Notes under the pieces: generated by a model
Seen by the model: only the letters and a program-made list of their open reading frames with translations
Databases searched by the model: none
Told to the model about the DNA's origin: nothing
Translations under genes and position numbers: made by a program
In this document: piece after piece, positions 1 through 64,000 of the stretch
How the letters are laid out: the number at the start of each line of letters is the position of its first letter
Position numbering within the stretch: position 1 is the stretch's first letter
From: an uncultured Methylococcaceae bacterium
GTDB taxonomy: Bacteria > Pseudomonadota > Gammaproteobacteria > Methylococcales > Methylomonadaceae
DNA length: 64,000 nt
Reading direction: 5' to 3'
Assembly (NCBI GenBank): GCA_903945375.1
Contig: CAJAVP010000082.1
Span: 1-64,000 of the forward strand

Positions 1-1
1 C

Positions 2-226
2 CGCATTCGACAAACACTACAACAACAGCAACAAGGCTTTCCCAGCCAACTGGGTACTACGACTACGAACCCTAGCGCCCGCTGGGTATTTCAGTTTTTT
101 GCCGGTATCCATGTGCTGCTTATCGACCGTTGCCGGGAAATTATACTGAATTGCAACGACTATCATCACCAGCTGCTTAACTTACTCGGTGAGCGTTATG
201 TTCAGTTATATGCCTGTTCTGGGTAA
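2..226 (+). pseudogene. C-terminal fragment of an IS transposase
   Basis: The frame is open from the left edge to TAA at 224-226 and encodes about 74 residues. The stretch ARWVFQFFAGIHVL followed by HHQLLNLLGERYVQLY looks like the C-terminal end of IS4/IS1634-type transposases, which end shortly after an ARW(V/I)FQ segment. The catalytic DDE part would lie upstream, outside the window, so whether the element is intact cannot be judged. No clear terminal inverted repeat was recognised in 227-347. The family assignment rests on memory of C-terminal motifs and is tentative. Confidence 0.55.
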
Positions 227-347
227 TGAGGGTGCGGAATGTCGGATAATATATTGATTGTCCATATTTTTGTGATGTGGCATGGTGTCTGCCTTGTTAG
301 TTTATGCTTTGACTCCCCAAAGCTAAACTAACAGGAGATTCATCGAT

Positions 348-1325
348 ATGTTTAAGTCTTTTCGCCGCTCAGCACTTACTGCCATCGTTATTGGTAGTTT
401 TGCAGATCCTCTGCACGCCCATATGTATACCCAATTCCCCGCCTATGAAAGAGGCGGAGCTCCTGAGCAAAATCAATACGAGGCCATTTATCACGATGGT
501 GCCTGGGCGCATGTTTTTATGAGCATCGGTCATGCTTGTGGACATACCGGTGTTCAAGGGCCTAACCCACGAACAATGCAGGTTGCTGTTGTCATTCCGG
601 GCAACAATACCGAAGCACAAGTGATTGACTATCCATTACTCAATGGCGATTACAGCTTTTCATCTCTCAAGACGCAGTACAAAGTTATCGGGCCAGCGTC
701 TCCGGATGCACAAGGCTATGATTGGGGAATTTCGGTCGCACAATCTGAAGCGATTCCCGCTTTAACGAGAACGTATACGTTTTATGCGGAAAAATCACCC
801 GTTTATGAAAAAGCACCACGCGCGGCTGTCTGGGCGGGTGAAGGCGTGCCTAATTACAATGAGGCACAAATCGCACTATGGCTTCAACTTCCTGAAATAC
901 CGCAAGAATCTTGCGTAACTGATGTGCAATATTTTTTTGCAGCCGCTCAGTTTTGCGCCAAAAGCAAAATAAAAGGCGCATTACCGGGGCAAGCCTGGTT
1001 GCTTGGCGCGACTACGAATTGGTCAGAAGAATATCTCGGCGGCGCTCCAGACCAATGGTCACCTTATATACGAATGAAGCGTGATGTGAAAGCTAAACCT
1101 CTTCCTCTGAGTTGCGGTGGCAAGGGTCAGGTTATCTCGGTGTACCCTTCAAGCACGGATATTGACTCTTACCTGAAGCCCGTGTCTGAAAATAAAGATG
1201 GAAGTGCTCGCCAAATGAGCGTCCAAGAATGGTTTAATAAAAATTTAGCCACTCAAGGAACAGCAGATAGTCACGGTTGCATCGCGCCACAGCACTGGGA
1301 TCCCAGTATGAAAATGTGTATGTAA
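348..1325 (+). CDS. secreted YcnI-like (DUF1775-like) protein, possible copper binder
   Basis: The product has 325 aa. An N-terminal signal peptide (about residues 1-24) ends in LHA, and cleavage there would leave His25 as the mature N-terminus. Residues 53-85 (AHVFMSIGHACGH...VAVVIPG) resemble the YcnI/DUF1775 core, where a conserved HGC segment precedes an 'RVQIP' strand. Residues around 175-207 (IALWLQLPE ... YFFAAAQFC) resemble the second conserved block (FxLxxxLP...YFPxxQxC). YcnI-type domains bind Cu(II) through the mature N-terminal His. Six cysteines suggest disulfides in the periplasm. An AGGAG Shine-Dalgarno lies at about 331-335. It stands alone between an IS remnant and convergent proB. 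The family call is from motif similarity; copper binding is inference. Confidence 0.6.
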   Translation: MFKSFRRSALTAIVIGSFADPLHAHMYTQFPAYERGGAPEQNQYEAIYHDGAWAHVFMSIGHACGHTGVQGPNPRTMQVAVVIPGNNTEAQVIDYPLLNGDYSFSSLKTQYKVIGPASPDAQGYDWGISVAQSEAIPALTRTYTFYAEKSPVYEKAPRAAVWAGEGVPNYNEAQIALWLQLPEIPQESCVTDVQYFFAAAQFCAKSKIKGALPGQAWLLGATTNWSEEYLGGAPDQWSPYIRMKRDVKAKPLPLSCGGKGQVISVYPSSTDIDSYLKPVSENKDGSARQMSVQEWFNKNLATQGTADSHGCIAPQHWDPSMKMCM

Positions 1326-1354
1326 GTCTTTCGGGGTTGAATAGTTATTGATGG

Positions 1355-3497
<2,143 letters not shown>

Positions 3498-3538
3498 TCA
3501 TTACACCTGATTGCTTGGCAATCGTAAGGGATAAAACG

Positions 3539-3570
3539 AAAAAAGCCCCAGCCATAGGATGGAGCTTTTT
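3539..3570 (-). terminator. intrinsic terminator-like hairpin between rpmA and obgE
   Basis: Read on the minus strand, AAAAAGCTCCA pairs with TGGGGCTTTTT around a 9-base loop, giving about 11 pairs (one G-T) ending in a T run. It follows rpmA (stop at 3606) and precedes the obgE start at 3497. Because A and T runs flank both sides it could work in both directions, but no plus-strand gene ends here. It probably attenuates transcription from the ribosomal protein genes into obgE-proB. Confidence 0.7.
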
Positions 3571-3605
3571 GATCAACCGAATGCCGACATGAGTCGGGCT
3601 TAAAT

Positions 3606-3863
3606 TTATGCAGCGATGACGCTGACAAATTTACGGTTTTTAGGGCCTTTCACTTGAAAGACAACTTTGCCTTCGGCGGTTGCAAACAAGGTATGGTCTT
3701 TTCCGCAACCTACATTATCACCGGGATGGAAATGCGTGCCACGTTGACGAACAATAATATTGCCTGCCGCAACCGCTTCACCACCAAAACATTTTACACC
3801 TAAGCGTTTTGCATTTGAGTCGCGTCCGTTGCGGGTACTACCACCAGCTTTCTTATGAGCCAT
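3606..3863 (-). CDS. rpmA: 50S ribosomal protein L27
   Basis: Ribosomal protein L27 lies near the peptidyl transferase centre. The product is 85 aa with the family N-terminus [16 protein letters not shown] and no N-terminal propeptide of the Firmicutes type. It follows rplU with a 19-base gap, the conserved pairing in proteobacteria, and is followed by a terminator-like hairpin before obgE. Confidence 0.97.
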
Positions 3864-3882
3864 GAGTTTTTACTCCTAAATG

Positions 3883-4194
3883 TTAGGCAGAAATGCCAGT
3901 GATCTGGACTTCTGTGTAGTATTGACGATGCCCCATTTGTTTCATATGGTGCTTACGTCTTCTGAATTTAATGATTCTAATTTTTTTATGTCTACCTTGT
4001 GACATAACTGTTGCAGTGACTTTGCCGCCTTCAATATAAGGGAAGCCAACTCGAACCGCATCATCGCTTTGGATCATTAGCACTTTATCAAACTCGATGC
4101 TATCACCCGCACCTAGTTCTAATTTTTCTATTTTTAAGGTTGTACCCTCTTCAACTCGGTACTGTTTGCCACCTGTTTGAATTACCGCATACAT
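3883..4194 (-). CDS. rplU: 50S ribosomal protein L21
   Basis: Ribosomal protein L21 is a 23S rRNA-binding protein of the large subunit. The chosen start at 4194 gives 103 aa beginning [17 protein letters not shown], matching the family N-terminus. An upstream in-frame ATG at 4212 would add six residues, but the GGAG Shine-Dalgarno lies inside that extension, 9 bases before the 4194 start, which supports the shorter form. A strong sigma70-type promoter lies at 4241-4269. It is the first gene of the rplU-rpmA-(obgE-proB) unit. Confidence 0.96.
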
Positions 4195-4240
4195 CTGCGT
4201 AAGCTCCGTCAAGCATTAATCAATTGAAATTTAACTGACA

Positions 4241-4269
4241 ATTATATTTTTTATTGGCCTTTTAGTCAA
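4241..4269 (-). promoter_or_regulatory. sigma70-type promoter of rplU-rpmA
   Basis: On the minus strand TTGACT (4264-4269) and a perfect TATAAT (4241-4246) are separated by 17 bases. The likely start of transcription is about 40 bases before the rplU start codon. Consensus quality fits a highly expressed ribosomal protein operon. Confidence 0.8.
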
Positions 4270-4299
4270 CCATAGATTCTGCATTAAGCGGACTATTGA

Positions 4300-6285
4300 T
4301 TAATGGACAACGTAGCGTTGATAAAGCATTGCCAGCATATCGCATTCATCTTTTGTCGGCCTTGTCCAGCCGGGGATACCTAAATCCGCTAACACTTGCC
4401 TTCCTTGGCTATCTAGGCTCATATCCAGTAGAACGTTGCTTAATGCAGCGCCCATGTCAATAAGATGCGGAGATACGCTAAATAAATGGAAAGCAAAGGC
4501 GGTTTCACTTTGATCAATTTGACGTAAGTTCTTTTTGGTTAAGCCTGATAGCCCACGATAGGTGTCACTCAGCATAAAAAGGATATCGGCTGATCCTTTC
4601 AATAGCATTTGCAAGGCTTTGATATCGTGACCTGAAAATAAATACTCCATGTTGCCTAAGGACTCGTCATTTTCTTCTAATAAAAATCGACCTAACAAGT
4701 AAACAAAGTTATTAGCGGCAGCCGTCACAATTTTTCCGCCTTGATACTCGCTAAGATGTATGCGAGGGTCATTGGCTCTAACAAGCAAGGTTACCTCATC
4801 GGTTTGGTCAATTGGACGCAATAAGGGCTGAAAGTTATGCTCTAAGAATAAGCGGGTTGCTTCAAAGGGTTTGGTAAAAACAATGTCCATCTCTTCGATT
4901 TTTATTTCACGATCACTCATTGCGCCGTGAATCAATTCTAAGTGGACTTCTTTGCCTATTTGTCGTTGTAAGTAGGTATTAAAGAAATACCAGCCATTCA
5001 TTTGCTGGCTACTTTGCACATTAACCCAAAGATTAAGTTTACCTGTATTGGCAACTGGCGGCGTCGAGAGTGGGCTAGGCATTGCCATAGATGGAGTTGG
5101 TGCTTGCAATTGCGGCGCAGGACTTGGCTTTGCAAAAGGTGTAGGCGTAGTTGAGTTCACTCTCGTTGAGGGTTCAGTCAAGAACCGAGTCAATCCGGTC
5201 ATTTTAAACAGTACGCCTATCATGCGGTTGCTGTTGATGATATGGATTATGACTTGTTGTTTTTGCCAATGCTCAAATAATTTGAGCAATTGCGCTAAGC
5301 CCATAGAGTTGACGCGTTGTACTTGAGCAAAATTGAGCTCTACCTCGCAGTTGGTAGGAACAATATAAAGTGATTCTAGGGGTTTGATAGATTCAACATC
5401 AATAATACCGGCAAAATTAAAACGCTGCTCTAATGCTGTTGCGGAAGGGCTTGGCGTTATCATCAAGCCCGTGAGTGTGGTGAGGTCGATAGCTGGAGCA
5501 GAGGTATTTTGAGAGGCGGCTTCAGTGATAACTCGAGTCGTGCTAGCGGGTGACTGAGTGGGGGTCGATTCTCTGACTGGCGCACTGGGGGTGCTCGCTA
5601 GAAAACGAGTCAATCCCGTCATTTTGAACAGCACAGTAATCATGCGATTGACTTGGCTGATATGAATAACGATATTTTGTTTTTGCCAATGTTCAAACAG
5701 CTTGAGTAGCTGTGCTAAGCCCATCGAATTGACGCGATCGACTTGGGCAAAATTCAACTCTACTTTGCTGTTCGCGGGCAGGCAGTACAACGGATGTAAT
5801 AACTGCACGGCAGCGACGTCAATATTGCCAATTAAGTTAAACTGCTGATTCATCATGTCAGCTGTTGGTGTTGGCGATATTTGTAAAATCGGCGGCACAA
5901 CATCCAATGTAGGTGGAGCGGGCAGGGGATTGGTGTGAGTCTCAACTTTGTGTATTCCGTGTATAGCGTGTTGATCATCTGCAAGCAAGTGTGAAAGGCC
6001 TGTTTGATTGAATAATACACAAACCGTTTGGTTGGCGCGTGTAATGCGAACATTGATTTCTTGTTTTTTCCAGTGCTCAAACAGTTTAAACAACTGCGCT
6101 AGTCCCATTGAATTTATCCATTCGACTTGAGCAAAATTTAACTCGGCGTTGGCTTTGGAGGGTAACACATAAAGCGTTTCCAAAACACGAGAGGAATCTA
6201 CGTCGATGATTCCGATGAGTGCAAATTCTTGTGTCAAAGATTCTGAGCTGGGTTGTTGCTGAATTAGTAACTTCGAGTTAGTCAT
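4300..6285 (-). CDS. triple STAS domains fused to a PhnD-like binding domain
   Basis: This 661 aa protein has three STAS-like repeats at about residues 18-102, 146-230 and 286-370. Each carries the motif NSMGLAQL(F/L)KLFEHW with Ser59, Ser187 and Ser327 where anti-sigma-factor antagonists (SpoIIAA DSSG) are phosphorylated. Repeats 2 and 3 are nearly identical, so they arose by recent duplication. Pro/Thr/Ser-rich linkers join the repeats. Residues about 415-661 look like a PhnD/SsuA-type substrate-binding fold (DIVFTKPFEATRLF, then ADILFMLSDTYRGL), but there is no signal peptide or membrane segment, so it should be cytoplasmic. Its start overlaps the end of the upstream phosphatase/ATPase gene by 8 bases, which makes it the likely partner-switching substrate. 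The STAS call is firm; the binding-domain call and any ligand are inference. Confidence 0.8.
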   Translation of the reverse strand: MTNSKLLIQQQPSSESLTQEFALIGIIDVDSSRVLETLYVLPSKANAELNFAQVEWINSMGLAQLFKLFEHWKKQEINVRITRANQTVCVLFNQTGLSHLLADDQHAIHGIHKVETHTNPLPAPPTLDVVPPILQISPTPTADMMNQQFNLIGNIDVAAVQLLHPLYCLPANSKVELNFAQVDRVNSMGLAQLLKLFEHWQKQNIVIHISQVNRMITVLFKMTGLTRFLASTPSAPVRESTPTQSPASTTRVITEAASQNTSAPAIDLTTLTGLMITPSPSATALEQRFNFAGIIDVESIKPLESLYIVPTNCEVELNFAQVQRVNSMGLAQLLKLFEHWQKQQVIIHIINSNRMIGVLFKMTGLTRFLTEPSTRVNSTTPTPFAKPSPAPQLQAPTPSMAMPSPLSTPPVANTGKLNLWVNVQSSQQMNGWYFFNTYLQRQIGKEVHLELIHGAMSDREIKIEEMDIVFTKPFEATRLFLEHNFQPLLRPIDQTDEVTLLVRANDPRIHLSEYQGGKIVTAAANNFVYLLGRFLLEENDESLGNMEYLFSGHDIKALQMLLKGSADILFMLSDTYRGLSGLTKKNLRQIDQSETAFAFHLFSVSPHLIDMGAALSNVLLDMSLDSQGRQVLADLGIPGWTRPTKDECDMLAMLYQRYVVH

Positions 6286-8371
6286 ATGTTTTTACAGCCT
6301 CGTTGAGTTCGCTGTGAAATAAGAATTGAAAACCTTTGTCAATTTCAGGATCAAAGGGATGCTTAAAATCCATAAAAGCGCAAACTTGAGTTTGCTTAAA
6401 GGGGAAAACACGCAGTTGTAAATAGTCAGACATGCGCCAAATTAAATAAAGCCCACCGCCACCTACCCCAGAATCGAGTCCTATACCTTGAACATTACGA
6501 GACAAGCGATTGAGAAATATATTAGGCGTTAATGTTCCCCAGTTGTCCGTCAGTGAAATGCCGAGCAGACCATTTTGAATAGAAACATCCAGTCGCAAAA
6601 ACTCATCGCTGTTGAGTTCACGTGAGGTACCTTTTGGATAAAGAGGACGACCTTTGCCGTCGCGTGGTGCGCCACACAGTCCATTTTCAATCAGCTCATC
6701 TAATAGGAAAATAGCCGCATCTAAGCGGTCGGGGTTGGCAATGTCCTGTTCTTGTAGCCACGCATCGACTTCATTGATAATAAAGGCTTTATCTTCGCTA
6801 TGGGTAAATTGAAATTCTCGACGCTGCTCGGGATAACGCAACAGCATAGCGAGATCGTCCGTGTAGTGTTTGTGGTGTTGAGTGAGTAATTCTCCCCAGC
6901 CTAGCTGGTCGTTGATAGGATGGTTTTGCAATAACACGCGCCGAATACCCTGTGCTGAGAGGCTAGGAATTATATCTGCGAAGTTTTGTTCGGCTAGTAA
7001 GACAACCGCTTGACGTTGAATGCGTGGCGCGACTATTTTGGGATTGGCTCGATAAAATGAATCGGTGATGTGAATGGCTTCTAGCTGGTCAGAATCCTCA
7101 TCGATAGTTTGATTGCTACTACCGAGTCCTGTTGTTTTTTCAACGTGTTCGACACAAAAAATAGTGACATCATCATGAAAAATAGAGCGACCCAAAAAGT
7201 TGCTTAATGATAATAATAGGTTTTTATTTAAGGTTTCAATCTCGCTGTCGCCGTGTTGAATCAGAATTTCTTCAAGACGTTCGTAGCCAAAACATTCGCC
7301 GTGTTGATTTTCTTCTTCTACGATACTATCAGTATAAAGAAACAGTCGATCGCCTAAATCAATCTCTGTTGTTTCTTGTTCATATTCCGTCATGGCATTT
7401 TTGCCTAATGGCAAACCACCGAGTTCCAAGCTTTCTAGCTGACTCAGCATGGCACGGTAAAGATAGGCAAATTGATGGCCGGCATTCGCATAACGCAGTT
7501 CACCTGTACGCGTATCTAAACAAATGGCAAACATGGTCATCAGTAAGGTTTGATGCGCGGTATTGAAGATAATATTACTTAAGCGCGATAAGATTTTACT
7601 AGGCTCTTTCTCTTTTTCTGATTCAAGAAAGTTTACCCCTGCTTTCGCTGCACAAACAATCGTGCCGGCAGCAATACCATGACCGCTGACGTCGCCAATC
7701 AAAATCACTGCCCAACGCCCATCGATCATGTAATAGTCATAAAAGTCCCCCCCAATTTCACTCGAGGTAATCATGGTCGACAAACCGCGTATGCCGGGTA
7801 ACTCGATTTGAGGTGGGCGTAATAGATTTTTTTGCAAAGCCGCAGCGTTAGCAACTTCATCGTTAAGGCGGGTGCTCAGACTTTGCATAGTCTCAATCAA
7901 ATCACCTTGAGATTGAGACATTTTGAGCATCATGTCTGCCACTTTAACAATCCCTAGAATATTGTTTTGACCAATAACAGGAAGGGCTTCGTATTTAATG
8001 GCGGGGTCTCGATTTAAAAAATCTACAATCACTTGATCGATTCGATCTTCTGAATTAGCAATCAGTGGCGCTACAAAAATATCCGCATTACCAACCAACA
8101 GAATATCTAGGCTTTTTCGAGCATATAACTCACGTGCAAAGGCACGCGTCATCAGATTGAGAAAGTTACGTCGAGAAATTAAGCCAAAGTATTTGTTGTT
8201 GGCATCCATTATAGGAAGAGCGACCAAATCCGCTTGGGTCAAAAAAAGATTAAGAACCTCTAAAATAGGGGTTTCAAGTGTTATGGGTTTCACTGCTTGG
8301 GTTAATTCAAGAACCCTAGGGACATAAAATCCAGAAGAATTGTTATTATCACTTTTTTGATTATCAGGCAT
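6278..8371 (-). CDS. CBS - SpoIIE/PP2C phosphatase - RsbW-like ATPase fusion protein
   Basis: The 697 aa cytoplasmic protein has paired CBS domains (about 25-155), a short coiled segment (about 155-185), a PP2C/SpoIIE phosphatase (about 195-408) and a C-terminal GHKL ATPase of the anti-sigma-factor kinase type (about 520-672). Phosphatase metal ligands are visible in GGDFYDY (Asp209), GDVSGHG (Asp227) and HDDVTIF (Asp400/401). The ATPase has the N-box DELIENG (Glu559, Asn563), DNWG (Asp609) and GGGGLYLI. Holding both phosphatase and kinase-like parts, it could set the phosphorylation state of the STAS protein encoded immediately downstream. CBS domains commonly bind adenine nucleotides, so energy state may be the input (inference). 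The ATG directly abuts a 16-bp palindrome and has no visible Shine-Dalgarno; an in-frame TAA two codons upstream excludes a longer form. Confidence 0.85.
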   Translation of the reverse strand: MPDNQKSDNNNSSGFYVPRVLELTQAVKPITLETPILEVLNLFLTQADLVALPIMDANNKYFGLISRRNFLNLMTRAFARELYARKSLDILLVGNADIFVAPLIANSEDRIDQVIVDFLNRDPAIKYEALPVIGQNNILGIVKVADMMLKMSQSQGDLIETMQSLSTRLNDEVANAAALQKNLLRPPQIELPGIRGLSTMITSSEIGGDFYDYYMIDGRWAVILIGDVSGHGIAAGTIVCAAKAGVNFLESEKEKEPSKILSRLSNIIFNTAHQTLLMTMFAICLDTRTGELRYANAGHQFAYLYRAMLSQLESLELGGLPLGKNAMTEYEQETTEIDLGDRLFLYTDSIVEEENQHGECFGYERLEEILIQHGDSEIETLNKNLLLSLSNFLGRSIFHDDVTIFCVEHVEKTTGLGSSNQTIDEDSDQLEAIHITDSFYRANPKIVAPRIQRQAVVLLAEQNFADIIPSLSAQGIRRVLLQNHPINDQLGWGELLTQHHKHYTDDLAMLLRYPEQRREFQFTHSEDKAFIINEVDAWLQEQDIANPDRLDAAIFLLDELIENGLCGAPRDGKGRPLYPKGTSRELNSDEFLRLDVSIQNGLLGISLTDNWGTLTPNIFLNRLSRNVQGIGLDSGVGGGGLYLIWRMSDYLQLRVFPFKQTQVCAFMDFKHPFDPEIDKGFQFLFHSELNEAVKTYD

Positions 8372-8387
8372 AAATTACGCGTAATTT
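8372..8387. promoter_or_regulatory. perfect 16-bp palindrome abutting the start codon
   Basis: AAATTACGCGTAATTT is a perfect inverted repeat with no loop, and it ends at the base before the ATG of the phosphatase/ATPase gene (minus strand). It replaces the usual Shine-Dalgarno region. The symmetry suits binding by a dimeric regulator; an effect on translation is also possible. No regulator is identified. Confidence 0.5.
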
Positions 8388-8607
8388 GTTAGTAAGCCAG
8401 AAATTTGGCAATTGTCTGACTTGATTCTAAAAGATAATCATGACAGCTTAATTACATGCCTGTTAGTGAATCTGTTCTAGTTTATAGAATATTGAATGTC
8501 GATTATTTGGGCTTTGTCGGTCGGTAGGAAAACGCTAACCAGACAAACAGTGGCTTAAAGATCGGACAATTTCCAGCTATTGTATTTTATCGGTTAAAAG
8601 AACAAGC
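8388..8607. other. intergenic region between lpxD and the phosphatase gene
   Basis: These 220 bases hold no credible gene. Apart from the adjoining palindrome, I see no clear terminator for lpxD and no consensus promoter; the promoter of the signalling pair presumably lies here. Confidence 0.4.
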
Positions 8608-9645
8608 CTATTTATTTTCAATAAGTTGGATTTTATCTTCCAGTTCTTTTACTTTTTTCAGTAAGGCCGGTAATTTACTTAAAGCTGCTTGTTCTTTAAA
8701 CGCCAAGCGTTTTTCTTTAGCCGGACTGCCAAAGATATGCGTGCCAGCAGCGACGTTTGTCGCAACCCCCGCTCTTGCCATGATGACTGCCCCTTGACCA
8801 ATGGTCACATGGTCAGCAATACCGGCACTGCCGGCGAGAATAGCATAGTCTTCAATTTGACAAGAGCCTGAAACGCCTACTTGACCACAAATAATGACAT
8901 GACGACCTATTTTATTGTTATGACCAATTTGTACTAAGTTATCAATTTTACTGCCACGCCCAATGGTTGTCGCTCCTAATGCGCCACGATCAATACACGT
9001 ATTTGCGCCAATTTCACATTGATCGCCAATAACGACATGCCCCACTTGCGGGACTTTGATATGTTGATGATTTCTAAATTTATAACCAAAACCATCCGCA
9101 CCAATTACGGCGCCGGCATGAATAATCACATCATCACCAATAATGACATTATCGTAGATCACCGCATAAGGATGAATGCGACAATTTTTACCAATTTTGA
9201 CCTGATTGCCTACGCACACACCGGCTAAAATCCGCGTGTCATCGCCCACTTCGACCTGATCACCAAGTACCGCAAAAGGGCCTATGTAGGTGTTTTTTCC
9301 CAGTTTTAGATTGTCTGCGACAACCGCTTGAGGGGCAATTAGGGGCGCATAGTGTCGTTCGGGATAGAGAGCGTCTAATGCTTTAATAAAGCTGAGTTCA
9401 GGATCCTCGCAAATCAGTAATGCCAATGTTGGGGGGGAGTCTTCTCGAGCAATCGTTTCTGCGATAAAACAGGCGCTAGCAGCGCAGTCTTTTAGATATT
9501 GGCGATAACGTGGATTCGTCAATTGGGTCACTTGAGCCGCGCCTGCTGAACTAATGTCAGCGGCGCTTTCAAGTATGGCGTTAGGGTCGCCGCCTTCGAT
9601 ACGGGCATTACAAATTTCAGCAAGTTGTTTGATGGTAATCGACAT
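8608..9645 (-). CDS. lpxD: UDP-3-O-acylglucosamine N-acyltransferase
   Basis: LpxD adds the second (N-linked) acyl chain in lipid A synthesis using acyl-ACP. The 345 aa product has the N-terminal uridine-binding domain (about 1-100), a left-handed beta-helix of hexapeptide repeats (about 105-310) and a C-terminal helical tail ending in charged heptads ([13 protein letters not shown]). The GHNNKIGRH segment carries the family's catalytic histidine. It is not in the usual bamA-skp-lpxD-fabZ-lpxA cluster, so it may be a second or relocated copy; that cannot be decided from this window. Confidence 0.93.
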
Positions 9646-9699
9646 AGCTATCCTTGGGCGGTTTTAGTGTGGGCTTGCTAGTTTCTTGGGTTTGATGGT

Positions 9700-10188
9700 T
9701 TAGACATCGGCAATCGGTTGCTGCCAGTGTCCAGATTGGCCACCTTGTTTTTCCAATAAGCGTATCGCAGTAATGGTCATGCCACGATCCACGCCTTTAC
9801 ACATATCGTAAATAGTCAGCAGGGCGTTGCTGGTTGCAACTAAGGCTTCCATTTCAACACCGGTTTGGTGGTTGGTCTTAACGGTGGATTGACAACGGAC
9901 ACGATTATGCACGGTTTCTGGGCTGAGTTCTATGTCAACATGAGTAATGGGTAGTGGGTGGCATAAGGGAATTAAGTCAGCGGTTTTTTTGCAAGCCATA
10001 ATCCCTGCTAGCCTAGCAATTCCGAGAACATCGCCCTTTTTATGAGCACGATCCATAATGAGCTGAAGTGTATCAGGCTGCATTTGAATATAGCCTTCGG
10101 TAATAGCGGTGCGTTGACTGATCGGTTTGTCACCAATATCGACCATATGGGCTTCACCGGAGAGGTTAAAATGATTTAATGAAGGCAT
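9700..10188 (-). CDS. moaC: cyclic pyranopterin monophosphate synthase
   Basis: MoaC converts the MoaA product to cyclic pyranopterin monophosphate in molybdenum cofactor synthesis. The product is 162 aa and contains the family segments [25 protein letters not shown] and GVEMEALVA, and a typical C-terminal region ([10 protein letters not shown]). It is transcribed divergently from moaDE, with 89 bases between start codons that must hold both promoters. Confidence 0.96.
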
Positions 10189-10277
10189 GAGTTTTTAAGA
10201 TTCAAGTTAAACATCTGGACTATGAGATGACGGAGTTAGCGCGTATTATCCTTATTTTTGTCACGGTGTGAATCGAT

Positions 10278-10511
10278 ATGTCAGTTAAAGTACGGTATTT
10301 TGCCAGTTTAAGAGAACGTCTTGGGCGTTCAGAAGATGAGTTAGTGTTTTTTGCGCCTTTAACCGCCCATGCCATTTGGGAGCGTGCAAATCCCGATTTG
10401 CCCATGCCAGACAACACCTTAGTGGCCGTGAATATGGATTATGTCAAGTTAGACGTATTGGTTAATGACGGGGATGAAATTGCTTTTTTTCCGCCCGTCA
10501 CCGGAGGTTAA
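10278..10511 (+). CDS. moaD: molybdopterin synthase small subunit
   Basis: MoaD is the ubiquitin-like sulfur carrier of molybdopterin synthase. The 77 aa product ends in the obligatory Gly-Gly (PPVTGG), the site of adenylation and thiocarboxylation. One base separates its stop from the moaE start, so the two subunits are made in a coupled way. Confidence 0.95.
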   Translation: MSVKVRYFASLRERLGRSEDELVFFAPLTAHAIWERANPDLPMPDNTLVAVNMDYVKLDVLVNDGDEIAFFPPVTGG

Positions 10512-10512
10512 C

Positions 10513-10965
10513 ATGACTATCAAAATCGTCGAGAGCCATTTTGAACCTTGGCAAGAAGTACAGATATATCAAAATGCCCAGGCTGCATTAACAGACAAAG
10601 CCGGTGCTGCTGCGGTTTTTGTCGGCACGATGCGAGATTTTAATGCCGGTCATACAGTGAGCGGTATGCGCTTAGAATACTATCCAGGTATGACGGAAAA
10701 ACAATTGGAAAAAGTCATCTCACAGGCTAATACGCAATGGCAAATGCTAGATTGCCTGCTCATTCATCGTGTCGGCGATATTTTACCCCATGAGGCGATT
10801 GTGTTAGTGGCCGTGTGGTCATTTCATCGCGGCGATGCACTAGATGCTTGTCGCTATTTGATTGACAGCTTAAAAACACAAGCACCGTTTTGGAAAAAAG
10901 AACGCATCGGCGACAGTGCCTGTTGGGTGGCAGGTAATACCAAAGGTTATTACGCAATAGAGTGA
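10513..10965 (+). CDS. moaE: molybdopterin synthase large subunit
   Basis: MoaE holds the active site that transfers sulfur from MoaD to cyclic pyranopterin monophosphate. The start at 10513 gives 150 aa and is preceded by GGAGG at 10503-10507. An in-frame ATG at 10465 would lie inside moaD and is unlikely. Typical segments include GAAAVFVGTMRDFN, LEYYPGMTEK, HRVGDI and FWKKE near the C-terminus, which carries the catalytic lysines. Confidence 0.95.
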   Translation: MTIKIVESHFEPWQEVQIYQNAQAALTDKAGAAAVFVGTMRDFNAGHTVSGMRLEYYPGMTEKQLEKVISQANTQWQMLDCLLIHRVGDILPHEAIVLVAVWSFHRGDALDACRYLIDSLKTQAPFWKKERIGDSACWVAGNTKGYYAIE

Positions 10966-11134
10966 TTTTTATTTGTTGATAGGGGAGTGAATTAATCTGG
11001 TATTTGGCTTGAATGGCATTATCTATGCTTAAGTCTATCAAATTTCTGCAAGATTTTACGGAATGCGATATAATGCCAACAAATAGACATTTCTCCGCGC
11101 ATTCGCGCATTCTTCACTCCAACAAGGTAAATCC

Positions 11135-12895
11135 ATGCTCAATGATGTTTCTACATTACCCTCTTTTTCTGATTTAGCGCTGATTGAACCGGTGCTAAAA
11201 GCATTGGAAGATGTCGGTTATGAAACACCTTCGCCAATTCAGGCACAAGTTATCCCGCACATGTTGCAAGGCAAAGATGTGTTGGGACAAGCTCAGACGG
11301 GGACGGGTAAAACGGCGGCTTTTGCATTGCCAATTCTGTCTCGTATTGATATTAAACTTAAAGATCCGCAGGTTTTGGTGTTAGCACCAACGCGCGAACT
11401 TGCTATTCAAGTAGCTGAGGCGTTTCAACGCTACGCTACTCATTTAAAAGGTTTTCACGTTCTACCCATTTATGGCGGACAAGATTACAGCACACAACTG
11501 CGCCAGCTAAAACGCGGAGCGCATGTCGTTGTCGGTACACCAGGTCGCGTGATGGATCACATGCGTAAAGGTACATTGAATTTGGACGGTTTAGTCACTT
11601 TAGTGCTTGATGAAGCCGATGAGATGTTGCGCATGGGCTTTATTGACGATGTGGAGTGGATACTAGAACAAACGCCTGATGAGATACAAATCGCGTTGTT
11701 TTCGGCAACCATGCCAACGGTAATTCGTAAAATCGCTCAAGAATATCTACATGAGCCAGAGCAAATCACCATCAAAGTCACGAATGCGTCAGCTGAAAAT
11801 ATTCGTCAACGTTTTTGGGTTGTCAGTGGCGTACATAAATTGGATGCTTTGACCCGTATTCTGGAGGTTGAAACCTTCGATGGCATGATTATTTTTGTTA
11901 GAACCAAAACTGCCACTGTCGAATTAGCTGAAAAATTAGAAGCGCGGGGCTATTCAGCAGCGGCTATTAACGGTGATATGTCTCAGGCACTCAGAGAACG
12001 AGCAATTAATAACTTAAAAAATGGCAAGTTAGACATCCTTATCGCGACCGATGTGGCGGCGCGTGGTCTTGATGTGGATCGTATTACCCATGTCGTCAAT
12101 TACGACATTCCTTACGATACTGAATCTTATGTTCACCGTATTGGTAGAACGGGACGTGCTGGGCGTACCGGTGATGCCATTTTGTTCATCGCGCCTAGAG
12201 AAAGAAAGTTGCTGATGAATATAGAAAAAGCAACGAAACAAAAAGTTGAGGAAATGGGCTTGCCATCAACGGAAGTCATTAATAACAAGCGTATTTCTCG
12301 ATTCAAACAGAATATTACCGATACCTTAGCCGCTGAGGAATTAAGCTTTTTCACACAGCTGATCGAACAGTATGAGCGTGAGCATAATGTTTCAGCAATG
12401 GAAATTGCGTCTGCATTAGCAAAATTGGTTCAAGGCGATACCCCGTTGCTCATGCAAAATCCACCTAAAAAAGCCAGAGATCCGAGAGATGAGCGGGAAG
12501 GTGGGGATTTCTCAAGATCACGTGAAGAGCGACCAAAAAGAGAACGTAGCTCACGTCGTGAGTTTGGTGGCGCAGACATTGAAATGGAATTGTTCCGTAT
12601 TGAGGTCGGTCATGTTCACGGTGTCAAACCCGGCAACATTGTTGGCGCAATCGCCAATGAAGCGGGAATAGATGGCAAGCATATCGCGCGTATCAAAATT
12701 GAGGAAGATTACAGTACCGTTGAATTACCCGCTGGAATGCCTAAAGACTTAATTCAAGATTTAAAGCGTGTCAGAGTTGCTGGTCATCCTTTAAATATTT
12801 CCAAACTTGAACATGGCGCGGGTGGACGCACGACCGATAAACCTAGAAAGCGTATCGGTGCACCTCGACGTGCTAGATCTAAAACGGACGAATAA
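11135..12895 (+). CDS. deaD: DEAD-box RNA helicase, DeaD/CsdA type
   Basis: This ATP-dependent RNA helicase probably acts in ribosome assembly and RNA decay at low temperature. The 586 aa product has a Q motif, motif I AQTGTGKT, motif II DEAD, motif III SAT and motif VI HRIGRTGRAGR, then a charged linker (about 435-475) and a DbpA-like RNA-binding domain (about 478-552, EMELFRIEVGHVHGVKPG), ending in a basic tail. A TATAAT at 11069-11074 may be its -10 element; the matching -35 is weak. A strong terminator follows at 12920. Confidence 0.95.
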   Translation: MLNDVSTLPSFSDLALIEPVLKALEDVGYETPSPIQAQVIPHMLQGKDVLGQAQTGTGKTAAFALPILSRIDIKLKDPQVLVLAPTRELAIQVAEAFQRYATHLKGFHVLPIYGGQDYSTQLRQLKRGAHVVVGTPGRVMDHMRKGTLNLDGLVTLVLDEADEMLRMGFIDDVEWILEQTPDEIQIALFSATMPTVIRKIAQEYLHEPEQITIKVTNASAENIRQRFWVVSGVHKLDALTRILEVETFDGMIIFVRTKTATVELAEKLEARGYSAAAINGDMSQALRERAINNLKNGKLDILIATDVAARGLDVDRITHVVNYDIPYDTESYVHRIGRTGRAGRTGDAILFIAPRERKLLMNIEKATKQKVEEMGLPSTEVINNKRISRFKQNITDTLAAEELSFFTQLIEQYEREHNVSAMEIASALAKLVQGDTPLLMQNPPKKARDPRDEREGGDFSRSREERPKRERSSRREFGGADIEMELFRIEVGHVHGVKPGNIVGAIANEAGIDGKHIARIKIEEDYSTVELPAGMPKDLIQDLKRVRVAGHPLNISKLEHGAGGRTTDKPRKRIGAPRRARSKTDE

Positions 12896-12919
12896 CACGA
12901 CTTAAGCTTTATCGACTTC

Positions 12920-12953
12920 ACCCCGCTAGGCCAGATGGTTTAGCGGGGTTTTT
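12920..12953. terminator. bidirectional terminator between deaD and dnaQ
   Basis: ACCCCGCTA (12920-12928) pairs with TAGCGGGGT (12941-12949) and is followed by a T run. It lies between the convergent deaD and dnaQ stop codons and can serve deaD directly; read from the other strand the A-rich side gives a weaker terminator for dnaQ. Confidence 0.85.
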
Positions 12954-13677
12954 ATTGATGCCAAAGGCAGCTTCCTGATTGTTGTTTAATTTTTTCTATA
13001 CTGAGCTGATGCGCCTGTAGTTCTTCGCTGTTACAGGTAATAATTTTCAATGCAGGGCGATCTGCGGCTAGCCGTTTGACCGCTTGTGTGGCTATTGCAA
13101 GACTTTGGTCTGAGACATTTTCGTCCAATAAAGACGCTTGACCGCCAGTCATCAATAAAAACACATCCGCTAAGAGTTCTGCATCTAATAACGCACCATG
13201 CAAATCCCGTTGACTGCTATCAACATAATAATGTTTGCAAAGTGCGTCTAAGCTGTTGCGTTGCCCTGGGCGTTTTTTTCTGGCAAAACTCAAGGTATCA
13301 AATACTTTACAATAATCGCCTACGGTTTTGTCGAATTGACTGAGTAATGAAAATTCATAATTGATGAAGCCAACATCAAACGGGGCGTTATGTATAATCA
13401 GCTCTGAGTTTTCAATAAACGCAATAAACTCATCTGCAATATCTGCAAAGCATTTTTTGTCCGCCAAAAATTCATTACTAATACCGTGAACAGCCAGTGC
13501 GCCTTCGTCAATATCCCGCTCGGGATTGATATAAACGTGAAAGTTTTTACCTGTTAAGCGCCGATTAAGCAGTTCTACGCAACCGATTTCAATGATGCGA
13601 TGACCGTCTTGGGGATTGATACCCGTTGTTTCAGTATCAAGAATAACAAGACGATGATTAAATTGATGTTTATCCAT
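12952..13677 (-). CDS. dnaQ: DNA polymerase III epsilon subunit (3'-5' proofreading exonuclease)
   Basis: Epsilon is the proofreading exonuclease of the replicative polymerase. The product is 241 aa with the DEDDh exonuclease core: LDTETTG (Asp14, Glu16), the Exo II region HNAPFDVGFINYE, and Exo III LHGALLDAELLADVFL. The C-terminal tail (about 180-241) is the alpha-subunit-binding part. It is not next to rnhA, its common neighbour, in this window. Confidence 0.94.
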   Translation of the reverse strand: MDKHQFNHRLVILDTETTGINPQDGHRIIEIGCVELLNRRLTGKNFHVYINPERDIDEGALAVHGISNEFLADKKCFADIADEFIAFIENSELIIHNAPFDVGFINYEFSLLSQFDKTVGDYCKVFDTLSFARKKRPGQRNSLDALCKHYYVDSSQRDLHGALLDAELLADVFLLMTGGQASLLDENVSDQSLAIATQAVKRLAADRPALKIITCNSEELQAHQLSIEKIKQQSGSCLWHQ

Positions 13678-13712
13678 AAGTTACCTTAAAAGTGTCGTTG
13701 TATAAAAGGTCA

Positions 13713-13783
13713 CCTGATTAGCAACATGCTTCAGTGAATCCCTACCGGCATGACGACTTAGCTGAAGAATCTTGCTAATCAGG
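13713..13783. repeat. stem-loop repeat with dispersed core sequence
   Basis: CCTGATTAGCAA (13713-13724) and TTGCTAATCAGG (13772-13783) are a perfect 12-bp inverted repeat, with an inner pair CTTCAG/CTGAAG. The loop at 13736-13760 matches the reverse complement of 48882-48906 at 23 of 25 positions. It lies between divergent dnaQ and thiD. It is probably a small dispersed palindromic element rather than a terminator, since no T run follows. Confidence 0.6.
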
Positions 13784-13885
13784 AAAGGCCATGCAAGAGA
13801 TTATTGGCAAACAAATTTAGCTCAGCCAGTGACAGTGAGTCATTAATAGCATACATTAAGGTTTTATGACTATCCAATATCACCC

Positions 13886-14677
13886 ATGATCACTAATCGA
13901 CCTGTTGTGCTGGCCTTCTCGGGTCATGACCCAAGTGGAGGCGCTGGCATTCAAGCGGACATTGAAACGCTCATTAGTCACCAATGTCATGCCGCTAGCG
14001 TAATTACTTGCTTAACTGAGCAAGACACGCGAAATGTCAAAAAACTCATTCCTCAATGCCCTGAGAATATCATTAGCCAAGCAAAAACTATTTTGGATGA
14101 TTTGCCCGTCAAGGTCTTCAAAATTGGTTTAATTGGGCATCAAGAAACCGCTCTTGCTATCTATGCTATTTTAAAGCAATACCCCGATATTCCTGTCGTG
14201 CTTGATCCAATTTTGGCAGCGGGCGGAGGCACTTCGCTTTGCTCGGAGCGTTTGATTACCGCAATCAATGATTTATTATTGCCTTGCACCACCGTGTTGA
14301 CACCGAATAGTCAAGAAGCTCGCAAACTGGCTGGACACGAGGATTTAGAGGTCTGTGGCGTAGAATTGCTCTCTAAGGGTTGTGAATATGTATTGATTAC
14401 TGGCAGTCATGAACACACCACGGTGGTGAATAATCAATTGTTTCATGATGGTTATTGCTGGGAAACCTATACGTGGGACAGATTGCCAGAAAGTTATCAT
14501 GGTTCGGGTTGCACCTTAGCGAGTAGCCTTGCGGCATTGATTGCCCAAGGCTTAGAGCCGGTGCAGGCCGTACTCGAAGCGCAAGAATACACATGGAATT
14601 CCTTAAATAGTGCTTATCGTCCCGGTAATGGTCAGTACAATCCTAATCGATTCTTTTGGGTGGAGGATGATTTATGA
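13886..14677 (+). CDS. thiD: hydroxymethylpyrimidine/phosphomethylpyrimidine kinase
   Basis: ThiD phosphorylates HMP and then HMP-P for thiamine synthesis. The 263 aa ribokinase-fold product has SGHDPSGGAGIQADI at residues 11-25, VLDPILAAGGG and the C-terminal anion hole SYHGSGCTLASS. Its stop overlaps the thiE start by four bases (ATGA). No TPP riboswitch was recognised upstream. Confidence 0.94.
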   Translation: MITNRPVVLAFSGHDPSGGAGIQADIETLISHQCHAASVITCLTEQDTRNVKKLIPQCPENIISQAKTILDDLPVKVFKIGLIGHQETALAIYAILKQYPDIPVVLDPILAAGGGTSLCSERLITAINDLLLPCTTVLTPNSQEARKLAGHEDLEVCGVELLSKGCEYVLITGSHEHTTVVNNQLFHDGYCWETYTWDRLPESYHGSGCTLASSLAALIAQGLEPVQAVLEAQEYTWNSLNSAYRPGNGQYNPNRFFWVEDDL

Positions 14678-15303
14678 AATGTCCCAAACAAGGACTTTAT
14701 GCGATTACGCAAACCGCAAATAAAACCTTGCCAGCTATTATCAGCGAAGTGACAGCGGCACTACAGGGCGGGGTGGTTATGGTGCAATACCGAGACAAAC
14801 AACCCATTAATGCCGCTTTACTTGCCAGTGAATTGGTGACGTTGTGCCACCATTATCACGTCCCTTTGATTATTAATGACGATGTGGCTTTAGCTTTGGC
14901 AGTGGGGGCAGACGGGGTTCATCTGGGGCAACAAGATGGCAGTATTGCTGAGGCTAGAGAACAATTAGGTGCAGATGCGATTATTGGCGTTTCATGCTAC
15001 AACGCATTGACGACCGCTTTGCAAGCCCAAGCGAATGGGGCTGATTACGTCGCCTTTGGACGATTTTTTCCTTCTCGCTCTAAGCCGTTAGCAGCGCCTG
15101 CCAGCTTAGAAACCTTACATCAGGCGCGACAGGTTTTAAGCCTTCCTATCATTGCCATCGGTGGCATTCTGCCCGAGAACGGTGCGGGACTATTGGCGGC
15201 TGGTGCGAATATTTTGGCGGTTATCGATGGTTTATTTGGCAATGAAATTGAACAAGCCGCGAAGGCTTATCAAATCTTGTTTGATAACTCAGGCTTGCAT
15301 TAG
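14674..15303 (+). CDS. thiE: thiamine-phosphate synthase
   Basis: ThiE condenses HMP-PP with thiazole phosphate to thiamine phosphate. The 209 aa TIM-barrel protein has MVQYRDK, INDDVALA, GADGVHLGQ, GVSCYNALTTA and PIIAIGGILPEN motifs of the family. It is translationally coupled to thiD by a 4-base overlap. The two genes give the pyrimidine branch and the coupling step; thiazole genes are not in the window. Confidence 0.94.
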   Translation: MKCPKQGLYAITQTANKTLPAIISEVTAALQGGVVMVQYRDKQPINAALLASELVTLCHHYHVPLIINDDVALALAVGADGVHLGQQDGSIAEAREQLGADAIIGVSCYNALTTALQAQANGADYVAFGRFFPSRSKPLAAPASLETLHQARQVLSLPIIAIGGILPENGAGLLAAGANILAVIDGLFGNEIEQAAKAYQILFDNSGLH

Positions 15304-15385
15304 AAAAATTCATTTTTACAAGAGATTAGCCAAAAAGTGTATTAAAATAGCCCGTTATTTTATGCTTTAGCCACAATTCTGCTAA

Positions 15386-16063
<678 letters not shown>

Positions 16064-16117
16064 TCATTACCTTTATTTTTAGCAGCTGGATCAGCACCCT
16101 CTTTTAGAATTAAAACT

Positions 16118-17521
16118 ATGTCAGGAAAAACTTTATATGACAAATTATGGGAAGAGCATGTCGTTTTCACGGAAGATGACGGCTCTTCGCTAATTTATAT
16201 TGATCGTCAGCTACTGCACGAAGTTACCTCGCCACAAGCGTTTGAGGGATTGCGTTTGGCAGGTCGGCAAGTCTGGAATGCCTCACGAAATCTAGCCGTG
16301 GCTGATCACAATGTTCCTACCACCGAACGCGATAAGGGCATTGCTGATTCTGTTTCGCGCCTACAAGTTGAAACCTTAGATAAAAACTGTACGGAATTTG
16401 GCATTACCGAATTTACGATGACGGATCACCGGCAAGGCATTGTCCATGTTATTGGGCCAGAGCAGGGCGCGACCTTGCCAGGTATGACCGTGGTTTGTGG
16501 TGATTCGCATACGTCTACCCACGGTGCGTCGGGTGCTTTAGCGTTTGGTATTGGAACCTCAGAAGTTGAGCATGTCTTAGCGACACAATGCTTGGTTCAG
16601 AAAAAAGCAAAAAATCTTCTAATACAGATCGACGGACAAGTCGGTATCGGAATTACAGCTAAAGACATCGTGCTGGCTATCATTGGCACGATCGGTACAG
16701 CGGGCGGTAATGGTTATACGATAGAGTTTGCCGGTGCTGCCATTCGCGCCCTATCGATGGAAGGGCGTATGACAGTTTGTAATATGGCGATAGAAGCCGG
16801 TGCGCGAGCGGGATTAATTGCCGTTGATGATGTGACGATTGATTATTACCGAGATCGTCCGTATTCACCTAAAGGCAGCGATTGGTTTATGGCTGAGCGA
16901 ATGTGGCAACATTTGCACTCCGATGACGATGCGGTTTTTGACAAAGTAGTAAAAATAGACGCTAGCCTCATCAAACCACAAGTCACTTGGGGAACGTCGC
17001 CTGAATTGGTCATTGCAATCGATGAAAAAATACCGAATCCTGCTCAAGAAGCCGATGCCGTTAAACAGCAAAGCATGGTACGCGCGTTGGATTATATGGG
17101 GTTGAAAGCGGGACAAGCGATAACTGATATCGCCGTAGATAAAGTATTTATTGGCTCATGTACGAACTCGCGAATCGAAGATTTGCGTGCGGCAGCAGCA
17201 ATTGCTAAGGGCAGAAAAATTGCCTCGACTATCCAGTTGGCTTTAGTTGTTCCGGGATCTGGTCTGGTAAAAATGCAGGCCGAAGCCGAAGGTCTGGATA
17301 AAATTTTTATCCATGCCGGATTTGAATGGCGCGAACCTGGCTGCTCTATGTGTTTGGCGATGAATGCAGACCGCTTAGCTGCTGGTGAACGATGTGCCTC
17401 TACCTCCAACCGTAATTTTGAAGGTAGGCAAGGTTATGGTGGGCGTACGCACTTGGTCAGTCCCGCAATGGCGGCAGCGGCGGCTATTGCCGGACATTTT
17501 GTTGATGTTCGACAATTTTGA
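16118..17521 (+). CDS. leuC: 3-isopropylmalate dehydratase large subunit
   Basis: LeuC with LeuD isomerises 2-isopropylmalate to 3-isopropylmalate in leucine synthesis. The 467 aa aconitase-family product has the [4Fe-4S] cysteines in IGSCTNSR and [11 protein letters not shown]. It starts the leuC-leuD-leuB-asd-fimV block typical of gammaproteobacteria. The upstream 54 bases show no leader peptide attenuator. Confidence 0.96.
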
Positions 17522-17597
17522 TGAGCGCAAATCGTTTGAGTTGTCATGATGGTCTGCTATCTGAAATCGATATCCTAAATTAACTTATTACCTATTT

Positions 17598-18233
17598 ATG
17601 CAAGCTTTTACTCAATTAACCGGTTTAGTTGCACCTTTGGATCGAGCTAATGTCGATACCGATGCCATTATTCCTAAGCAATTTCTTAAATCTATTAAAC
17701 GTGCCGGTTTTGGCCCTTATTTATTCGATGAGTGGCGTTATCTGGATCATGGTGAGCCCGATATGGATTGTACAAATCGCCCGATTAATCCTGATTTTGT
17801 CTTAAACAAAGCGCAATACCAACAGGCCGAAATTTTGCTTACCCGAGAAAATTTTGGTTGCGGCTCTTCGCGTGAACATGCGCCTTGGGCATTGGCCGAT
17901 TTTGGCTTTAGAGTGATTATCGCGCCAAGTTTTGCCGATATTTTTTACAACAACTGTTTTAAAAACGGCTTATTGCCTATTGTGCTGAGTACCGAAACGG
18001 TCGATCAGCTGTTTGGTGAATTAGTGGACGGTTATCAATTAACGGTAGATTTGTCATCACAAAAAATAATCACCGCAGCGGCCGCGAGCATTCACTTTGA
18101 ATTAGACGAAAATCGCAAATATCGTTTACTTAACGGCTTGGATGATATTGGGTTAACGCTGCAACAAGCCGATGAAATCAGAACTTATGAACGGCAGCGG
18201 GCTAAGATTGCACCGTGGTTGTTTGTCGATTAA
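17598..18233 (+). CDS. leuD: 3-isopropylmalate dehydratase small subunit
   Basis: LeuD is the swivelling small subunit of isopropylmalate isomerase. The product is 211 aa, the normal bacterial length, with [12 protein letters not shown] near residue 24 and the substrate-recognition loop [15 protein letters not shown]. It lies 76 bases after leuC and is followed by leuB. Confidence 0.95.
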
Positions 18234-18315
18234 AAAATTTTGACGACGAGCATTGGGTGGTTTGAGGGAGTGCTTGAGTCAAGTTTCATTTATTAATAAA
18301 GGTTATTTAACGATA

Positions 18316-19398
18316 ATGACAAAAAAAATAGCAGTTTTGCCAGGCGATGGCATTGGTACCGAAATTGTTGCTGAAGCGATAAAAGTCCTAGACTTCATTA
18401 ACTCAGATATGGCGCTGGATTTGGAGTTTGAATACGGTTTAATTGGCGGGGCGGCGTATGATGAATATGCCACGCCATTTCCTGAACAAAGCTTAGCCTT
18501 AGCAAAGGCGGCAGATGCTGTGATTTTGGGTGCTGTGGGTGGTTACAAATGGGAAGCGCTGGATATTTCAGTACGTCCTGAAAAAGGTCTACTGGGTTTG
18601 CGTTCAGAATTACAATTGTTTGCTAATCTACGACCAGCCATATTGTATCCCCAATTAGCCGATGCCTCGACACTCAAACCGGAAGTTGTCGCCGGTTTGG
18701 ATATTATGATCGTGCGAGAACTCACTGGGGGTATTTATTTCGGTCAACCACGCGGCATCCGAGTATTGGACAATGGTGAAAGGCAAGGTTATAACACCTT
18801 GGTTTACAGTGAGTCTGAAATACGCCGTATTGCACATAGCGCGTTTCAGATTGCCCAAAAAAGGAGTCGTCGCTTGTGTTCAGTTGACAAAGCGAATGTG
18901 TTGGAATGTACGGAATTATGGCGACAAGTGATGATTGAAACGGGTAAGCAATACCCAGACGTTGAATTAAGCCACATGTATGTCGACAATGCCGCGATGC
19001 AGCTAGTCCGCGCACCTAAACAGTTTGATGTAATGGTAACGACGAATATGTTTGGCGATATTCTTTCCGATACCGCTGCTATGTTAACAGGGTCTATCGG
19101 CATGTTGCCGTCTGCATCATTGGATGCTAATAACAAGGGAATGTATGAGCCGATTCACGGTTCAGCGCCTGATATTGCCGGTAAAGGCATTGCTAATCCC
19201 TTGGCCACAATATTATCAGCGGCGATGATGTTGCGTTATACCTTCGATTGCTCGGATGCCGCTGAGCGCATTGAAGCAGCGGTTAATTGCGCTTTAGATG
19301 CGAATAACCGTACCGCTGATATCTATTCAACAGGTATGCAAAAAGTGAGTACGGTACAAATGGGTGATGCAGTAATTTCAGCTTTGAGAGGTAACTAA
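18316..19398 (+). CDS. leuB: 3-isopropylmalate dehydrogenase
   Basis: LeuB oxidatively decarboxylates 3-isopropylmalate with NAD+. The start at 18316 ([14 protein letters not shown]) gives 360 aa and matches the family; an upstream in-frame ATG at 18253 would add 21 unrelated residues. Motifs include [11 protein letters not shown], the DNAAMQLVR metal and substrate region, and [14 protein letters not shown] in the NAD site. Its TAA overlaps the asd ATG by one base. Confidence 0.95.
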
Positions 19399-20420
19399 TG
19401 ACTAAACTTTATAATGTCGCCGTGGTCGGTGCTACGGGTGCTGTTGGCGAGGCAATGCTATCTATTTTGGAGGAGCGTAACTTCCCCGTCGGTGACGTTT
19501 ATGCGCTAGCGAGTAGTAACTCGGTTGGTAAAAGAATTCCGTTTAAAGGGAGTTCGTTAGTCGTAAAAGATTTAGCAACGTTTGATTTTGCTAATGTGCA
19601 AATTGGTTTGTTTTCCCCAGGTGCTTCTGTTTCGGCAGAATATGCACCCAAGGCGGCCGCCGCAGGTTGTGTCGTCATCGATAACACCTCGCAATTTCGC
19701 TATGATGATGATATTCCGCTGATTGTGCCTGAGGTTAATCCAGAAAAAATAGTTGAGTATAAGAACCGTGGCATTATTGCCAATCCTAATTGTTCAACGA
19801 TTCAGATGTTAGTGGCGTTAAAACCTATTTATGATGCGGTAGGTATTGAGAGGATCAATGTTTGTACTTATCAAGCCGTTTCAGGTACAGGCAAAGAGGC
19901 TATTGAAGAGTTAGTGCGTCAAACGACGGCTTTGCTCAACATGCAGGCCATAAAAACCAATGTTTATCCTAAACAAATTGCTTTTAATGTCTTGCCGCAA
20001 ATTGATGTTTTTCTTGATAATGGTTACACCAAAGAAGAGATGAAAATGGTTTGGGAAACCCAGAAAATTTTGGGTGATCATTCCGTTAGAGTGAATGCCA
20101 CGGCAGTGCGTGTACCGGTCTTTTATGGACATTCTGAAGCAGTGCATATTGAGACTCGTCAAAAAATTGATGCGGCGACTGTTCGTGCTTTATTGGAAAA
20201 AGCACCTGGGGTTACGGTGATTGATGAGCATAAAGACGGCGGTTATCCTACCGCAGTTACGGATTCATCTGGGCACGATAATGTGTTTGTCGGTCGTATC
20301 CGTGAGGATATTTCTCATCCTCAAGGTATTGATATGTGGGTGGTAGGAGACAATGTTCGTAAAGGCGCGGCATTAAACAGTGTGCAAATAGCAGAATTGC
20401 TGGTAAAAAATCACATCTAG
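19398..20420 (+). CDS. asd: aspartate-semialdehyde dehydrogenase
   Basis: Asd reduces aspartyl phosphate to the semialdehyde for lysine, methionine, threonine and diaminopimelate synthesis. The 340 aa product has the NADP site VGATGAVGEAML, catalytic Cys in NPNCSTIQM and the HIETRQKID region. AGAGG lies just before the start. It follows leuB directly, as in Pseudomonas. Confidence 0.95.
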   Translation: MTKLYNVAVVGATGAVGEAMLSILEERNFPVGDVYALASSNSVGKRIPFKGSSLVVKDLATFDFANVQIGLFSPGASVSAEYAPKAAAAGCVVIDNTSQFRYDDDIPLIVPEVNPEKIVEYKNRGIIANPNCSTIQMLVALKPIYDAVGIERINVCTYQAVSGTGKEAIEELVRQTTALLNMQAIKTNVYPKQIAFNVLPQIDVFLDNGYTKEEMKMVWETQKILGDHSVRVNATAVRVPVFYGHSEAVHIETRQKIDAATVRALLEKAPGVTVIDEHKDGGYPTAVTDSSGHDNVFVGRIREDISHPQGIDMWVVGDNVRKGAALNSVQIAELLVKNHI

Positions 20421-20490
20421 TCTAAGCTTAAGCATTAATATTCGACTATTCCGGTATAGAACGGTGATGACAATTTTGAAGGAGAGTAGA

Positions 20491-23400
20491 GTGCGCAATT
20501 TAACTAAAACTTTAGCGGTTGTCTCGTTACTGATACCTGCTAGTGGCTATCCATTGGGAATAGGCGAGCTTAAATTGCATTCGGCACTAAATCAAAAACT
20601 GGATGCGGAAGTTTCACTCATCTTATCGTCTGATGAAAGACTTTCAGAGGTTAAAGTCAACTTAGCACCACCAGAAAAATTTGATGAAGCGGGGGTGCCT
20701 TGGACTTACTTTTTGTCAAAAGTTAAATTTGAGCCAAAGCTAGCTAATGGCTCAAATATTATCAAAATCACCTCAGTTGAAGCCTTAAAAGAACCCTTCT
20801 TAGATATTTTACTCGAGGTGAGTTGGGCAAAAGGTAGTTTGTTCCGTGAATTTACGCTCCTCTTAGATCCGCCAGAAGTGTATCGACAGGCCACTATGCC
20901 TGTGATGTCCTCATCTGCAAATACGGGTAGTGACGCTTCTACTCAACGAGACAGAGTACGTGCCGAAAATAATCTAGCACCTGCCACATCAGGTGCCGGT
21001 GAATACGGTCCGACAGCATCAAATGACACACTATGGGAAATTGCCGAACGAACGAGTAGAGGAACCGGCGTTACGGTCGAGCAAATGTTGATGGCTTTAT
21101 ACGATAATAATCCAAAGGCGTTTTACAAACCTAATGTCAATGCGCTTTTAGCTGGTAAATTGCTTAAAATTCCTCGCTCGGAGACGATTTTAAAGCTATC
21201 ACACAAACAAGCCGTCAATGAACTCAATCAACAAACTAGGGCTTGGAAACATCCCCAAATTACAGAGCCGGCATTAAGCAATCATCAGTCAGTCGATGAG
21301 GCACCCGATAATCAATTATCGTTGATTGCCCCAGGACAAGACTTAATTCCTGAAAATGCCAAGGCTAATTCTGTCAAAGGGCAAGCCGCAACAGCTGAAA
21401 AAACTAGCAACACTACCAGTCCCGCTGATCCTGAATTAACGGGGGTAAAGACCAATAAAGGCACTCCAATTGATGGTGCGCTCGAAGAAAAAATATCTGC
21501 CTTAGAAAAGCAGTTAGCGGTTATGCAACAATTGATGGCTCTTAAAGATCAGCAGCTTGCTGCTTTGCAAAATCAATCACAATTAAAAGTGACGGATAAA
21601 CTGACAGAACAACCCGCGAATATTGAAGCACCAACCGACGTTTCGCCTAAAACTGTTGAGCCTCCTGTCAGCAAATCCAAAGAAGAAACGTCTAGTGCAG
21701 ACCTTAATCCTAAGCCACAGCCCATCGCTGAACCAAAACCGATACCGATACCTGTACCACCGAAACCAGTCGTTAAAGCCATACCACCGCCACCGCCTGC
21801 GCCACTTACGGATGAATCAGATTGGTATTATTTGGTAGCCGCCGGTGTCGGAACCGGGCTATTAATGCTACTAGGTGGATTATGGTGGCGTCAGCGACAA
21901 CAAGAAAAAGGACAAGCGTTTGAGCTTGCCTTTGCTAATACGGCTACATTAAAAGCACCAAATCCAGGTGATATTTTTGCTAATCCAGAAAGTGAAAGTG
22001 CCCTAGGATTAGATCTAGCGACAGAAGAAAATATTTTCGCTAGCGATTTTGCAATCGGTGACTTTGATGTCGTTGATGTTGATCAAGGAGAAATTGATCC
22101 TATTTCCGAAGCTGATGTTTATCTTGCTTATGGACGTTATCAACAAGCTGAAGACTTGATGCGTGATGCCATTATGGAGCAACCGGATCGTGATGAATGC
22201 AAGTTGAAGTTGTTAGAAATTTTCTATGCTAATAACAATAAGGTCGCTTTTGAGACCTATGCGAGTGAATTAATTAGTCAAGGTAAACAAGGGGATGTTG
22301 TCTTTTGGGTAAAAGTGATTGAAATGGGTAGCGAGATCTGTCCTAATTCATCGATATTTACCAGTCATTATGAAGTTTCTCAATCATATACTAGCGAAGG
22401 TTTAGCTGGAAATAATGACAACACTTTCGATGGAATGGATTTCGATTTGAATTCATTTGAAGAATTATTTGCAAAAGACTCCGATGAAGAGATTTTTGGT
22501 ATCAAAATTGATTTATTAGATGAACAAGCGTTAGACGAGAGTATTCTAGAACTCGATAAGCCAGCCAATGAAAATAACCAATTAGATTCATTTGAAAGTT
22601 TAGATTTTGATTTAAGTCTATTTAATGATGAACTTAAAACGGAAAAAACAATACCGACAATAGACAAAAAAATCAATGATAAACCAGAAGTTAAAGATTT
22701 GGCTTATGAATTAGATTTATCCAATGATTTTAATATAGACGATAATATCGATAGTTTAGAGATAACCCAAGCAACTGCTCTAACGGGCGAGACTGATCTC
22801 GTTGCTAAAGTAGCAGGAAAAACCACTATTTCATTTGATAAAAAAGAGTCAGTTCCTTTTGCGGATTTAGATCAACACAGCCTAGATAACCCAAGTTTAT
22901 TTGATGATTTTAACATTATCGAATTTACGTCAAGCGATACAACAAATTCCATTGAAAAAGAAAAAACTAATGCGCTGAGCCTCGGCGATACCGTACTAGA
23001 TGATGATTTTTCGGCACTATTTGCTGATTTATCTAAGCCAGAAGAGAGTAATACCATTGAGTTTACCTCGGAAAAAATAGATCATGTAGATGATTTAACG
23101 GCATTGTTTACCGATAGTCCAGTCAGTAAGAGTCCTCTATTAGGTACTTCTTCTAGTCTTGATAAAGAAATAGAAAGTTTATTTGGTGACTTTAGTGGTG
23201 ATAGCTTAAGCCTTGAAGATAATTTGTCTGAAAACTATACCTCCAAAGATTCATTAAGAGATCCCTTAGGAGAAAATAGCATTGATTCATTTGCTAATTT
23301 TGATTTCACGAATGATATTGACAGTATTGCTAAATCGCCATCAAACTTCGGTATTTCTAATTTAGATGAAATGGATGAAATGGAAACAAAGCTTGATTTG

Positions 23401-23529
23401 GCGCTGGCTTATATTGACATGGGGGATAGTGCTTCGGCTAAAGAAATTGCCTTAGAAGTGCTTGAAAAAGGAACACCTGAGCAAAAAATGGTCGCTCAAG
23501 CCTTATTGGCCGAAAACCATGATGAATAA
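20491..23529 (+). CDS. fimV: FimV-like polar hub / pilus assembly protein
   Basis: FimV is a peptidoglycan-linked inner membrane protein that organises the cell pole and type IV pili. The GTG start at 20491 is preceded by GGAG six bases away and opens with a clean signal peptide; an ATG at 20464 lacks that spacing. The 1012 aa product has the FimV N-terminal domain (GIGELKLHSALNQ), a LysM-like part (about 165-220), a coiled segment (about 335-360), a proline-rich linker, one membrane segment (about 455-475), a long acidic cytoplasmic region and the conserved C-terminal TPR-like end (KLDLALAYIDMGD). It ends the leuCDB-asd block, as in Pseudomonas, but truA does not follow. Confidence 0.9.
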   Translation: MRNLTKTLAVVSLLIPASGYPLGIGELKLHSALNQKLDAEVSLILSSDERLSEVKVNLAPPEKFDEAGVPWTYFLSKVKFEPKLANGSNIIKITSVEALKEPFLDILLEVSWAKGSLFREFTLLLDPPEVYRQATMPVMSSSANTGSDASTQRDRVRAENNLAPATSGAGEYGPTASNDTLWEIAERTSRGTGVTVEQMLMALYDNNPKAFYKPNVNALLAGKLLKIPRSETILKLSHKQAVNELNQQTRAWKHPQITEPALSNHQSVDEAPDNQLSLIAPGQDLIPENAKANSVKGQAATAEKTSNTTSPADPELTGVKTNKGTPIDGALEEKISALEKQLAVMQQLMALKDQQLAALQNQSQLKVTDKLTEQPANIEAPTDVSPKTVEPPVSKSKEETSSADLNPKPQPIAEPKPIPIPVPPKPVVKAIPPPPPAPLTDESDWYYLVAAGVGTGLLMLLGGLWWRQRQQEKGQAFELAFANTATLKAPNPGDIFANPESESALGLDLATEENIFASDFAIGDFDVVDVDQGEIDPISEADVYLAYGRYQQAEDLMRDAIMEQPDRDECKLKLLEIFYANNNKVAFETYASELISQGKQGDVVFWVKVIEMGSEICPNSSIFTSHYEVSQSYTSEGLAGNNDNTFDGMDFDLNSFEELFAKDSDEEIFGIKIDLLDEQALDESILELDKPANENNQLDSFESLDFDLSLFNDELKTEKTIPTIDKKINDKPEVKDLAYELDLSNDFNIDDNIDSLEITQATALTGETDLVAKVAGKTTISFDKKESVPFADLDQHSLDNPSLFDDFNIIEFTSSDTTNSIEKEKTNALSLGDTVLDDDFSALFADLSKPEESNTIEFTSEKIDHVDDLTALFTDSPVSKSPLLGTSSSLDKEIESLFGDFSGDSLSLEDNLSENYTSKDSLRDPLGENSIDSFANFDFTNDIDSIAKSPSNFGISNLDEMDEMETKLDLALAYIDMGDSASAKEIALEVLEKGTPEQKMVAQALLAENHDE

Positions 23530-23585
23530 AAAAGGCAGTGTCTCTTAAATCTACCAGATTAATCTATTACATAGGAGTTTTCGAT

Positions 23586-23957
23586 ATGAGAAAATATGTT
23601 TATTCGGTCATTATGGTATTGACCATTTCCATCGCCCATGCACAAGAGCCTGAAAGTTACCGCCGTTTAATCATGACAAAAGCAGGCGATGGCGTTATCA
23701 ATCTCCTAACTGCGCCATTGGAAATACCTAAAAACATTATTACAACAACAAATAACAATGATAACGTTATGTTTGGTTTATTTGGTGGAATGGTAAAAGG
23801 TGTTGTTAATACTATTGGACGTTCTAGCGTTGGCTTAGTCGATTTAATCACCGCGCCTATTCCCACTAAACCCATCGTTTATCCAATTAGAGTTTGGGAT
23901 GATTTCAATACGGATACCCAATATGGCGAGATATTTCGTACAACGACCAATAAATAA
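23586..23957 (+). CDS. TIGR04073-type (exosortase system-associated) secreted protein
   Basis: The start at 23586 follows GGAG by eight bases and gives 123 aa with a signal peptide ending AHA. The mature protein has RRLIMTKAGDGVINLLTAP, a Gly-rich hydrophobic segment (FGLFGGMVKGVV) and GLVDLITAPIPTKP, which matches my memory of the TIGR04073 family found beside exosortase/EPS systems. Function is unknown. It sits between fimV and the mla genes; no exosortase gene is in the window. Confidence 0.6.
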   Translation: MRKYVYSVIMVLTISIAHAQEPESYRRLIMTKAGDGVINLLTAPLEIPKNIITTTNNNDNVMFGLFGGMVKGVVNTIGRSSVGLVDLITAPIPTKPIVYPIRVWDDFNTDTQYGEIFRTTTNK

Positions 23958-24000
23958 CTGATGTTACACCGTATTACATACTTTTAATCGCCACGCGTGC

Positions 24001-24828
24001 ATGGATAATAACCCCCAACCTTCTAACAGCCTGGTATCCGTACGGAATTTATCTTTTTCCCGAGGCGACAAGAAAATTTTTGACGATATTTCACTGGATT
24101 TTGAGCGTGGCAAAATAACAGCCATCATGGGGCCTAGTGGAACCGGAAAAACAACCTTATTACGCTTGATTGGCGGACAACTATCACCGGATCAAGGGTC
24201 GATATGGGTGGATGGACAAAATGTCCATCACTTACGCCGTCATGAACTTTACACGTTGCGTAAACGCATGGGCATGTTATTTCAAAGCGGTGCGCTATTA
24301 ACCGACATGACTGTGTTCGACAATGTAGCGTTCCCGTTAAGGGAGCACACGCATTTATCAGAATCCATGATTCGCACCCTGGTTCTGATGAAATTACAAG
24401 CCGTAGGCTTGCGTGGCGCGAGACATCTGATGCCCAACGAATTATCCGGAGGTATGGCGAGGCGGATTGCATTAGCCCGAGCCATTGCGCTTGACCCCAT
24501 GATGATCATGTACGATGAACCTTTTACTGGTCAAGACCCTATTTCAATGGGGGCATTGGCGCATCTTATTAAATCCCTAAACAATACCTTAGGCTTGACC
24601 AGCATTATTGTTTCTCATGATGTGCATGAAACCTCCTTGATTGCGGATTATATTTATATGATATCTGAAAGCCGTATTGTCGGTCATGGCACACCCGAAG
24701 CCATGCGTCAATCAAACTCAGCATGGGTCGAGCAATTTATGACCGGCGCAGCCGACGGCCCTGTTCATTTTCATTACCCCGCGAAAGACTATATCGATGA
24801 CTTATTGTCTTCTGGAAAACGCTATTAA
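24001..24828 (+). CDS. mlaF: phospholipid transport ATPase MlaF
   Basis: MlaF powers the MlaFEDB complex that moves phospholipids between inner membrane and periplasm. The 275 aa ABC ATPase has Walker A GPSGTGKTT, signature LSGGMARR and Walker B MMIMYDEPFTGQDP, in which LSGGM(A/S)RR is a Mla hallmark. It is followed by mlaE after 12 bases. Confidence 0.94.
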   Translation: MDNNPQPSNSLVSVRNLSFSRGDKKIFDDISLDFERGKITAIMGPSGTGKTTLLRLIGGQLSPDQGSIWVDGQNVHHLRRHELYTLRKRMGMLFQSGALLTDMTVFDNVAFPLREHTHLSESMIRTLVLMKLQAVGLRGARHLMPNELSGGMARRIALARAIALDPMMIMYDEPFTGQDPISMGALAHLIKSLNNTLGLTSIIVSHDVHETSLIADYIYMISESRIVGHGTPEAMRQSNSAWVEQFMTGAADGPVHFHYPAKDYIDDLLSSGKRY

Positions 24829-24840
24829 GCCTCTGTAAAA

Positions 24841-25623
24841 ATGATTCAATACCTGCAAACTCTCGGCGCCCAAACACGAGCCAGCTTTACCAAACTTGGC
24901 AGAGCCACTTTATTTTTATTAGCCGTGCTATCCGGCATTCATAGCGTAGTGCCACGTCCCAAGCTGTTGCTCAATCAACTGTATTCAGTGGGGGTTTTAT
25001 CATTTCTGATTATTACTATTTCGGGTTTATTTGTCGGCATGGTGCTTGGTCTGCAAGGTTATTACACCTTATCTGATTTTGGTGCGGAGGAATCATTGGG
25101 CGTTATGGTGGCAACCTCGTTAGTCAGAGAACTCGGTCCCGTTGTTTCCGCACTGCTGTTTGCCGGTCGAGCCGGCTCCGCATTAACCGCAGAAATAGGA
25201 CTAATGAAAGCCACCGAGCAATTATCCGGCATGGAAATGATGGCGATTGATCCATTGAAACGCATTATCGCACCGCGTTTTTTAGCCGGTCTACTTTCCT
25301 TGCCGTTATTGTCGGCACTGTTTAGCGCGGTTGGTATTATTGGTGGCGAGTTAGTTGGCTCTGGCTTATTAGGCTTAGATGAGGGGGCTTATTGGTCACA
25401 AATGCAGGCTAAACTGGATTTTCAAGGTGATATTGTCAACGGCATCATCAAAAGTATCGCGTTCGCTTTTGTGACAACGTGGATTGCTTTGTTTGAAGGC
25501 TATGATGCAATACCCACGTCAGAAGGCGTTAGTCGCGCGACCACCCGCACTGTCGTTAATTCTGCCTTTAGTATTTTAGGGCTCGATTTTATTCTTACCG
25601 CTCTCATGTTTGGAGATCATTAA
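24841..25623 (+). CDS. mlaE: phospholipid transport permease MlaE
   Basis: MlaE is the inner-membrane permease of the Mla lipid transporter. The 260 aa product has five or so membrane segments and the family block [21 protein letters not shown] in its middle, plus the C-terminal [17 protein letters not shown] motif. It is followed by mlaD after three bases. Confidence 0.94.
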
Positions 25624-25626
25624 TCT

Positions 25627-26097
25627 ATGCAGCAAAGCAAAACACAAGATACTCTGGTTGGGCTGTTTGTCGCCGCCGGTATCGCTGGACTTTTCTTTCT
25701 AAGTTTTCAAGTCAGCAACTTAAGTTCTCTATCACAACGCGAAGGCTATACGATTACGGCACGCTTTGAAAACTCCGGTGGCTTAAAAGTTCGCTCTCCT
25801 GTATCAGCCGCCGGTGTAAAAATTGGTCAAGTCAGCCATATCTATTTTGACACCAAAACTTATCAATCCGTGGTTACCATGCGTATCGATAGCCAATACA
25901 ACACCTTACCCGACGATACCACCGCCAGCATCTTCACCGCCGGACTGCTTGGCGAACAATATGTTAATTTAGAACCCGGTGGCTCGGATTCTTTTCTAAA
26001 GGATAATAGCAAAATTGATATCACCCAGCCCGCGATCATTCTCGAAAAAGCGATTGGACAATTTTTGTTTAAAGCAGCGGAAGAAAAAAGTGAATAA
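25627..26097 (+). CDS. mlaD: phospholipid transport substrate-binding protein MlaD
   Basis: MlaD is the membrane-anchored MCE protein that forms a hexameric periplasmic channel. The 156 aa product has one N-terminal membrane segment (about 10-30) and one MCE domain (about 40-120, FENSGGLKVRSPVSAAGVKIG). It is followed immediately by mlaB rather than mlaC. Confidence 0.93.
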   Translation: MQQSKTQDTLVGLFVAAGIAGLFFLSFQVSNLSSLSQREGYTITARFENSGGLKVRSPVSAAGVKIGQVSHIYFDTKTYQSVVTMRIDSQYNTLPDDTTASIFTAGLLGEQYVNLEPGGSDSFLKDNSKIDITQPAIILEKAIGQFLFKAAEEKSE

Positions 26098-26401
26098 TTT
26101 GTTAATTATTGATGACGGTCATGGACATTTTGTCATCGATGGTGATTTAACTTTTTCTACAATCGACAAAGATACCGTAAAATCTTTCGTGTTCTTAAAC
26201 TCGGCAAAAGAAATCACCATTGACTTAGGGCATGTCAATAACACGGACAGTGCCGGTTTAGCGTTAATGATTGAATGGATAAGATATGCACGCAGTAAAC
26301 GAACACATTTAAGTTTTAAAAAAATCCCACAACAGCTGATTAATCTGGTCAAGCTCAGCGGCCTTGAAAACACCGGCTTTTTTTCTGCACACGATGGCTA
26401 A
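26090..26401 (+). CDS. mlaB: STAS protein MlaB
   Basis: MlaB is the cytoplasmic STAS subunit that stabilises MlaF. The GTG at 26090 gives 103 aa and overlaps mlaD by 8 bases, with GGAAG just upstream; TTG at 26099 is an alternative. The STAS motif NNTDSAGLALMIEWI places Ser at the family position. In E. coli mlaC lies between mlaD and mlaB; here it is absent, as is the BolA-like ibaG gene between mlaB and murA. Confidence 0.88.
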   Translation: MNNLLIIDDGHGHFVIDGDLTFSTIDKDTVKSFVFLNSAKEITIDLGHVNNTDSAGLALMIEWIRYARSKRTHLSFKKIPQQLINLVKLSGLENTGFFSAHDG

Positions 26402-27691
<1,290 letters not shown>

Positions 27692-27700
27692 GGTATTACC

Positions 27701-28336
27701 ATGCTAACCATCGCCGTATCAAAAGGCAGAATTTATGATGAAGCACTGCCCTTTCTTGCTGAAGCGGGCATTATCCCAACTGATGACCCGGCAACCTGTC
27801 GCAAATTGATTTTGCAAACCACCCGAGCCGATGTGCAATTAGTGATCATCCGTGCCACCGATGTCCCCACTTTTGTGGAATATGGTGCAGCCGACTTAGG
27901 CATTGCCGGCAAAGACGTCCTACTCGAACACGGCACAGAAGGCTTGTATGAACCCTTAGACTTGAATATTGCCCGCTGCCGGTTGATGACCGCCGCTCAC
28001 AAAGATGCGCCTCCCATTAGTGGACGAGTCCGGGTGGCGACCAAGTACGTTAAAACCGCGCAGCGTTATTTTGCCAGCCTAGGTATACAGGCTGAAATCA
28101 TCAAATTGTACGGCTCAATGGAGTTAGCTCCCTTAGTCGGATTAGCCGATTGCATCGTCGATTTGGTCGATACAGGTAACACCTTACGCGCCAATGACCT
28201 AGAGCCACGTGAGTTAATCCTCAACATCAGTTCCCGCTTAGTTGTTAATAAGGCGGCCATGAAAATGAAAAACCAAGCCATCTCGCTATTGTTAAATCAA
28301 TTTGAACAGACGCTTAAGCAAAGAACCCAACTATGA
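27701..28336 (+). CDS. hisG: ATP phosphoribosyltransferase, short form
   Basis: HisG joins ATP and PRPP in the first step of histidine synthesis. At 211 aa this is the short form, which lacks the C-terminal regulatory domain and in other bacteria needs HisZ for activity and feedback control. The PRPP-binding region near the end ([14 protein letters not shown]) is clear. hisZ is not in the window. The stop overlaps the hisD start by four bases. Confidence 0.95.
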
Positions 28337-29637
28337 TCGACTTAAAAATAACTCGGCTGAATGCCTCAACCGATACCTTCAGTCAACAACTGGATAATTT
28401 ACTCGCATGGAATGAGACCGACGATTTAGCATTACACCAACGGGTTCGCGACATTATTGCGGATGTCAAAACTAACGGGGATCAAGCCTTAATTGACTAC
28501 ACCAACCGTTTTGATCATTGCCACATTCAAGCCGCCAGCGAATTAGAGCTGTCCAAAACCCAGCTCCAACAAGCCTGGGAAAGCCTACCAAAAGAACAAG
28601 CCGATGCGCTACAAATAGCCGCCGACAGAATCCGGGCTTATGCTGAGCAGCAAAAACTCAGCTCTTGGCAGTATCAGGAAGCCGATGGCACCGTACTGGG
28701 ACAAAAAATCACCGCACTTGATCGTGTGGGACTTTATGTTCCGGGCGGCAAAGCTGCCTACCCGTCTTCGGTACTCATGAACGCCATTCCGGCAAATGTT
28801 GCCGGTGTCGGTGAGTTAATCATGGTCGTGCCAACGCCAAATGGCGAAACCAACGCCTTGGTTTTAGCCGCAGCTTATCTGGCAGGTGTTGATCGTGCGT
28901 TTACCATCGGTGGCGCACAAGCAATTGCGGCACTGGCTTATGGCACTGAGAGTATTCCAGCAGTTGCCAAAATCGTAGGACCTGGCAATATTTATGTTGC
29001 CACAGCTAAAAAATTAGTCTTTGGGCACGTTGGCATCGACATGATTGCCGGCCCTTCTGAAATTCTTATTATTTGTGATGGCAACACTTCACCTGATTGG
29101 ATTGCTATGGATTTATTTTCGCAAGCGGAACACGACGAAAATGCCCAAGCCATTTTAATCAGCGTAGATGAACAATTCCTAGATGCCGTAGAACAAAGCA
29201 TCAACAAATTGCTTTTTGAAATGGAACGCGCCGATATTATCAAAGCATCGTTATTGGCGCGTGGTGCATTCATCAAAGTCCAGGACTTAGATCAAGCAGC
29301 AGACATTGCTAATCGCATTGCCCCTGAACATTTAGAACTTTCTGTTGCAGACCCTGACCGCTTATGCCAAAAAATTCGTCATGCAGGTGCGATTTTTATG
29401 GGGCGATATACCGCTGAAGCTTTAGGCGATTACTGTGCTGGTCCCAATCATGTCTTACCTACGTCCAGCACAGCACGTTTCTCGTCACCTCTGGGCGTTT
29501 ATGATTTCCAAAAACGCAGTAGCTTAATCTATTGCTCAGAACTAGGCGCCGCAACGCTAGGACAAACCGCTTCTATCTTAGCCCGAGGCGAAAGTTTGAC
29601 TGCTCATGCACGATCAGCAGAATATCGCATTAAATAA
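28333..29637 (+). CDS. hisD: histidinol dehydrogenase
   Basis: HisD carries out the two NAD-dependent oxidations of histidinol to histidine using zinc. The 434 aa product has [14 protein letters not shown], the [12 protein letters not shown] block and [12 protein letters not shown], with the metal-binding His and Asp residues expected. It is coupled to hisG by ATGA and is followed by hisC. Confidence 0.96.
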
Positions 29638-29670
29638 CCCTTAAGCCTTCTCTTACTCTACTTTCGACCC

Positions 29671-30750
29671 ATGATGCAATCCTCACTGATCTCTTCTCTT
29701 TTCCGCAAAGAAGTGCAAGCCCTCTCGGCTTACAAAGTCGCCGATGCTAAGGGCTTAATCAAACTAGATGCAATGGAAAATCCTTACAGTTGGCCAGAAG
29801 AACTCAAAAACCAATGGGTAGAAGAACTGAAGGACTGCGAATTAAATCGCTATCCAGACCCTGAAGCGAGGCTATTAGCAGACACGCTCCGCATTCATGA
29901 TGCTATTCCTGAATGTTGTGATATTTTGCTAGGTAATGGTTCTGATGAAATTATCCAGATGTTGCTCATGGCATTAACACCTGGCGCTGCCGTACTTTCT
30001 ACTACGCCTAGTTTTGTTATGTACCGTCAAATTAGCCTGAGTTTAGGCTTGTATTTTCACGGGATAGCTCTGCAAGATGATTTTGGTTTAGACGTCCCTG
30101 CCATGCTTGCAGCCATTGCACAACATCAACCCGCTGTTATTTTCCTCGCTTATCCCAATAACCCGACCGGCAATTTATTTGAAGCGGAGGCAGTACACCG
30201 CATCATCAAAGCCAGCTCTGGCTTGGTTATCATTGATGAAGCTTACGCGCCCTTTGCGGATGCTAGCTTTATGGCGCAACTGGCTAACTACGATAACTTG
30301 CTAGTCATGCGTACACTGTCCAAAATGGGATTAGCTGGATTACGGCTGGGCTATCTTATGGGGCATCCGGATCTTATTCAGCAACTCAATAAAATAAGAT
30401 TACCTTATAATATCAATATATTAAGTCAGGTCAGTGCAAAATTTGCGTTAACACACCCCACTGTCTTTGATACACAAAGCCAAATGATTTGTAAACATCG
30501 CCGTCACGTTTTTGAACAACTCAGCGGTATACCCGAAATCACAGCGTATCCTAGTTCAGCCAACTTTATACTGTTCAGAACGCCTCTCGATCAAGCAGAC
30601 TCTATTTTTTCAGCCATCAAACAGCAAGGGGTATTAATCAAAAACCTCAGTGCCCAAGGTGGACTGCTACGTGATTGTCTAAGGGTGACTGTTGGTACTG
30701 AAACTGAAAACGAGGCTTTTATTAACGCATTGCAAAACAGTTTACGTTAA
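29671..30750 (+). CDS. hisC: histidinol-phosphate aminotransferase
   Basis: HisC transfers an amino group to imidazole acetol phosphate using pyridoxal phosphate. The 359 aa product has LGNGSDEIIQMLL, YPNNPTGN, VIIDEAYAPF and the PLP lysine in TLSKMGLAGLRLGY. It is the last gene of the mla-murA-his run; 362 bases without a gene follow. Confidence 0.94.
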   Translation: MMQSSLISSLFRKEVQALSAYKVADAKGLIKLDAMENPYSWPEELKNQWVEELKDCELNRYPDPEARLLADTLRIHDAIPECCDILLGNGSDEIIQMLLMALTPGAAVLSTTPSFVMYRQISLSLGLYFHGIALQDDFGLDVPAMLAAIAQHQPAVIFLAYPNNPTGNLFEAEAVHRIIKASSGLVIIDEAYAPFADASFMAQLANYDNLLVMRTLSKMGLAGLRLGYLMGHPDLIQQLNKIRLPYNINILSQVSAKFALTHPTVFDTQSQMICKHRRHVFEQLSGIPEITAYPSSANFILFRTPLDQADSIFSAIKQQGVLIKNLSAQGGLLRDCLRVTVGTETENEAFINALQNSLR

Positions 30751-31112
30751 CTGCAAAACGCTTAGTGCTATTGCGTTTTCAGATTAGGTGAATACTCTTT
30801 TTACTGTTCTTAACCGCTGTTAATACTTAAGTAGGGTTTATAAGTTTACTAACATTATGGATTATCAGTGGGCGCGGCTTTAGCCGCGATAATCGCGACT
30901 AAAGCCAAAGCTGCCCCACTTTTGTTAAAAAGCTTTTGCACGACTACTTATATCGACCTAAATCTTGCCGTCATCGGTTAGAATAGTCACTCATTTTATA
31001 CACTCTATAAACATTTCAGTGCAAATACTTCAAATCCTCTAGCGTCTAGTGGTATATTTGCAGGGAAAAAAACGGTGCAATACGGCACGAACTTAATGAG
31101 GAGAGTTCCATA
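30751..31112. other. intergenic region between hisC and petA
   Basis: No gene is seen. The stretch holds a long imperfect palindrome at 30867-30920 and a smaller AAAAAGCTTTT hairpin seed just after it. GAGGAGAG before 31113 is the petA ribosome binding site. The petA promoter must lie here, but I could not pick out a convincing -35/-10 pair. Confidence 0.4.
30867..30920. repeat. REP-like long palindrome
   Basis: AGTGGG...GCGGCTTTAG...CGCGAT pairs with ATCGCG...CTAAAGC...CCCACT, with a few bulges, over 54 bases. GC-rich palindromes built on 'GCGGCTTTAGCCGCG' are dispersed in many bacterial genomes. It could also act as the his operon terminator, although a T run is poor. Confidence 0.65.
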
Positions 31113-31712
31113 ATGATAAATGAAGGCGTGGATAATTCTAAACGCCAGTTTTTAACCTCAGCATTAACCGTGGTTGGCGCGGTTGGTACAGGTTATTTAG
31201 CTGTTCCCTTTCTGGCTCAAATGCAACCGAGTGTCAAAGCAATGGCTGCTGGCGCACCTGTTGAAGTTGACATCAGTAAAATTGAACCCGGTCAATTAAT
31301 CCGTGTTGCGTGGCGTGGCAAGCCCGTATGGATTTTGAGCCGAACACCAGAAGCTCTGGCAACCCTAAAAACTCTCGATTCACAGCTTAGAGATCCCCAG
31401 TCGCAACAGTCTAGCCAGCCGGACTACAGCAAAAATGCGTTACGCTCCATTAAACCAGAGATTTTTGTTGCTGTTGGTTTATGTACGCATTTGGGTTGCT
31501 CGCCAACTTTTCGTCCAGAAATTGCCCCCAATGATTTAGGTGATAAATGGCAAGGTGGTTTCTTTTGTCCTTGTCATGGTTCTTGGTTTGATTTAGCCGG
31601 TCGTGTTTATCAAGGTGTACCGGCGCCGACCAACCTGGAGATTCCACCTTACCGTTATATAACGGATACCTTAATTATTGTTGGTGAAACTACTGGGGAG
31701 AAAACTGCATGA
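31113..31712 (+). CDS. petA: ubiquinol-cytochrome c reductase Rieske iron-sulfur subunit
   Basis: This is the Rieske subunit of the cytochrome bc1 complex. The 199 aa product has a twin-arginine-like KRQFLTS followed by a membrane anchor (about 14-33) and the [2Fe-2S] ligand boxes CTHLGC and CPCHGSWFD. An unusually clear GAGGAGAG ribosome binding site precedes it. Its stop overlaps the cytochrome b start by four bases. Confidence 0.95.
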   Translation: MINEGVDNSKRQFLTSALTVVGAVGTGYLAVPFLAQMQPSVKAMAAGAPVEVDISKIEPGQLIRVAWRGKPVWILSRTPEALATLKTLDSQLRDPQSQQSSQPDYSKNALRSIKPEIFVAVGLCTHLGCSPTFRPEIAPNDLGDKWQGGFFCPCHGSWFDLAGRVYQGVPAPTNLEIPPYRYITDTLIIVGETTGEKTA

Positions 31713-33139
31713 AAATTAACCGTCTTGCCCTATGCGGCAACTGGATATTAGAGCGTTTCCCACTCGCCAAAGTTTGGGAAGAGCATATGACGCATTACTA
31801 TGCGCCCAAAAATTTCAACTTTTGGTATTTTTTCGGTTCACTTGCCTTACTGGTATTGGTCAATCAGTTTGTCACGGGTATTTTATTGACCATGAACTAC
31901 AAACCAGATGCTAAACTGGCTTTCGACTCCGTTGAGTACATTATGCGCGATGTTCATTGGGGCTGGTTGGTGCGCTATATGCACTCTACTGGTGCCTCAG
32001 CATTTTTCATCGTGATTTACTTGCACATGTTCCGGGGGTTAATGTACGGATCATTTAAACAACCCCGTGAGTTAATCTGGATATTTGGAATGCTGTTGTT
32101 TGTTGCACTCATGGCTGAAGCCTTCATGGGTTATTTATTGCCTTGGGGACAAATGTCATACTGGGGGGCGCAAGTAATTATTTCCCTCTTCAGTGCTATT
32201 CCTGTTATCGGCGATGATTTATCACTCTGGGTACGTGGTGATTATGTGGTATCCGATGCGACGCTCAATCGCTTTTTTGCCTTTCATGTTATCTCGGTAC
32301 CCTTAGTTTTGGTGATGCTGGTTTTTCTTCATATCGTTGCGCTACATGAAGTTGGCTCTAATAACCCTGATGGGATTGAAATCAAAAAATACAAAGATGC
32401 CAACGGGATACCCTTAGATGGCATTCCATTTCATCCTTACTACACCGTCAAAGATGTCGTCGGTGTTGCTGTCTTCCTAGTATTTTTTGCAACAGTCATT
32501 TTTTATATGCCAGAAATGGGCGGGTATTTTCTTGAACACGCCAATTTCATTCCAGCAGACCCCATGAAAACGCCTGAGCATATCGCGCCGGTGTGGTATT
32601 TCACGCCTTTTTACGCCATTCTTAGAGCGATTCCAGATAAATTTGCCGGTGTCATTGGTATGGGCGGTGCGATTGTCGTACTGTTCTTGCTGCCTTGGCT
32701 GGATCGCAATCCTGTTAAATCAATTCGGTATCGCAGCGGCATTTACAAAAAAGCTTTACTCTTACTGGTGATTAGTTTTATCGGACTGGGTTACTTAGGC
32801 ACTCAGCCTGCAACCCCTGAATTAACCCTCATTGCCCGCTTCCTGACGGCGATTTATTTTGGCTTTTTCTTACTCATGCCTATTTATACGCGCTGGGAAA
32901 AAACCAAGCCAGTACCCACCCGAGTAACCGAGGTACACAGTCTTGAAGAGCAACTGCATAGTCTTGAAGAACAGTTACCTGCATTGCTTGAAGAAATCAC
33001 GGAATTAAAGCCCAAAGCCACGTCAGAAATCAGCGACCCTGCTTTTAGAAGCTCCTTTTTTAGAAGAAGACCGAATCCTGAAGGCATATTCAATGTGATG
33101 ACTCGACTGGGCAAAAAAATAAAAGCGAGCCTTGACTGA
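31709..33139 (+). CDS. petB: cytochrome b of the bc1 complex with a C-terminal extension
   Basis: Cytochrome b carries both haems and the quinol sites of bc1. The 476 aa protein has haem ligand pairs His92/His106 and His193/His208. The usual PEWY loop reads PVWY (APVWYFTPFYAILR), a form I recall from other beta/gammaproteobacteria. After the last membrane segment it has a soluble tail of about 68 residues starting near 409, with a duplicated HSLEEQL heptad pattern and a basic end. The fused full-length form (not split b6/IV) is clear. It overlaps petC by eight bases. Confidence 0.94.
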   Translation: MKINRLALCGNWILERFPLAKVWEEHMTHYYAPKNFNFWYFFGSLALLVLVNQFVTGILLTMNYKPDAKLAFDSVEYIMRDVHWGWLVRYMHSTGASAFFIVIYLHMFRGLMYGSFKQPRELIWIFGMLLFVALMAEAFMGYLLPWGQMSYWGAQVIISLFSAIPVIGDDLSLWVRGDYVVSDATLNRFFAFHVISVPLVLVMLVFLHIVALHEVGSNNPDGIEIKKYKDANGIPLDGIPFHPYYTVKDVVGVAVFLVFFATVIFYMPEMGGYFLEHANFIPADPMKTPEHIAPVWYFTPFYAILRAIPDKFAGVIGMGGAIVVLFLLPWLDRNPVKSIRYRSGIYKKALLLLVISFIGLGYLGTQPATPELTLIARFLTAIYFGFFLLMPIYTRWEKTKPVPTRVTEVHSLEEQLHSLEEQLPALLEEITELKPKATSEISDPAFRSSFFRRRPNPEGIFNVMTRLGKKIKASLD

Positions 33140-33875
33140 TATGAGCCTAATTAATATGAAACTGATAACTACCTTTTTACTATTGTCTACGCTTGCGTTT
33201 GGATCTGTGGCATCTGAATCAACCCATTTGCAAAGTGCCAAAATTGACTTAACCGACAAAGTATCACTATTACGTGGTGCAAAACATTTTGTGACGTATT
33301 GTTTGGGTTGTCACTCCGCCAAATACATGCGCTATTTACGCATTGCGATAGATGCTGGCGTTGATGAAAAAACGGTACTGAATGAAATTGCACCTGTTGG
33401 AGCATCCATCTACGACCAATTGCACAGTGCCATGAACAAACATGATGCTGAAAAATGGTTTGGGACTCAGCCACCGGATTTATCACTCATTGCCCGTTCG
33501 CGTGGCGCAGACTGGTTATATAGCTATCTTAAGAGCTATTACATTGATCCAAGTCGTCCATTTGGCGTAAACAATACAGTATTTGAAGATACGGCGATGC
33601 CTAATCCCTTATGGCAACTGCAAGGTGAGCAACACGCTGAACAAAGAAAAACCATTTGGGGCGATTACACACAATTAGTTCTCAATGAACCTGGTAAACT
33701 TTCTGAAAAAGAATTTGATTTGTTTGTCAAAGACTTAGTTAATTTTTTGGTTTATGTCGGTGAGCCTGTGCAATTAGAAAGACAACAACTAGGTAAATAT
33801 GTCCTACTGTTCTTAGCCCTCTTTACGATTATTGCGTATTTACTCAAGAAAGAATATTGGCGAGATATTCATTAA
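33132..33875 (+). CDS. petC: cytochrome c1 of the bc1 complex
   Basis: Cytochrome c1 passes electrons from the Rieske centre to soluble cytochrome c. The 247 aa product has a signal peptide (about 9-28), haem motif CLGCH at 57-61, the sixth-ligand Met in TAMPNPLW and a C-terminal membrane anchor (about 218-238). An alternative start at the internal ATG nine residues in is possible. A terminator-like hairpin follows. Confidence 0.94.
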   Translation: MTDMSLINMKLITTFLLLSTLAFGSVASESTHLQSAKIDLTDKVSLLRGAKHFVTYCLGCHSAKYMRYLRIAIDAGVDEKTVLNEIAPVGASIYDQLHSAMNKHDAEKWFGTQPPDLSLIARSRGADWLYSYLKSYYIDPSRPFGVNNTVFEDTAMPNPLWQLQGEQHAEQRKTIWGDYTQLVLNEPGKLSEKEFDLFVKDLVNFLVYVGEPVQLERQQLGKYVLLFLALFTIIAYLLKKEYWRDIH

Positions 33876-33905
33876 CGTAAAACGCTTAATCTAAGCCCTT
33901 TTAAG

Positions 33906-33949
33906 AAAGAGTGATGGTGGATTGATTTTAAAATCCCCATCCTCTTTTT
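33906..33949 (+). terminator. terminator of the petABC operon
   Basis: AAAGAG-GATGG-GGATT pairs with AATCC-CCATC-CTCTTT with two small bulges, and ends in TTTTT. It lies about 30 bases after the petC stop. Confidence 0.75.
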
Positions 33950-34105
33950 CTAAGAGCGAGGGCTCTATCGTTATCTTTTAAGGCATAATCTTCATATTCC
34001 ACACCTTAAGTTAGGCATTGCTCAGCATAAGCCACAAAAACAGCCTATTTTTATGCTACAATGCCCTCCTTTTATTACCCAATAGATTCAAAGAGGTTGT
34101 TATTT

Positions 34106-34741
34106 GTGGCAAACATTATTACCCGTAAATCTGTAATGACGCTTTTTTCATCCCCCACCTGCCCAATGAGCCACTGTGCGCGTTTTGTGCTGCATGAAAA
34201 AGCCATTACTGCCGATATAGAATACTACGACCCCGCAAATCCACCTGAAGATTTACTGGAGCTCAATCCAACTGGGGTTTCTCCCACGCTCATTGAACGA
34301 GAACTGGTGCTTTACGATTCTCGTATTATTATGGAATATCTGGATGAACGCTTCCCACATCCGCCGTTACATCAAATGGATCCGGTCTCAAGAGCAACGG
34401 CCAGAATGTTAATTAAACGAATCGACCAAGATTGGTATCAACTGCTTGACGAAATTATTAATTCTGGTGAAAAAAAATCGGCTCGCGCCAAAAAAATGCT
34501 CAGAGAAAGCCTGTTAGTCTCCGCACCAATTTTTGCGGCTAGACCTTTTTTCATGAGTGATGAATTCTCTTTAATTGACTGCGTGATTGCACCATTATTA
34601 TGGCGTTTACCCAGCATTGGCGTGGATGTCACCACCCATAATGATGTCATTAATAACTACGCACAGCGCATGTTTAAACGACCCGCATTTAAACGTAGCT
34701 TAAGTGATGCTGAAAAAGAAATGGTGGAAATCATCAAATGA
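34106..34741 (+). CDS. sspA: stringent starvation protein A
   Basis: SspA is a glutathione-transferase-fold protein that binds RNA polymerase under starvation. The GTG at 34106 gives 211 aa; residues 7-14 (TRKSVMTL) align with the E. coli N-terminus (NKRSVMTLF), and AGAGG lies nine bases upstream, so this start is preferred over ATG at 34061. LNPTGVSPTL and IIMEYLDERFPHPPL are family hallmarks. It overlaps sspB by four bases and follows petABC, the conserved order. Confidence 0.92.
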   Translation: MANIITRKSVMTLFSSPTCPMSHCARFVLHEKAITADIEYYDPANPPEDLLELNPTGVSPTLIERELVLYDSRIIMEYLDERFPHPPLHQMDPVSRATARMLIKRIDQDWYQLLDEIINSGEKKSARAKKMLRESLLVSAPIFAARPFFMSDEFSLIDCVIAPLLWRLPSIGVDVTTHNDVINNYAQRMFKRPAFKRSLSDAEKEMVEIIK

Positions 34742-35115
34742 TCGCGCTCAAACCTTACTTATTACGCGCCATCTATGAATGGATTGTTGACAATGATCTA
34801 ACCCCGCACCTGTTAGTTGATGCCAACTACCCTAATGTTTATGTCCCTCAGGAATTTGTTGAAGATGGTAAAATTGTTTTAAACTTACGTCCCCAAGCCA
34901 TACAAGGCTTGTCGATTGGCAACGACGAAGTGCTGTTCAATGCGCGTTTTAATGGCATGCCAACACAAATCGCAACGCCTATGGGATCAATACTCGCCAT
35001 TTACGCCAAAGAAAATGGTCGGGGAATGGTTTTTGATCCTGAAGATGCCCCGCCACCTGAAGATGTGCCAGAAAAAAAACCACCCAAAAAGTCTCACTTA
35101 AGAGTGGTGAAATAA
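34738..35115 (+). CDS. sspB: ClpXP specificity-enhancing factor SspB
   Basis: SspB tethers ssrA-tagged proteins to ClpXP. The 125 aa product has the substrate-binding domain (about 1-105; HLLVDANYPNVYVP, NLRPQAIQGL) and the acidic-proline linker ending in KKSHLRVVK, whose LRVVK end is the ClpX-docking motif of the family. It overlaps sspA by four bases. Confidence 0.95.
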   Translation: MIALKPYLLRAIYEWIVDNDLTPHLLVDANYPNVYVPQEFVEDGKIVLNLRPQAIQGLSIGNDEVLFNARFNGMPTQIATPMGSILAIYAKENGRGMVFDPEDAPPPEDVPEKKPPKKSHLRVVK

Positions 35116-35134
35116 TAAAACTGTCAATAAAGGC

Positions 35135-35166
35135 AAGACACTAACCATGCTGGGTGGTTTTGTCTT
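35135..35166 (+). terminator. hairpin after sspB
   Basis: AAGACA (35135-35140) pairs with TGTCTT (35161-35166), with an inner AACC/GGTT stem. A short T run lies inside the 3' arm. It is placed 20 bases after sspB and is a plausible though imperfect terminator. Confidence 0.5.
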
Positions 35167-35395
35167 CAGTTCATCATTTTTGGAAGCGCTCCTATTCTAG
35201 CCTCAGTCTCATACAGGCGAAAATGGGCTGTGAAATACGCAAATTCTGTTAGTCTCGCGCATTTATCCCGATTAAATCTAATTTTGTATGCTAAAATCCC
35301 AGCCGGCACGTAGGTAATGAAAAACCGGTTCTACTTGAACGACTATTCAAAAACAGCTGCCATATCATTTTAATTAACACCAAAAAGGTTTACAC

Positions 35396-35776
35396 ATGCA
35401 CGCATTAAAAAAATTAGTCATCGCTTTAGCATTAGCCGGTATGTCTACTGCTGTTTTAGCCGCTCCAGCCGGTGAAGCGCAAGTAAAAGCCGCTGCTGAA
35501 GGCGCTATTGCTAAAATCGAAGAAGCGGTCAACTTAGTCAGCACAGATGCTTCTAACAAAGAAGGCATCATTAACGCGATCAACGATGCACGTCAATTGC
35601 AAAAAGAATTCCGTTACGAAGGCACTGAGCGTATGCGCCAAAAAGCTAACGACAAACTCAGAGTTTCACGTGAAGCTTTTGAAAGCGGCGACACTAAAGC
35701 TGCTGAAGAAAAATTGAAAGAAGCGTTGGCTAATTTCGTAGAAATGAAAGCCATCTACGACGCAAACCATAAGTAA
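35396..35776 (+). CDS. small helical periplasmic protein of unknown function
   Basis: The product is 126 aa. A signal peptide ends at about residue 22 (AVLA/APAGEA). The rest is nearly all Ala, Glu, Lys-rich helix with no cysteine and one histidine (near the C-terminus), and it lacks Pro after the signal. A long promoter region and frequent, consistent codon choice suggest strong expression. It resembles small exported helical proteins (SMBP-like), but without their histidines metal binding is not supported. No family is recognised. Confidence 0.75.
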   Translation: MHALKKLVIALALAGMSTAVLAAPAGEAQVKAAAEGAIAKIEEAVNLVSTDASNKEGIINAINDARQLQKEFRYEGTERMRQKANDKLRVSREAFESGDTKAAEEKLKEALANFVEMKAIYDANHK

Positions 35777-35834
35777 GACTCAGCTCAGGATATTCACTCT
35801 AAGTCTCATTGGATTAGATGAGTCGATACGCTGT

Positions 35835-35870
35835 CTTAAACATCATATCTAACGCATAGTTATGTTTAAG
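35835..35870 (+). terminator. hairpin after the small helical protein
   Basis: CTTAAACAT (35835-35843) and ATGTTTAAG (35862-35870) form a 9-bp stem with an 18-base loop. It lies about 60 bases after the stop and has no T run, so termination is uncertain. Confidence 0.35.
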
Positions 35871-35910
35871 GCATCTGTATTATCCTGGGCTATTCGCTCA
35901 AATAGTGCCC

Positions 35911-36480
35911 ATGCAACGCTGTCAATGGAGTTTAACCAGCCCATTAGAAAGAGACTACCATGATTTTGAATGGGGAGTACCCGTTCATAACGATCGTGTA
36001 CTGTTTGAATTTATACTCTTAGAAGGCGCACAAGCCGGCTTGAGCTGGTTGACCATCCTAAAAAAGCGCGATGCCTATCGACTGGCCTTTGATCAGTTTA
36101 ACCCAGAAAACGTGGCTCGTTATCAGGACGCAAAAATCAACGCGCTATTAAGCAATCCAGGTATTGTAAGAAATCGTTTAAAAATAAACGCTGCGGTTTT
36201 AAACGCCCAAGTCGTCCTAAACATCCAACAAGAATTCGGGCAATTTGATGACTACCTTTGGCGTTTTGTTGATGGCAAACCCCAACAAAACCAATGGCGC
36301 ACTCATCACAATGTTCCTCAAACGACACCACAATCTGACGCACTCAGCAAAGATTTAAAAGCCCGGGGTTGTCAATTTGTAGGCAGCACCATTTGTTACG
36401 CCTTCATGCAAGCCATCGGCATGGTGAATGACCATACCATTGATTGCTTCAGACATTCGCAATTGCAAAATCTATCGTGA
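35911..36480 (+). CDS. tag: DNA-3-methyladenine glycosylase I
   Basis: Tag removes 3-methyladenine from alkylated DNA. The ATG at 35911 gives 189 aa starting MQRCQW, matching the E. coli start MERCGW; GTG at 35905 is an alternative. Zinc ligands are at the E. coli positions: Cys4, His17, His175 and Cys179. The EGAQAGLSWLTILKKR block is also conserved. The 3' end overlaps the convergent binding-protein gene by nine bases. Confidence 0.94.
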   Translation: MQRCQWSLTSPLERDYHDFEWGVPVHNDRVLFEFILLEGAQAGLSWLTILKKRDAYRLAFDQFNPENVARYQDAKINALLSNPGIVRNRLKINAAVLNAQVVLNIQQEFGQFDDYLWRFVDGKPQQNQWRTHHNVPQTTPQSDALSKDLKARGCQFVGSTICYAFMQAIGMVNDHTIDCFRHSQLQNLS

Positions 36481-37464
36481 CACGGGCAAATAATCTACTT
36501 TCAGCAAACCCGCCAATTCAACAGGCTTATGCAAAATACCGGCTTCAAGCATAATGTCAGCAATAGCCGTTGCGCTTTTCAATAAATAAGGTTCCGTTGT
36601 GCCCAACATTCGGATGTTATGCTCAAGATCAGACAGCACTAAGCTCTTAAATGTCACCATAACCTGCTCCGCTGGCAATTGAAAATGCGCTGCCATGCGG
36701 TACATTGCATCATCCGCATTAGTATTTAAATACTCAATCGCTTGCAAATGGACATTCACCATATGATGCAAAGCGGCGGAATGAGCGAAGTCCAACAACT
36801 CAGCACGGACAGCGAAAACATTGACCATCAAATCAGGCGGCACACTGCGCTTACACAAACGCACTCCGCCCAATTTCATAATTGCCAATGAAGCGGACTC
36901 ATAAGTTAGCACAGCATCAATCGCACCTCGCTGCCAAGCGTCCAGCTGTTGATCAACGGACAACTCAACTGGCATCACATCCGCCAAACTCAAATTAGCC
37001 ATTTGCAACACTTGGTGAAGCATCAATGCACCTAAAACACCTTCTTCAACCGCAATGCGGCATCCTTTGATAGCCGCTAGCTCTTTTATTTCTGGACGAA
37101 CCAAAAACTGACCAGCACCAGTAGAAATATCGCAAACCAGTATCACGGATAACGGAATACCCATTTCACGGGCACGTAAAACGTCAGCTAAAGTCAACCC
37201 GACACCATCTAATTTCCCCTGCTCAAGCTGCCGTATAGAGTCACTAATGGATTGGGTTTGTATCAAGTTAATCAGTTTGTCATCTGACCAACCCAATGAA
37301 TGAGCCAATAAAGTAGGCTCATAACCCGGCCAATCATGAAATCCGATATTAATGGCCAGATTTTTAGCGAGACAACTAGGCAATAGCGGCATCAACGCGC
37401 CAGTAGCCAATAAACTAAGAAATTGGCGACGTGAGTAGGCACGGGTATTACAAAAAGTTGTCAT
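36472..37464 (-). CDS. orphan SsuA/NMT1-type ABC substrate-binding lipoprotein
   Basis: The 330 aa product starts with a twin-arginine-like SRRQFLS (residues 11-17) and a lipobox-like LPSC (Cys31), so it may be a Tat-exported lipoprotein. The rest is an NMT1/SsuA periplasmic binding fold: INIGFHDWPGYEP at the start and GKLDGVGLTLADVLRA further in. NMT1 relatives bind nitrate, sulfonates, taurine or thiamine precursors; the ligand here is unknown. No ATPase or permease gene is adjacent, which suggests a partner elsewhere or a sensor role. Confidence 0.8.
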   Translation of the reverse strand: MTTFCNTRAYSRRQFLSLLATGALMPLLPSCLAKNLAINIGFHDWPGYEPTLLAHSLGWSDDKLINLIQTQSISDSIRQLEQGKLDGVGLTLADVLRAREMGIPLSVILVCDISTGAGQFLVRPEIKELAAIKGCRIAVEEGVLGALMLHQVLQMANLSLADVMPVELSVDQQLDAWQRGAIDAVLTYESASLAIMKLGGVRLCKRSVPPDLMVNVFAVRAELLDFAHSAALHHMVNVHLQAIEYLNTNADDAMYRMAAHFQLPAEQVMVTFKSLVLSDLEHNIRMLGTTEPYLLKSATAIADIMLEAGILHKPVELAGLLKVDYLPVSR

Positions 37465-37840
37465 GGTTACAGGGGAAGTGGGTTTTTAAGCAATTGGCAT
37501 AAAGCGGATGAAATAGATTTACAATAACGCTTAAGCTTATGAGTTTACTGAAAATAATTTAGTCTATTGACATTGATATTCTGAATCCACCATTATAAAT
37601 CAGAAATCAATCCACCGCCCAACGCAAAAAATGAATTTCTGATTTTTATAGTTAGTACAAGAATAAAGTGTAGCCTTTATAAATTAAGATAGTATGCTCA
37701 TGAATACATTACTATTATCCGACTTTACAGGCAGACTTACAGGTTTAGTGGCTACCCGCCAAGCCTTTGTCCAAGTGTAATAACACCCTGAAGCTCACCT
37801 GAATAATTATGTTTTATTAACCCCGTTAGGAGATACCAAC
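37465..37840. other. intergenic region before the Gfo/Idh gene
   Basis: No credible gene is present (a 28-codon reading frame ending at 37780 has no support). AATCAGAAAT (37598-37607) and ATTTCTGATT (37635-37644) form a 10-bp inverted repeat followed by TTTAT, which looks like a free-standing terminator. TTGACA at 37567-37572 with CATTAT 18 bases later could be a promoter. TTAGGAG precedes the next start. Confidence 0.4.
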
Positions 37841-38851
37841 ATGACTCATCAAACTCAATTGCGCTGGGGAATTCTGGGCGCAGCTCGCATCAATGAACGC
37901 TTAATGCCTGCCATTGCTGACGCACAAAATGCCCAATTATTGGGGATTGCCAGTCGTCGTCAAGGCGCAGCTGCGGAAACGCTTGCTCGCTACGCGCAGC
38001 AACTGAGCAACATATCAACCTACGATCGACTTGAGGATTTACTCGTCGACCCGCGCATTGATGCCGTTTATTTACCATTGGCCAATCACGAGCACGCCGA
38101 GTGGACATTACGCGCCATCGAGCACGGCAAACATGTCCTCTGTGAAAAACCAATGGCACTTGATACACACTCTATTGAAACAATTATCGAAGCGGCTAAA
38201 CATCATCAAGTTACGGTTATGGAAGGCTTCATGTATCGTTTTCATCCGCAACATGCGCGGGTGCGCGAATTACTTGATTCAGGATTGATTGGCGACATTC
38301 AATCTGTACGCGCTAGCTTTTCTTTTATGATGCGCCCCGCACGCATGTATCGCCTGCAAGAGCCGATAACTAACGGTGGTGGTGCGCTATGGGATATCGG
38401 TTGTTATGCGGTACATGCCATACGGCAATTTTTTCAACAGCCTGCCGTTGCCGTAACTGCTCTGTCCCATTATGCGGAAAGTGGCGCTGATATTGCCAGC
38501 AGTGGCGTCATTGATTTTGGCGCAGGAAAATTTGCACAATTTGATTTTAGCTTTGCCCGTGCTAGACGGTGTGAATATGAAATCATCGGTACTCAGGGTG
38601 GCATCACATGTCACACCGTCTGGCAACTACCGGGCGATGTACCGATGATTTCTTGGTGGACAGAAGACGGGCGACACGCACAAGAACGGCTACCGGCAAG
38701 TAATCATTTCCGCTTAGAAATTGAGCATTTTAGCGACTGCGTATTACAAGGCAAATCACCACAATTGAGTCTGGATGATGCGAAACAAAATTGCGAACTA
38801 CTCGTTGCCATTTGGCAATCAGCTGCCCAAGGTTGCCGCATTCTGTTGTAA
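37841..38851 (+). CDS. Gfo/Idh/MocA family oxidoreductase
   Basis: The 336 aa product is an NAD(P)-dependent oxidoreductase of the glucose-fructose oxidoreductase class. The Rossmann start WGILGAARI, the HGKHVLCEKPMA lysine motif (catalytic EKP) and a C-terminal alpha/beta domain (about 125-336) containing GGGALWDIGCY are visible. There is no signal peptide, so it is cytoplasmic. Substrate cannot be told; relatives act on sugars or dihydrodiols. It is monocistronic with an AGGAG ribosome binding site. Confidence 0.88.
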   Translation: MTHQTQLRWGILGAARINERLMPAIADAQNAQLLGIASRRQGAAAETLARYAQQLSNISTYDRLEDLLVDPRIDAVYLPLANHEHAEWTLRAIEHGKHVLCEKPMALDTHSIETIIEAAKHHQVTVMEGFMYRFHPQHARVRELLDSGLIGDIQSVRASFSFMMRPARMYRLQEPITNGGGALWDIGCYAVHAIRQFFQQPAVAVTALSHYAESGADIASSGVIDFGAGKFAQFDFSFARARRCEYEIIGTQGGITCHTVWQLPGDVPMISWWTEDGRHAQERLPASNHFRLEIEHFSDCVLQGKSPQLSLDDAKQNCELLVAIWQSAAQGCRILL

Positions 38852-38979
38852 TGCCTTATTTTCTTTTAATCCTTCTCAGCGCTTAAACAAAAAAACTGGA
38901 CATCGATATTTGCCTCAGGGATACTTGCCCAACTTGAATTAGCTATAACTCTAACAACAAACAGCACGGAGAAATCATC

Positions 38980-39765
38980 ATGGGTTTTATGCAAGGCAAA
39001 CGGGTTTTAATTGTAGGCTTGGCCAGTAATCGCTCTATCGCTTGGGGCATTGCCCAAGCCATGTTCCGCGAAGGCGCGGAGTTGGCGTTTACCTTTCAAA
39101 ATGACAAACTGCAAAGCAGGGTCGTGGAAATGGCGACGGAATGTGAATCTAACATCACGATCGAATGTGATGTCAGCAATGATGATCATATCGATAATGT
39201 TTTCAAAGTGTTAGGCGAACATTGGGATAGTTTGGACTGCATCGTACATTCTGTTGCCTTTGCACCGCGTGATGCGCTGGATGGCGATTATGTCAATGCG
39301 ACAACACGCGATAACTTCCGCGTTGCCCACGATATTAGTTCTTACAGTTTTACTGCCTTAGCAAAAGCCGGACGTGCCATGATGGCGGGACGTAATGGCT
39401 CATTACTTACCTTAACGTATTTGGGCGCAGAACGAGCTATCCCAAATTACAATGTCATGGGGGTTGCAAAAGCCAGTTTGGAAGCCAATGTCCGTTATAT
39501 GGCGGTTGCCTTAGGTGCTGAAGGCATTCGTGTCAATGCCATTTCTGCCGGTCCTATTCGCACCTTAGCCGCCTCTGGCATTAATAACTTCAAAGCCATG
39601 CTCAATAAAGCCGCCGACACCTCGCCGCTTAAACGCAATGTCAGTATTGAAGAAGTGGGCAATGCCGCTGCTTTCTTATGCTCAGATTTAGCCTCAGGTA
39701 TTACCGGCGAAATCACTTACGTCGATTGTGGCTACAATATCGCCGGTTTAGCGTCAGCTTCGTAA
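38980..39765 (+). CDS. fabI: enoyl-[acyl-carrier-protein] reductase (NADH)
   Basis: FabI reduces enoyl-ACP in the last step of each fatty acid elongation cycle. The 261 aa SDR-family product has [15 protein letters not shown] at the NAD site and the FabI-type Tyr-x6-Lys in [14 protein letters not shown], with the [13 protein letters not shown] loop that lies over triclosan-like inhibitors in relatives. ACGGAGAA precedes the start. It is monocistronic. Confidence 0.95.
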
Positions 39766-39791
39766 CACATCTGCCGCATAATGACAGTAAA

Positions 39792-39834
39792 CCACGACAC
39801 ATGAACACGCTACTCACCAGAAAATGTGTCGTGG
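39792..39834 (+). terminator. hairpin after fabI
   Basis: CCACGACACAT (39792-39802) and ATGTGTCGTGG (39824-39834) form a perfect 11-bp stem with a 21-base loop, about 26 bases after the fabI stop. No T run follows, so it may be a stabilising 3' structure instead of a terminator. Confidence 0.5.
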
Positions 39835-40014
39835 AATCGGCTAAAAATACGTTATAAAACGTCTCTATTTAGAAAAATAGCCGATTAAATCAATACGGAT
39901 AGCACTTTCCTACTTGCCTTTCCGACCAAAATGCTCCATATTTTAAGCCAATGTATTTCTCAGCAGATTTTTATAAACTCAATAAAACCTGTGCCGTGTT
40001 AATGGATAGCGATA

Positions 40015-42840
40015 ATGACTGAACTGCTTAAACTTTTTCAAGAATCCTCTGCCTTGTACGGCAGCAACGCCAGTTTTATTGAAAACTTATACGAACGATT
40101 CTTAGAAGACCCAGAATCCGTTGAAACGAGTTGGCAGCACCATTTTAAAACCATTCAGCAAAACATTGATTTTGAGACACCTCACAGCCCTATTGTTGAG
40201 CGTTTTGCCGAGTTAGCTCTTAAAACACCCAATCGTCTCGCGCAAATTCAAGGCTTTACCGAAGAAAGTGTCAAAAAACAATCCGCCGTCGCACGACTCA
40301 TCAATCACTATCGTGTACGCGGACATCAAATCGCCAATACTAATCCGTTAGGCAAAACTGCACAGCAACCGATTGACATGGATCCGTCCTACTACGGTCT
40401 CTCCGAGCCGGACATGGAAACCTTGTTTGATACCGGTGCGTTATATGGCGTTGATCGCCTTCCGTTACGCAAGATTATCGCCAACCTGAAAGATACTTAC
40501 TGTGGCAGTATCGGCTCAGAGTTTATGCACATTGATGATACGCATATCCGGCGTTGGTTGATTAACCGCTTAGAAAGCCCCAAAGCCAATCAAGCTTTGG
40601 ATGCAGAACAAAAACGCTGGATTTTAAAACTGCTGACAGCGGCTGAGGGCATTGAAACACACCTGCAAAACAAATTTGTTGGTCAAAAACGTTTTTCTCT
40701 GGAAGGCGGCGAATCGCTCATCCCCGTATTGGATGAATTAATCCAACGCGCTGGCAGTAAAGGCGTGAAAGAAATTGTTATCGGCATGGCGCATCGCGGT
40801 CGGCTGAATGTTTTGGTCAATATTTTAGGTAAGAGTCCGGCCAGTTTATTTGAAGAATTTGCTGGTAATTACACGCTCGCGCCCGGTATGAGTTCTGGTG
40901 ATGTTAAATATCACATGGGCTTCTCTTCAAATATTGGGACACCTGGCGGTGCGGTGCATTTAGCCTTGGCATTTAATCCATCACATCTGGAAATTATCAA
41001 TCCTGTCGTCGAAGGCTCAGTCAAAGCGCGTCAAGATCGTGCCGGTGAAAATGGGCAAGCCACTGTCATTCCCGTCTTAATCCACGGCGATGCGGCTTTT
41101 GCCGGTCAAGGCATTGTCATGGAAACTTTAAATATGTCACAAACCCGGGCTTTTTCAACGGGTGGCACGATTCACATTGTCATTAATAACCAGATTGGGT
41201 TTACCACCAGTCATCCCCAAGATGCCCGCTCAACGCCGTATTGCACCGATGTTGCACGCATGATTCAAGCACCAGTATTTCATGTCAATGGCGATGATCC
41301 AGAAGCCGTCTTATTGGTCACCCAACTAGCGGTTGATTACCGCATGACTTTTAATAAAGATGTTGTGATTGATCTTATTTGCTATCGCCGCTTAGGTCAT
41401 AACGAAGCCGATGAACCGGCGGCAACACAACCTGTGATGTATAAAAAAATTCGCAAACATAAAACCACGCGCAAGCTGTACGCGGAAAAATTGATTGCAG
41501 AACACATCATTGATAATGCTCAAGCCGTAGCTATGAGCCAAGATTATCAGCAATTACTGGAGGCTGGTGAAATTGTATCCAGACCTGTCTTAGACAGTCA
41601 TAGTTACTCTTATAGTACGCAATGGAATCAATTTTTAAATAAATATTGGGATACGCCTTGCGATACCACCGTTTCTTTAGACCGCCTACGCTTATGCAAT
41701 GACCGTATGCAACGCCTGCCAGCCGGTTTTGAATTACATCCGCGTGTTGCCAAAGTTATGGAAAATCGCCGCAAAATGGCGGCGGGTGCGATGCCATTAG
41801 ATTGGGGGTTTGCCGAAAATTTGGCTTATGCCAGTTTAGTTATGGATAAACACGCGATTCGCCTAACCGGTCAAGATGTTGGACGCGGTACGTTTGTGCA
41901 TCGTCATGCCGTGCTTCACAACCAACTAAATGGCAAAACCCATGTCCCGCTGAAAAATTTGGATGTCGAGCAAGGACGGGCAGATATTTTTGATTCCTTA
42001 CTGTCTGAGGCCGGTGTACTCGGTTTTGAATACGGGTATAGCACCACAACCCCAAACACCTTAGTGATTTGGGAAGCGCAATTTGGTGATTTCGCCAACG
42101 GTGCTCAAGTATTGATTGATCAATTTATCAGCTCCGGCGAAACCAAATGGGGACGTTTGTGCGGTTTAATTATGCTGCTGCCACATGGTTTTGAAGGTCA
42201 AGGGCCTGAGCATTCCTCCGCACGCCTAGAACGTTATTTACAACTGTGTGCCGAACACAATATGCAAGTGTGTTATCCCACTACGCCGGCACAGATTTTT
42301 CATTTATTGCGTCGCCAATTATTAAGACCTTACCGCAAACCTTTGATTGTGATGAGTCCTAAAAGCCTATTGCGTCATAAATTGGCAATCTCCACGCTCG
42401 AAGATTTAACCAGTGAACAATTCAAACCTATCATTGGTGAACAAGACGATATCAATCCTAAAAAAGTAACACGACTGGTTTTCTGTGCTGGCAAAGTGTA
42501 TTACGACTTACTTGAAGCCCGTCGTGAAACAGATCTTAAGCACGTTGCAATCGCTCGAATTGAGCAACTTTACCCGTTTCCCATAGAACTTTTTAAAGCA
42601 CAAATAGCGCAGTATCCACATTTGAAAGAATTTGTCTGGTGTCAGGAAGAAGCGAAAAACCAAGGGGCTTGGTATAACTCCGGTCATCATTTTACCGACA
42701 ATCTACCTCCGCACATTAAAGTCACTTACGCTGGGCGAAAAGCATCTGCCTCCCCTGCCGTCGGTAGTTTTCACGTCCATATAGAACAACAAAAAGCCGT
42801 TGTCCAAGCCGCGCTTTTTGGAACACCATCAGGAATATAA
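40015..42840 (+). CDS. sucA: 2-oxoglutarate dehydrogenase E1 component
   Basis: E1 decarboxylates 2-oxoglutarate with thiamine diphosphate and passes succinyl to lipoyl-E2. The 941 aa length is normal. It has the N-terminal E2-binding helix ([20 protein letters not shown]), the [10 protein letters not shown] and [12 protein letters not shown] blocks, the ThDP region [10 protein letters not shown] and [12 protein letters not shown]. Nothing looks degraded. One base separates it from sucB. Confidence 0.95.
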
Positions 42841-42841
42841 T

Positions 42842-44056
42842 ATGAGCATAGAAGTCCGCGTCCCCAATTTACCCGAATCCGTATCAGATGCCACGGTTGT
42901 TAACTGGCATAAAAAAGCCGGTGATAACGTCAATAAAAACGAAAGTTTAGTTGACCTTGAAACCGACAAAGTGGTATTGGAAGTCACTGCGCCAGAATCT
43001 GGCTTATTACAGGAAATACTCACCGCCACCGGTGCAGTTGTGACCAGTGGTGAATTAATGGCTTTGATAAGCGCAGGTAGTGCGACCGTCACGCCCGCGC
43101 AAACCAGCGAGGCAATCCCTCAAGCCACAGCAGAAACGCCTTTAAGCCCCTCGGTACGTAGATTGATTAATGAAAATACCTTAAACCCCGCCGAAATTAT
43201 TGGCACTGGCAAGAGTGGTCGTTTAACTAAAACCGACGTTTTAGATCATCTGAATAAGCAATCCCACAGTCCAACAGCGACCACAACCGAGACCCCAATC
43301 CCCGCAAGCGCTATCAGCCCCGTCATTGAATTAAGTACCACGCCGGCGTCTAACCTGCGCCCTGAACAACGTGTCCCAATGACACGCTTGCGAGCCAAAG
43401 TTGCTGAACGCTTATTACAAGCCCAGCAAAATGCCGCGATGCTGACCACTTTCAATGAAGTGAATATGCAAAACGTCATTGATTTACGCAATCAATACAA
43501 AACTCGCTTTGAACAAAAGCACAATGTCAAACTGGGTTTTATGTCGTTTTTTGTCAAAGCCTCGGTAGAAGCCCTAAAAAAATTCCCGGCTATCAACGCC
43601 TCGATTGATGGTAATGACATTATTTACCACGGTTACTATGACTTAGGCATTGCCGTAAGCACACCACGCGGACTAATCGTGCCTGTCTTACATGATGTCG
43701 ATCAGCTGGATTTTGCTGGCATCGAAAAAAGTATCGTCGATTACGGCGAAAAAGCCCGTGCCGGCACGTTAAGTTACGATGATTTAAAAGGCGGTACGTT
43801 TACGATTACCAATGGCGGCGTATTTGGTTCCATGTTATCTACGCCTATATTAAATCCACCGCAATGTGCTATTTTAGGTATGCACGCTATTAAAGACCGT
43901 GCGGTTGTTGAAAACGGTCAAATTGTTATCCGCCCGATCATGTATCTGGCACTTTCTTATGACCACCGCTTGGTCGATGGTCGCGAAGCCGTACAATTTT
44001 TAGTCACGATAAAAGAATGCTTGGAAGCACCCGCCCACCTACTTCTTAATATTTAG
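42842..44056 (+). CDS. sucB: 2-oxoglutarate dehydrogenase E2 (dihydrolipoamide succinyltransferase)
   Basis: E2 transfers succinyl groups to CoA and forms the core of the complex. The ATG at 42842 starts the canonical [18 protein letters not shown]. The 404 aa product has one lipoyl domain with the lipoylated Lys in ETDKVVLEV, a peripheral subunit-binding domain ([14 protein letters not shown]...GRLTKTDVL) and a catalytic domain with [13 protein letters not shown]. It is complete. lpd-like follows after two bases. Confidence 0.95.
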
Positions 44057-44058
44057 TT

Positions 44059-45498
44059 ATGATAAAAAATCCTACGCAATACGATGCCGTTATTATTGGC
44101 GCCGGCCCTGCCGGTTATTCTAGTGCCATTCGATGTGCCCAATTAGGCTTAAAAACGGCCTGCATCGATAACTGGCAAAACAAAAATGGGCAACGAGTTT
44201 TGGGTGGCACACACCTTAACTCTGGCTGCGTTGCCTCGGTTACTTTGCTGGAATCCGCTAAGCTCTACCATGCGCTGACTCATCAAGCCGGCAAACATGG
44301 TATTCATGCCAATCACATGACGGTTGATATTCCACAAATGATCCAGCACAAAGATGATGTGATTGATGCTTTGGGCGTAAAAATAGCGGAAGTGTTTGCC
44401 CATCATCAAATTGATAGCATTCATGCTAGCGGCAAATTGCTCAATGCGAAACAAATTGAAATTACCCCCGTCGATGGTTCAGCACCATCAGTGTTAGAGG
44501 CCAAGCATATCATTTTGGCAACCGGATCAACCCCCATCAAACTCCCTTACGCGAAAGTGGACAATGAATTTATCATTGATTGCTTCGCGGCCTTAAACAT
44601 GCACAATTTACCCAAGAGCTTAGCCATTATTGGCGCAGGCGTTAATGGCTTAGAGCTGGCGGCTATTTGGAGTCGCTTAGGTGCAGAAACTATTTTACTA
44701 GAAGCTCAAGAAAATTTTCTGTCCTTACCCGATCAACAAATCTCTCAAGAAGCGTATCGAATCTTTAGTGAGCAAGGTCTGGACATGCGTTTAGGCGCAC
44801 GAGTCATTTCCGCAAAAAGAAATCGCAACAAAGTTGATGTCGATTATCAGGATCATGACGGCGCACACACCCTCAAAGTCGATAGACTGATTGTTGCCAC
44901 AGGACGCAAACCCAACACCGAAAACTTGGTTGCAGCTGAAGCCAATTTGCTACTTGATGAAAATGGCTATATCCATGTCGATGAGCACTGCCGAACCAAT
45001 TTACCGGGTGTCTATGCTATCGGCGACCTTAATCTACTCGGCCCTATGCTAGCGCATAAAGGCATAGAAGAAGGCATTTATGTCGCCGAACAAATTGCCG
45101 GACAAAGCAGTTTTATTAATTACGACACACTGCCCAGCGTCATCTATACCGAGCCGGAAATTGCTTGGGTTGGACAAACAGAACAAGCCTTAAAAACGAT
45201 GGACATCCCGATTAAAGTGGGTGTTTTTCCATTAAATGCCACCGCCAGAGCACAGGCGATTGGTCAAACGGAAGGCATGATTAAAATCATTGCTCATGCG
45301 GAAAATGATGCCCTATTAGGCGTACATATCATCGGCGCACATGCCTCAGAACTCATTGCGGAAGCTGTTTTAGCGATGGAATTCTCCGCTAGTAGCGAAG
45401 ATTTAGCCCGAACCATTCACGCCCATCCCACCTTATCCGAAGGTTTTCATGAAGCTGCCTTGGCATTAAAGAAAATCTCAGTACACGTGCCGCTCTAA
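44059..45498 (+). CDS. dihydrolipoamide dehydrogenase-like E3 lacking one redox-active cysteine
   Basis: The 479 aa flavoprotein has the FAD motif GAGPAGYSSAIRCAQLG, the NAD motif GAGVNGLELAA, a second FAD segment YAIGDLN and the C-terminal HAHPTLSEGFHEAAL with the His-Glu base. The active-site segment, normally GGTCLNVGCIPSK, reads GGTHLNSGCVASV: the first cysteine is His52 (CAC at 44212-44214), the second is Cys57, and Pro and Lys of PSK are also replaced. Without the disulfide, ordinary lipoamide oxidation should not work. Position at the end of sucAB says it was the E3 of 2-oxoglutarate dehydrogenase. It may be inactive, moonlighting, or use another chemistry. The frame is intact, so it is not a plain pseudogene. 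Confidence 0.88.
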   Translation: MIKNPTQYDAVIIGAGPAGYSSAIRCAQLGLKTACIDNWQNKNGQRVLGGTHLNSGCVASVTLLESAKLYHALTHQAGKHGIHANHMTVDIPQMIQHKDDVIDALGVKIAEVFAHHQIDSIHASGKLLNAKQIEITPVDGSAPSVLEAKHIILATGSTPIKLPYAKVDNEFIIDCFAALNMHNLPKSLAIIGAGVNGLELAAIWSRLGAETILLEAQENFLSLPDQQISQEAYRIFSEQGLDMRLGARVISAKRNRNKVDVDYQDHDGAHTLKVDRLIVATGRKPNTENLVAAEANLLLDENGYIHVDEHCRTNLPGVYAIGDLNLLGPMLAHKGIEEGIYVAEQIAGQSSFINYDTLPSVIYTEPEIAWVGQTEQALKTMDIPIKVGVFPLNATARAQAIGQTEGMIKIIAHAENDALLGVHIIGAHASELIAEAVLAMEFSASSEDLARTIHAHPTLSEGFHEAALALKKISVHVPL

Positions 45499-46082
45499 TT
45501 TAGCAGATAGACGTAGATAGAAAGGGTACGCTCAGTTAACCAGACCTACATTATTTTCAGTCGCGTGGCTGGGTTGCATGGTTTTCGCAACCCAGCATCA
45601 TAGCTGAATCGGTCACCGTTAGCGGCTTTCAAGGCACTGCTATTACCTTTATGAAAATCCACAATGCGTTTATAACTCGGACGCAAGCCTTCAGATGACT
45701 GTTGTCCCTCTCATTCATCAAATAAGCCACAATAAAATCGCTGGTTTTAAAAGGCGCTTCTGAAAGTGAGAGTTAACGCGCCGGTGTCCTCATTTTTTGT
45801 TAAATTTTTACGGCATGGAGAGATTTAGCGGGCATTAATCATTTTAAAGCAGATATTTTTGGTTATTGTCCATAACCATTACCGCGTAATGTGGTATATT
45901 TTTCAAACAAAAGGTAGTTAAGTGTTTTTACTTGGGTTTCTTATGACTAGCGGCTTCTGTTGAAGTGCTTTAGTCATCAGAATAGTTTAGCCTTTTAGAT
46001 ATGTAAGCTATTGTTTAATATCTTTGAATATGTAAGCACAAGCTTAGATCCACCCTTTATTCAATTTAAATCGGAAAAAATC
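45499..46082. other. intergenic region between the sucAB operon and secA
   Basis: These 584 bases contain no gene I can support; lpxC and secM, common secA neighbours, are absent. A hairpin at 45569-45595 may end the suc operon. GGTATATT at about 45893 lies near ATTACCGCGTAAT, a near-palindrome, and may belong to the secA promoter. Confidence 0.4.
45569..45595 (+). terminator. hairpin after the suc operon
   Basis: CTGGGTTGC (45569-45577) and GCAACCCAG (45587-45595) form a perfect 9-bp stem with a 9-base loop, 70 bases after the stop codon. There is no T run; a REP-like repeat is an alternative reading. Confidence 0.45.
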
Positions 46083-48797
46083 ATGCTGGGCAAGCTAGTT
46101 AAATTTGTTGTAGGGAGCCGTAACGATAGGCTGGTTAAGAAAAAAAGAAAGCTGGTAAAAAAGATCAATGCGCTGGCTTTAGCATATGAACAACTGTCTG
46201 ATGAGGCATTAACAGGGAAAACACAGGCGTTCCGAGATCGTTTGCAAGCAGGTGAAAAGTTGGAGCATATCGTTCCTGAGGCTTTTGCTGCCGTTCGGGA
46301 AGCGTCAACACGCGTATTTGGGATGCGTCATTTTGATGTGCAATTGATTGGCGGCATGATTTTACATGACGGCAAAATTGCTGAAATGAAAACCGGTGAG
46401 GGTAAAACCTTAATGGCAACGCTGGCGGCTTATCTTAATGCGTTACCCGGGCGTGGTGTCCATGTCGTGACCGTCAATGATTATTTGGCTAAACGTGATG
46501 CCGAGTGGATGGGTAAATTGTACGGTTTTTTGGGTATGACTACCGGTGTTATTGTCAGCCAAATGGATCAGTTATCCCGACGTGACGCCTATGCGGCAGA
46601 TATTACTTATGGCACGAATAACGAGTTTGGCTTTGATTATTTGCGTGACAATATGGCGTTTAGTTTGGAGCAAAAAGTCCAACGAGACCTTTATTTTGCG
46701 ATTGTCGATGAAGTTGACTCCATTTTGATTGACGAGGCGAGAACCCCGTTGATTATTTCTGGCCCAACTGAAGAAAGCACTGAAATTTATATTAAGGCGA
46801 ATGACATCATCCCTTTACTGAAAGCTCAAGTGAAAGAGGAGGAGCCTGGCGACTACACGGTTGATGAAAAAGTTAGACAAATTTATTTGACTGAAGCGGG
46901 TCATGAGCGGGTTGAGCGCTTAATGGTTGAACATGGCTTAATTGCGGAAGGGACTAGCTTATACGATGCGACCAATATTCGTATGATGCACTATCTAAAC
47001 GCCTCGTTGCGAGGTCATGTGTTGTTCAAAAAAGATGTCGATTACATTGTTGCTAACAACGAAGTGGTTATTGTTGATGAATTTACCGGTCGTATTATGC
47101 CCGGCAGACGCTGGTCTGAAGGTCTGCATCAAGCCATAGAAGCGAAAGAACGTGTCACCATTCAAAAAGAAAACCAAACCTTGGCTTCGATTACCTTCCA
47201 AAATTATTTTCGTTTGTATGAAAAACTGTCCGGTATGACGGGGACGGCGGACACGGAGGCTTTCGAGTTAGCTAAAATTTACGGCCTTGAAGTCGTTGTG
47301 ATTCCAACCCACCGTCCGATGGTTCGTCGCGATTTATGTGATGTGGTGTATTTGACGACCGAGGAAAAATATATCGCCGTAGCAGAAGACATTAAAGAAT
47401 GCGTTAGTCGTGGGCAGCCCGTATTGGTGGGTACAACCTCGATTGAAAACTCTGAGCGATTGTCTATCTTGTTGAATAATCAAGGTATCAAACATGAAGT
47501 ATTGAATGCTAAACAGCATGAGCGTGAAGCGCATATCGTGGAGCAAGCCGGTATGCCCGGTGCGGTAACGATTGCGACTAATATGGCCGGACGGGGAACG
47601 GATATCGTGCTGGGGGGCAATCTTGAAGCGGAACTCAAGGCTTTAGGGGCGGATGCGAGTGAGGCAGAGAGAGATCACGTAAAAGGGGCTTGGTTGGATC
47701 GACATAATCAAGTGCTGGCTAATGGCGGCTTACACGTAATCGGTTCAGAGCGCCACGAATCTCGGCGTATCGATAACCAGCTACGAGGACGTTCAGGACG
47801 ACAAGGTGATCCGGGTTCAACGCGCTTTTATTTATCACTGCAAGATGATTTGATGCGGATTTTTGCTTCGGAGCGAGTAGCTGGTTTGATGCAAAAATTG
47901 GGCATGGGTCATGGTGAAGCCATTGAACATCCTTGGGTAACGCGATCTATTGAAAACGCTCAACGTAAAGTGGAAGGTCGCAACTTTGATGTGCGTAAGG
48001 AAATTTTGGCTTATGACGATGTGGCAAATGATCAGCGTAAAGTCATTTATTCACAACGTAACGAGCTAATGGCGGCAAATGAAATCTCTGAGATCATTGA
48101 TGCAATTTTAGGTGATGTGATTAATCAGATTATCTCTGATTATATTCCAGCTAAAACTATGATGGAGCAATGGGCTATCGAGGAATTGGAAGCGCATTTA
48201 GCACAGGAATTTAATGTTCATATTCCTGCTCGTAAGATGTTGGATGACGATGTTAATTTGCATGAGGCGGGATTGCGAGAACGCATCATTGCCGAAATTG
48301 GTCGTGTTCATAAGGAAAAAGCGACGAATATCTCTGTTGAGGTGATGCAGCATTTTGAAAAATCGGTCATGTTGCAGGTATTAGACAACAGTTGGAAGGA
48401 ACATTTGGCGGCTATGGATTATTTGCGTCAAGGTATTCATTTTAGAGGTTACGCGCAAAAAGATCCTAAGCAAGAATACAAGCGTGAAGCCTTTGAGATG
48501 TTTACCAGTTTACTTGAGCATATCAAATACGAGGTTATTAGTATTTTACTGAAAGTCCAAGTCAGACAAGAAGAGGATGCACATGCGTTAGATGCACAAA
48601 TGCAAGCACCTAGAGAAATGCATTTCGAACATGCTGATCCAGCGGCATTAGATGAACCCTTACTAATGCCTTCAGATGAGGCTATAAACAGCTCACAACA
48701 GCCATTTATGCGTGATGCCAATAAAGTAGGTCGCAATGATCCTTGTCCATGTGGTTCGGGTCTGAAGTTTAAGCAATGTCATGGCAAAATTAGCTAA
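46083..48797 (+). CDS. secA: preprotein translocase ATPase SecA
   Basis: SecA drives protein export through SecYEG. The ATG at 46083 gives 904 aa starting [16 protein letters not shown], the canonical N-terminus; an in-frame ATG at 46011 would add 24 unrelated residues. Walker A MKTGEGKT is at 102-109, the DEVD box and the helicase motif [17 protein letters not shown] are present, and the C-terminus carries the zinc and SecB-binding motif [14 protein letters not shown]. Confidence 0.97.
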
Positions 48798-48847
48798 GCT
48801 CTATACCAATGAACAGGCACAGTAGCTGTGTCTAGCTAACAAATAGG

Positions 48848-48943
48848 TAATTATTCAGGCCCCCTCTAGAATTATTGCGATTAAGTCGTCATTCCGGCAG
48901 GGATTCGCTGTCTCATTTATTTAGAGAGGGGTCTGAATAATTA
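48848..48943. repeat. MITE-like element with 22-bp inverted ends
   Basis: TAATTATTCAGG-CCCC-TCTA at 48848-48870 is repeated in inverted form at 48922-48943 with a few mismatches, enclosing about 50 bases. The core at 48882-48906 matches, on the opposite strand, 13736-13760 at 23 of 25 positions. It carries no coding frame. It resembles a miniature inverted-repeat element or a stem-loop repeat family. Confidence 0.6.
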
Positions 48944-49146
48944 CACAAATAGTAAACAGTTACAGCGATTTCAGATTGCATCAGTAAGTTTTTGTTGGGG
49001 GGGCAATAGCTTTAGTCATTGAAAATGCTGTAATTCAATGATGAGTAGGATTGAGCAAAGGCAATCCTTGTTTGATAAGTCCATTGGCTTTGACTAACGA
49101 TCATTCAACAGATGATCAGGTTATTTGATCTGGCAATGGACTAATG

Positions 49147-49162
49147 TGTGATGTACATCAAA
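49147..49162. promoter_or_regulatory. Crp/Fnr-family operator-like palindrome
   Basis: TGTGATGTACATCAAA contains the perfect palindrome TGATGTACATCA and fits the FNR pattern (TTGAT-N4-ATCAA) with one mismatch, and less well the CRP pattern. Its centre lies about 61 bases before the expected transcription start of the hemerythrin gene, a class I activator position. Confidence 0.5.
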
Positions 49163-49179
49163 GTAATCTTATAATTCCA

Positions 49180-49209
49180 GTGACCATCATGACGTGACAC
49201 TCCTATAAT
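49180..49209 (+). promoter_or_regulatory. sigma70-type promoter of the hemerythrin gene
   Basis: GTGACC (49180-49185) and a perfect TATAAT (49204-49209) are 18 bases apart. The weak -35 fits a promoter that needs an activator. The gene starts at 49268 after ACGAGGTG. Confidence 0.55.
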
Positions 49210-49267
49210 GCTCGGCGAATCACGAATTATTATCTTCAGGTAGCTTTAAATTACGAGGTGCTTAACA

Positions 49268-49666
49268 ATGAAATTTGAATGGAAAGATGAATACTCGCTG
49301 GGCGATATAAATATCGATGCCGAGCATCAAGCCTTGATTGAATTGGCGAATGTTATTTTTGAGAGCCCAAATCAAGCTGAGCTTTTAAAAAATATCATGG
49401 AGCTTTATCGCCATATCCGCAAACATTTTGCATATGAAGAGAAGGTGATGCGTGATCATCATTATCCTGATTATCTCACTCAGGTCGATGAGCATAATTC
49501 AATGCTCTCTTCGCTAGTGGAAAATAGTGATAGGATTAGATCAGGTAGCTGGGATCAAGATCAAATTGCTGATTTTATGATGATATGGGTGAATCATATT
49601 GCTGAAAGTGATCAATGTTTTCGAAAATATCAGCAAGAACGTAAGCGTAATGCGTCCTTAACATGA
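49268..49666 (+). CDS. bacteriohemerythrin with one substituted iron ligand
   Basis: This 132 aa single-domain hemerythrin should bind O2 at a di-iron site in the cytoplasm. Ligands seen are His20, His53, Glu57 (HxxxE), His76, His110 and Asp115 (HxxxxD). The first histidine of the usual HxxxH motif is Gln72 (QVDEH), so one iron has a changed coordination sphere. In Methylococcus a bacteriohemerythrin is linked to O2 supply for methane monooxygenase; near the chemosensory genes here, O2 or redox sensing is another option. The neighbouring CheR gene is convergent. Confidence 0.88.
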   Translation: MKFEWKDEYSLGDINIDAEHQALIELANVIFESPNQAELLKNIMELYRHIRKHFAYEEKVMRDHHYPDYLTQVDEHNSMLSSLVENSDRIRSGSWDQDQIADFMMIWVNHIAESDQCFRKYQQERKRNASLT

Positions 49667-49679
49667 TCTCGAGATGATT

Positions 49680-50468
49680 TTACTTAGATGATTGTGTTGT
49701 GTGGGCAGATTTTTTTTGATAAATCGAGGGTTTAACCATAAGTAGGTTGGTGTTGATTTGATGCAAGTTTTCTGAATGGCTGATTATAAAATATCCACCC
49801 GGTTTCAACGTGGCAATCACTCGTTCTACCACGCTTTTCTTGGTGGCCTGGTCAAAATAAATCAGTACATTGCGTAGAAATATGACATCAAAATTGCGAT
49901 TTAAATGGATAGGTAGGGGTTTGACTAAATTAATTTGTTCAAATTGAATACGTTTTTTTAGTCCTGAGTCCATGCAAAAATAGCCGGACTGTGATCTCAC
50001 GCCGCGTAGGCAGTATTTCTCCATTAGTGAGTTATCCATATTTTCTAGCCTATCCATTAAATAGACTGCTGTTTTTGCAGTTTCAAGGACACGAGAGCTG
50101 ATATCAGAGCCAAAAATTTCCCATTTCCTATAACCCAAAGTTTCGGCGAGCACCATAGCAAGAGAATAGGTTTCTTCACCCGTCGAACAGGCTGCACTCC
50201 AAATGTTGAAGGTGTCGCCTAGCCAATTTTTTAAAATATGCTCCTTTAAGAACGTAAAGTGCTTGGGTTCACGGAAAAAATAGGTCTCATTAGTCGTAAC
50301 GAGATCGATCATAATCTGAAATTCTTGTTGATATTCTAGGCTATGAATTAAGTCGTAATATTGGGTGAAAGACGAGAGACCATAAAAATCCAAGCGTTTC
50401 GACAAGCGACTGCAAAGCATGACTTGTTTTTCGGGGCTTAAAGCAATACCTGCGTGACTGTAAATCAA
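49680..50468 (-). CDS. cheR: chemotaxis protein methyltransferase CheR
   Basis: CheR methylates receptor glutamates using S-adenosylmethionine. The SAM-binding core is clear (IWSAACSTGEETYSLAMVL; FDVIFLRNVLIYFD) after the N-terminal helical domain with TTNETYFFREPKHF. The TTG start at 50468 gives 262 aa, but the conserved N-terminal helix continues upstream in frame (ITPREFNLFQQ) for about 16 codons before running out of ATG, GTG or TTG codons; a stop (TAG) lies just beyond. So either TTG is used with a shortened first helix, or a rare codon such as ATT near 50515 starts the protein. Confidence 0.88.
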   Translation of the reverse strand: MIYSHAGIALSPEKQVMLCSRLSKRLDFYGLSSFTQYYDLIHSLEYQQEFQIMIDLVTTNETYFFREPKHFTFLKEHILKNWLGDTFNIWSAACSTGEETYSLAMVLAETLGYRKWEIFGSDISSRVLETAKTAVYLMDRLENMDNSLMEKYCLRGVRSQSGYFCMDSGLKKRIQFEQINLVKPLPIHLNRNFDVIFLRNVLIYFDQATKKSVVERVIATLKPGGYFIISHSENLHQINTNLLMVKPSIYQKKSAHTTQSSK

Positions 50469-50932
50469 CTGTTGGAATAAGTTAAACTCGCGGGGTGTTA
50501 TTGGTGAAATATTAATAACGTATCTCGTAGTTTGCTAATGAAAGATGACAGTAAACTATCAGTCTGCTTGGTTTGTTGCAAGCATCACATTCAAGAAAAG
50601 CGAGAGACCACTTCCTAGAATGCGCATAATTTGCCGCTTATTAGGTTGGTATGAGAGTTTTCTTTAATGCTTATTGTTACGGTATTTAATATTAAATCTA
50701 TTAATTTATTTTTAATAAACAATTAGTTAGAGTTTATTTTCTGAATGTGCTGTGGTTTTATAGGCTGTGCAAGTCGCATGATAAGAATATGAATCTAGGG
50801 AATTTATTAAAATAATTTTCCCTCAACTGATAGTTTATTTTATATTTACCCAAAGCCTAATCTATGTGAAGCAAAAATTTGGTGTTTGATTGTGAATTTC
50901 CATAACCAACTGGCCTTTAAGGGGAATGACCT
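50469..50932. other. AT-rich intergenic region between cheR and the STAS-cheA operon
   Basis: These 464 bases sit between divergent genes. I see no gene beyond the possible upstream extension of cheR (to about 50515), and no confident promoter. The part around 50660-50830 is very AT-rich. AAGGGG at 50919-50924 is the ribosome binding site of the STAS gene. Confidence 0.4.
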
Positions 50933-51250
50933 TTGACTATTAATGTAATTGAAACGGATGGTTTTTTGAATGTCGCCGTAGTAGGTGAGATGACTATCTA
51001 TAACGTTTCAGAACAAAAAAACAAGCTGATTGACTTTTTGTCTTCTGCGATTGAGTTGCAAGTTGACTTGTCTGCGGTGACTGAAATTGACAGTGCTGGC
51101 TTGCAGCTTTTACTTTGGCTTAAGCAGGAAGCGTCCAATTTAAAGTTAGTTAATCACAGTCAAGCGGTTGTTAACGTCTTTCAATTACTTAATTTAGCCA
51201 TGTATTTTGGTGATCCTATCGTTCTCTCTAGCCACTGGAAAACATCATGA
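50933..51250 (+). CDS. STAS domain protein of a chemosensory operon
   Basis: The 105 aa single STAS domain has VTEIDSAGLQLLLWLK, with Ser in the DSAG position that is phosphorylated in anti-sigma-factor antagonists. The start is TTG at 50933, eight bases after AAGGGG. It overlaps cheA by four bases, so its product is probably made in proportion to CheA. STAS proteins in such clusters are thought to help arrange signalling complexes or act as an alternative output; which one applies here is unknown. Confidence 0.85.
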   Translation: MTINVIETDGFLNVAVVGEMTIYNVSEQKNKLIDFLSSAIELQVDLSAVTEIDSAGLQLLLWLKQEASNLKLVNHSQAVVNVFQLLNLAMYFGDPIVLSSHWKTS

Positions 51251-53466
51251 GCGACTTTGGTGCTGCGTTAGATATTTTTACTCAAGAAACGGAAGAATTA
51301 TTAGCCCAAATGGAAGATGGGTTGTTGGTTTTGGAAGATGATGCTCATAATGTCGAAAGCATCAATAATGTATTTAGGGCGATGCACACGATCAAGGGTA
51401 CGTCTGGTTTATTCGGTCTTGATGAGGTGGTTGCATTTAGTCACGAGGTCGAATCCGTGCTCGATAAGATTCGGCATGGTGAATGCGTTATTGAGGCCAA
51501 GCTTATTTCTATTTTACTGAACTGCAAAGATCATACCGCTAGCCTTATCAAATATTGTTTAAGTCATGAATCGGAGGAGTTGACAGAGACACTGAGGGCG
51601 ATTGGTATAGCGCTAATTACTCAATTAACGAGTTTATCGGGTAGTGATTTACCGACAAGCCTTGTTAATTCTGAGGCTGAATTAGAGTCAGCCTCAGTGT
51701 TTTCAATAGAATCTCATCAAGTCATTGATGATAATTGGTTTATCACGTTAAAGTTTCGACAAAATGCTTTACGTAATGGGATTGATCCATTGTCATTCAT
51801 TAATTATCTCGGTCAATGTGGTCAGATCAGAGAAATACAAACATTAACGCCTGATCTGCCTCCTAGTTTAGAGTTTGATCCAGAAACCTGTTATTTAGAA
51901 TTTAATATCATTTTCCATTCTGCGCTTGAGAAGCAGGAGATTGCCGATATTTTTGAATTTGCTGAAGACGATTGTGATATCCGTATCATTCCCCCAAATT
52001 CTAAAATCGAGCAATACCTGAATTTGCTCAAAGAGCAAGAGCCTGATAGCCATGGTGATATCGAAAAATTGGGCGAAATGTTGGTTAATATCGGGGCGCT
52101 GACTCACAACGAAGTGACGAACGCTCTCCGTCAACAAGACTTTATTTGCCATCAAGAATCAATGATCCCAAAACCTTTGGGTGAAATTTTGGTGGAACTG
52201 CAATTTGCTGAGCAGCCCGTTGTGGCGCAGGCACTTTTAAAACAACAGGGCGTAAGAGATAAAACCGTCGCTGAGTCCAATTACATTCGTGTTGATTCTG
52301 CAAAGCTGGGACAAATTATCAATTTAGTGGGGGAGCTGGTTATTTCCGGTGCGGCTATGCGTCTGTTGGTTGAGCGTTATGGCTTGAGTGATGTGGAAGA
52401 AGTTGCCGTTGGTATGAATGAGCTGGTCAGTGAAATTCGAGATACGGCATTAAAATTACGCATGGTCGCTATTGGCGAAACATTTTCCAGATTTCGACGC
52501 ATTGTTAGGGATGTGGGTAATGAGTTAGATAAACAAATTGAACTGGTGATTACCGGCGGTGAAACTGAATTAGATAAAACTGTCGTAGAAAAAATTAACG
52601 ACCCCTTAACACATCTGATTCGCAATGCCTTAGACCACGGCATCGAGCGACCTGCACAGCGTGTTGCAGCAGACAAACCTGCACAAGGTACGGTGCATCT
52701 AAATGCTTATCATGATTCGGGTCATATCGTGATTCAGGTAGCTGATGACGGTGCTGGGTTGAATAGTGACAAAATTCTCGCAAAGGCATTGGCACAGGGC
52801 TTGGTTTCGGCGGATCAGGAGTTGTCTCGTCAGGAGATTTTTAACCTCATTTTTGAGGCAGGATTAAGCACGAAGGAACAAGCCAATAATTTATCAGGGC
52901 GTGGCGTAGGGATGGATGTCGTCCGTAGAAATATTGAGCTGTTGCGCGGCACGGTCAATTTGGACAGTATTGAAGGTCGTGGTACAACCGTGACGATTCG
53001 TTTGCCTTTAACATTGGCCATTATTGATGGTTTTATGGTGGAAACTGAAGGTGAGCGGTATATCATCCCATTGAGTATGATTGAGGAATGTGTTGAGCTC
53101 AACGCAGAGGAATGGCAAATTGACAGTATTCATCATTACATCAATTTGCGCGGCGAGGTTTTGCCTTATCTGAGATTAGGCGATTATTTTCATGACCGGT
53201 CACGCCATTGTCAGAGTAATGGACATCGGGAAAGCCTAGTGGTAGTTAAGTTTGGACAAGCTAAGGTAGGCTTGGTGGTTGATCAGTTACATGGTGAACA
53301 TCAAACGGTTATTAAGCCACTAGGTCAAGTTTTTGAACAATTACAAGGCATTAGTGGCGCAACAGTGCTTGGCAACGGTGAGGTTGCGTTGATTTTAGAT
53401 GTACAAGCTTTGATTCAGTATGCGGTTAAACCTAAAGGGACGAATGGACATACTTTAGCGCATTAA
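51247..53466 (+). CDS. cheA: chemotaxis histidine kinase CheA
   Basis: CheA is the kinase of chemosensory arrays. The 739 aa product has an N-terminal Hpt domain with phospho-accepting His47 (AMHTIKGTSG), a ferredoxin-like intermediate domain (about 155-260, LKFRQNALRNGIDPLSF...CYLEFNI), a stretch about 270-335, dimerisation (about 345-405), the ATPase with NPLTHLIRNALDHGIE-type N-box and GRGVGMDVVRRNI, and a C-terminal CheW-like domain (about 600-735). No receiver is fused. Neither cheY nor cheB is adjacent. Confidence 0.94.
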   Translation: MSDFGAALDIFTQETEELLAQMEDGLLVLEDDAHNVESINNVFRAMHTIKGTSGLFGLDEVVAFSHEVESVLDKIRHGECVIEAKLISILLNCKDHTASLIKYCLSHESEELTETLRAIGIALITQLTSLSGSDLPTSLVNSEAELESASVFSIESHQVIDDNWFITLKFRQNALRNGIDPLSFINYLGQCGQIREIQTLTPDLPPSLEFDPETCYLEFNIIFHSALEKQEIADIFEFAEDDCDIRIIPPNSKIEQYLNLLKEQEPDSHGDIEKLGEMLVNIGALTHNEVTNALRQQDFICHQESMIPKPLGEILVELQFAEQPVVAQALLKQQGVRDKTVAESNYIRVDSAKLGQIINLVGELVISGAAMRLLVERYGLSDVEEVAVGMNELVSEIRDTALKLRMVAIGETFSRFRRIVRDVGNELDKQIELVITGGETELDKTVVEKINDPLTHLIRNALDHGIERPAQRVAADKPAQGTVHLNAYHDSGHIVIQVADDGAGLNSDKILAKALAQGLVSADQELSRQEIFNLIFEAGLSTKEQANNLSGRGVGMDVVRRNIELLRGTVNLDSIEGRGTTVTIRLPLTLAIIDGFMVETEGERYIIPLSMIEECVELNAEEWQIDSIHHYINLRGEVLPYLRLGDYFHDRSRHCQSNGHRESLVVVKFGQAKVGLVVDQLHGEHQTVIKPLGQVFEQLQGISGATVLGNGEVALILDVQALIQYAVKPKGTNGHTLAH

Positions 53467-53657
53467 CTCTAACAGCATGATTCAATTCTCTGTTGGCTGT
53501 CTAAAAATACAATTCAACGATAAATAGCCAAATTATCGGCAAGTTCAGGGTAACTAAGTGTGGAGAAGTGGAACAGGCAGCAACATTTTTAAAATTAAAA
53601 AATTAAAGTCGCGGCGCTTGTCGTGGTTTCTATAAAAGTGTGAACAAAGGGCCCAGT

Positions 53658-54248
53658 ATGATTAATTTAGCCATTGAAGGAAAACGTACGGAGACTGCGC
53701 TGGTTTCAGGTGATCGCTACCAGCAATATTTGACCTTTCTTGTCGGTAAAGATATTTTTGGAATCAATATCCTTGACGTTAAAGAAATAATAGAAATCAA
53801 CAATATAACGAGGATACCTAAGACCCCAGATTATATTCGAGGGGTGATTAACTTGCGTGGTAACGTGGTACCTGTCATTGATTTATCAGCCAGATTAGAG
53901 CGTCAATGCAGCGAAATAACCAAATTGAGCTGTATTGTTTTGATTGAAGTCGATGTTCACGGTGAGTCACAAGTGATTGGCGCGTTAGTAGATCAAGTGA
54001 ATGAAATTCTTGATATTGCCGAATCTAATATCCAGCCGACGCCTGATTTTGGTACTGATATTCGCACTGATTTTATTCAAGCGATGGGTCGTGTAGAAGA
54101 AAACTTTATTATTCTGTTGGCTATAAACCGGATTTTATCGATTGACGAGCTTTCACAATTACAACGCGTTGCTAGTTCCCATGCCAATCTTGCCCTAAGC
54201 GACGAGACATCTAACTTTAAAAAAATGGACAATTCTGATGAGCATTAA
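53658..54248 (+). CDS. cheW: chemotaxis coupling protein CheW
   Basis: CheW links receptors to CheA. The ATG at 53658 follows AAGGG by six bases and gives 196 aa; GTG at 53640 is an alternative. The domain runs from about 20 to 165 ([39 protein letters not shown]), with a C-terminal tail of some 30 residues. It lies 191 bases after cheA and overlaps the receptor gene by 11 bases. Confidence 0.93.
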
Positions 54249-56265
54249 TGACTTAAGTGTAAAAACTAAAATATTGAGCGGCGCAATGCTGCTGGTGTTG
54301 ATAACCGTGGTGTTTGGTGTACTCGCTCAGCGTTATATGGGCAAAGTCTCTGATTCATTATTCGGGATAACCGATAATAATGCCAAAGCCGTTGAATATG
54401 CGACAGGTGTTGAGCGTATGGCTTTATCGACTATTTTGGAAGAGAAAAACTATTTGTTGTTTGAAAAAGACGAAATTCATCAACGGGCTGAAAATAATGT
54501 TAAAGAGCTGTTCAGCTATTTAGACAAAGTGAATGAAATAGCAAAAAAATACAATAACACGCGATTGCTTGATCAATCCAATTCTGCGCGAAAAGATACC
54601 AATCGGTACGCAGAAGAGTACCGTAAAGGTGTGGCCGCTTTAAAAAATAATAAGCAAATGGTTGCGGTTATGGTTGAAAAAGGTGGCAATGTAGTCGATG
54701 CAGCTGAACAATTTATGAGCATTCAACAAGATGCTTATGCGGAGGCGTTGGCTAAAAATGCAGACGCAAAAATATTGGATAACTTTGTTCAACGCTATGT
54801 AGCCACCGTCAATCTGCGTATTAAAGCTAATCGCATCATTCGTTTAGAAAAAGAAGAGGTCAATTATAAAGATCGAGTGGCTTGGAACAAAATGGTCATC
54901 CTGCTACCTGAATTAATGCGTTTGTATGATGATTTGCAAAAAATAACCACGGCGGCCGATCAGCTGAAATTGATAGAAGATGCCAGGAAATCCACAGCTG
55001 AATATCAACAAGCGGCACAAAACTGGATTAAGAATGACGACGACCTGAAATTAATTTTAGGTCGTATGCAGGAATATGGACAAACCGTGATTCAACAAGC
55101 GCAAGAAGCTGAGTCGGCGGGTTATCAGCAATTGGAAGTCGCGCGTAATCAGGCGGAAACAGTCGTTCAAGAAGCTAATACTATTATCATCATCACAATA
55201 GCTATTGCTGTGATTTTAGGTGTCATGATTGCTTTATTCCTTGCGGCTCTAATTACTAAACCGATTAGTAAAGGCGTATTATTTGCCCAGGCTTTAGCAG
55301 AAGGTGATTTAACGACAACTTTAGATATTAACCAAAAAGATGAAATTGGTGTCTTAGCGTCAGCGCTACAATCTATGAGTCAGCGTTTTAAAGAGGTGGT
55401 TCAGGGGGTACGAACCAATGCCGACAGTATGGCCAGTGCTTCGCAAGAAATTAGCGCGACCGCGCAAACCCTCAGTCAATCAGCGATTGAACAAGCATCA
55501 GGTGTTGAAGAGACCAGTGCATCCGTGCAAGAACTAAATGCCTCTGTTCAACAAAACGTTGAAAATGCCAAAGTGACTAATAACATGGCAAATATGTCCG
55601 CAAAAGATGCGGCTACCGGTGGCGAAGCGGTTAAGCGAACAGTCAATGCCATGAAGCAAATTGCCAGCAAAATTGGTTTGATTGAAGATATAGCCTATAA
55701 AACTAATTTGCTGTCTTTAAATGCGGCGATTGAAGCGGCGCGTGCCGGTGAGCACGGCAAAGGTTTTACGGTTGTTGCGGCGGAAGTACGCAAATTAGCC
55801 GAGAATAGTCGTGTTACTGCTCAAGAAATCAAAGAGTTAGCAACAAGCAGTGTTAACATTGCTGAAGAAGCAGGCAAGTTACTAGAAGCCGTCGTTCCCA
55901 ATATTCAAAAAACGGCAGATTTAGTAGAAGAAATCACCGCATCTTCCGAAGAGCAAGCGCAGGGCATCAGCCAAATTAATGGCGCAATGGGCCAGTTAGA
56001 TCAAACGACCCAACAGAATGCTTCCGCTTCAGAGCAGTTAGCCGCAACATCGGAAGAAATGAGCGCTCAGGCTGAGCAGTTGCAACAATCGGTGGCCTTC
56101 TTTAAATTGGATAATGATCATTCCTCCACTAAATATAATATGAAACAGCCTCCAACTCGTTCGTCTGGATCATTAGACAAAAAACGTGGTGTCGTTTCCT
56201 TGAAATCGGTTAACTCAAATTCGAGTAGTGCGGATATTGATTTTAAAGATTTTGAGAAATTCTAA
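54238..56265 (+). CDS. methyl-accepting chemotaxis protein
   Basis: The 675 aa receptor has a membrane segment at about 12-30, a long helical periplasmic domain (about 31-313, possibly of the helical bimodular type), a second membrane segment (about 315-338), a HAMP domain (about 338-392) and a cytoplasmic signalling hairpin with the tip [22 protein letters not shown]. Glu/Gln pairs suited to CheR methylation flank the tip. There is no C-terminal NWETF-like pentapeptide. It is the likely dedicated receptor of this cluster; the ligand is unknown. Confidence 0.93.
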
Positions 56266-56282
56266 TAGCGGCTTCTTGATTA

Positions 56283-56307
56283 ACTCCCCTTTTGCAAAAG
56301 GGGGAGT
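56283..56307 (+). terminator. hairpin after the chemosensory operon
   Basis: ACTCCCC-TTTT and AAAA-GGGGGAGT form a strong stem 17 bases after the receptor gene. The downstream side has only short T stretches, but position and stability fit a terminator. Confidence 0.65.
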
Positions 56308-56388
56308 CTTCCTACTCTCAATTCAACAGTGTTTTTATGCTCTAGGAACGCGGACAGTGTGTCCGAGTACTCCAACTAAGGAATTTTT

Positions 56389-56709
56389 GTGGCTTGGTTT
56401 TTTTTGATTACTGCCGGTTTGGTAGAAATTTTGTTTGCGTTAAGTTTAAAGTTTAACGATGGCTTTACTAAGCTTTGGCCGAGTATCGGGACTATGGTTT
56501 TTGGTGCTGGTAGTTTTTATTTATTAGTATTGGCGATTAAAACACTACCGTTGGGAACGGCTTACGCAGTCTGGACAGGCATTGGTGCAGTAGGTGTCGC
56601 CATTGCAGGAATTTTCTTATTTAAAGAGCCGGCTGATTGGTATCGCTTGCTGTCGATTTCCTTGGTTATCATCGGCATTATTGGTCTTAAAATAACGGAT
56701 TCTTATTAA
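56389..56709 (+). CDS. small multidrug resistance family exporter, SugE/Gdx type
   Basis: The 106 aa protein has four membrane segments and the SMR glutamate at Glu13 (GLVEILFALSLK). The GLVE-x-x-x-A-x-x-L-K form is nearer the SugE/Gdx (guanidinium exporter) group than EmrE. The GTG start follows AAGGA by seven bases. It overlaps the next gene by one base. The leader (56340-56388) has a small CGGAC/GTCCG hairpin. Confidence 0.85.
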   Translation: MAWFFLITAGLVEILFALSLKFNDGFTKLWPSIGTMVFGAGSFYLLVLAIKTLPLGTAYAVWTGIGAVGVAIAGIFLFKEPADWYRLLSISLVIIGIIGLKITDSY

Positions 56710-56990
56710 TGTTGCACTTGGTCTTTCAATCGCCTATTCAAAAAGCCGTTTTGGAGCGGTTCGATTCCGGCGGTGATGTGATTTTTCTCGAAAATGCAGT
56801 GTTAAATTTAATGAAAGGCAGCGCTATTGTTCAATACTTGCCGAATTATTGTGCGTATTTTGCTCTAGCTGAAGAGCTTACTGCTAGGGGGATAAGCCAT
56901 ACAGAATTGCTGTCCTGTATAAAACCGATTGAATATCAAGAATTTGTTGCGTTAACAATTAAAAATACGGTGATCCAGACTTGGAACTGA
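56709..56990 (+). CDS. TusB/DsrH-like sulfur relay protein
   Basis: The 93 aa product resembles DsrH/TusB, the small subunit of the TusBCD sulfurtransferase: MLHLVF at the start, a segment GDVIFLENAVL, and a conserved-type Cys in the middle (about Cys48, PNYCAYFALAEELTARG). Its start overlaps the exporter stop by one base and its end overlaps the DsrC-like gene by ten bases. tusC and tusD, usually immediately upstream, are missing here. Similarity was judged by eye, so the call is moderate. Confidence 0.65.
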   Translation: MLHLVFQSPIQKAVLERFDSGGDVIFLENAVLNLMKGSAIVQYLPNYCAYFALAEELTARGISHTELLSCIKPIEYQEFVALTIKNTVIQTWN

Positions 56991-57313
56991 TAGTGGATGA
57001 GCGCCTGATAGCGACCACAGATCAGGGGTTTTTAGTGTATATGGCAGATTGGAATGAGCCGGTTGCATTACGTTTAGCAGAACTAAACCGATTACACCTG
57101 ACAGACGCACATTGGGAAATCATCTGGTTTATTCGAGATTATTATCAACGCTATCAGCATTTACCCAATGCGCGGGTGTTCACCAAAGCGATTGCCCGGC
57201 AATTGGGTGATGATAAAGGCAATAGCCGTTATTTACACGGGTTATTCCCCGACGGCCCCTTAAAGTACGCTTGTAAAATAGCCGGCTTACCTAAGCCGCC
57301 GACGTGTTTATAA
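56981..57313 (+). CDS. DsrC/TusE family sulfur carrier with both C-terminal cysteines
   Basis: The 110 aa protein is clearly DsrC/TusE: DQGFLVYMADWNEPVA, LTDAHWEIIWFIRDYY and the ending ACKIAGLPKPPTCL. It has the penultimate cysteine (Cys109) shared by the family and a second cysteine ten residues before it (Cys98), which is typical of DsrC rather than TusE (TusE has Thr or similar there). The start is TTG at 56981 inside the tusB-like gene; GTG at 56993 is an alternative. Role in tRNA 2-thiolation (TusE) or a DsrC-type trisulfide carrier cannot be fixed. Confidence 0.9.
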   Translation: MELIVDERLIATTDQGFLVYMADWNEPVALRLAELNRLHLTDAHWEIIWFIRDYYQRYQHLPNARVFTKAIARQLGDDKGNSRYLHGLFPDGPLKYACKIAGLPKPPTCL

Positions 57314-57319
57314 GTGCCT

Positions 57320-57712
57320 CTATTCTTGTTTAAAGCGATGAATTAAGCGTCGCTCTTTTTTGTTGGGTTTATGTACGTGTTCACTGGGAAATAACTCCCG
57401 TTGTTCGCGTTGTAACAGAATTTGTTGCTGACGTTTCGCATAACTTTCAGCCGTTTCTTCATACAGTAAGATGGCTTCTTTGGCAGGGCGACGTTGATTG
57501 TTTAATGCCGTGACTGCAATATCCCAACGGTATTGATCTTTGCTGATCATCAGATTGGTGCCTAAGCGTATTTCTTTGCCCGGCTTAGCGCGTTGATTGT
57601 TAACATGAACCTTGCCGCCCGCAATCGCCTCAGCGGCAAGTTTACGTGTTTTGTAAAAGCGGGCAGCCCATAGCCATTTGTCCAAGCGGACTGTTTCGGT
57701 TTCAGTAGTCAC
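57320..57712 (-). CDS. hslR: heat shock protein 15, ribosome-recycling RNA-binding protein
   Basis: Hsp15 binds stalled 50S subunits that carry nascent chains. The 130 aa product has an S4 RNA-binding domain (about 7-65; VRLDKWLWAARFYKTRKLA) and a basic C-terminal tail. It ends the minus-strand run from the ABC exporter, six bases after ispH. Confidence 0.9.
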   Translation of the reverse strand: MTTETETVRLDKWLWAARFYKTRKLAAEAIAGGKVHVNNQRAKPGKEIRLGTNLMISKDQYRWDIAVTALNNQRRPAKEAILLYEETAESYAKRQQQILLQREQRELFPSEHVHKPNKKERRLIHRFKQE

Positions 57713-57718
57713 AGACGG

Positions 57719-58657
57719 TTATTTTTTCAAACCTTTAGGTAGTGAAAAAACCACTTTTTCTTCAATACCTTTTATTTCTGTTGTTGTTTCTCCACCCCAT
57801 CCTTTTAAACGGTTAATGACCTCTTGAACCAAAACTTCAGGGGCAGAAGCCCCCGCTGTTACACCGACCACATTAATTCCATCAAACCAGTCTTTCTGCA
57901 TATCTTGAGCGGTATCGATTAAATACGCCGGTTTACCCAATTGCTCGGCAATTTCGCGCAATCGATTAGAGTTGGAGCTATTAGGCGAACCAACAACTAA
58001 AATACTATCTGCGGTTTTTGCTAATTCATGAACGGCATCTTGACGGTTTTGCGTGGCGTAACAAATATCATCTTTCTTTTGATCCTGAATTGAGGTGAAG
58101 CGCTTACGTAATGCGTCTACCATAATTTGCGTGTCCGTCATGGACAAGGTGGTTTGTGTCACGTAAGCTAAATTATCAGGATTATTAACGTTTAATTTCT
58201 CGACATCTTCTGGTGTTTCAACTAGATAAATGCCGCCATTTTCCGTACATTTCTCATATTGCCCCATCGTTCCTTCAACTTCAGGGTGTCCGGCATGACC
58301 AATTAAAATAACTTCACGGTCAGATTTGGCATGTTTAGCGACTTGTAAATGTACTTTGGTAACTAATGGGCAGGTTGCATCAAAAATCGTTAGATTGCGT
58401 TCCTTGGCTTCTGTTTGCACCTGTTTAGAAACGCCGTGGGCACTGAAAATTAAATAGGAGCCAACAGGGACATCGGTTAGATCTTCAATAAAAATAGCCC
58501 CTTTGGCTTTTAAGCCGTCGACAACCGTACGGTTATGAACAACCTCGTGGCGGACGTAAATGGGAGCGCCAAACATTTCGATGGCTTGATCAACAATTTC
58601 AATAGCACGGTCAACACCGGCACAAAAACCACGGGGGTTTGCGAGTAGGATTTGCAT
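57719..58657 (-). CDS. ispH: 4-hydroxy-3-methylbut-2-enyl diphosphate reductase
   Basis: IspH makes IPP and DMAPP in the last step of the MEP pathway. The 312 aa product has the three iron-sulfur cysteines in [11 protein letters not shown] (Cys12), DATCPLV (about Cys96) and [11 protein letters not shown] (about Cys199), and the [10 protein letters not shown] and SSNSNRL motifs. fkpB and lspA, frequent neighbours, are not next to it. Confidence 0.96.
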
Positions 58658-58693
58658 ATCTTGAGTTCTATGGTTGGTAAATGTGAGTTTATT

Positions 58694-59182
58694 TTAGCCT
58701 AATTGGCTTTCTGAAACGATAATTCCATCCGCATCGGCGTATAAAAAATGATCTTTTCTAAAATTTATGCCAGCAAAGCTGACTAAAATATCGCGATCGC
58801 CGTGGTTTTTTTTCTGAGTTTTCAAAGGATACGTGTGTAGTGCACGGATACCAATCGGTAATTGATTAATCTGGCTGGCATCGCGAATACAGCCATAAAC
58901 CACTAAACCTTGCCAGCCTTTGTTGAGGGCGCAGCGAGCCAACTCGGCATCAATTAAGGCGCAGTGGTGAGAACCGCCACCATCGACGACTAACACCCGA
59001 TTTTGGCCGGATTCCTCTAAGGTGTTAATTAATAAGGTGTCATTTTCAAAGATTTTTAAGGTGCTGATTTGACCAGAGAAATCAGGCTTAGCCCCATAGG
59101 ATTGAAAAATTGGCTCGGCAATTTGAATATTTTTTGTGCTGGCATAAGCATCACAGAGTGCAGCAGTTGAGAACGTTAGCAT
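58694..59182 (-). CDS. RraA family protein (ribonuclease E regulator or HMG/CHA aldolase-like)
   Basis: The 162 aa product has the RraA core: TAALCDAYASTKNI at the start, VVDGGGSHHCALIDAELA and VVYGCIRDASQI, giving the Arg-Asp pair conserved in the fold. In E. coli RraA inhibits RNase E, while relatives are divalent-metal aldolases; length and context (a short stand-alone protein in a gammaproteobacterium) favour the regulator. Confidence 0.85.
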   Translation of the reverse strand: MLTFSTAALCDAYASTKNIQIAEPIFQSYGAKPDFSGQISTLKIFENDTLLINTLEESGQNRVLVVDGGGSHHCALIDAELARCALNKGWQGLVVYGCIRDASQINQLPIGIRALHTYPLKTQKKNHGDRDILVSFAGINFRKDHFLYADADGIIVSESQLG

Positions 59183-59200
59183 GAAAATTCCCTGTCGGTG

Positions 59201-60031
59201 TTAATTGAGCAAATCCCATACGGGCTGGATATGCGTGGGTAAGGGAGCGAGTTGTCCTAACTCAACCCATTGACCAGGGCAGTGGAAGTCAGAGCCACAC
59301 GAACCGGCTAAATCAAAAGTGCTTGCCAGCGCGGCAACGCGCTGAATTTCATCTTTGTTGGTGCGGCCGGTAATGACCTCAATACCTTGGCCACCGGCAT
59401 CTTTAAAAGCAGTCAATAGGCGTTTCATCCATTTAGTTGTGAGTTGGTAGCGTAACGGATGCGCCAGAATAGCGATACCGCCGGATTCGGTAATCCAACT
59501 GACGGCTAAGTTTAAATCTGCCCAAGGCGTAGCGACATAAGCGGGTTTGCCTTTGGCGAGATAGCGATCGAAGGCTTCTTGATGAGTATCGACATGAAAT
59601 TGTGACACGAGAAAATCCGCAAAATGACTTCGCGTAATCATGCCATCTCCAGCTAATTGTTTGACCGCTTCAAAAGCACCAGTGATACGTTTTTTTGCGA
59701 GTTTTTCGGCGATCGCCTCAGCTCGGGCAAGGCGAGTCTGCTGTAAATTAAAGGTGGCTTCGGCGAGTGGTGGGTGATTGGGATTAATACCAATACCAAT
59801 GATATGAAAACACTGGTTTTGCCATAAGGTTGATAGCTCTATACCAGGAATCAGTTTAAGGTTTATGTCTGTTGCGCGTCGCAGAGCTTCTGTCAGTCCG
59901 GCGGTAGTATCATGATCGGTGAGTGCGAGAGCCGTCACGCCTTGTAAATTCGCTCGCTCGATAACGGCGCTGGGTGATAAAGTGCCATCGGAGGCAGTTG
60001 AGTGGCAGTGTAAATCATATATTTCAGGCAT
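59201..60031 (-). CDS. PHP domain phosphoesterase, RNase AM (YciV/TrpH) type
   Basis: The 276 aa product has PHP metal motifs: DLHCHSTASDGTLSP (HxHxxxSDG) at 6-20, LTDHDTTAGL at about 37-46, GIELST, and C-terminal SDFHCPG. In E. coli the homologue is a 5'-3' exoribonuclease that trims rRNA 5' ends. It lies five bases after the ABC exporter gene and before rraA, both RNA-linked in function. Confidence 0.88.
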   Translation of the reverse strand: MPEIYDLHCHSTASDGTLSPSAVIERANLQGVTALALTDHDTTAGLTEALRRATDINLKLIPGIELSTLWQNQCFHIIGIGINPNHPPLAEATFNLQQTRLARAEAIAEKLAKKRITGAFEAVKQLAGDGMITRSHFADFLVSQFHVDTHQEAFDRYLAKGKPAYVATPWADLNLAVSWITESGGIAILAHPLRYQLTTKWMKRLLTAFKDAGGQGIEVITGRTNKDEIQRVAALASTFDLAGSCGSDFHCPGQWVELGQLAPLPTHIQPVWDLLN

Positions 60032-60036
60032 TGTTG

Positions 60037-61827
60037 TTATTGGTATTCTCCGTAAAGTTTGGCATAAAGGCCATTTTGGGTGATTAAGGTTTCATGGCGA
60101 CCTTGCTCGCAAATTCGTCCTTCTTCAAAAACATAAACATGGTCGGCTTGTTTAACGGCACTCAAGCGGTGCGCGATGATGATCGTGGTACGGTCAGTTA
60201 AAAAAGCACTTAGTGCTTGATGTAGTTTGTATTCAGTTTCGCTATCTAGGGCAGAGGTCGCTTCATCTAAAATGACGACTTTAGGATCGGCAACAACCAT
60301 ACGCGCAATCGCCATACGTTGTCGTTGACCGCCTGAGAGCCTCATACCTTGTCTACCAATGAGGGTATCTAAGCCGTTTGGTAGGCTTTTAACCTCATCA
60401 GTCAATTGAGCAATAGCAAGTGCATTCCATAAAACATTATCCGTCGCGGGCTTACCTAAGGTCAGATTCGCTCGAATGCTATCATTAAATAGTACGGGAT
60501 GTTGCAATACCGTAACGACATGCTCTCGAACGACATCCAGGCCAATCTGTTCAATAGCCACATCGTCGAAATAAATACCCCCTTCAGTACTGGGATATAA
60601 GCCTATTAAAGTTTGAATCAAAGTCGATTTACCGCCGCCACTCGCGCCAACCAAAGCGACTTTGTCTCCCGCTTTAATTTGTAATTGAATGCCGTTCAAA
60701 ATTTTGTCTTCCCCATAAGAAAAATGCAGGCCTTCAACACGAATGGCAACTGATTTTTTATATAAAAAGGGATTTTCGTGGTGTGAATAATGAGGTTCTT
60801 GCTTTAATACATGGAGGCGATTAATGCGGGCTAAGGCGGCTTTGGCAGCAAAAAACGCATATTGGATATTTAGTATTTCTTGCACCGGTGCCATCATAAA
60901 CCACAGATAGCCAAATACCGCAAGCATTTGCCCAATACTTAGATCGGCGTAAAACACCATCAACATGGCACCCGCGCGAAAAACATCAAAACCAAATAAA
61001 AAAACCAAAAAACTTAAACGGCTAGCCGCATCGCTTTGCCACGCATAAGCAATGGAATGGTCTTTAACCGCACGGGCAGAATCAATTAATTGAGAAAAAT
61101 AATGCTGTTCACGATTGCTGGCGCGTATTTGTTGAATTGCTTCCAGTGTTTCTGTCAAGGCTTGCTGGAATACCTCATACGCCGAGTTCTCTTTGGCTTT
61201 AAGATGTTTGACTTTAGAACCTACAACTCGCGTAAAGTAAATGACAACGGGATTAAGTAATAAAATAAACAAACCTAATTGCCAATTCATCCACAGTAAA
61301 ATAATGGCAGTACCGATGATAGTTAAGACGGCAATGAGTAGTTTGCTGATAGTATTGCCAATAAAATTGTCTAGGGTATCCAAATCAGTCACTAAATGCG
61401 TCACGACCGAGCCAGTTCCAAGGCTTTCATATTCCGCCATCGAAATTGTTTGTAATTGTCCAAGCAAGTTTTTACGAAAACGAAACACAATATCTTTGGC
61501 AATATACGAAAATTGGCGTGATTGTATGATGTTAAAAATGATGGCAATAATACGTAACAGCAAACTCATTAACAAAATAACACCAATATACGCACTAGGA
61601 AGTTGCCATTCGGTTGGAAAAACCTGATTAATCGCGTGAATCACCATGCCGGGTTTGTCCAGCAAAACCTCATCGACCAGCAAAGGCATTAATAAGGGGA
61701 CAGGGACGCTGGCAAGCGTTGCTAGAATGGCAATGACATGTGTATAGAACAGCTGTTTTTTATGTTCAAGGACGATTTTAACAATGTGATTCCAGTTATA
61801 AACTGAAGAATTTTGATGTAATTGCAC
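60037..61827 (-). CDS. ABC exporter, fused permease and ATPase (MsbA-like)
   Basis: The 596 aa half-transporter has a six-helix membrane domain (about 25-330) and an ATPase with Walker A GASGGGKST (about 393-401), signature LSGGQRQRMAIAR, Walker B VVILDEATSALD and the H-loop AHR. It probably exports a lipid or other hydrophobic compound as a homodimer. It heads the minus-strand run ending with hslR. Whether it is the essential MsbA cannot be told; lpxK is not adjacent. Confidence 0.88.
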   Translation of the reverse strand: MQLHQNSSVYNWNHIVKIVLEHKKQLFYTHVIAILATLASVPVPLLMPLLVDEVLLDKPGMVIHAINQVFPTEWQLPSAYIGVILLMSLLLRIIAIIFNIIQSRQFSYIAKDIVFRFRKNLLGQLQTISMAEYESLGTGSVVTHLVTDLDTLDNFIGNTISKLLIAVLTIIGTAIILLWMNWQLGLFILLLNPVVIYFTRVVGSKVKHLKAKENSAYEVFQQALTETLEAIQQIRASNREQHYFSQLIDSARAVKDHSIAYAWQSDAASRLSFLVFLFGFDVFRAGAMLMVFYADLSIGQMLAVFGYLWFMMAPVQEILNIQYAFFAAKAALARINRLHVLKQEPHYSHHENPFLYKKSVAIRVEGLHFSYGEDKILNGIQLQIKAGDKVALVGASGGGKSTLIQTLIGLYPSTEGGIYFDDVAIEQIGLDVVREHVVTVLQHPVLFNDSIRANLTLGKPATDNVLWNALAIAQLTDEVKSLPNGLDTLIGRQGMRLSGGQRQRMAIARMVVADPKVVILDEATSALDSETEYKLHQALSAFLTDRTTIIIAHRLSAVKQADHVYVFEEGRICEQGRHETLITQNGLYAKLYGEYQ

Positions 61828-62144
61828 TGGTGCATACGGGAAAGGAGGACTATGAGGTGAATTGTAACATTACCCCTTAACTGAATAACACCTGTGCTTG
61901 TTTAAATAATTTCTTGTCGCTTTAGAACCTGTGTAAAATAAGGCACGTAGAGTGATTTTAGCCGTTTAAGCAAAGTTTTTTGGCTGTTGCTGTGCGTATC
62001 ATAACAATGATGGCTCTTCCAAATTAAAAGCTGTGTGCCCTATTTGGAAGATCTGTTAATTGCACTCACACCGCAACTAGGCTTAAGTCTTTTCAACAAC
62101 CCCCTAATTTTTTCCGCCATGAGCGTGAAACTTCGAGTATCCCG
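61828..62144. other. divergent intergenic region before the GH17-GT2 gene
   Basis: These 317 bases separate divergent genes and must hold both promoters. A 10-bp inverted repeat, TCTTCCAAAT (62015-62024) and ATTTGGAAGA (62042-62051), has a 17-base spacer. I see no gene and no clear ribosome binding site before 62145. Confidence 0.4.
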
Positions 62145-64000
62145 ATGAAAAAAAAGATAGCTACTTTATTTGCCGTCGCATTGCTGGTGATGATTAATTT
62201 CAGCATTTGGAGTTATGTTAATAACCCATTGCAATTGCAACCGTGGACAAAAACCACAATGGGATTGACTTACGATCCAACGCGCAAAGGCGATGATCCG
62301 CGAGAAAATATTTCCGTTAGTGAAGAAGATATAGACAAGGATTTGGCTTTGTTGGAAAACAAGGTTCACGCCATCCGAACCTATAGTATGCTCAGAGGGC
62401 AGCATAAAATCCCTGAGATAGCCGCTAAACACAATCTTAATGTGACCTTAGGGGCTTGGATTGACAATAATCTGGAAAAAAACCGTCAGGAATTAGAAAC
62501 ACTGATCGACATCAGTCATCAAAATAGCCCCAAAATTATCCGCCTCATGGTCGGTAACGAAGTGATGTTACGTGACGATATTCCTGAAGATGCGCTGATT
62601 GAATATATTCGTGAAGTGAAAAAACGAGTCGGTGGTAAACCAGTCAGTACCTCAGAAACTTGGGCCGAATGGTTAAAACATCCCAAATTAGTAGAAGAAG
62701 TCGACTTTATTGCTGTGCATATTTTGCCCTATTGGGAAGGTATTGCAGCGGATGATGCCGTAGATTATATTTTTGACCGCTTTCATGATGTCCAAAAAGC
62801 GTATCCCAACAAACCCGTTATTATTACGGAGCTAGGTTGGCCTTCAGATGGTCAACCCGCTCGACACGCGACCGCTTCGGTCTCTAATCAAGCCAAAGTG
62901 TTGCGTGAGTTTTTAAATCGTGCCGATCAAGAAAAAGTTACTTATTACATTGTTGAAGCCTTTGACCAACCTTGGAAGCAGTCTATTGAAGGTTCCGCCG
63001 GTGCTTATTGGGGTATTTTTAATGCTGATCGACTCGCAAAATATCCAATGGACGGCGATGTTCTGACCTTGCCCAATTGGGAAGGCTGGGCAACGGGAGC
63101 GGCCATTTTTAGCATATTCTTAATGGGTTTATTTTTATTCACACGCAGAAGTTTAAAATTGCCCGGTATTGTATTTTTTGGTGTGATTACCAATCTTGCT
63201 GCATCGACCATATTTTGGTCAGTCTCGGTAGGTGCACAACAATATCAAACGCCGTTGACCATTGCTTTTTGGGTGATTTTGATCTTAATGCAAATTCTGG
63301 CGGCTATCATTCTTATGATAGAAAGCTTGGAAATTGCAGAAGTAGTCTGGTATCGCAAAGGCGTTAGAACGTTTGAGCCGTTAACACCCAGTGCAGAATT
63401 TAAATACCCTAAAGTCTCTTTACATTTACCCATTCATAATGAACCGCCCGCGATGGTGCGTAAAACACTAGAAGCCTTGGCAAAAGTGGATTATCCCAAT
63501 TTAGAAGTATTGGTGATGGATAACAACACCAAAGACCCTGCGATTTGGGAGCCAGTGCGTGATGATTGCGAACGCCTAGGGCCGATGTTTCGATTCTTCC
63601 ATTTGGAAAATTGGCCAGGCTTTAAGGCTGGTGCGATAAATCATGCCCTAGAACAAACCGCACCTGATGCAGAAATTATTGCCGTTATCGACAGTGATTA
63701 TATTTTGTCACCGGATTGGCTCAACAGTATGGTGCCGTATTTTGATAATGAAAATGTAGGCTTTGTCCAATCGCCGCAAGATTATCGCGACCGTCACCAA
63801 AGCACCTTCAAAAATTTCTGTTACTGGGAATATGCTGGTTTTTTCAATATTGGCATGGTGCAACGTAATGAATACAACGCGATTATTCAGCACGGTACGA
63901 TGACTATGATACGAAAATCCGCCTTGCTGGAAGTGGGCAAATGGGCGGAATGGTGTATTTGTGAGGATAGTGAATTAGGTTTGCGCTTGTACGAAGCAGG
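62145..64000 (+). CDS. GH17 - GT2 beta-glucan synthesis protein (NdvB-like), 3' end outside window
   Basis: The frame is open from ATG 62145 to the window edge (618 residues, no stop). A membrane segment or uncleaved signal lies at about 5-23. Residues about 38-305 form a GH17-type glycosidase or transglycosylase, with likely acid Glu139 in VGNEVM and nucleophile Glu229 in TELGWPSDG. Three or four membrane segments follow (about 310-410), then a family 2 glycosyltransferase with DSDY (Asp516, Asp518) and CEDSELGLRL (Glu607, Asp608). The same order occurs in Pseudomonas NdvB-type proteins that make (cyclic) beta-1,3-glucans. The QxxRW motif and final membrane helices would lie beyond the edge. 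Confidence 0.85.
   Translation, partial: MKKKIATLFAVALLVMINFSIWSYVNNPLQLQPWTKTTMGLTYDPTRKGDDPRENISVSEEDIDKDLALLENKVHAIRTYSMLRGQHKIPEIAAKHNLNVTLGAWIDNNLEKNRQELETLIDISHQNSPKIIRLMVGNEVMLRDDIPEDALIEYIREVKKRVGGKPVSTSETWAEWLKHPKLVEEVDFIAVHILPYWEGIAADDAVDYIFDRFHDVQKAYPNKPVIITELGWPSDGQPARHATASVSNQAKVLREFLNRADQEKVTYYIVEAFDQPWKQSIEGSAGAYWGIFNADRLAKYPMDGDVLTLPNWEGWATGAAIFSIFLMGLFLFTRRSLKLPGIVFFGVITNLAASTIFWSVSVGAQQYQTPLTIAFWVILILMQILAAIILMIESLEIAEVVWYRKGVRTFEPLTPSAEFKYPKVSLHLPIHNEPPAMVRKTLEALAKVDYPNLEVLVMDNNTKDPAIWEPVRDDCERLGPMFRFFHLENWPGFKAGAINHALEQTAPDAEIIAVIDSDYILSPDWLNSMVPYFDNENVGFVQSPQDYRDRHQSTFKNFCYWEYAGFFNIGMVQRNEYNAIIQHGTMTMIRKSALLEVGKWAEWCICEDSELGLRLYEA

Follow-up and report, generated by a model that had tools for sequence, protein, structure and literature searches.

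Introduction

Partner switches have, to our knowledge, been described chiefly for sigma factors, with a small number acting on cyclases. As described in the relevant parts of PMC6482189, HsbR of Pseudomonas and CrsR of Shewanella each join a PP2C phosphatase and a GHKL kinase in one protein with a receiver domain as input, and act with a STAS partner (HsbA and CrsA, respectively) that carries a phospho-serine. According to the sections of PMC8256260 that deal with it, SypE of Vibrio fischeri is a dual serine kinase/phosphatase acting on SypA, which is a STAS-only protein without a PBP domain. A single chain with PP2C ahead of an RsbW-like domain is also known from Rv1364c (3ke6). Group 3 MglA systems, as summarised by Wuichet and Sogaard-Andersen (PMC4316618), comprise a conserved protein (receiver-like and wHTH-like parts predicted), a small GTPase and one or two MglB/roadblock proteins. 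The relevant section of that survey gives no description of signal reception by Group 3 MglA, and its main text makes no mention of PBP, PAS or STAS parts.

Here, a gene pair from a methanotroph is compared to these systems. Like HsbR/HsbA and CrsR/CrsA, it combines PP2C and GHKL domains in one enzyme with a phospho-serine type STAS partner; the input is a CBS pair instead of a receiver domain (membrane/PAS in a paralogous pair), and the STAS partner is an array of one to three copies fused to a PBP-fold domain. The reading that fits best, to which we give about an even chance, is a partner switch whose PBP domain works with a Ras-like GTPase system.

Results and discussion

The gene pair and its enzyme

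The window, i.e. the whole stretch of DNA that was analysed, covers 64,000 nucleotides of an uncultured Methylococcaceae bacterium (contig CAJAVP010000082.1). The features of the pair are as follows:

4300..6285, minus strand: STAS-PBP gene, 661 aa; three STAS domains, Pro/Thr-rich linkers and a cytosolic PBP-fold domain
6278..8371, minus strand: enzyme gene, 697 aa; CBS pair, PP2C/SpoIIE and GHKL ATPase; candidate bifunctional phosphatase/kinase
6278..6285, minus strand: overlap of the 697 aa and 661 aa genes, 8 bases
7907..8308, minus strand: CBS pair, residues 22-155; PF00571 in two stretches
7142..7879, minus strand: PP2C/SpoIIE phosphatase domain, residues 165-410
6836..7072, minus strand: alpha/beta segment separating PP2C from GHKL, residues 434-512; without a match in Pfam
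6302..6835, minus strand: divergent RsbW-type GHKL ATPase, residues 513-690
5974..6270, minus strand: STAS 1, residues 6-104; Ser59 codon at 6109-6111
5593..5886, minus strand: STAS 2, residues 134-231; Ser187 codon at 5725-5727
5173..5466, minus strand: STAS 3, residues 274-371; Ser327 codon at 5305-5307
4303..5040, minus strand: PBP-fold (PF12974) domain; no predicted signal peptide; sister to the PBP of MglA-type GTPase operons

The overlap reported in an earlier note on this DNA is found again, since both open reading frames (4300-6285 and 6278-8371) contain 6278-6285. The CBS-PP2C/SpoIIE-GHKL layout described there was also recovered: Pfam finds SpoIIE (PF07228, E 1e-36) and two CBS motifs (PF00571, E 3e-8) in the 697 aa protein, and the GHKL domain is recognised via HATPase_c_2 in relatives and via the fold of 3ke6. 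The fusion of phosphatase and kinase, on the other hand, is not as exceptional as that note had it, being present in HsbR, CrsR and SypE as far as covered by the parts of PMC6482189 and PMC8256260 that describe these proteins.

In an alignment of 31 of the 41 enzymes, the PP2C motifs GGDxYD, GDVSGHG, TD and DD, which we take to be metal-binding residues, are invariant in 31/31, as are E559, N563, D609 and the G-rich motif 635-641 of the GHKL domain. The latter domain is divergent, with DNWG at the position where DxGxG, presumably the usual GHKL motif, is expected. In the window it has no Pfam match, HATPase_c_2 included; this profile matches 15 of the 24 family members scanned, and falls below the curated cut-off in the one member scanned at full length. 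A profile of the GHKL region likewise gave no match to PDB sequences at E 1. Both catalytic domains of the predicted model nevertheless align with the RsbU-RsbW structure 3ke6 (Z 25.1, 332 residues aligned, rmsd 18.6), where each fold search is dominated by one domain, so that the STAS part and segment 434-512 are scarcely covered. Compared to Rv1364c, the pair differs in having the STAS part encoded by a separate gene and in its CBS input. Judging from its motifs, the divergent GHKL domain could bind rather than phosphorylate its partner.

The STAS array

Profile searches of the 661 aa protein found both parts that had been predicted, namely STAS (PF01740 and PF13466, E 3e-21) in three stretches and Phosphonate-bd (PF12974, E 4e-25) at residues 422-646. 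The proposed phospho-sites hold as well: Ser59, Ser187 and Ser327 all lie within N-S-M-G. In the family profile, this serine aligns with that of D-S-T-G in the anti-sigma-B antagonist 6m36, an RsbV-type structure, and the serine of N-S-[MIL]-G is kept in 63/63 STAS repeats from 41 proteins. Scored as a whole protein across the three repeats, the window protein reaches 77 bits for TIGR00377 (anti-sigma factor antagonist; cut-off 53.45).

Relatives carry one, two or three STAS copies. Single-STAS proteins make up 20/20 of the membrane-type and 5/21 of the CBS-type members, plus one truncated; since they are this common, a multi-copy array is not required. In a tree of 48 repeats (all 43 CBS-type repeats and 5/20 of the membrane-type, bootstrap not fully settled), repeat 1 from the seven triple arrays forms one clade (100/99), which indicates an ancient array without homogenisation of its repeats. 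A recent duplication or homogenisation of the repeats was considered and is unsupported by this tree. No tandem DNA repeats were found in the window.

The core switch, consisting of the predicted PP2C/GHKL enzyme and a STAS array, is well supported at the sequence level, and the self-contained module foreseen in the earlier note is to that extent borne out. The enzyme would read a signal via its CBS pair (its paralogue via a membrane/PAS sensor), after which the GHKL kinase and the PP2C phosphatase would set the phosphorylation of the array's serines. One enzyme thus probably both adds and removes phosphates on up to three STAS sites. Depending on their phosphorylation state, the STAS units would then either hold on to the kinase domain or be free. 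While the domains, the pairing, the array and the conservation of catalytic and phospho-sites are features of the proteins themselves, the enzyme activities and the direction of the switch are what we infer from them.

A cytosolic PBP-fold domain

Based on a simple hydrophobicity test, neither a signal peptide nor a transmembrane segment is expected in the 661 aa protein, as it has no hydrophobic segment at its start or elsewhere (maximum 19-residue KD 1.17 in the first 60 residues and 1.34 in the whole protein). This agrees with the cytoplasmic location proposed before, and a signal peptide is likewise absent by hydrophobicity in 11 standalone relatives tested. STAS is fused to PBP in all 40 full-length proteins among the 41 examined, L087 ending with its contig.

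In a PBP tree, the 40 domains taken from STAS-PBPs fall into a single clade (100/99), which groups with 18 standalone cytosolic PBPs (98/98). Together with three further standalone PBPs, these split from 15 other PF12974 proteins (100/100), some of which are poor rows: the L174 branch is extreme, and in L168, L174, L177 and L184 the chosen ORF lacks a hydrophobic start. The tree leaves out L125 and L181 (no match) and L180, L191 and L192 (copies of included STAS-PBPs), and the STAS-PBP alignment leaves out L087 (truncated) and L109.

The S-x-S-G motif marks an anion-binding loop of PhnD-type, phosphonate-binding proteins. By eye, it is absent at the aligned place in the STAS-PBPs and the cytosolic clade; [ST]x[ST]G occurs elsewhere in 9/40 STAS-PBPs, and S-x-S-G is present in 4/15 of the other PF12974 proteins, so that these, too, do not all have it. 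With this loop missing and a clade without signal peptides, the label 'PhnD' given to the domain in the earlier note is misleading. Among the closest solved folds are XAC2383 (5ub3; Z 21.7, rmsd 3.1, 244 residues aligned), ArrX (6x8w; Z 21.6, rmsd 3.5, 239 aligned), HtxB/PtxB (Z 20.9) and AioX (6esv; Z 19.1). XAC2383, ArrX and AioX are periplasmic PBPs that serve signalling. The window domain differs from these three in being STAS-fused and without a predicted signal peptide, and as fold matches XAC2383 and ArrX are on a par with HtxB/PtxB, which are transport PBPs, the difference being under 1 Z unit. Two segments of the domain are nearly invariant across the family and, by analogy to the fold, would line the cleft.

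The STAS-PBP fusion and the kinship of its PBP to a signal-peptide-free clade are newly described here. Among the open-access papers listed by literature searches, no title or abstract opening describes this fusion or a GTPase link.

Distribution of the pair and association with MglA-type GTPase operons

Within the methanotroph family of the window, the two genes form a conserved module, present in 49/201 genomes (hand count among the matches listed, with some entries from fragments, e.g. G114 for the CBS-type and G123 for the membrane-type). In the paralogous, membrane-type pair, a membrane/PAS input replaces CBS. The idea that nucleotides tune the enzyme is therefore a tentative one: the CBS pair is present, and the paralogue uses another input instead. 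The two genes are adjacent in all loci first examined (20/20 CBS-type and 20/20 membrane-type) and in 19/20 further membrane-type loci, the remaining one being cut by a contig end.

Among standalone cytosolic PBPs from the class-genome search, 13/16 have as neighbours the roadblock and PAS genes that belong to MglA-type GTPase operons. L120, L121 and L134 have no roadblock within flanks of about 1.5 kb, nor does L140, a wider stretch covering L134. With the Group 3 MglA systems, as far as these are set out in the relevant parts of PMC4316618, the linked operon shares a conserved protein, a small GTPase and one or two MglB/roadblock proteins. Among the matches listed and with kinship ignored, the GTPase occurs in 45/49 pair genomes vs 59/152 other family genomes, at a cut-off (1e-30) that lets in weaker paralogues. 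By genus, all 15 with the pair (15/15) are among the 24/29 with the GTPase (p 0.017, same matches, kinship ignored). The 59 pair-free genomes that have the GTPase indicate that it can do without the pair.

At one locus, L114, a membrane-type pair (membrane/PAS input) sits inside the operon, between the p211 and roadblock genes, and at L106 a roadblock gene lies directly upstream of such a pair. Overall, a roadblock gene adjoins 3/40 membrane-type loci from two genera, counting the shortened copy at L109 that PF03259 does not report. Roadblock, GTPase, PAS166, p211, p247 and DUF407 genes are all missing near the 20 CBS-type loci and the window (0/21 examined stretches), and most pair loci have no conserved neighbour.

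Gene loss gives a further view. The sister genomes G072 and G133 keep a CBS-type pair without GTPase or roadblock match, and the idea that the pair strictly requires the operon was therefore rejected. Their PBP has lost 12/42 invariant columns, compared to 0/19 in STAS, 0/62 in PP2C, 2/42 in GHKL and 2/9 in the middle segment. The SecA stem of this lineage is rather long (0.26) and its genomes are small (2.8-2.9 Mb); its STAS, CBS and middle segment, too, resemble their counterparts in relatives less than is usual. The fast-evolving row L115 has lost 8/36 PBP columns but also 13/75 PP2C columns. In the SecA tree (24 of 28 genomes; left out are G158 and G004, which gave no match, and G170 and G188, which gave fragments), a separate second genome pair, G124/G164, is GTPase-free and lacks both STAS-PBP pairs. 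G125, a 90% complete draft, has a membrane-type pair with no roadblock or GTPase detected, and its PBP branch is short like that of its sister (0.15 and 0.13). The PBP decay is seen in a single lineage (G072/G133). These gene-loss patterns hint that the switch feeds an MglA-type (Ras-like) GTPase system, to which we infer a physical link of the STAS-PBP pair.

Possible functions of the pair

The C-terminal cytosolic PBP domain would be the effector/sensor end of the module. It would most likely work with the MglA-type GTPase-roadblock-PAS-PBP system of the same genomes, whose genes usually lie elsewhere, and would do so by docking on a protein of that system or by binding the same ligand. Three observations connect the pair to this system, namely the co-occurrence with the GTPase, the membrane-type pair within the operon at L114 and the PBP decay in G072/G133. 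Against it count the rarity of conserved neighbours, the GTPase-bearing genomes that have no pair, the short PBP branch of G125 and, as regards the decay, the general divergence of its one lineage and the losses in L115. A more specific version, in which the switch drives the GTPase, the STAS-controlled PBP competes or pairs with the operon PBP and STAS copy number sets the gain, is possible, although we would sooner expect it to be wrong in some part. If true, serine phosphorylation, CBS/membrane signals and the GTPase cycle would converge in one circuit.

Somewhat less probable still is a ligand-gated switch with a target of its own (a sigma factor, an anti-sigma factor or a cyclase), in which the PBP responds to some anion or metabolite of the cytosol and its association with the GTPase is owed to lineage history rather than function. 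The match to the anion-binding PBPs XAC2383, ArrX, HtxB/PtxB and AioX, the near-invariant segments that the fold places in the cleft and the position of most pair loci away from the GTPase operon all speak for it; however, it leaves unexplained both the PBP decay after operon loss and the pair inside the operon at L114, and it has to do without S-x-S-G at the aligned loop. The small cytoplasmic ligand of the earlier note is no more than faintly suggested, while the cytoplasmic PBP-fold domain meant to bind it stands.

Ordinary sigma control (RpoS, FliA) of the HsbR/HsbA or CrsR/CrsA kind, with extra STAS copies and an accessory PBP, is unlikely. It would account for the input-PP2C-GHKL and phospho-serine STAS layout, which is that of HsbR/HsbA in the parts of PMC6482189 concerned, but visual inspection of the listed or clustered neighbours at 40 loci revealed no gene for a sigma or anti-sigma factor, and the invariable fusion to PBP would be left aside as an accessory. 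A stressosome-like scaffold, in which the STAS copies build a multimer and phosphorylation tunes assembly, seems very improbable: one to three tandem STAS domains on long flexible linkers would suit such a role, but so many members have a single STAS.

If such a switch coupled serine phosphorylation to MglA-type GTPases, two fields of signalling would be brought together. The preferred reading, that of a switch working with the GTPase system, names a testable partner, and also a cytosolic PBP family that profile libraries call periplasmic phosphonate transport.

Neighbouring genes and wider distribution

The CBS-type loci have an lpxD-like cluster at 11/20 and moaC- and moaE-like genes at 8/20. 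Such neighbours were rejected as the target of the CBS-type pair, since the synteny is found in some relatives and missing elsewhere.

Beyond the family, a full STAS-PBP was found in 2/369 class genomes (G000 and G372; E 1e-30), the remaining class matches being standalone PBPs, in 1/2 genomes of the family of G372 and in 1/398 phylum genomes (G000; E 1e-60). A contig search with the 697 aa protein returned 11 loci. Ten of these are Firmicutes SpoIIE proteins, with a match limited to the region around PP2C; the other, L009 from a Methylovulum MAG, is an orthologue (81%).

The gene pair in the window

The genome containing the window (contig G000:C82) comprises 3.59 Mb in 133 contigs. The pair consists of an enzyme and a STAS-PBP protein (PBP, PF12974-fold domain):

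6278-8371, minus strand: 697 aa enzyme, two CBS domains and SpoIIE by Pfam
4300-6285, minus strand: 661 aa STAS-PBP protein, three STAS stretches and Phosphonate-bd by Pfam

The 8-base overlap between these genes, reported in the earlier note, is borne out by the ORF coordinates, and both domain types it expected in the 661 aa protein, STAS in three stretches and Phosphonate-bd, were matched in a Pfam check. Its three proposed phospho-sites (Ser59, Ser187 and Ser327) are correctly placed in the repeat analysis and occupy the position of the anti-sigma-B antagonist's Ser, the phosphorylated residue of that protein. No Pfam match was obtained for the GHKL domain of the 697 aa enzyme, which appears divergent; HATPase_c_2 was matched in 15/24 family members scanned. 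A fold match to 3ke6 covers both catalytic domains (Z 25.1, 332 aligned, rmsd 18.6). An enzyme 81% identical to the 697 aa protein is encoded on a Methylovulum MAG contig (L009). Methylovulum sits in Methylococcaceae under NCBI taxonomy, its GTDB family being Methylomonadaceae.

Distribution and STAS copy number

Surveying genomes for the same gene pair, as the earlier note suggested, showed that it recurs, whole or in part, in 49 of 201 genomes of the window's methanotroph family by hand count. The CBS-type pair is present in 28 and a paralogous membrane-type pair in 42. The membrane-type enzyme is around 900 aa long and, in locus L114, is laid out as a hydrophobic N-terminal part, PAS, PP2C and GHKL. 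The enzyme and STAS-PBP genes are adjacent at all of the first 40 loci fetched, and the STAS part follows the enzyme in 19 of 20 further membrane-type loci, the exception (L150) stopping at a contig edge. Beyond this family, G372 was the one genome in which the complete fusion turned up, and there too the enzyme gene adjoins it.

Among 21 CBS-type proteins, seven carry three STAS copies, eight carry two and five carry one, with one truncated after the first; all 20 membrane-type proteins have a single STAS. Since copy number varies by lineage, it is regarded as tuning rather than essence. The motif N-S-[MIL]-G is kept in 63/63 repeats, detected with a profile from motif-bearing copies, by which a motif-less copy is less likely, though able, to be detected. 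Repeats within a protein share 36–76% identity, and the first repeats of the triple arrays fall into a single clade (support 100/99), so the array is ancient and has been retained. All 31 aligned enzymes have the PP2C and GHKL motifs unchanged. Judged by its sequence, the pair is built like a functional switch of kinase, phosphatase and antagonist.

The PBP domain and the GTPase operon

For the PBP domain, a predicted model (mean pLDDT 83) best matches XAC2383 (Z 21.7) and ArrX (Z 21.6). As these tie with the transport proteins HtxB/PtxB (Z 20.9; AioX next, Z 19.1), sensors and transporters cannot be distinguished by fold alone. In the PBP tree, 40 STAS-PBP domains form one clade (100/99), which joins 18 standalone PBPs of about 248 aa (98/98), while three further standalone PBPs branch outside. 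This set is separate (100/100) from 15 other PF12974 proteins, several with long branches, in a comparison set from 13 genomes. A hydrophobic start is absent in 11/11 tested proteins close to the standalone seed and present in 11 of the 15 others; the S-x-S-G loop, found in four of these 15, is replaced in the cytosolic clade. Based on the missing hydrophobic start, the separate clade and the replaced loop, the domain belongs to a cytosolic PBP lineage and is not a relocated transporter component; if it binds a ligand at all, a phosphonate cannot be predicted. The PhnD-like domain of the earlier note stands as a PF12974 match.

Roadblock/LC7 and PAS genes precede 13 of 16 standalone PBPs in a class-level search, with p211 also in the short flank of 11. 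Where longer stretches were read (L114, L139), the row also holds a small GTPase and a 407–415 aa protein.

L139:2348-7440, L114:3465-12109 and L122-L133: roadblock/PAS operons with PBP; MglA-type GTPase seen where longer stretches were read

In gene content, the row agrees with the Group 3 MglA systems outlined in PMC4316618, a label given by content, not by tree. Across nine gammaproteobacterial families sampled, roadblock/PAS operons regularly include a PBP-fold protein that lacks a signal peptide and is annotated in profile libraries as a phosphonate transporter subunit. At L140:6464-7713, in G372, the gene before a related cytosolic PBP (278 aa) is not roadblock; it encodes a 128 aa protein that resembles an SCP2-type sterol carrier.

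Association of the pair with the GTPase

The GTPase occurs in 104/201 family genomes, namely in 45/49 with the pair vs 59/152 lacking it (Fisher 2e-11, with no correction for shared descent); it thus also occurs without the pair. By genus, 15/15 pair-bearing genera have it (p 0.017). The membrane-type pair of L114 (G017) lies inside the GTPase operon, flanked by p211 and roadblock. L106 (G074) has a roadblock gene immediately before its pair, as does L109, where the gene is shortened. The L109 copy (L109:11397-11693) lacks an internal stretch, the same-genus G074 having a full-length copy there. With 74 roadblock matches in 38 genomes, chance is an unlikely cause of such adjacency, but it concerns 3/40 membrane-type loci in two genera, and no roadblock was found beside the CBS-type pair in 21 stretches.

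Four pair genomes are without the GTPase: G123 (74% complete), G125 (90%) and two sisters, G072 (99%) and G133 (98%). Genome searches of G072, G133 and G125 found no roadblock. In the SecA tree, G072/G133 are nested with the species of the window (99/95), whereas G124/G164, with neither the GTPase nor a STAS-PBP pair, lie elsewhere, so that these two pairs of GTPase-less genomes need at least two changes.

G072/G133 keep the STAS serines. In their PBP, 12/42 otherwise invariant columns are changed in both genomes. The last STAS shows 0/19 such changes, PP2C 0/62, GHKL 2/42 and the middle segment 2/9 (PBP p 0.012 vs STAS; 1e-6 vs STAS, PP2C and GHKL together; STAS and PBP columns from 39 rows, remaining domains from 31). 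Five of the 12 changes fall in residues 428–441 and three in 527–535, a range that overlaps where the S-x-S-G loop and its helix align. Among controls, 16/17 other rows or sister pairs lost at most one PBP column; the fast control L115 lost 8/36 PBP and 13/75 PP2C columns, and the pair L100/L101 4/44 GHKL columns, with only L101 in that alignment. The PBP of G125 is not decayed. The PBP is not maintained in the sole complete lineage with the pair but without the GTPase. We read one decay event and one joint absence as pointing to a functional tie between pair and GTPase.

Proposed mechanism

A CBS or membrane/PAS signal would set the kinase/phosphatase balance of the enzyme, and this balance would decide how far the one to three STAS serines are phosphorylated. 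Phosphorylation would then govern whether the array, with its PBP end, is available to act on the GTPase/roadblock system. The first three steps are those of established partner switches, as presented for HsbR/HsbA in PMC6482189 and for SypE/SypA in PMC8256260; the last step, from switch to GTPase/roadblock system, we infer. Multiple STAS copies could raise avidity or grade the response, as proposed earlier. Judged by titles and abstract starts, no description of the fusion or the GTPase link was found among the papers listed on STAS with phosphonate-binding or SpoIIE domains, partner switching with roadblock, tandem STAS, or cytoplasmic PBPs with GTPases.

Other features of the window

An alpha/beta segment between PP2C and GHKL (6836-7072), without Pfam match, occurs in the CBS-type and the membrane-type enzymes alike; its conservation is lower in G072/G133. 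Ordinary housekeeping genes surround the pair (13886-48797: aconitase-family and isopropylmalate genes, FimV-like, histidinol dehydrogenase, cytochrome b, 2-oxoglutarate dehydrogenase, SecA), so it looks chromosomal. At 348-1325, a 325 aa protein without Pfam match at 1e-5 looks secreted, its likely mature end beginning with His; by eye, we take it to resemble a copper-dependent LPMO. Chemosensory genes at 49680-56265 encode CheR, a CheA-like kinase with CheW domain and a methyl-accepting protein.
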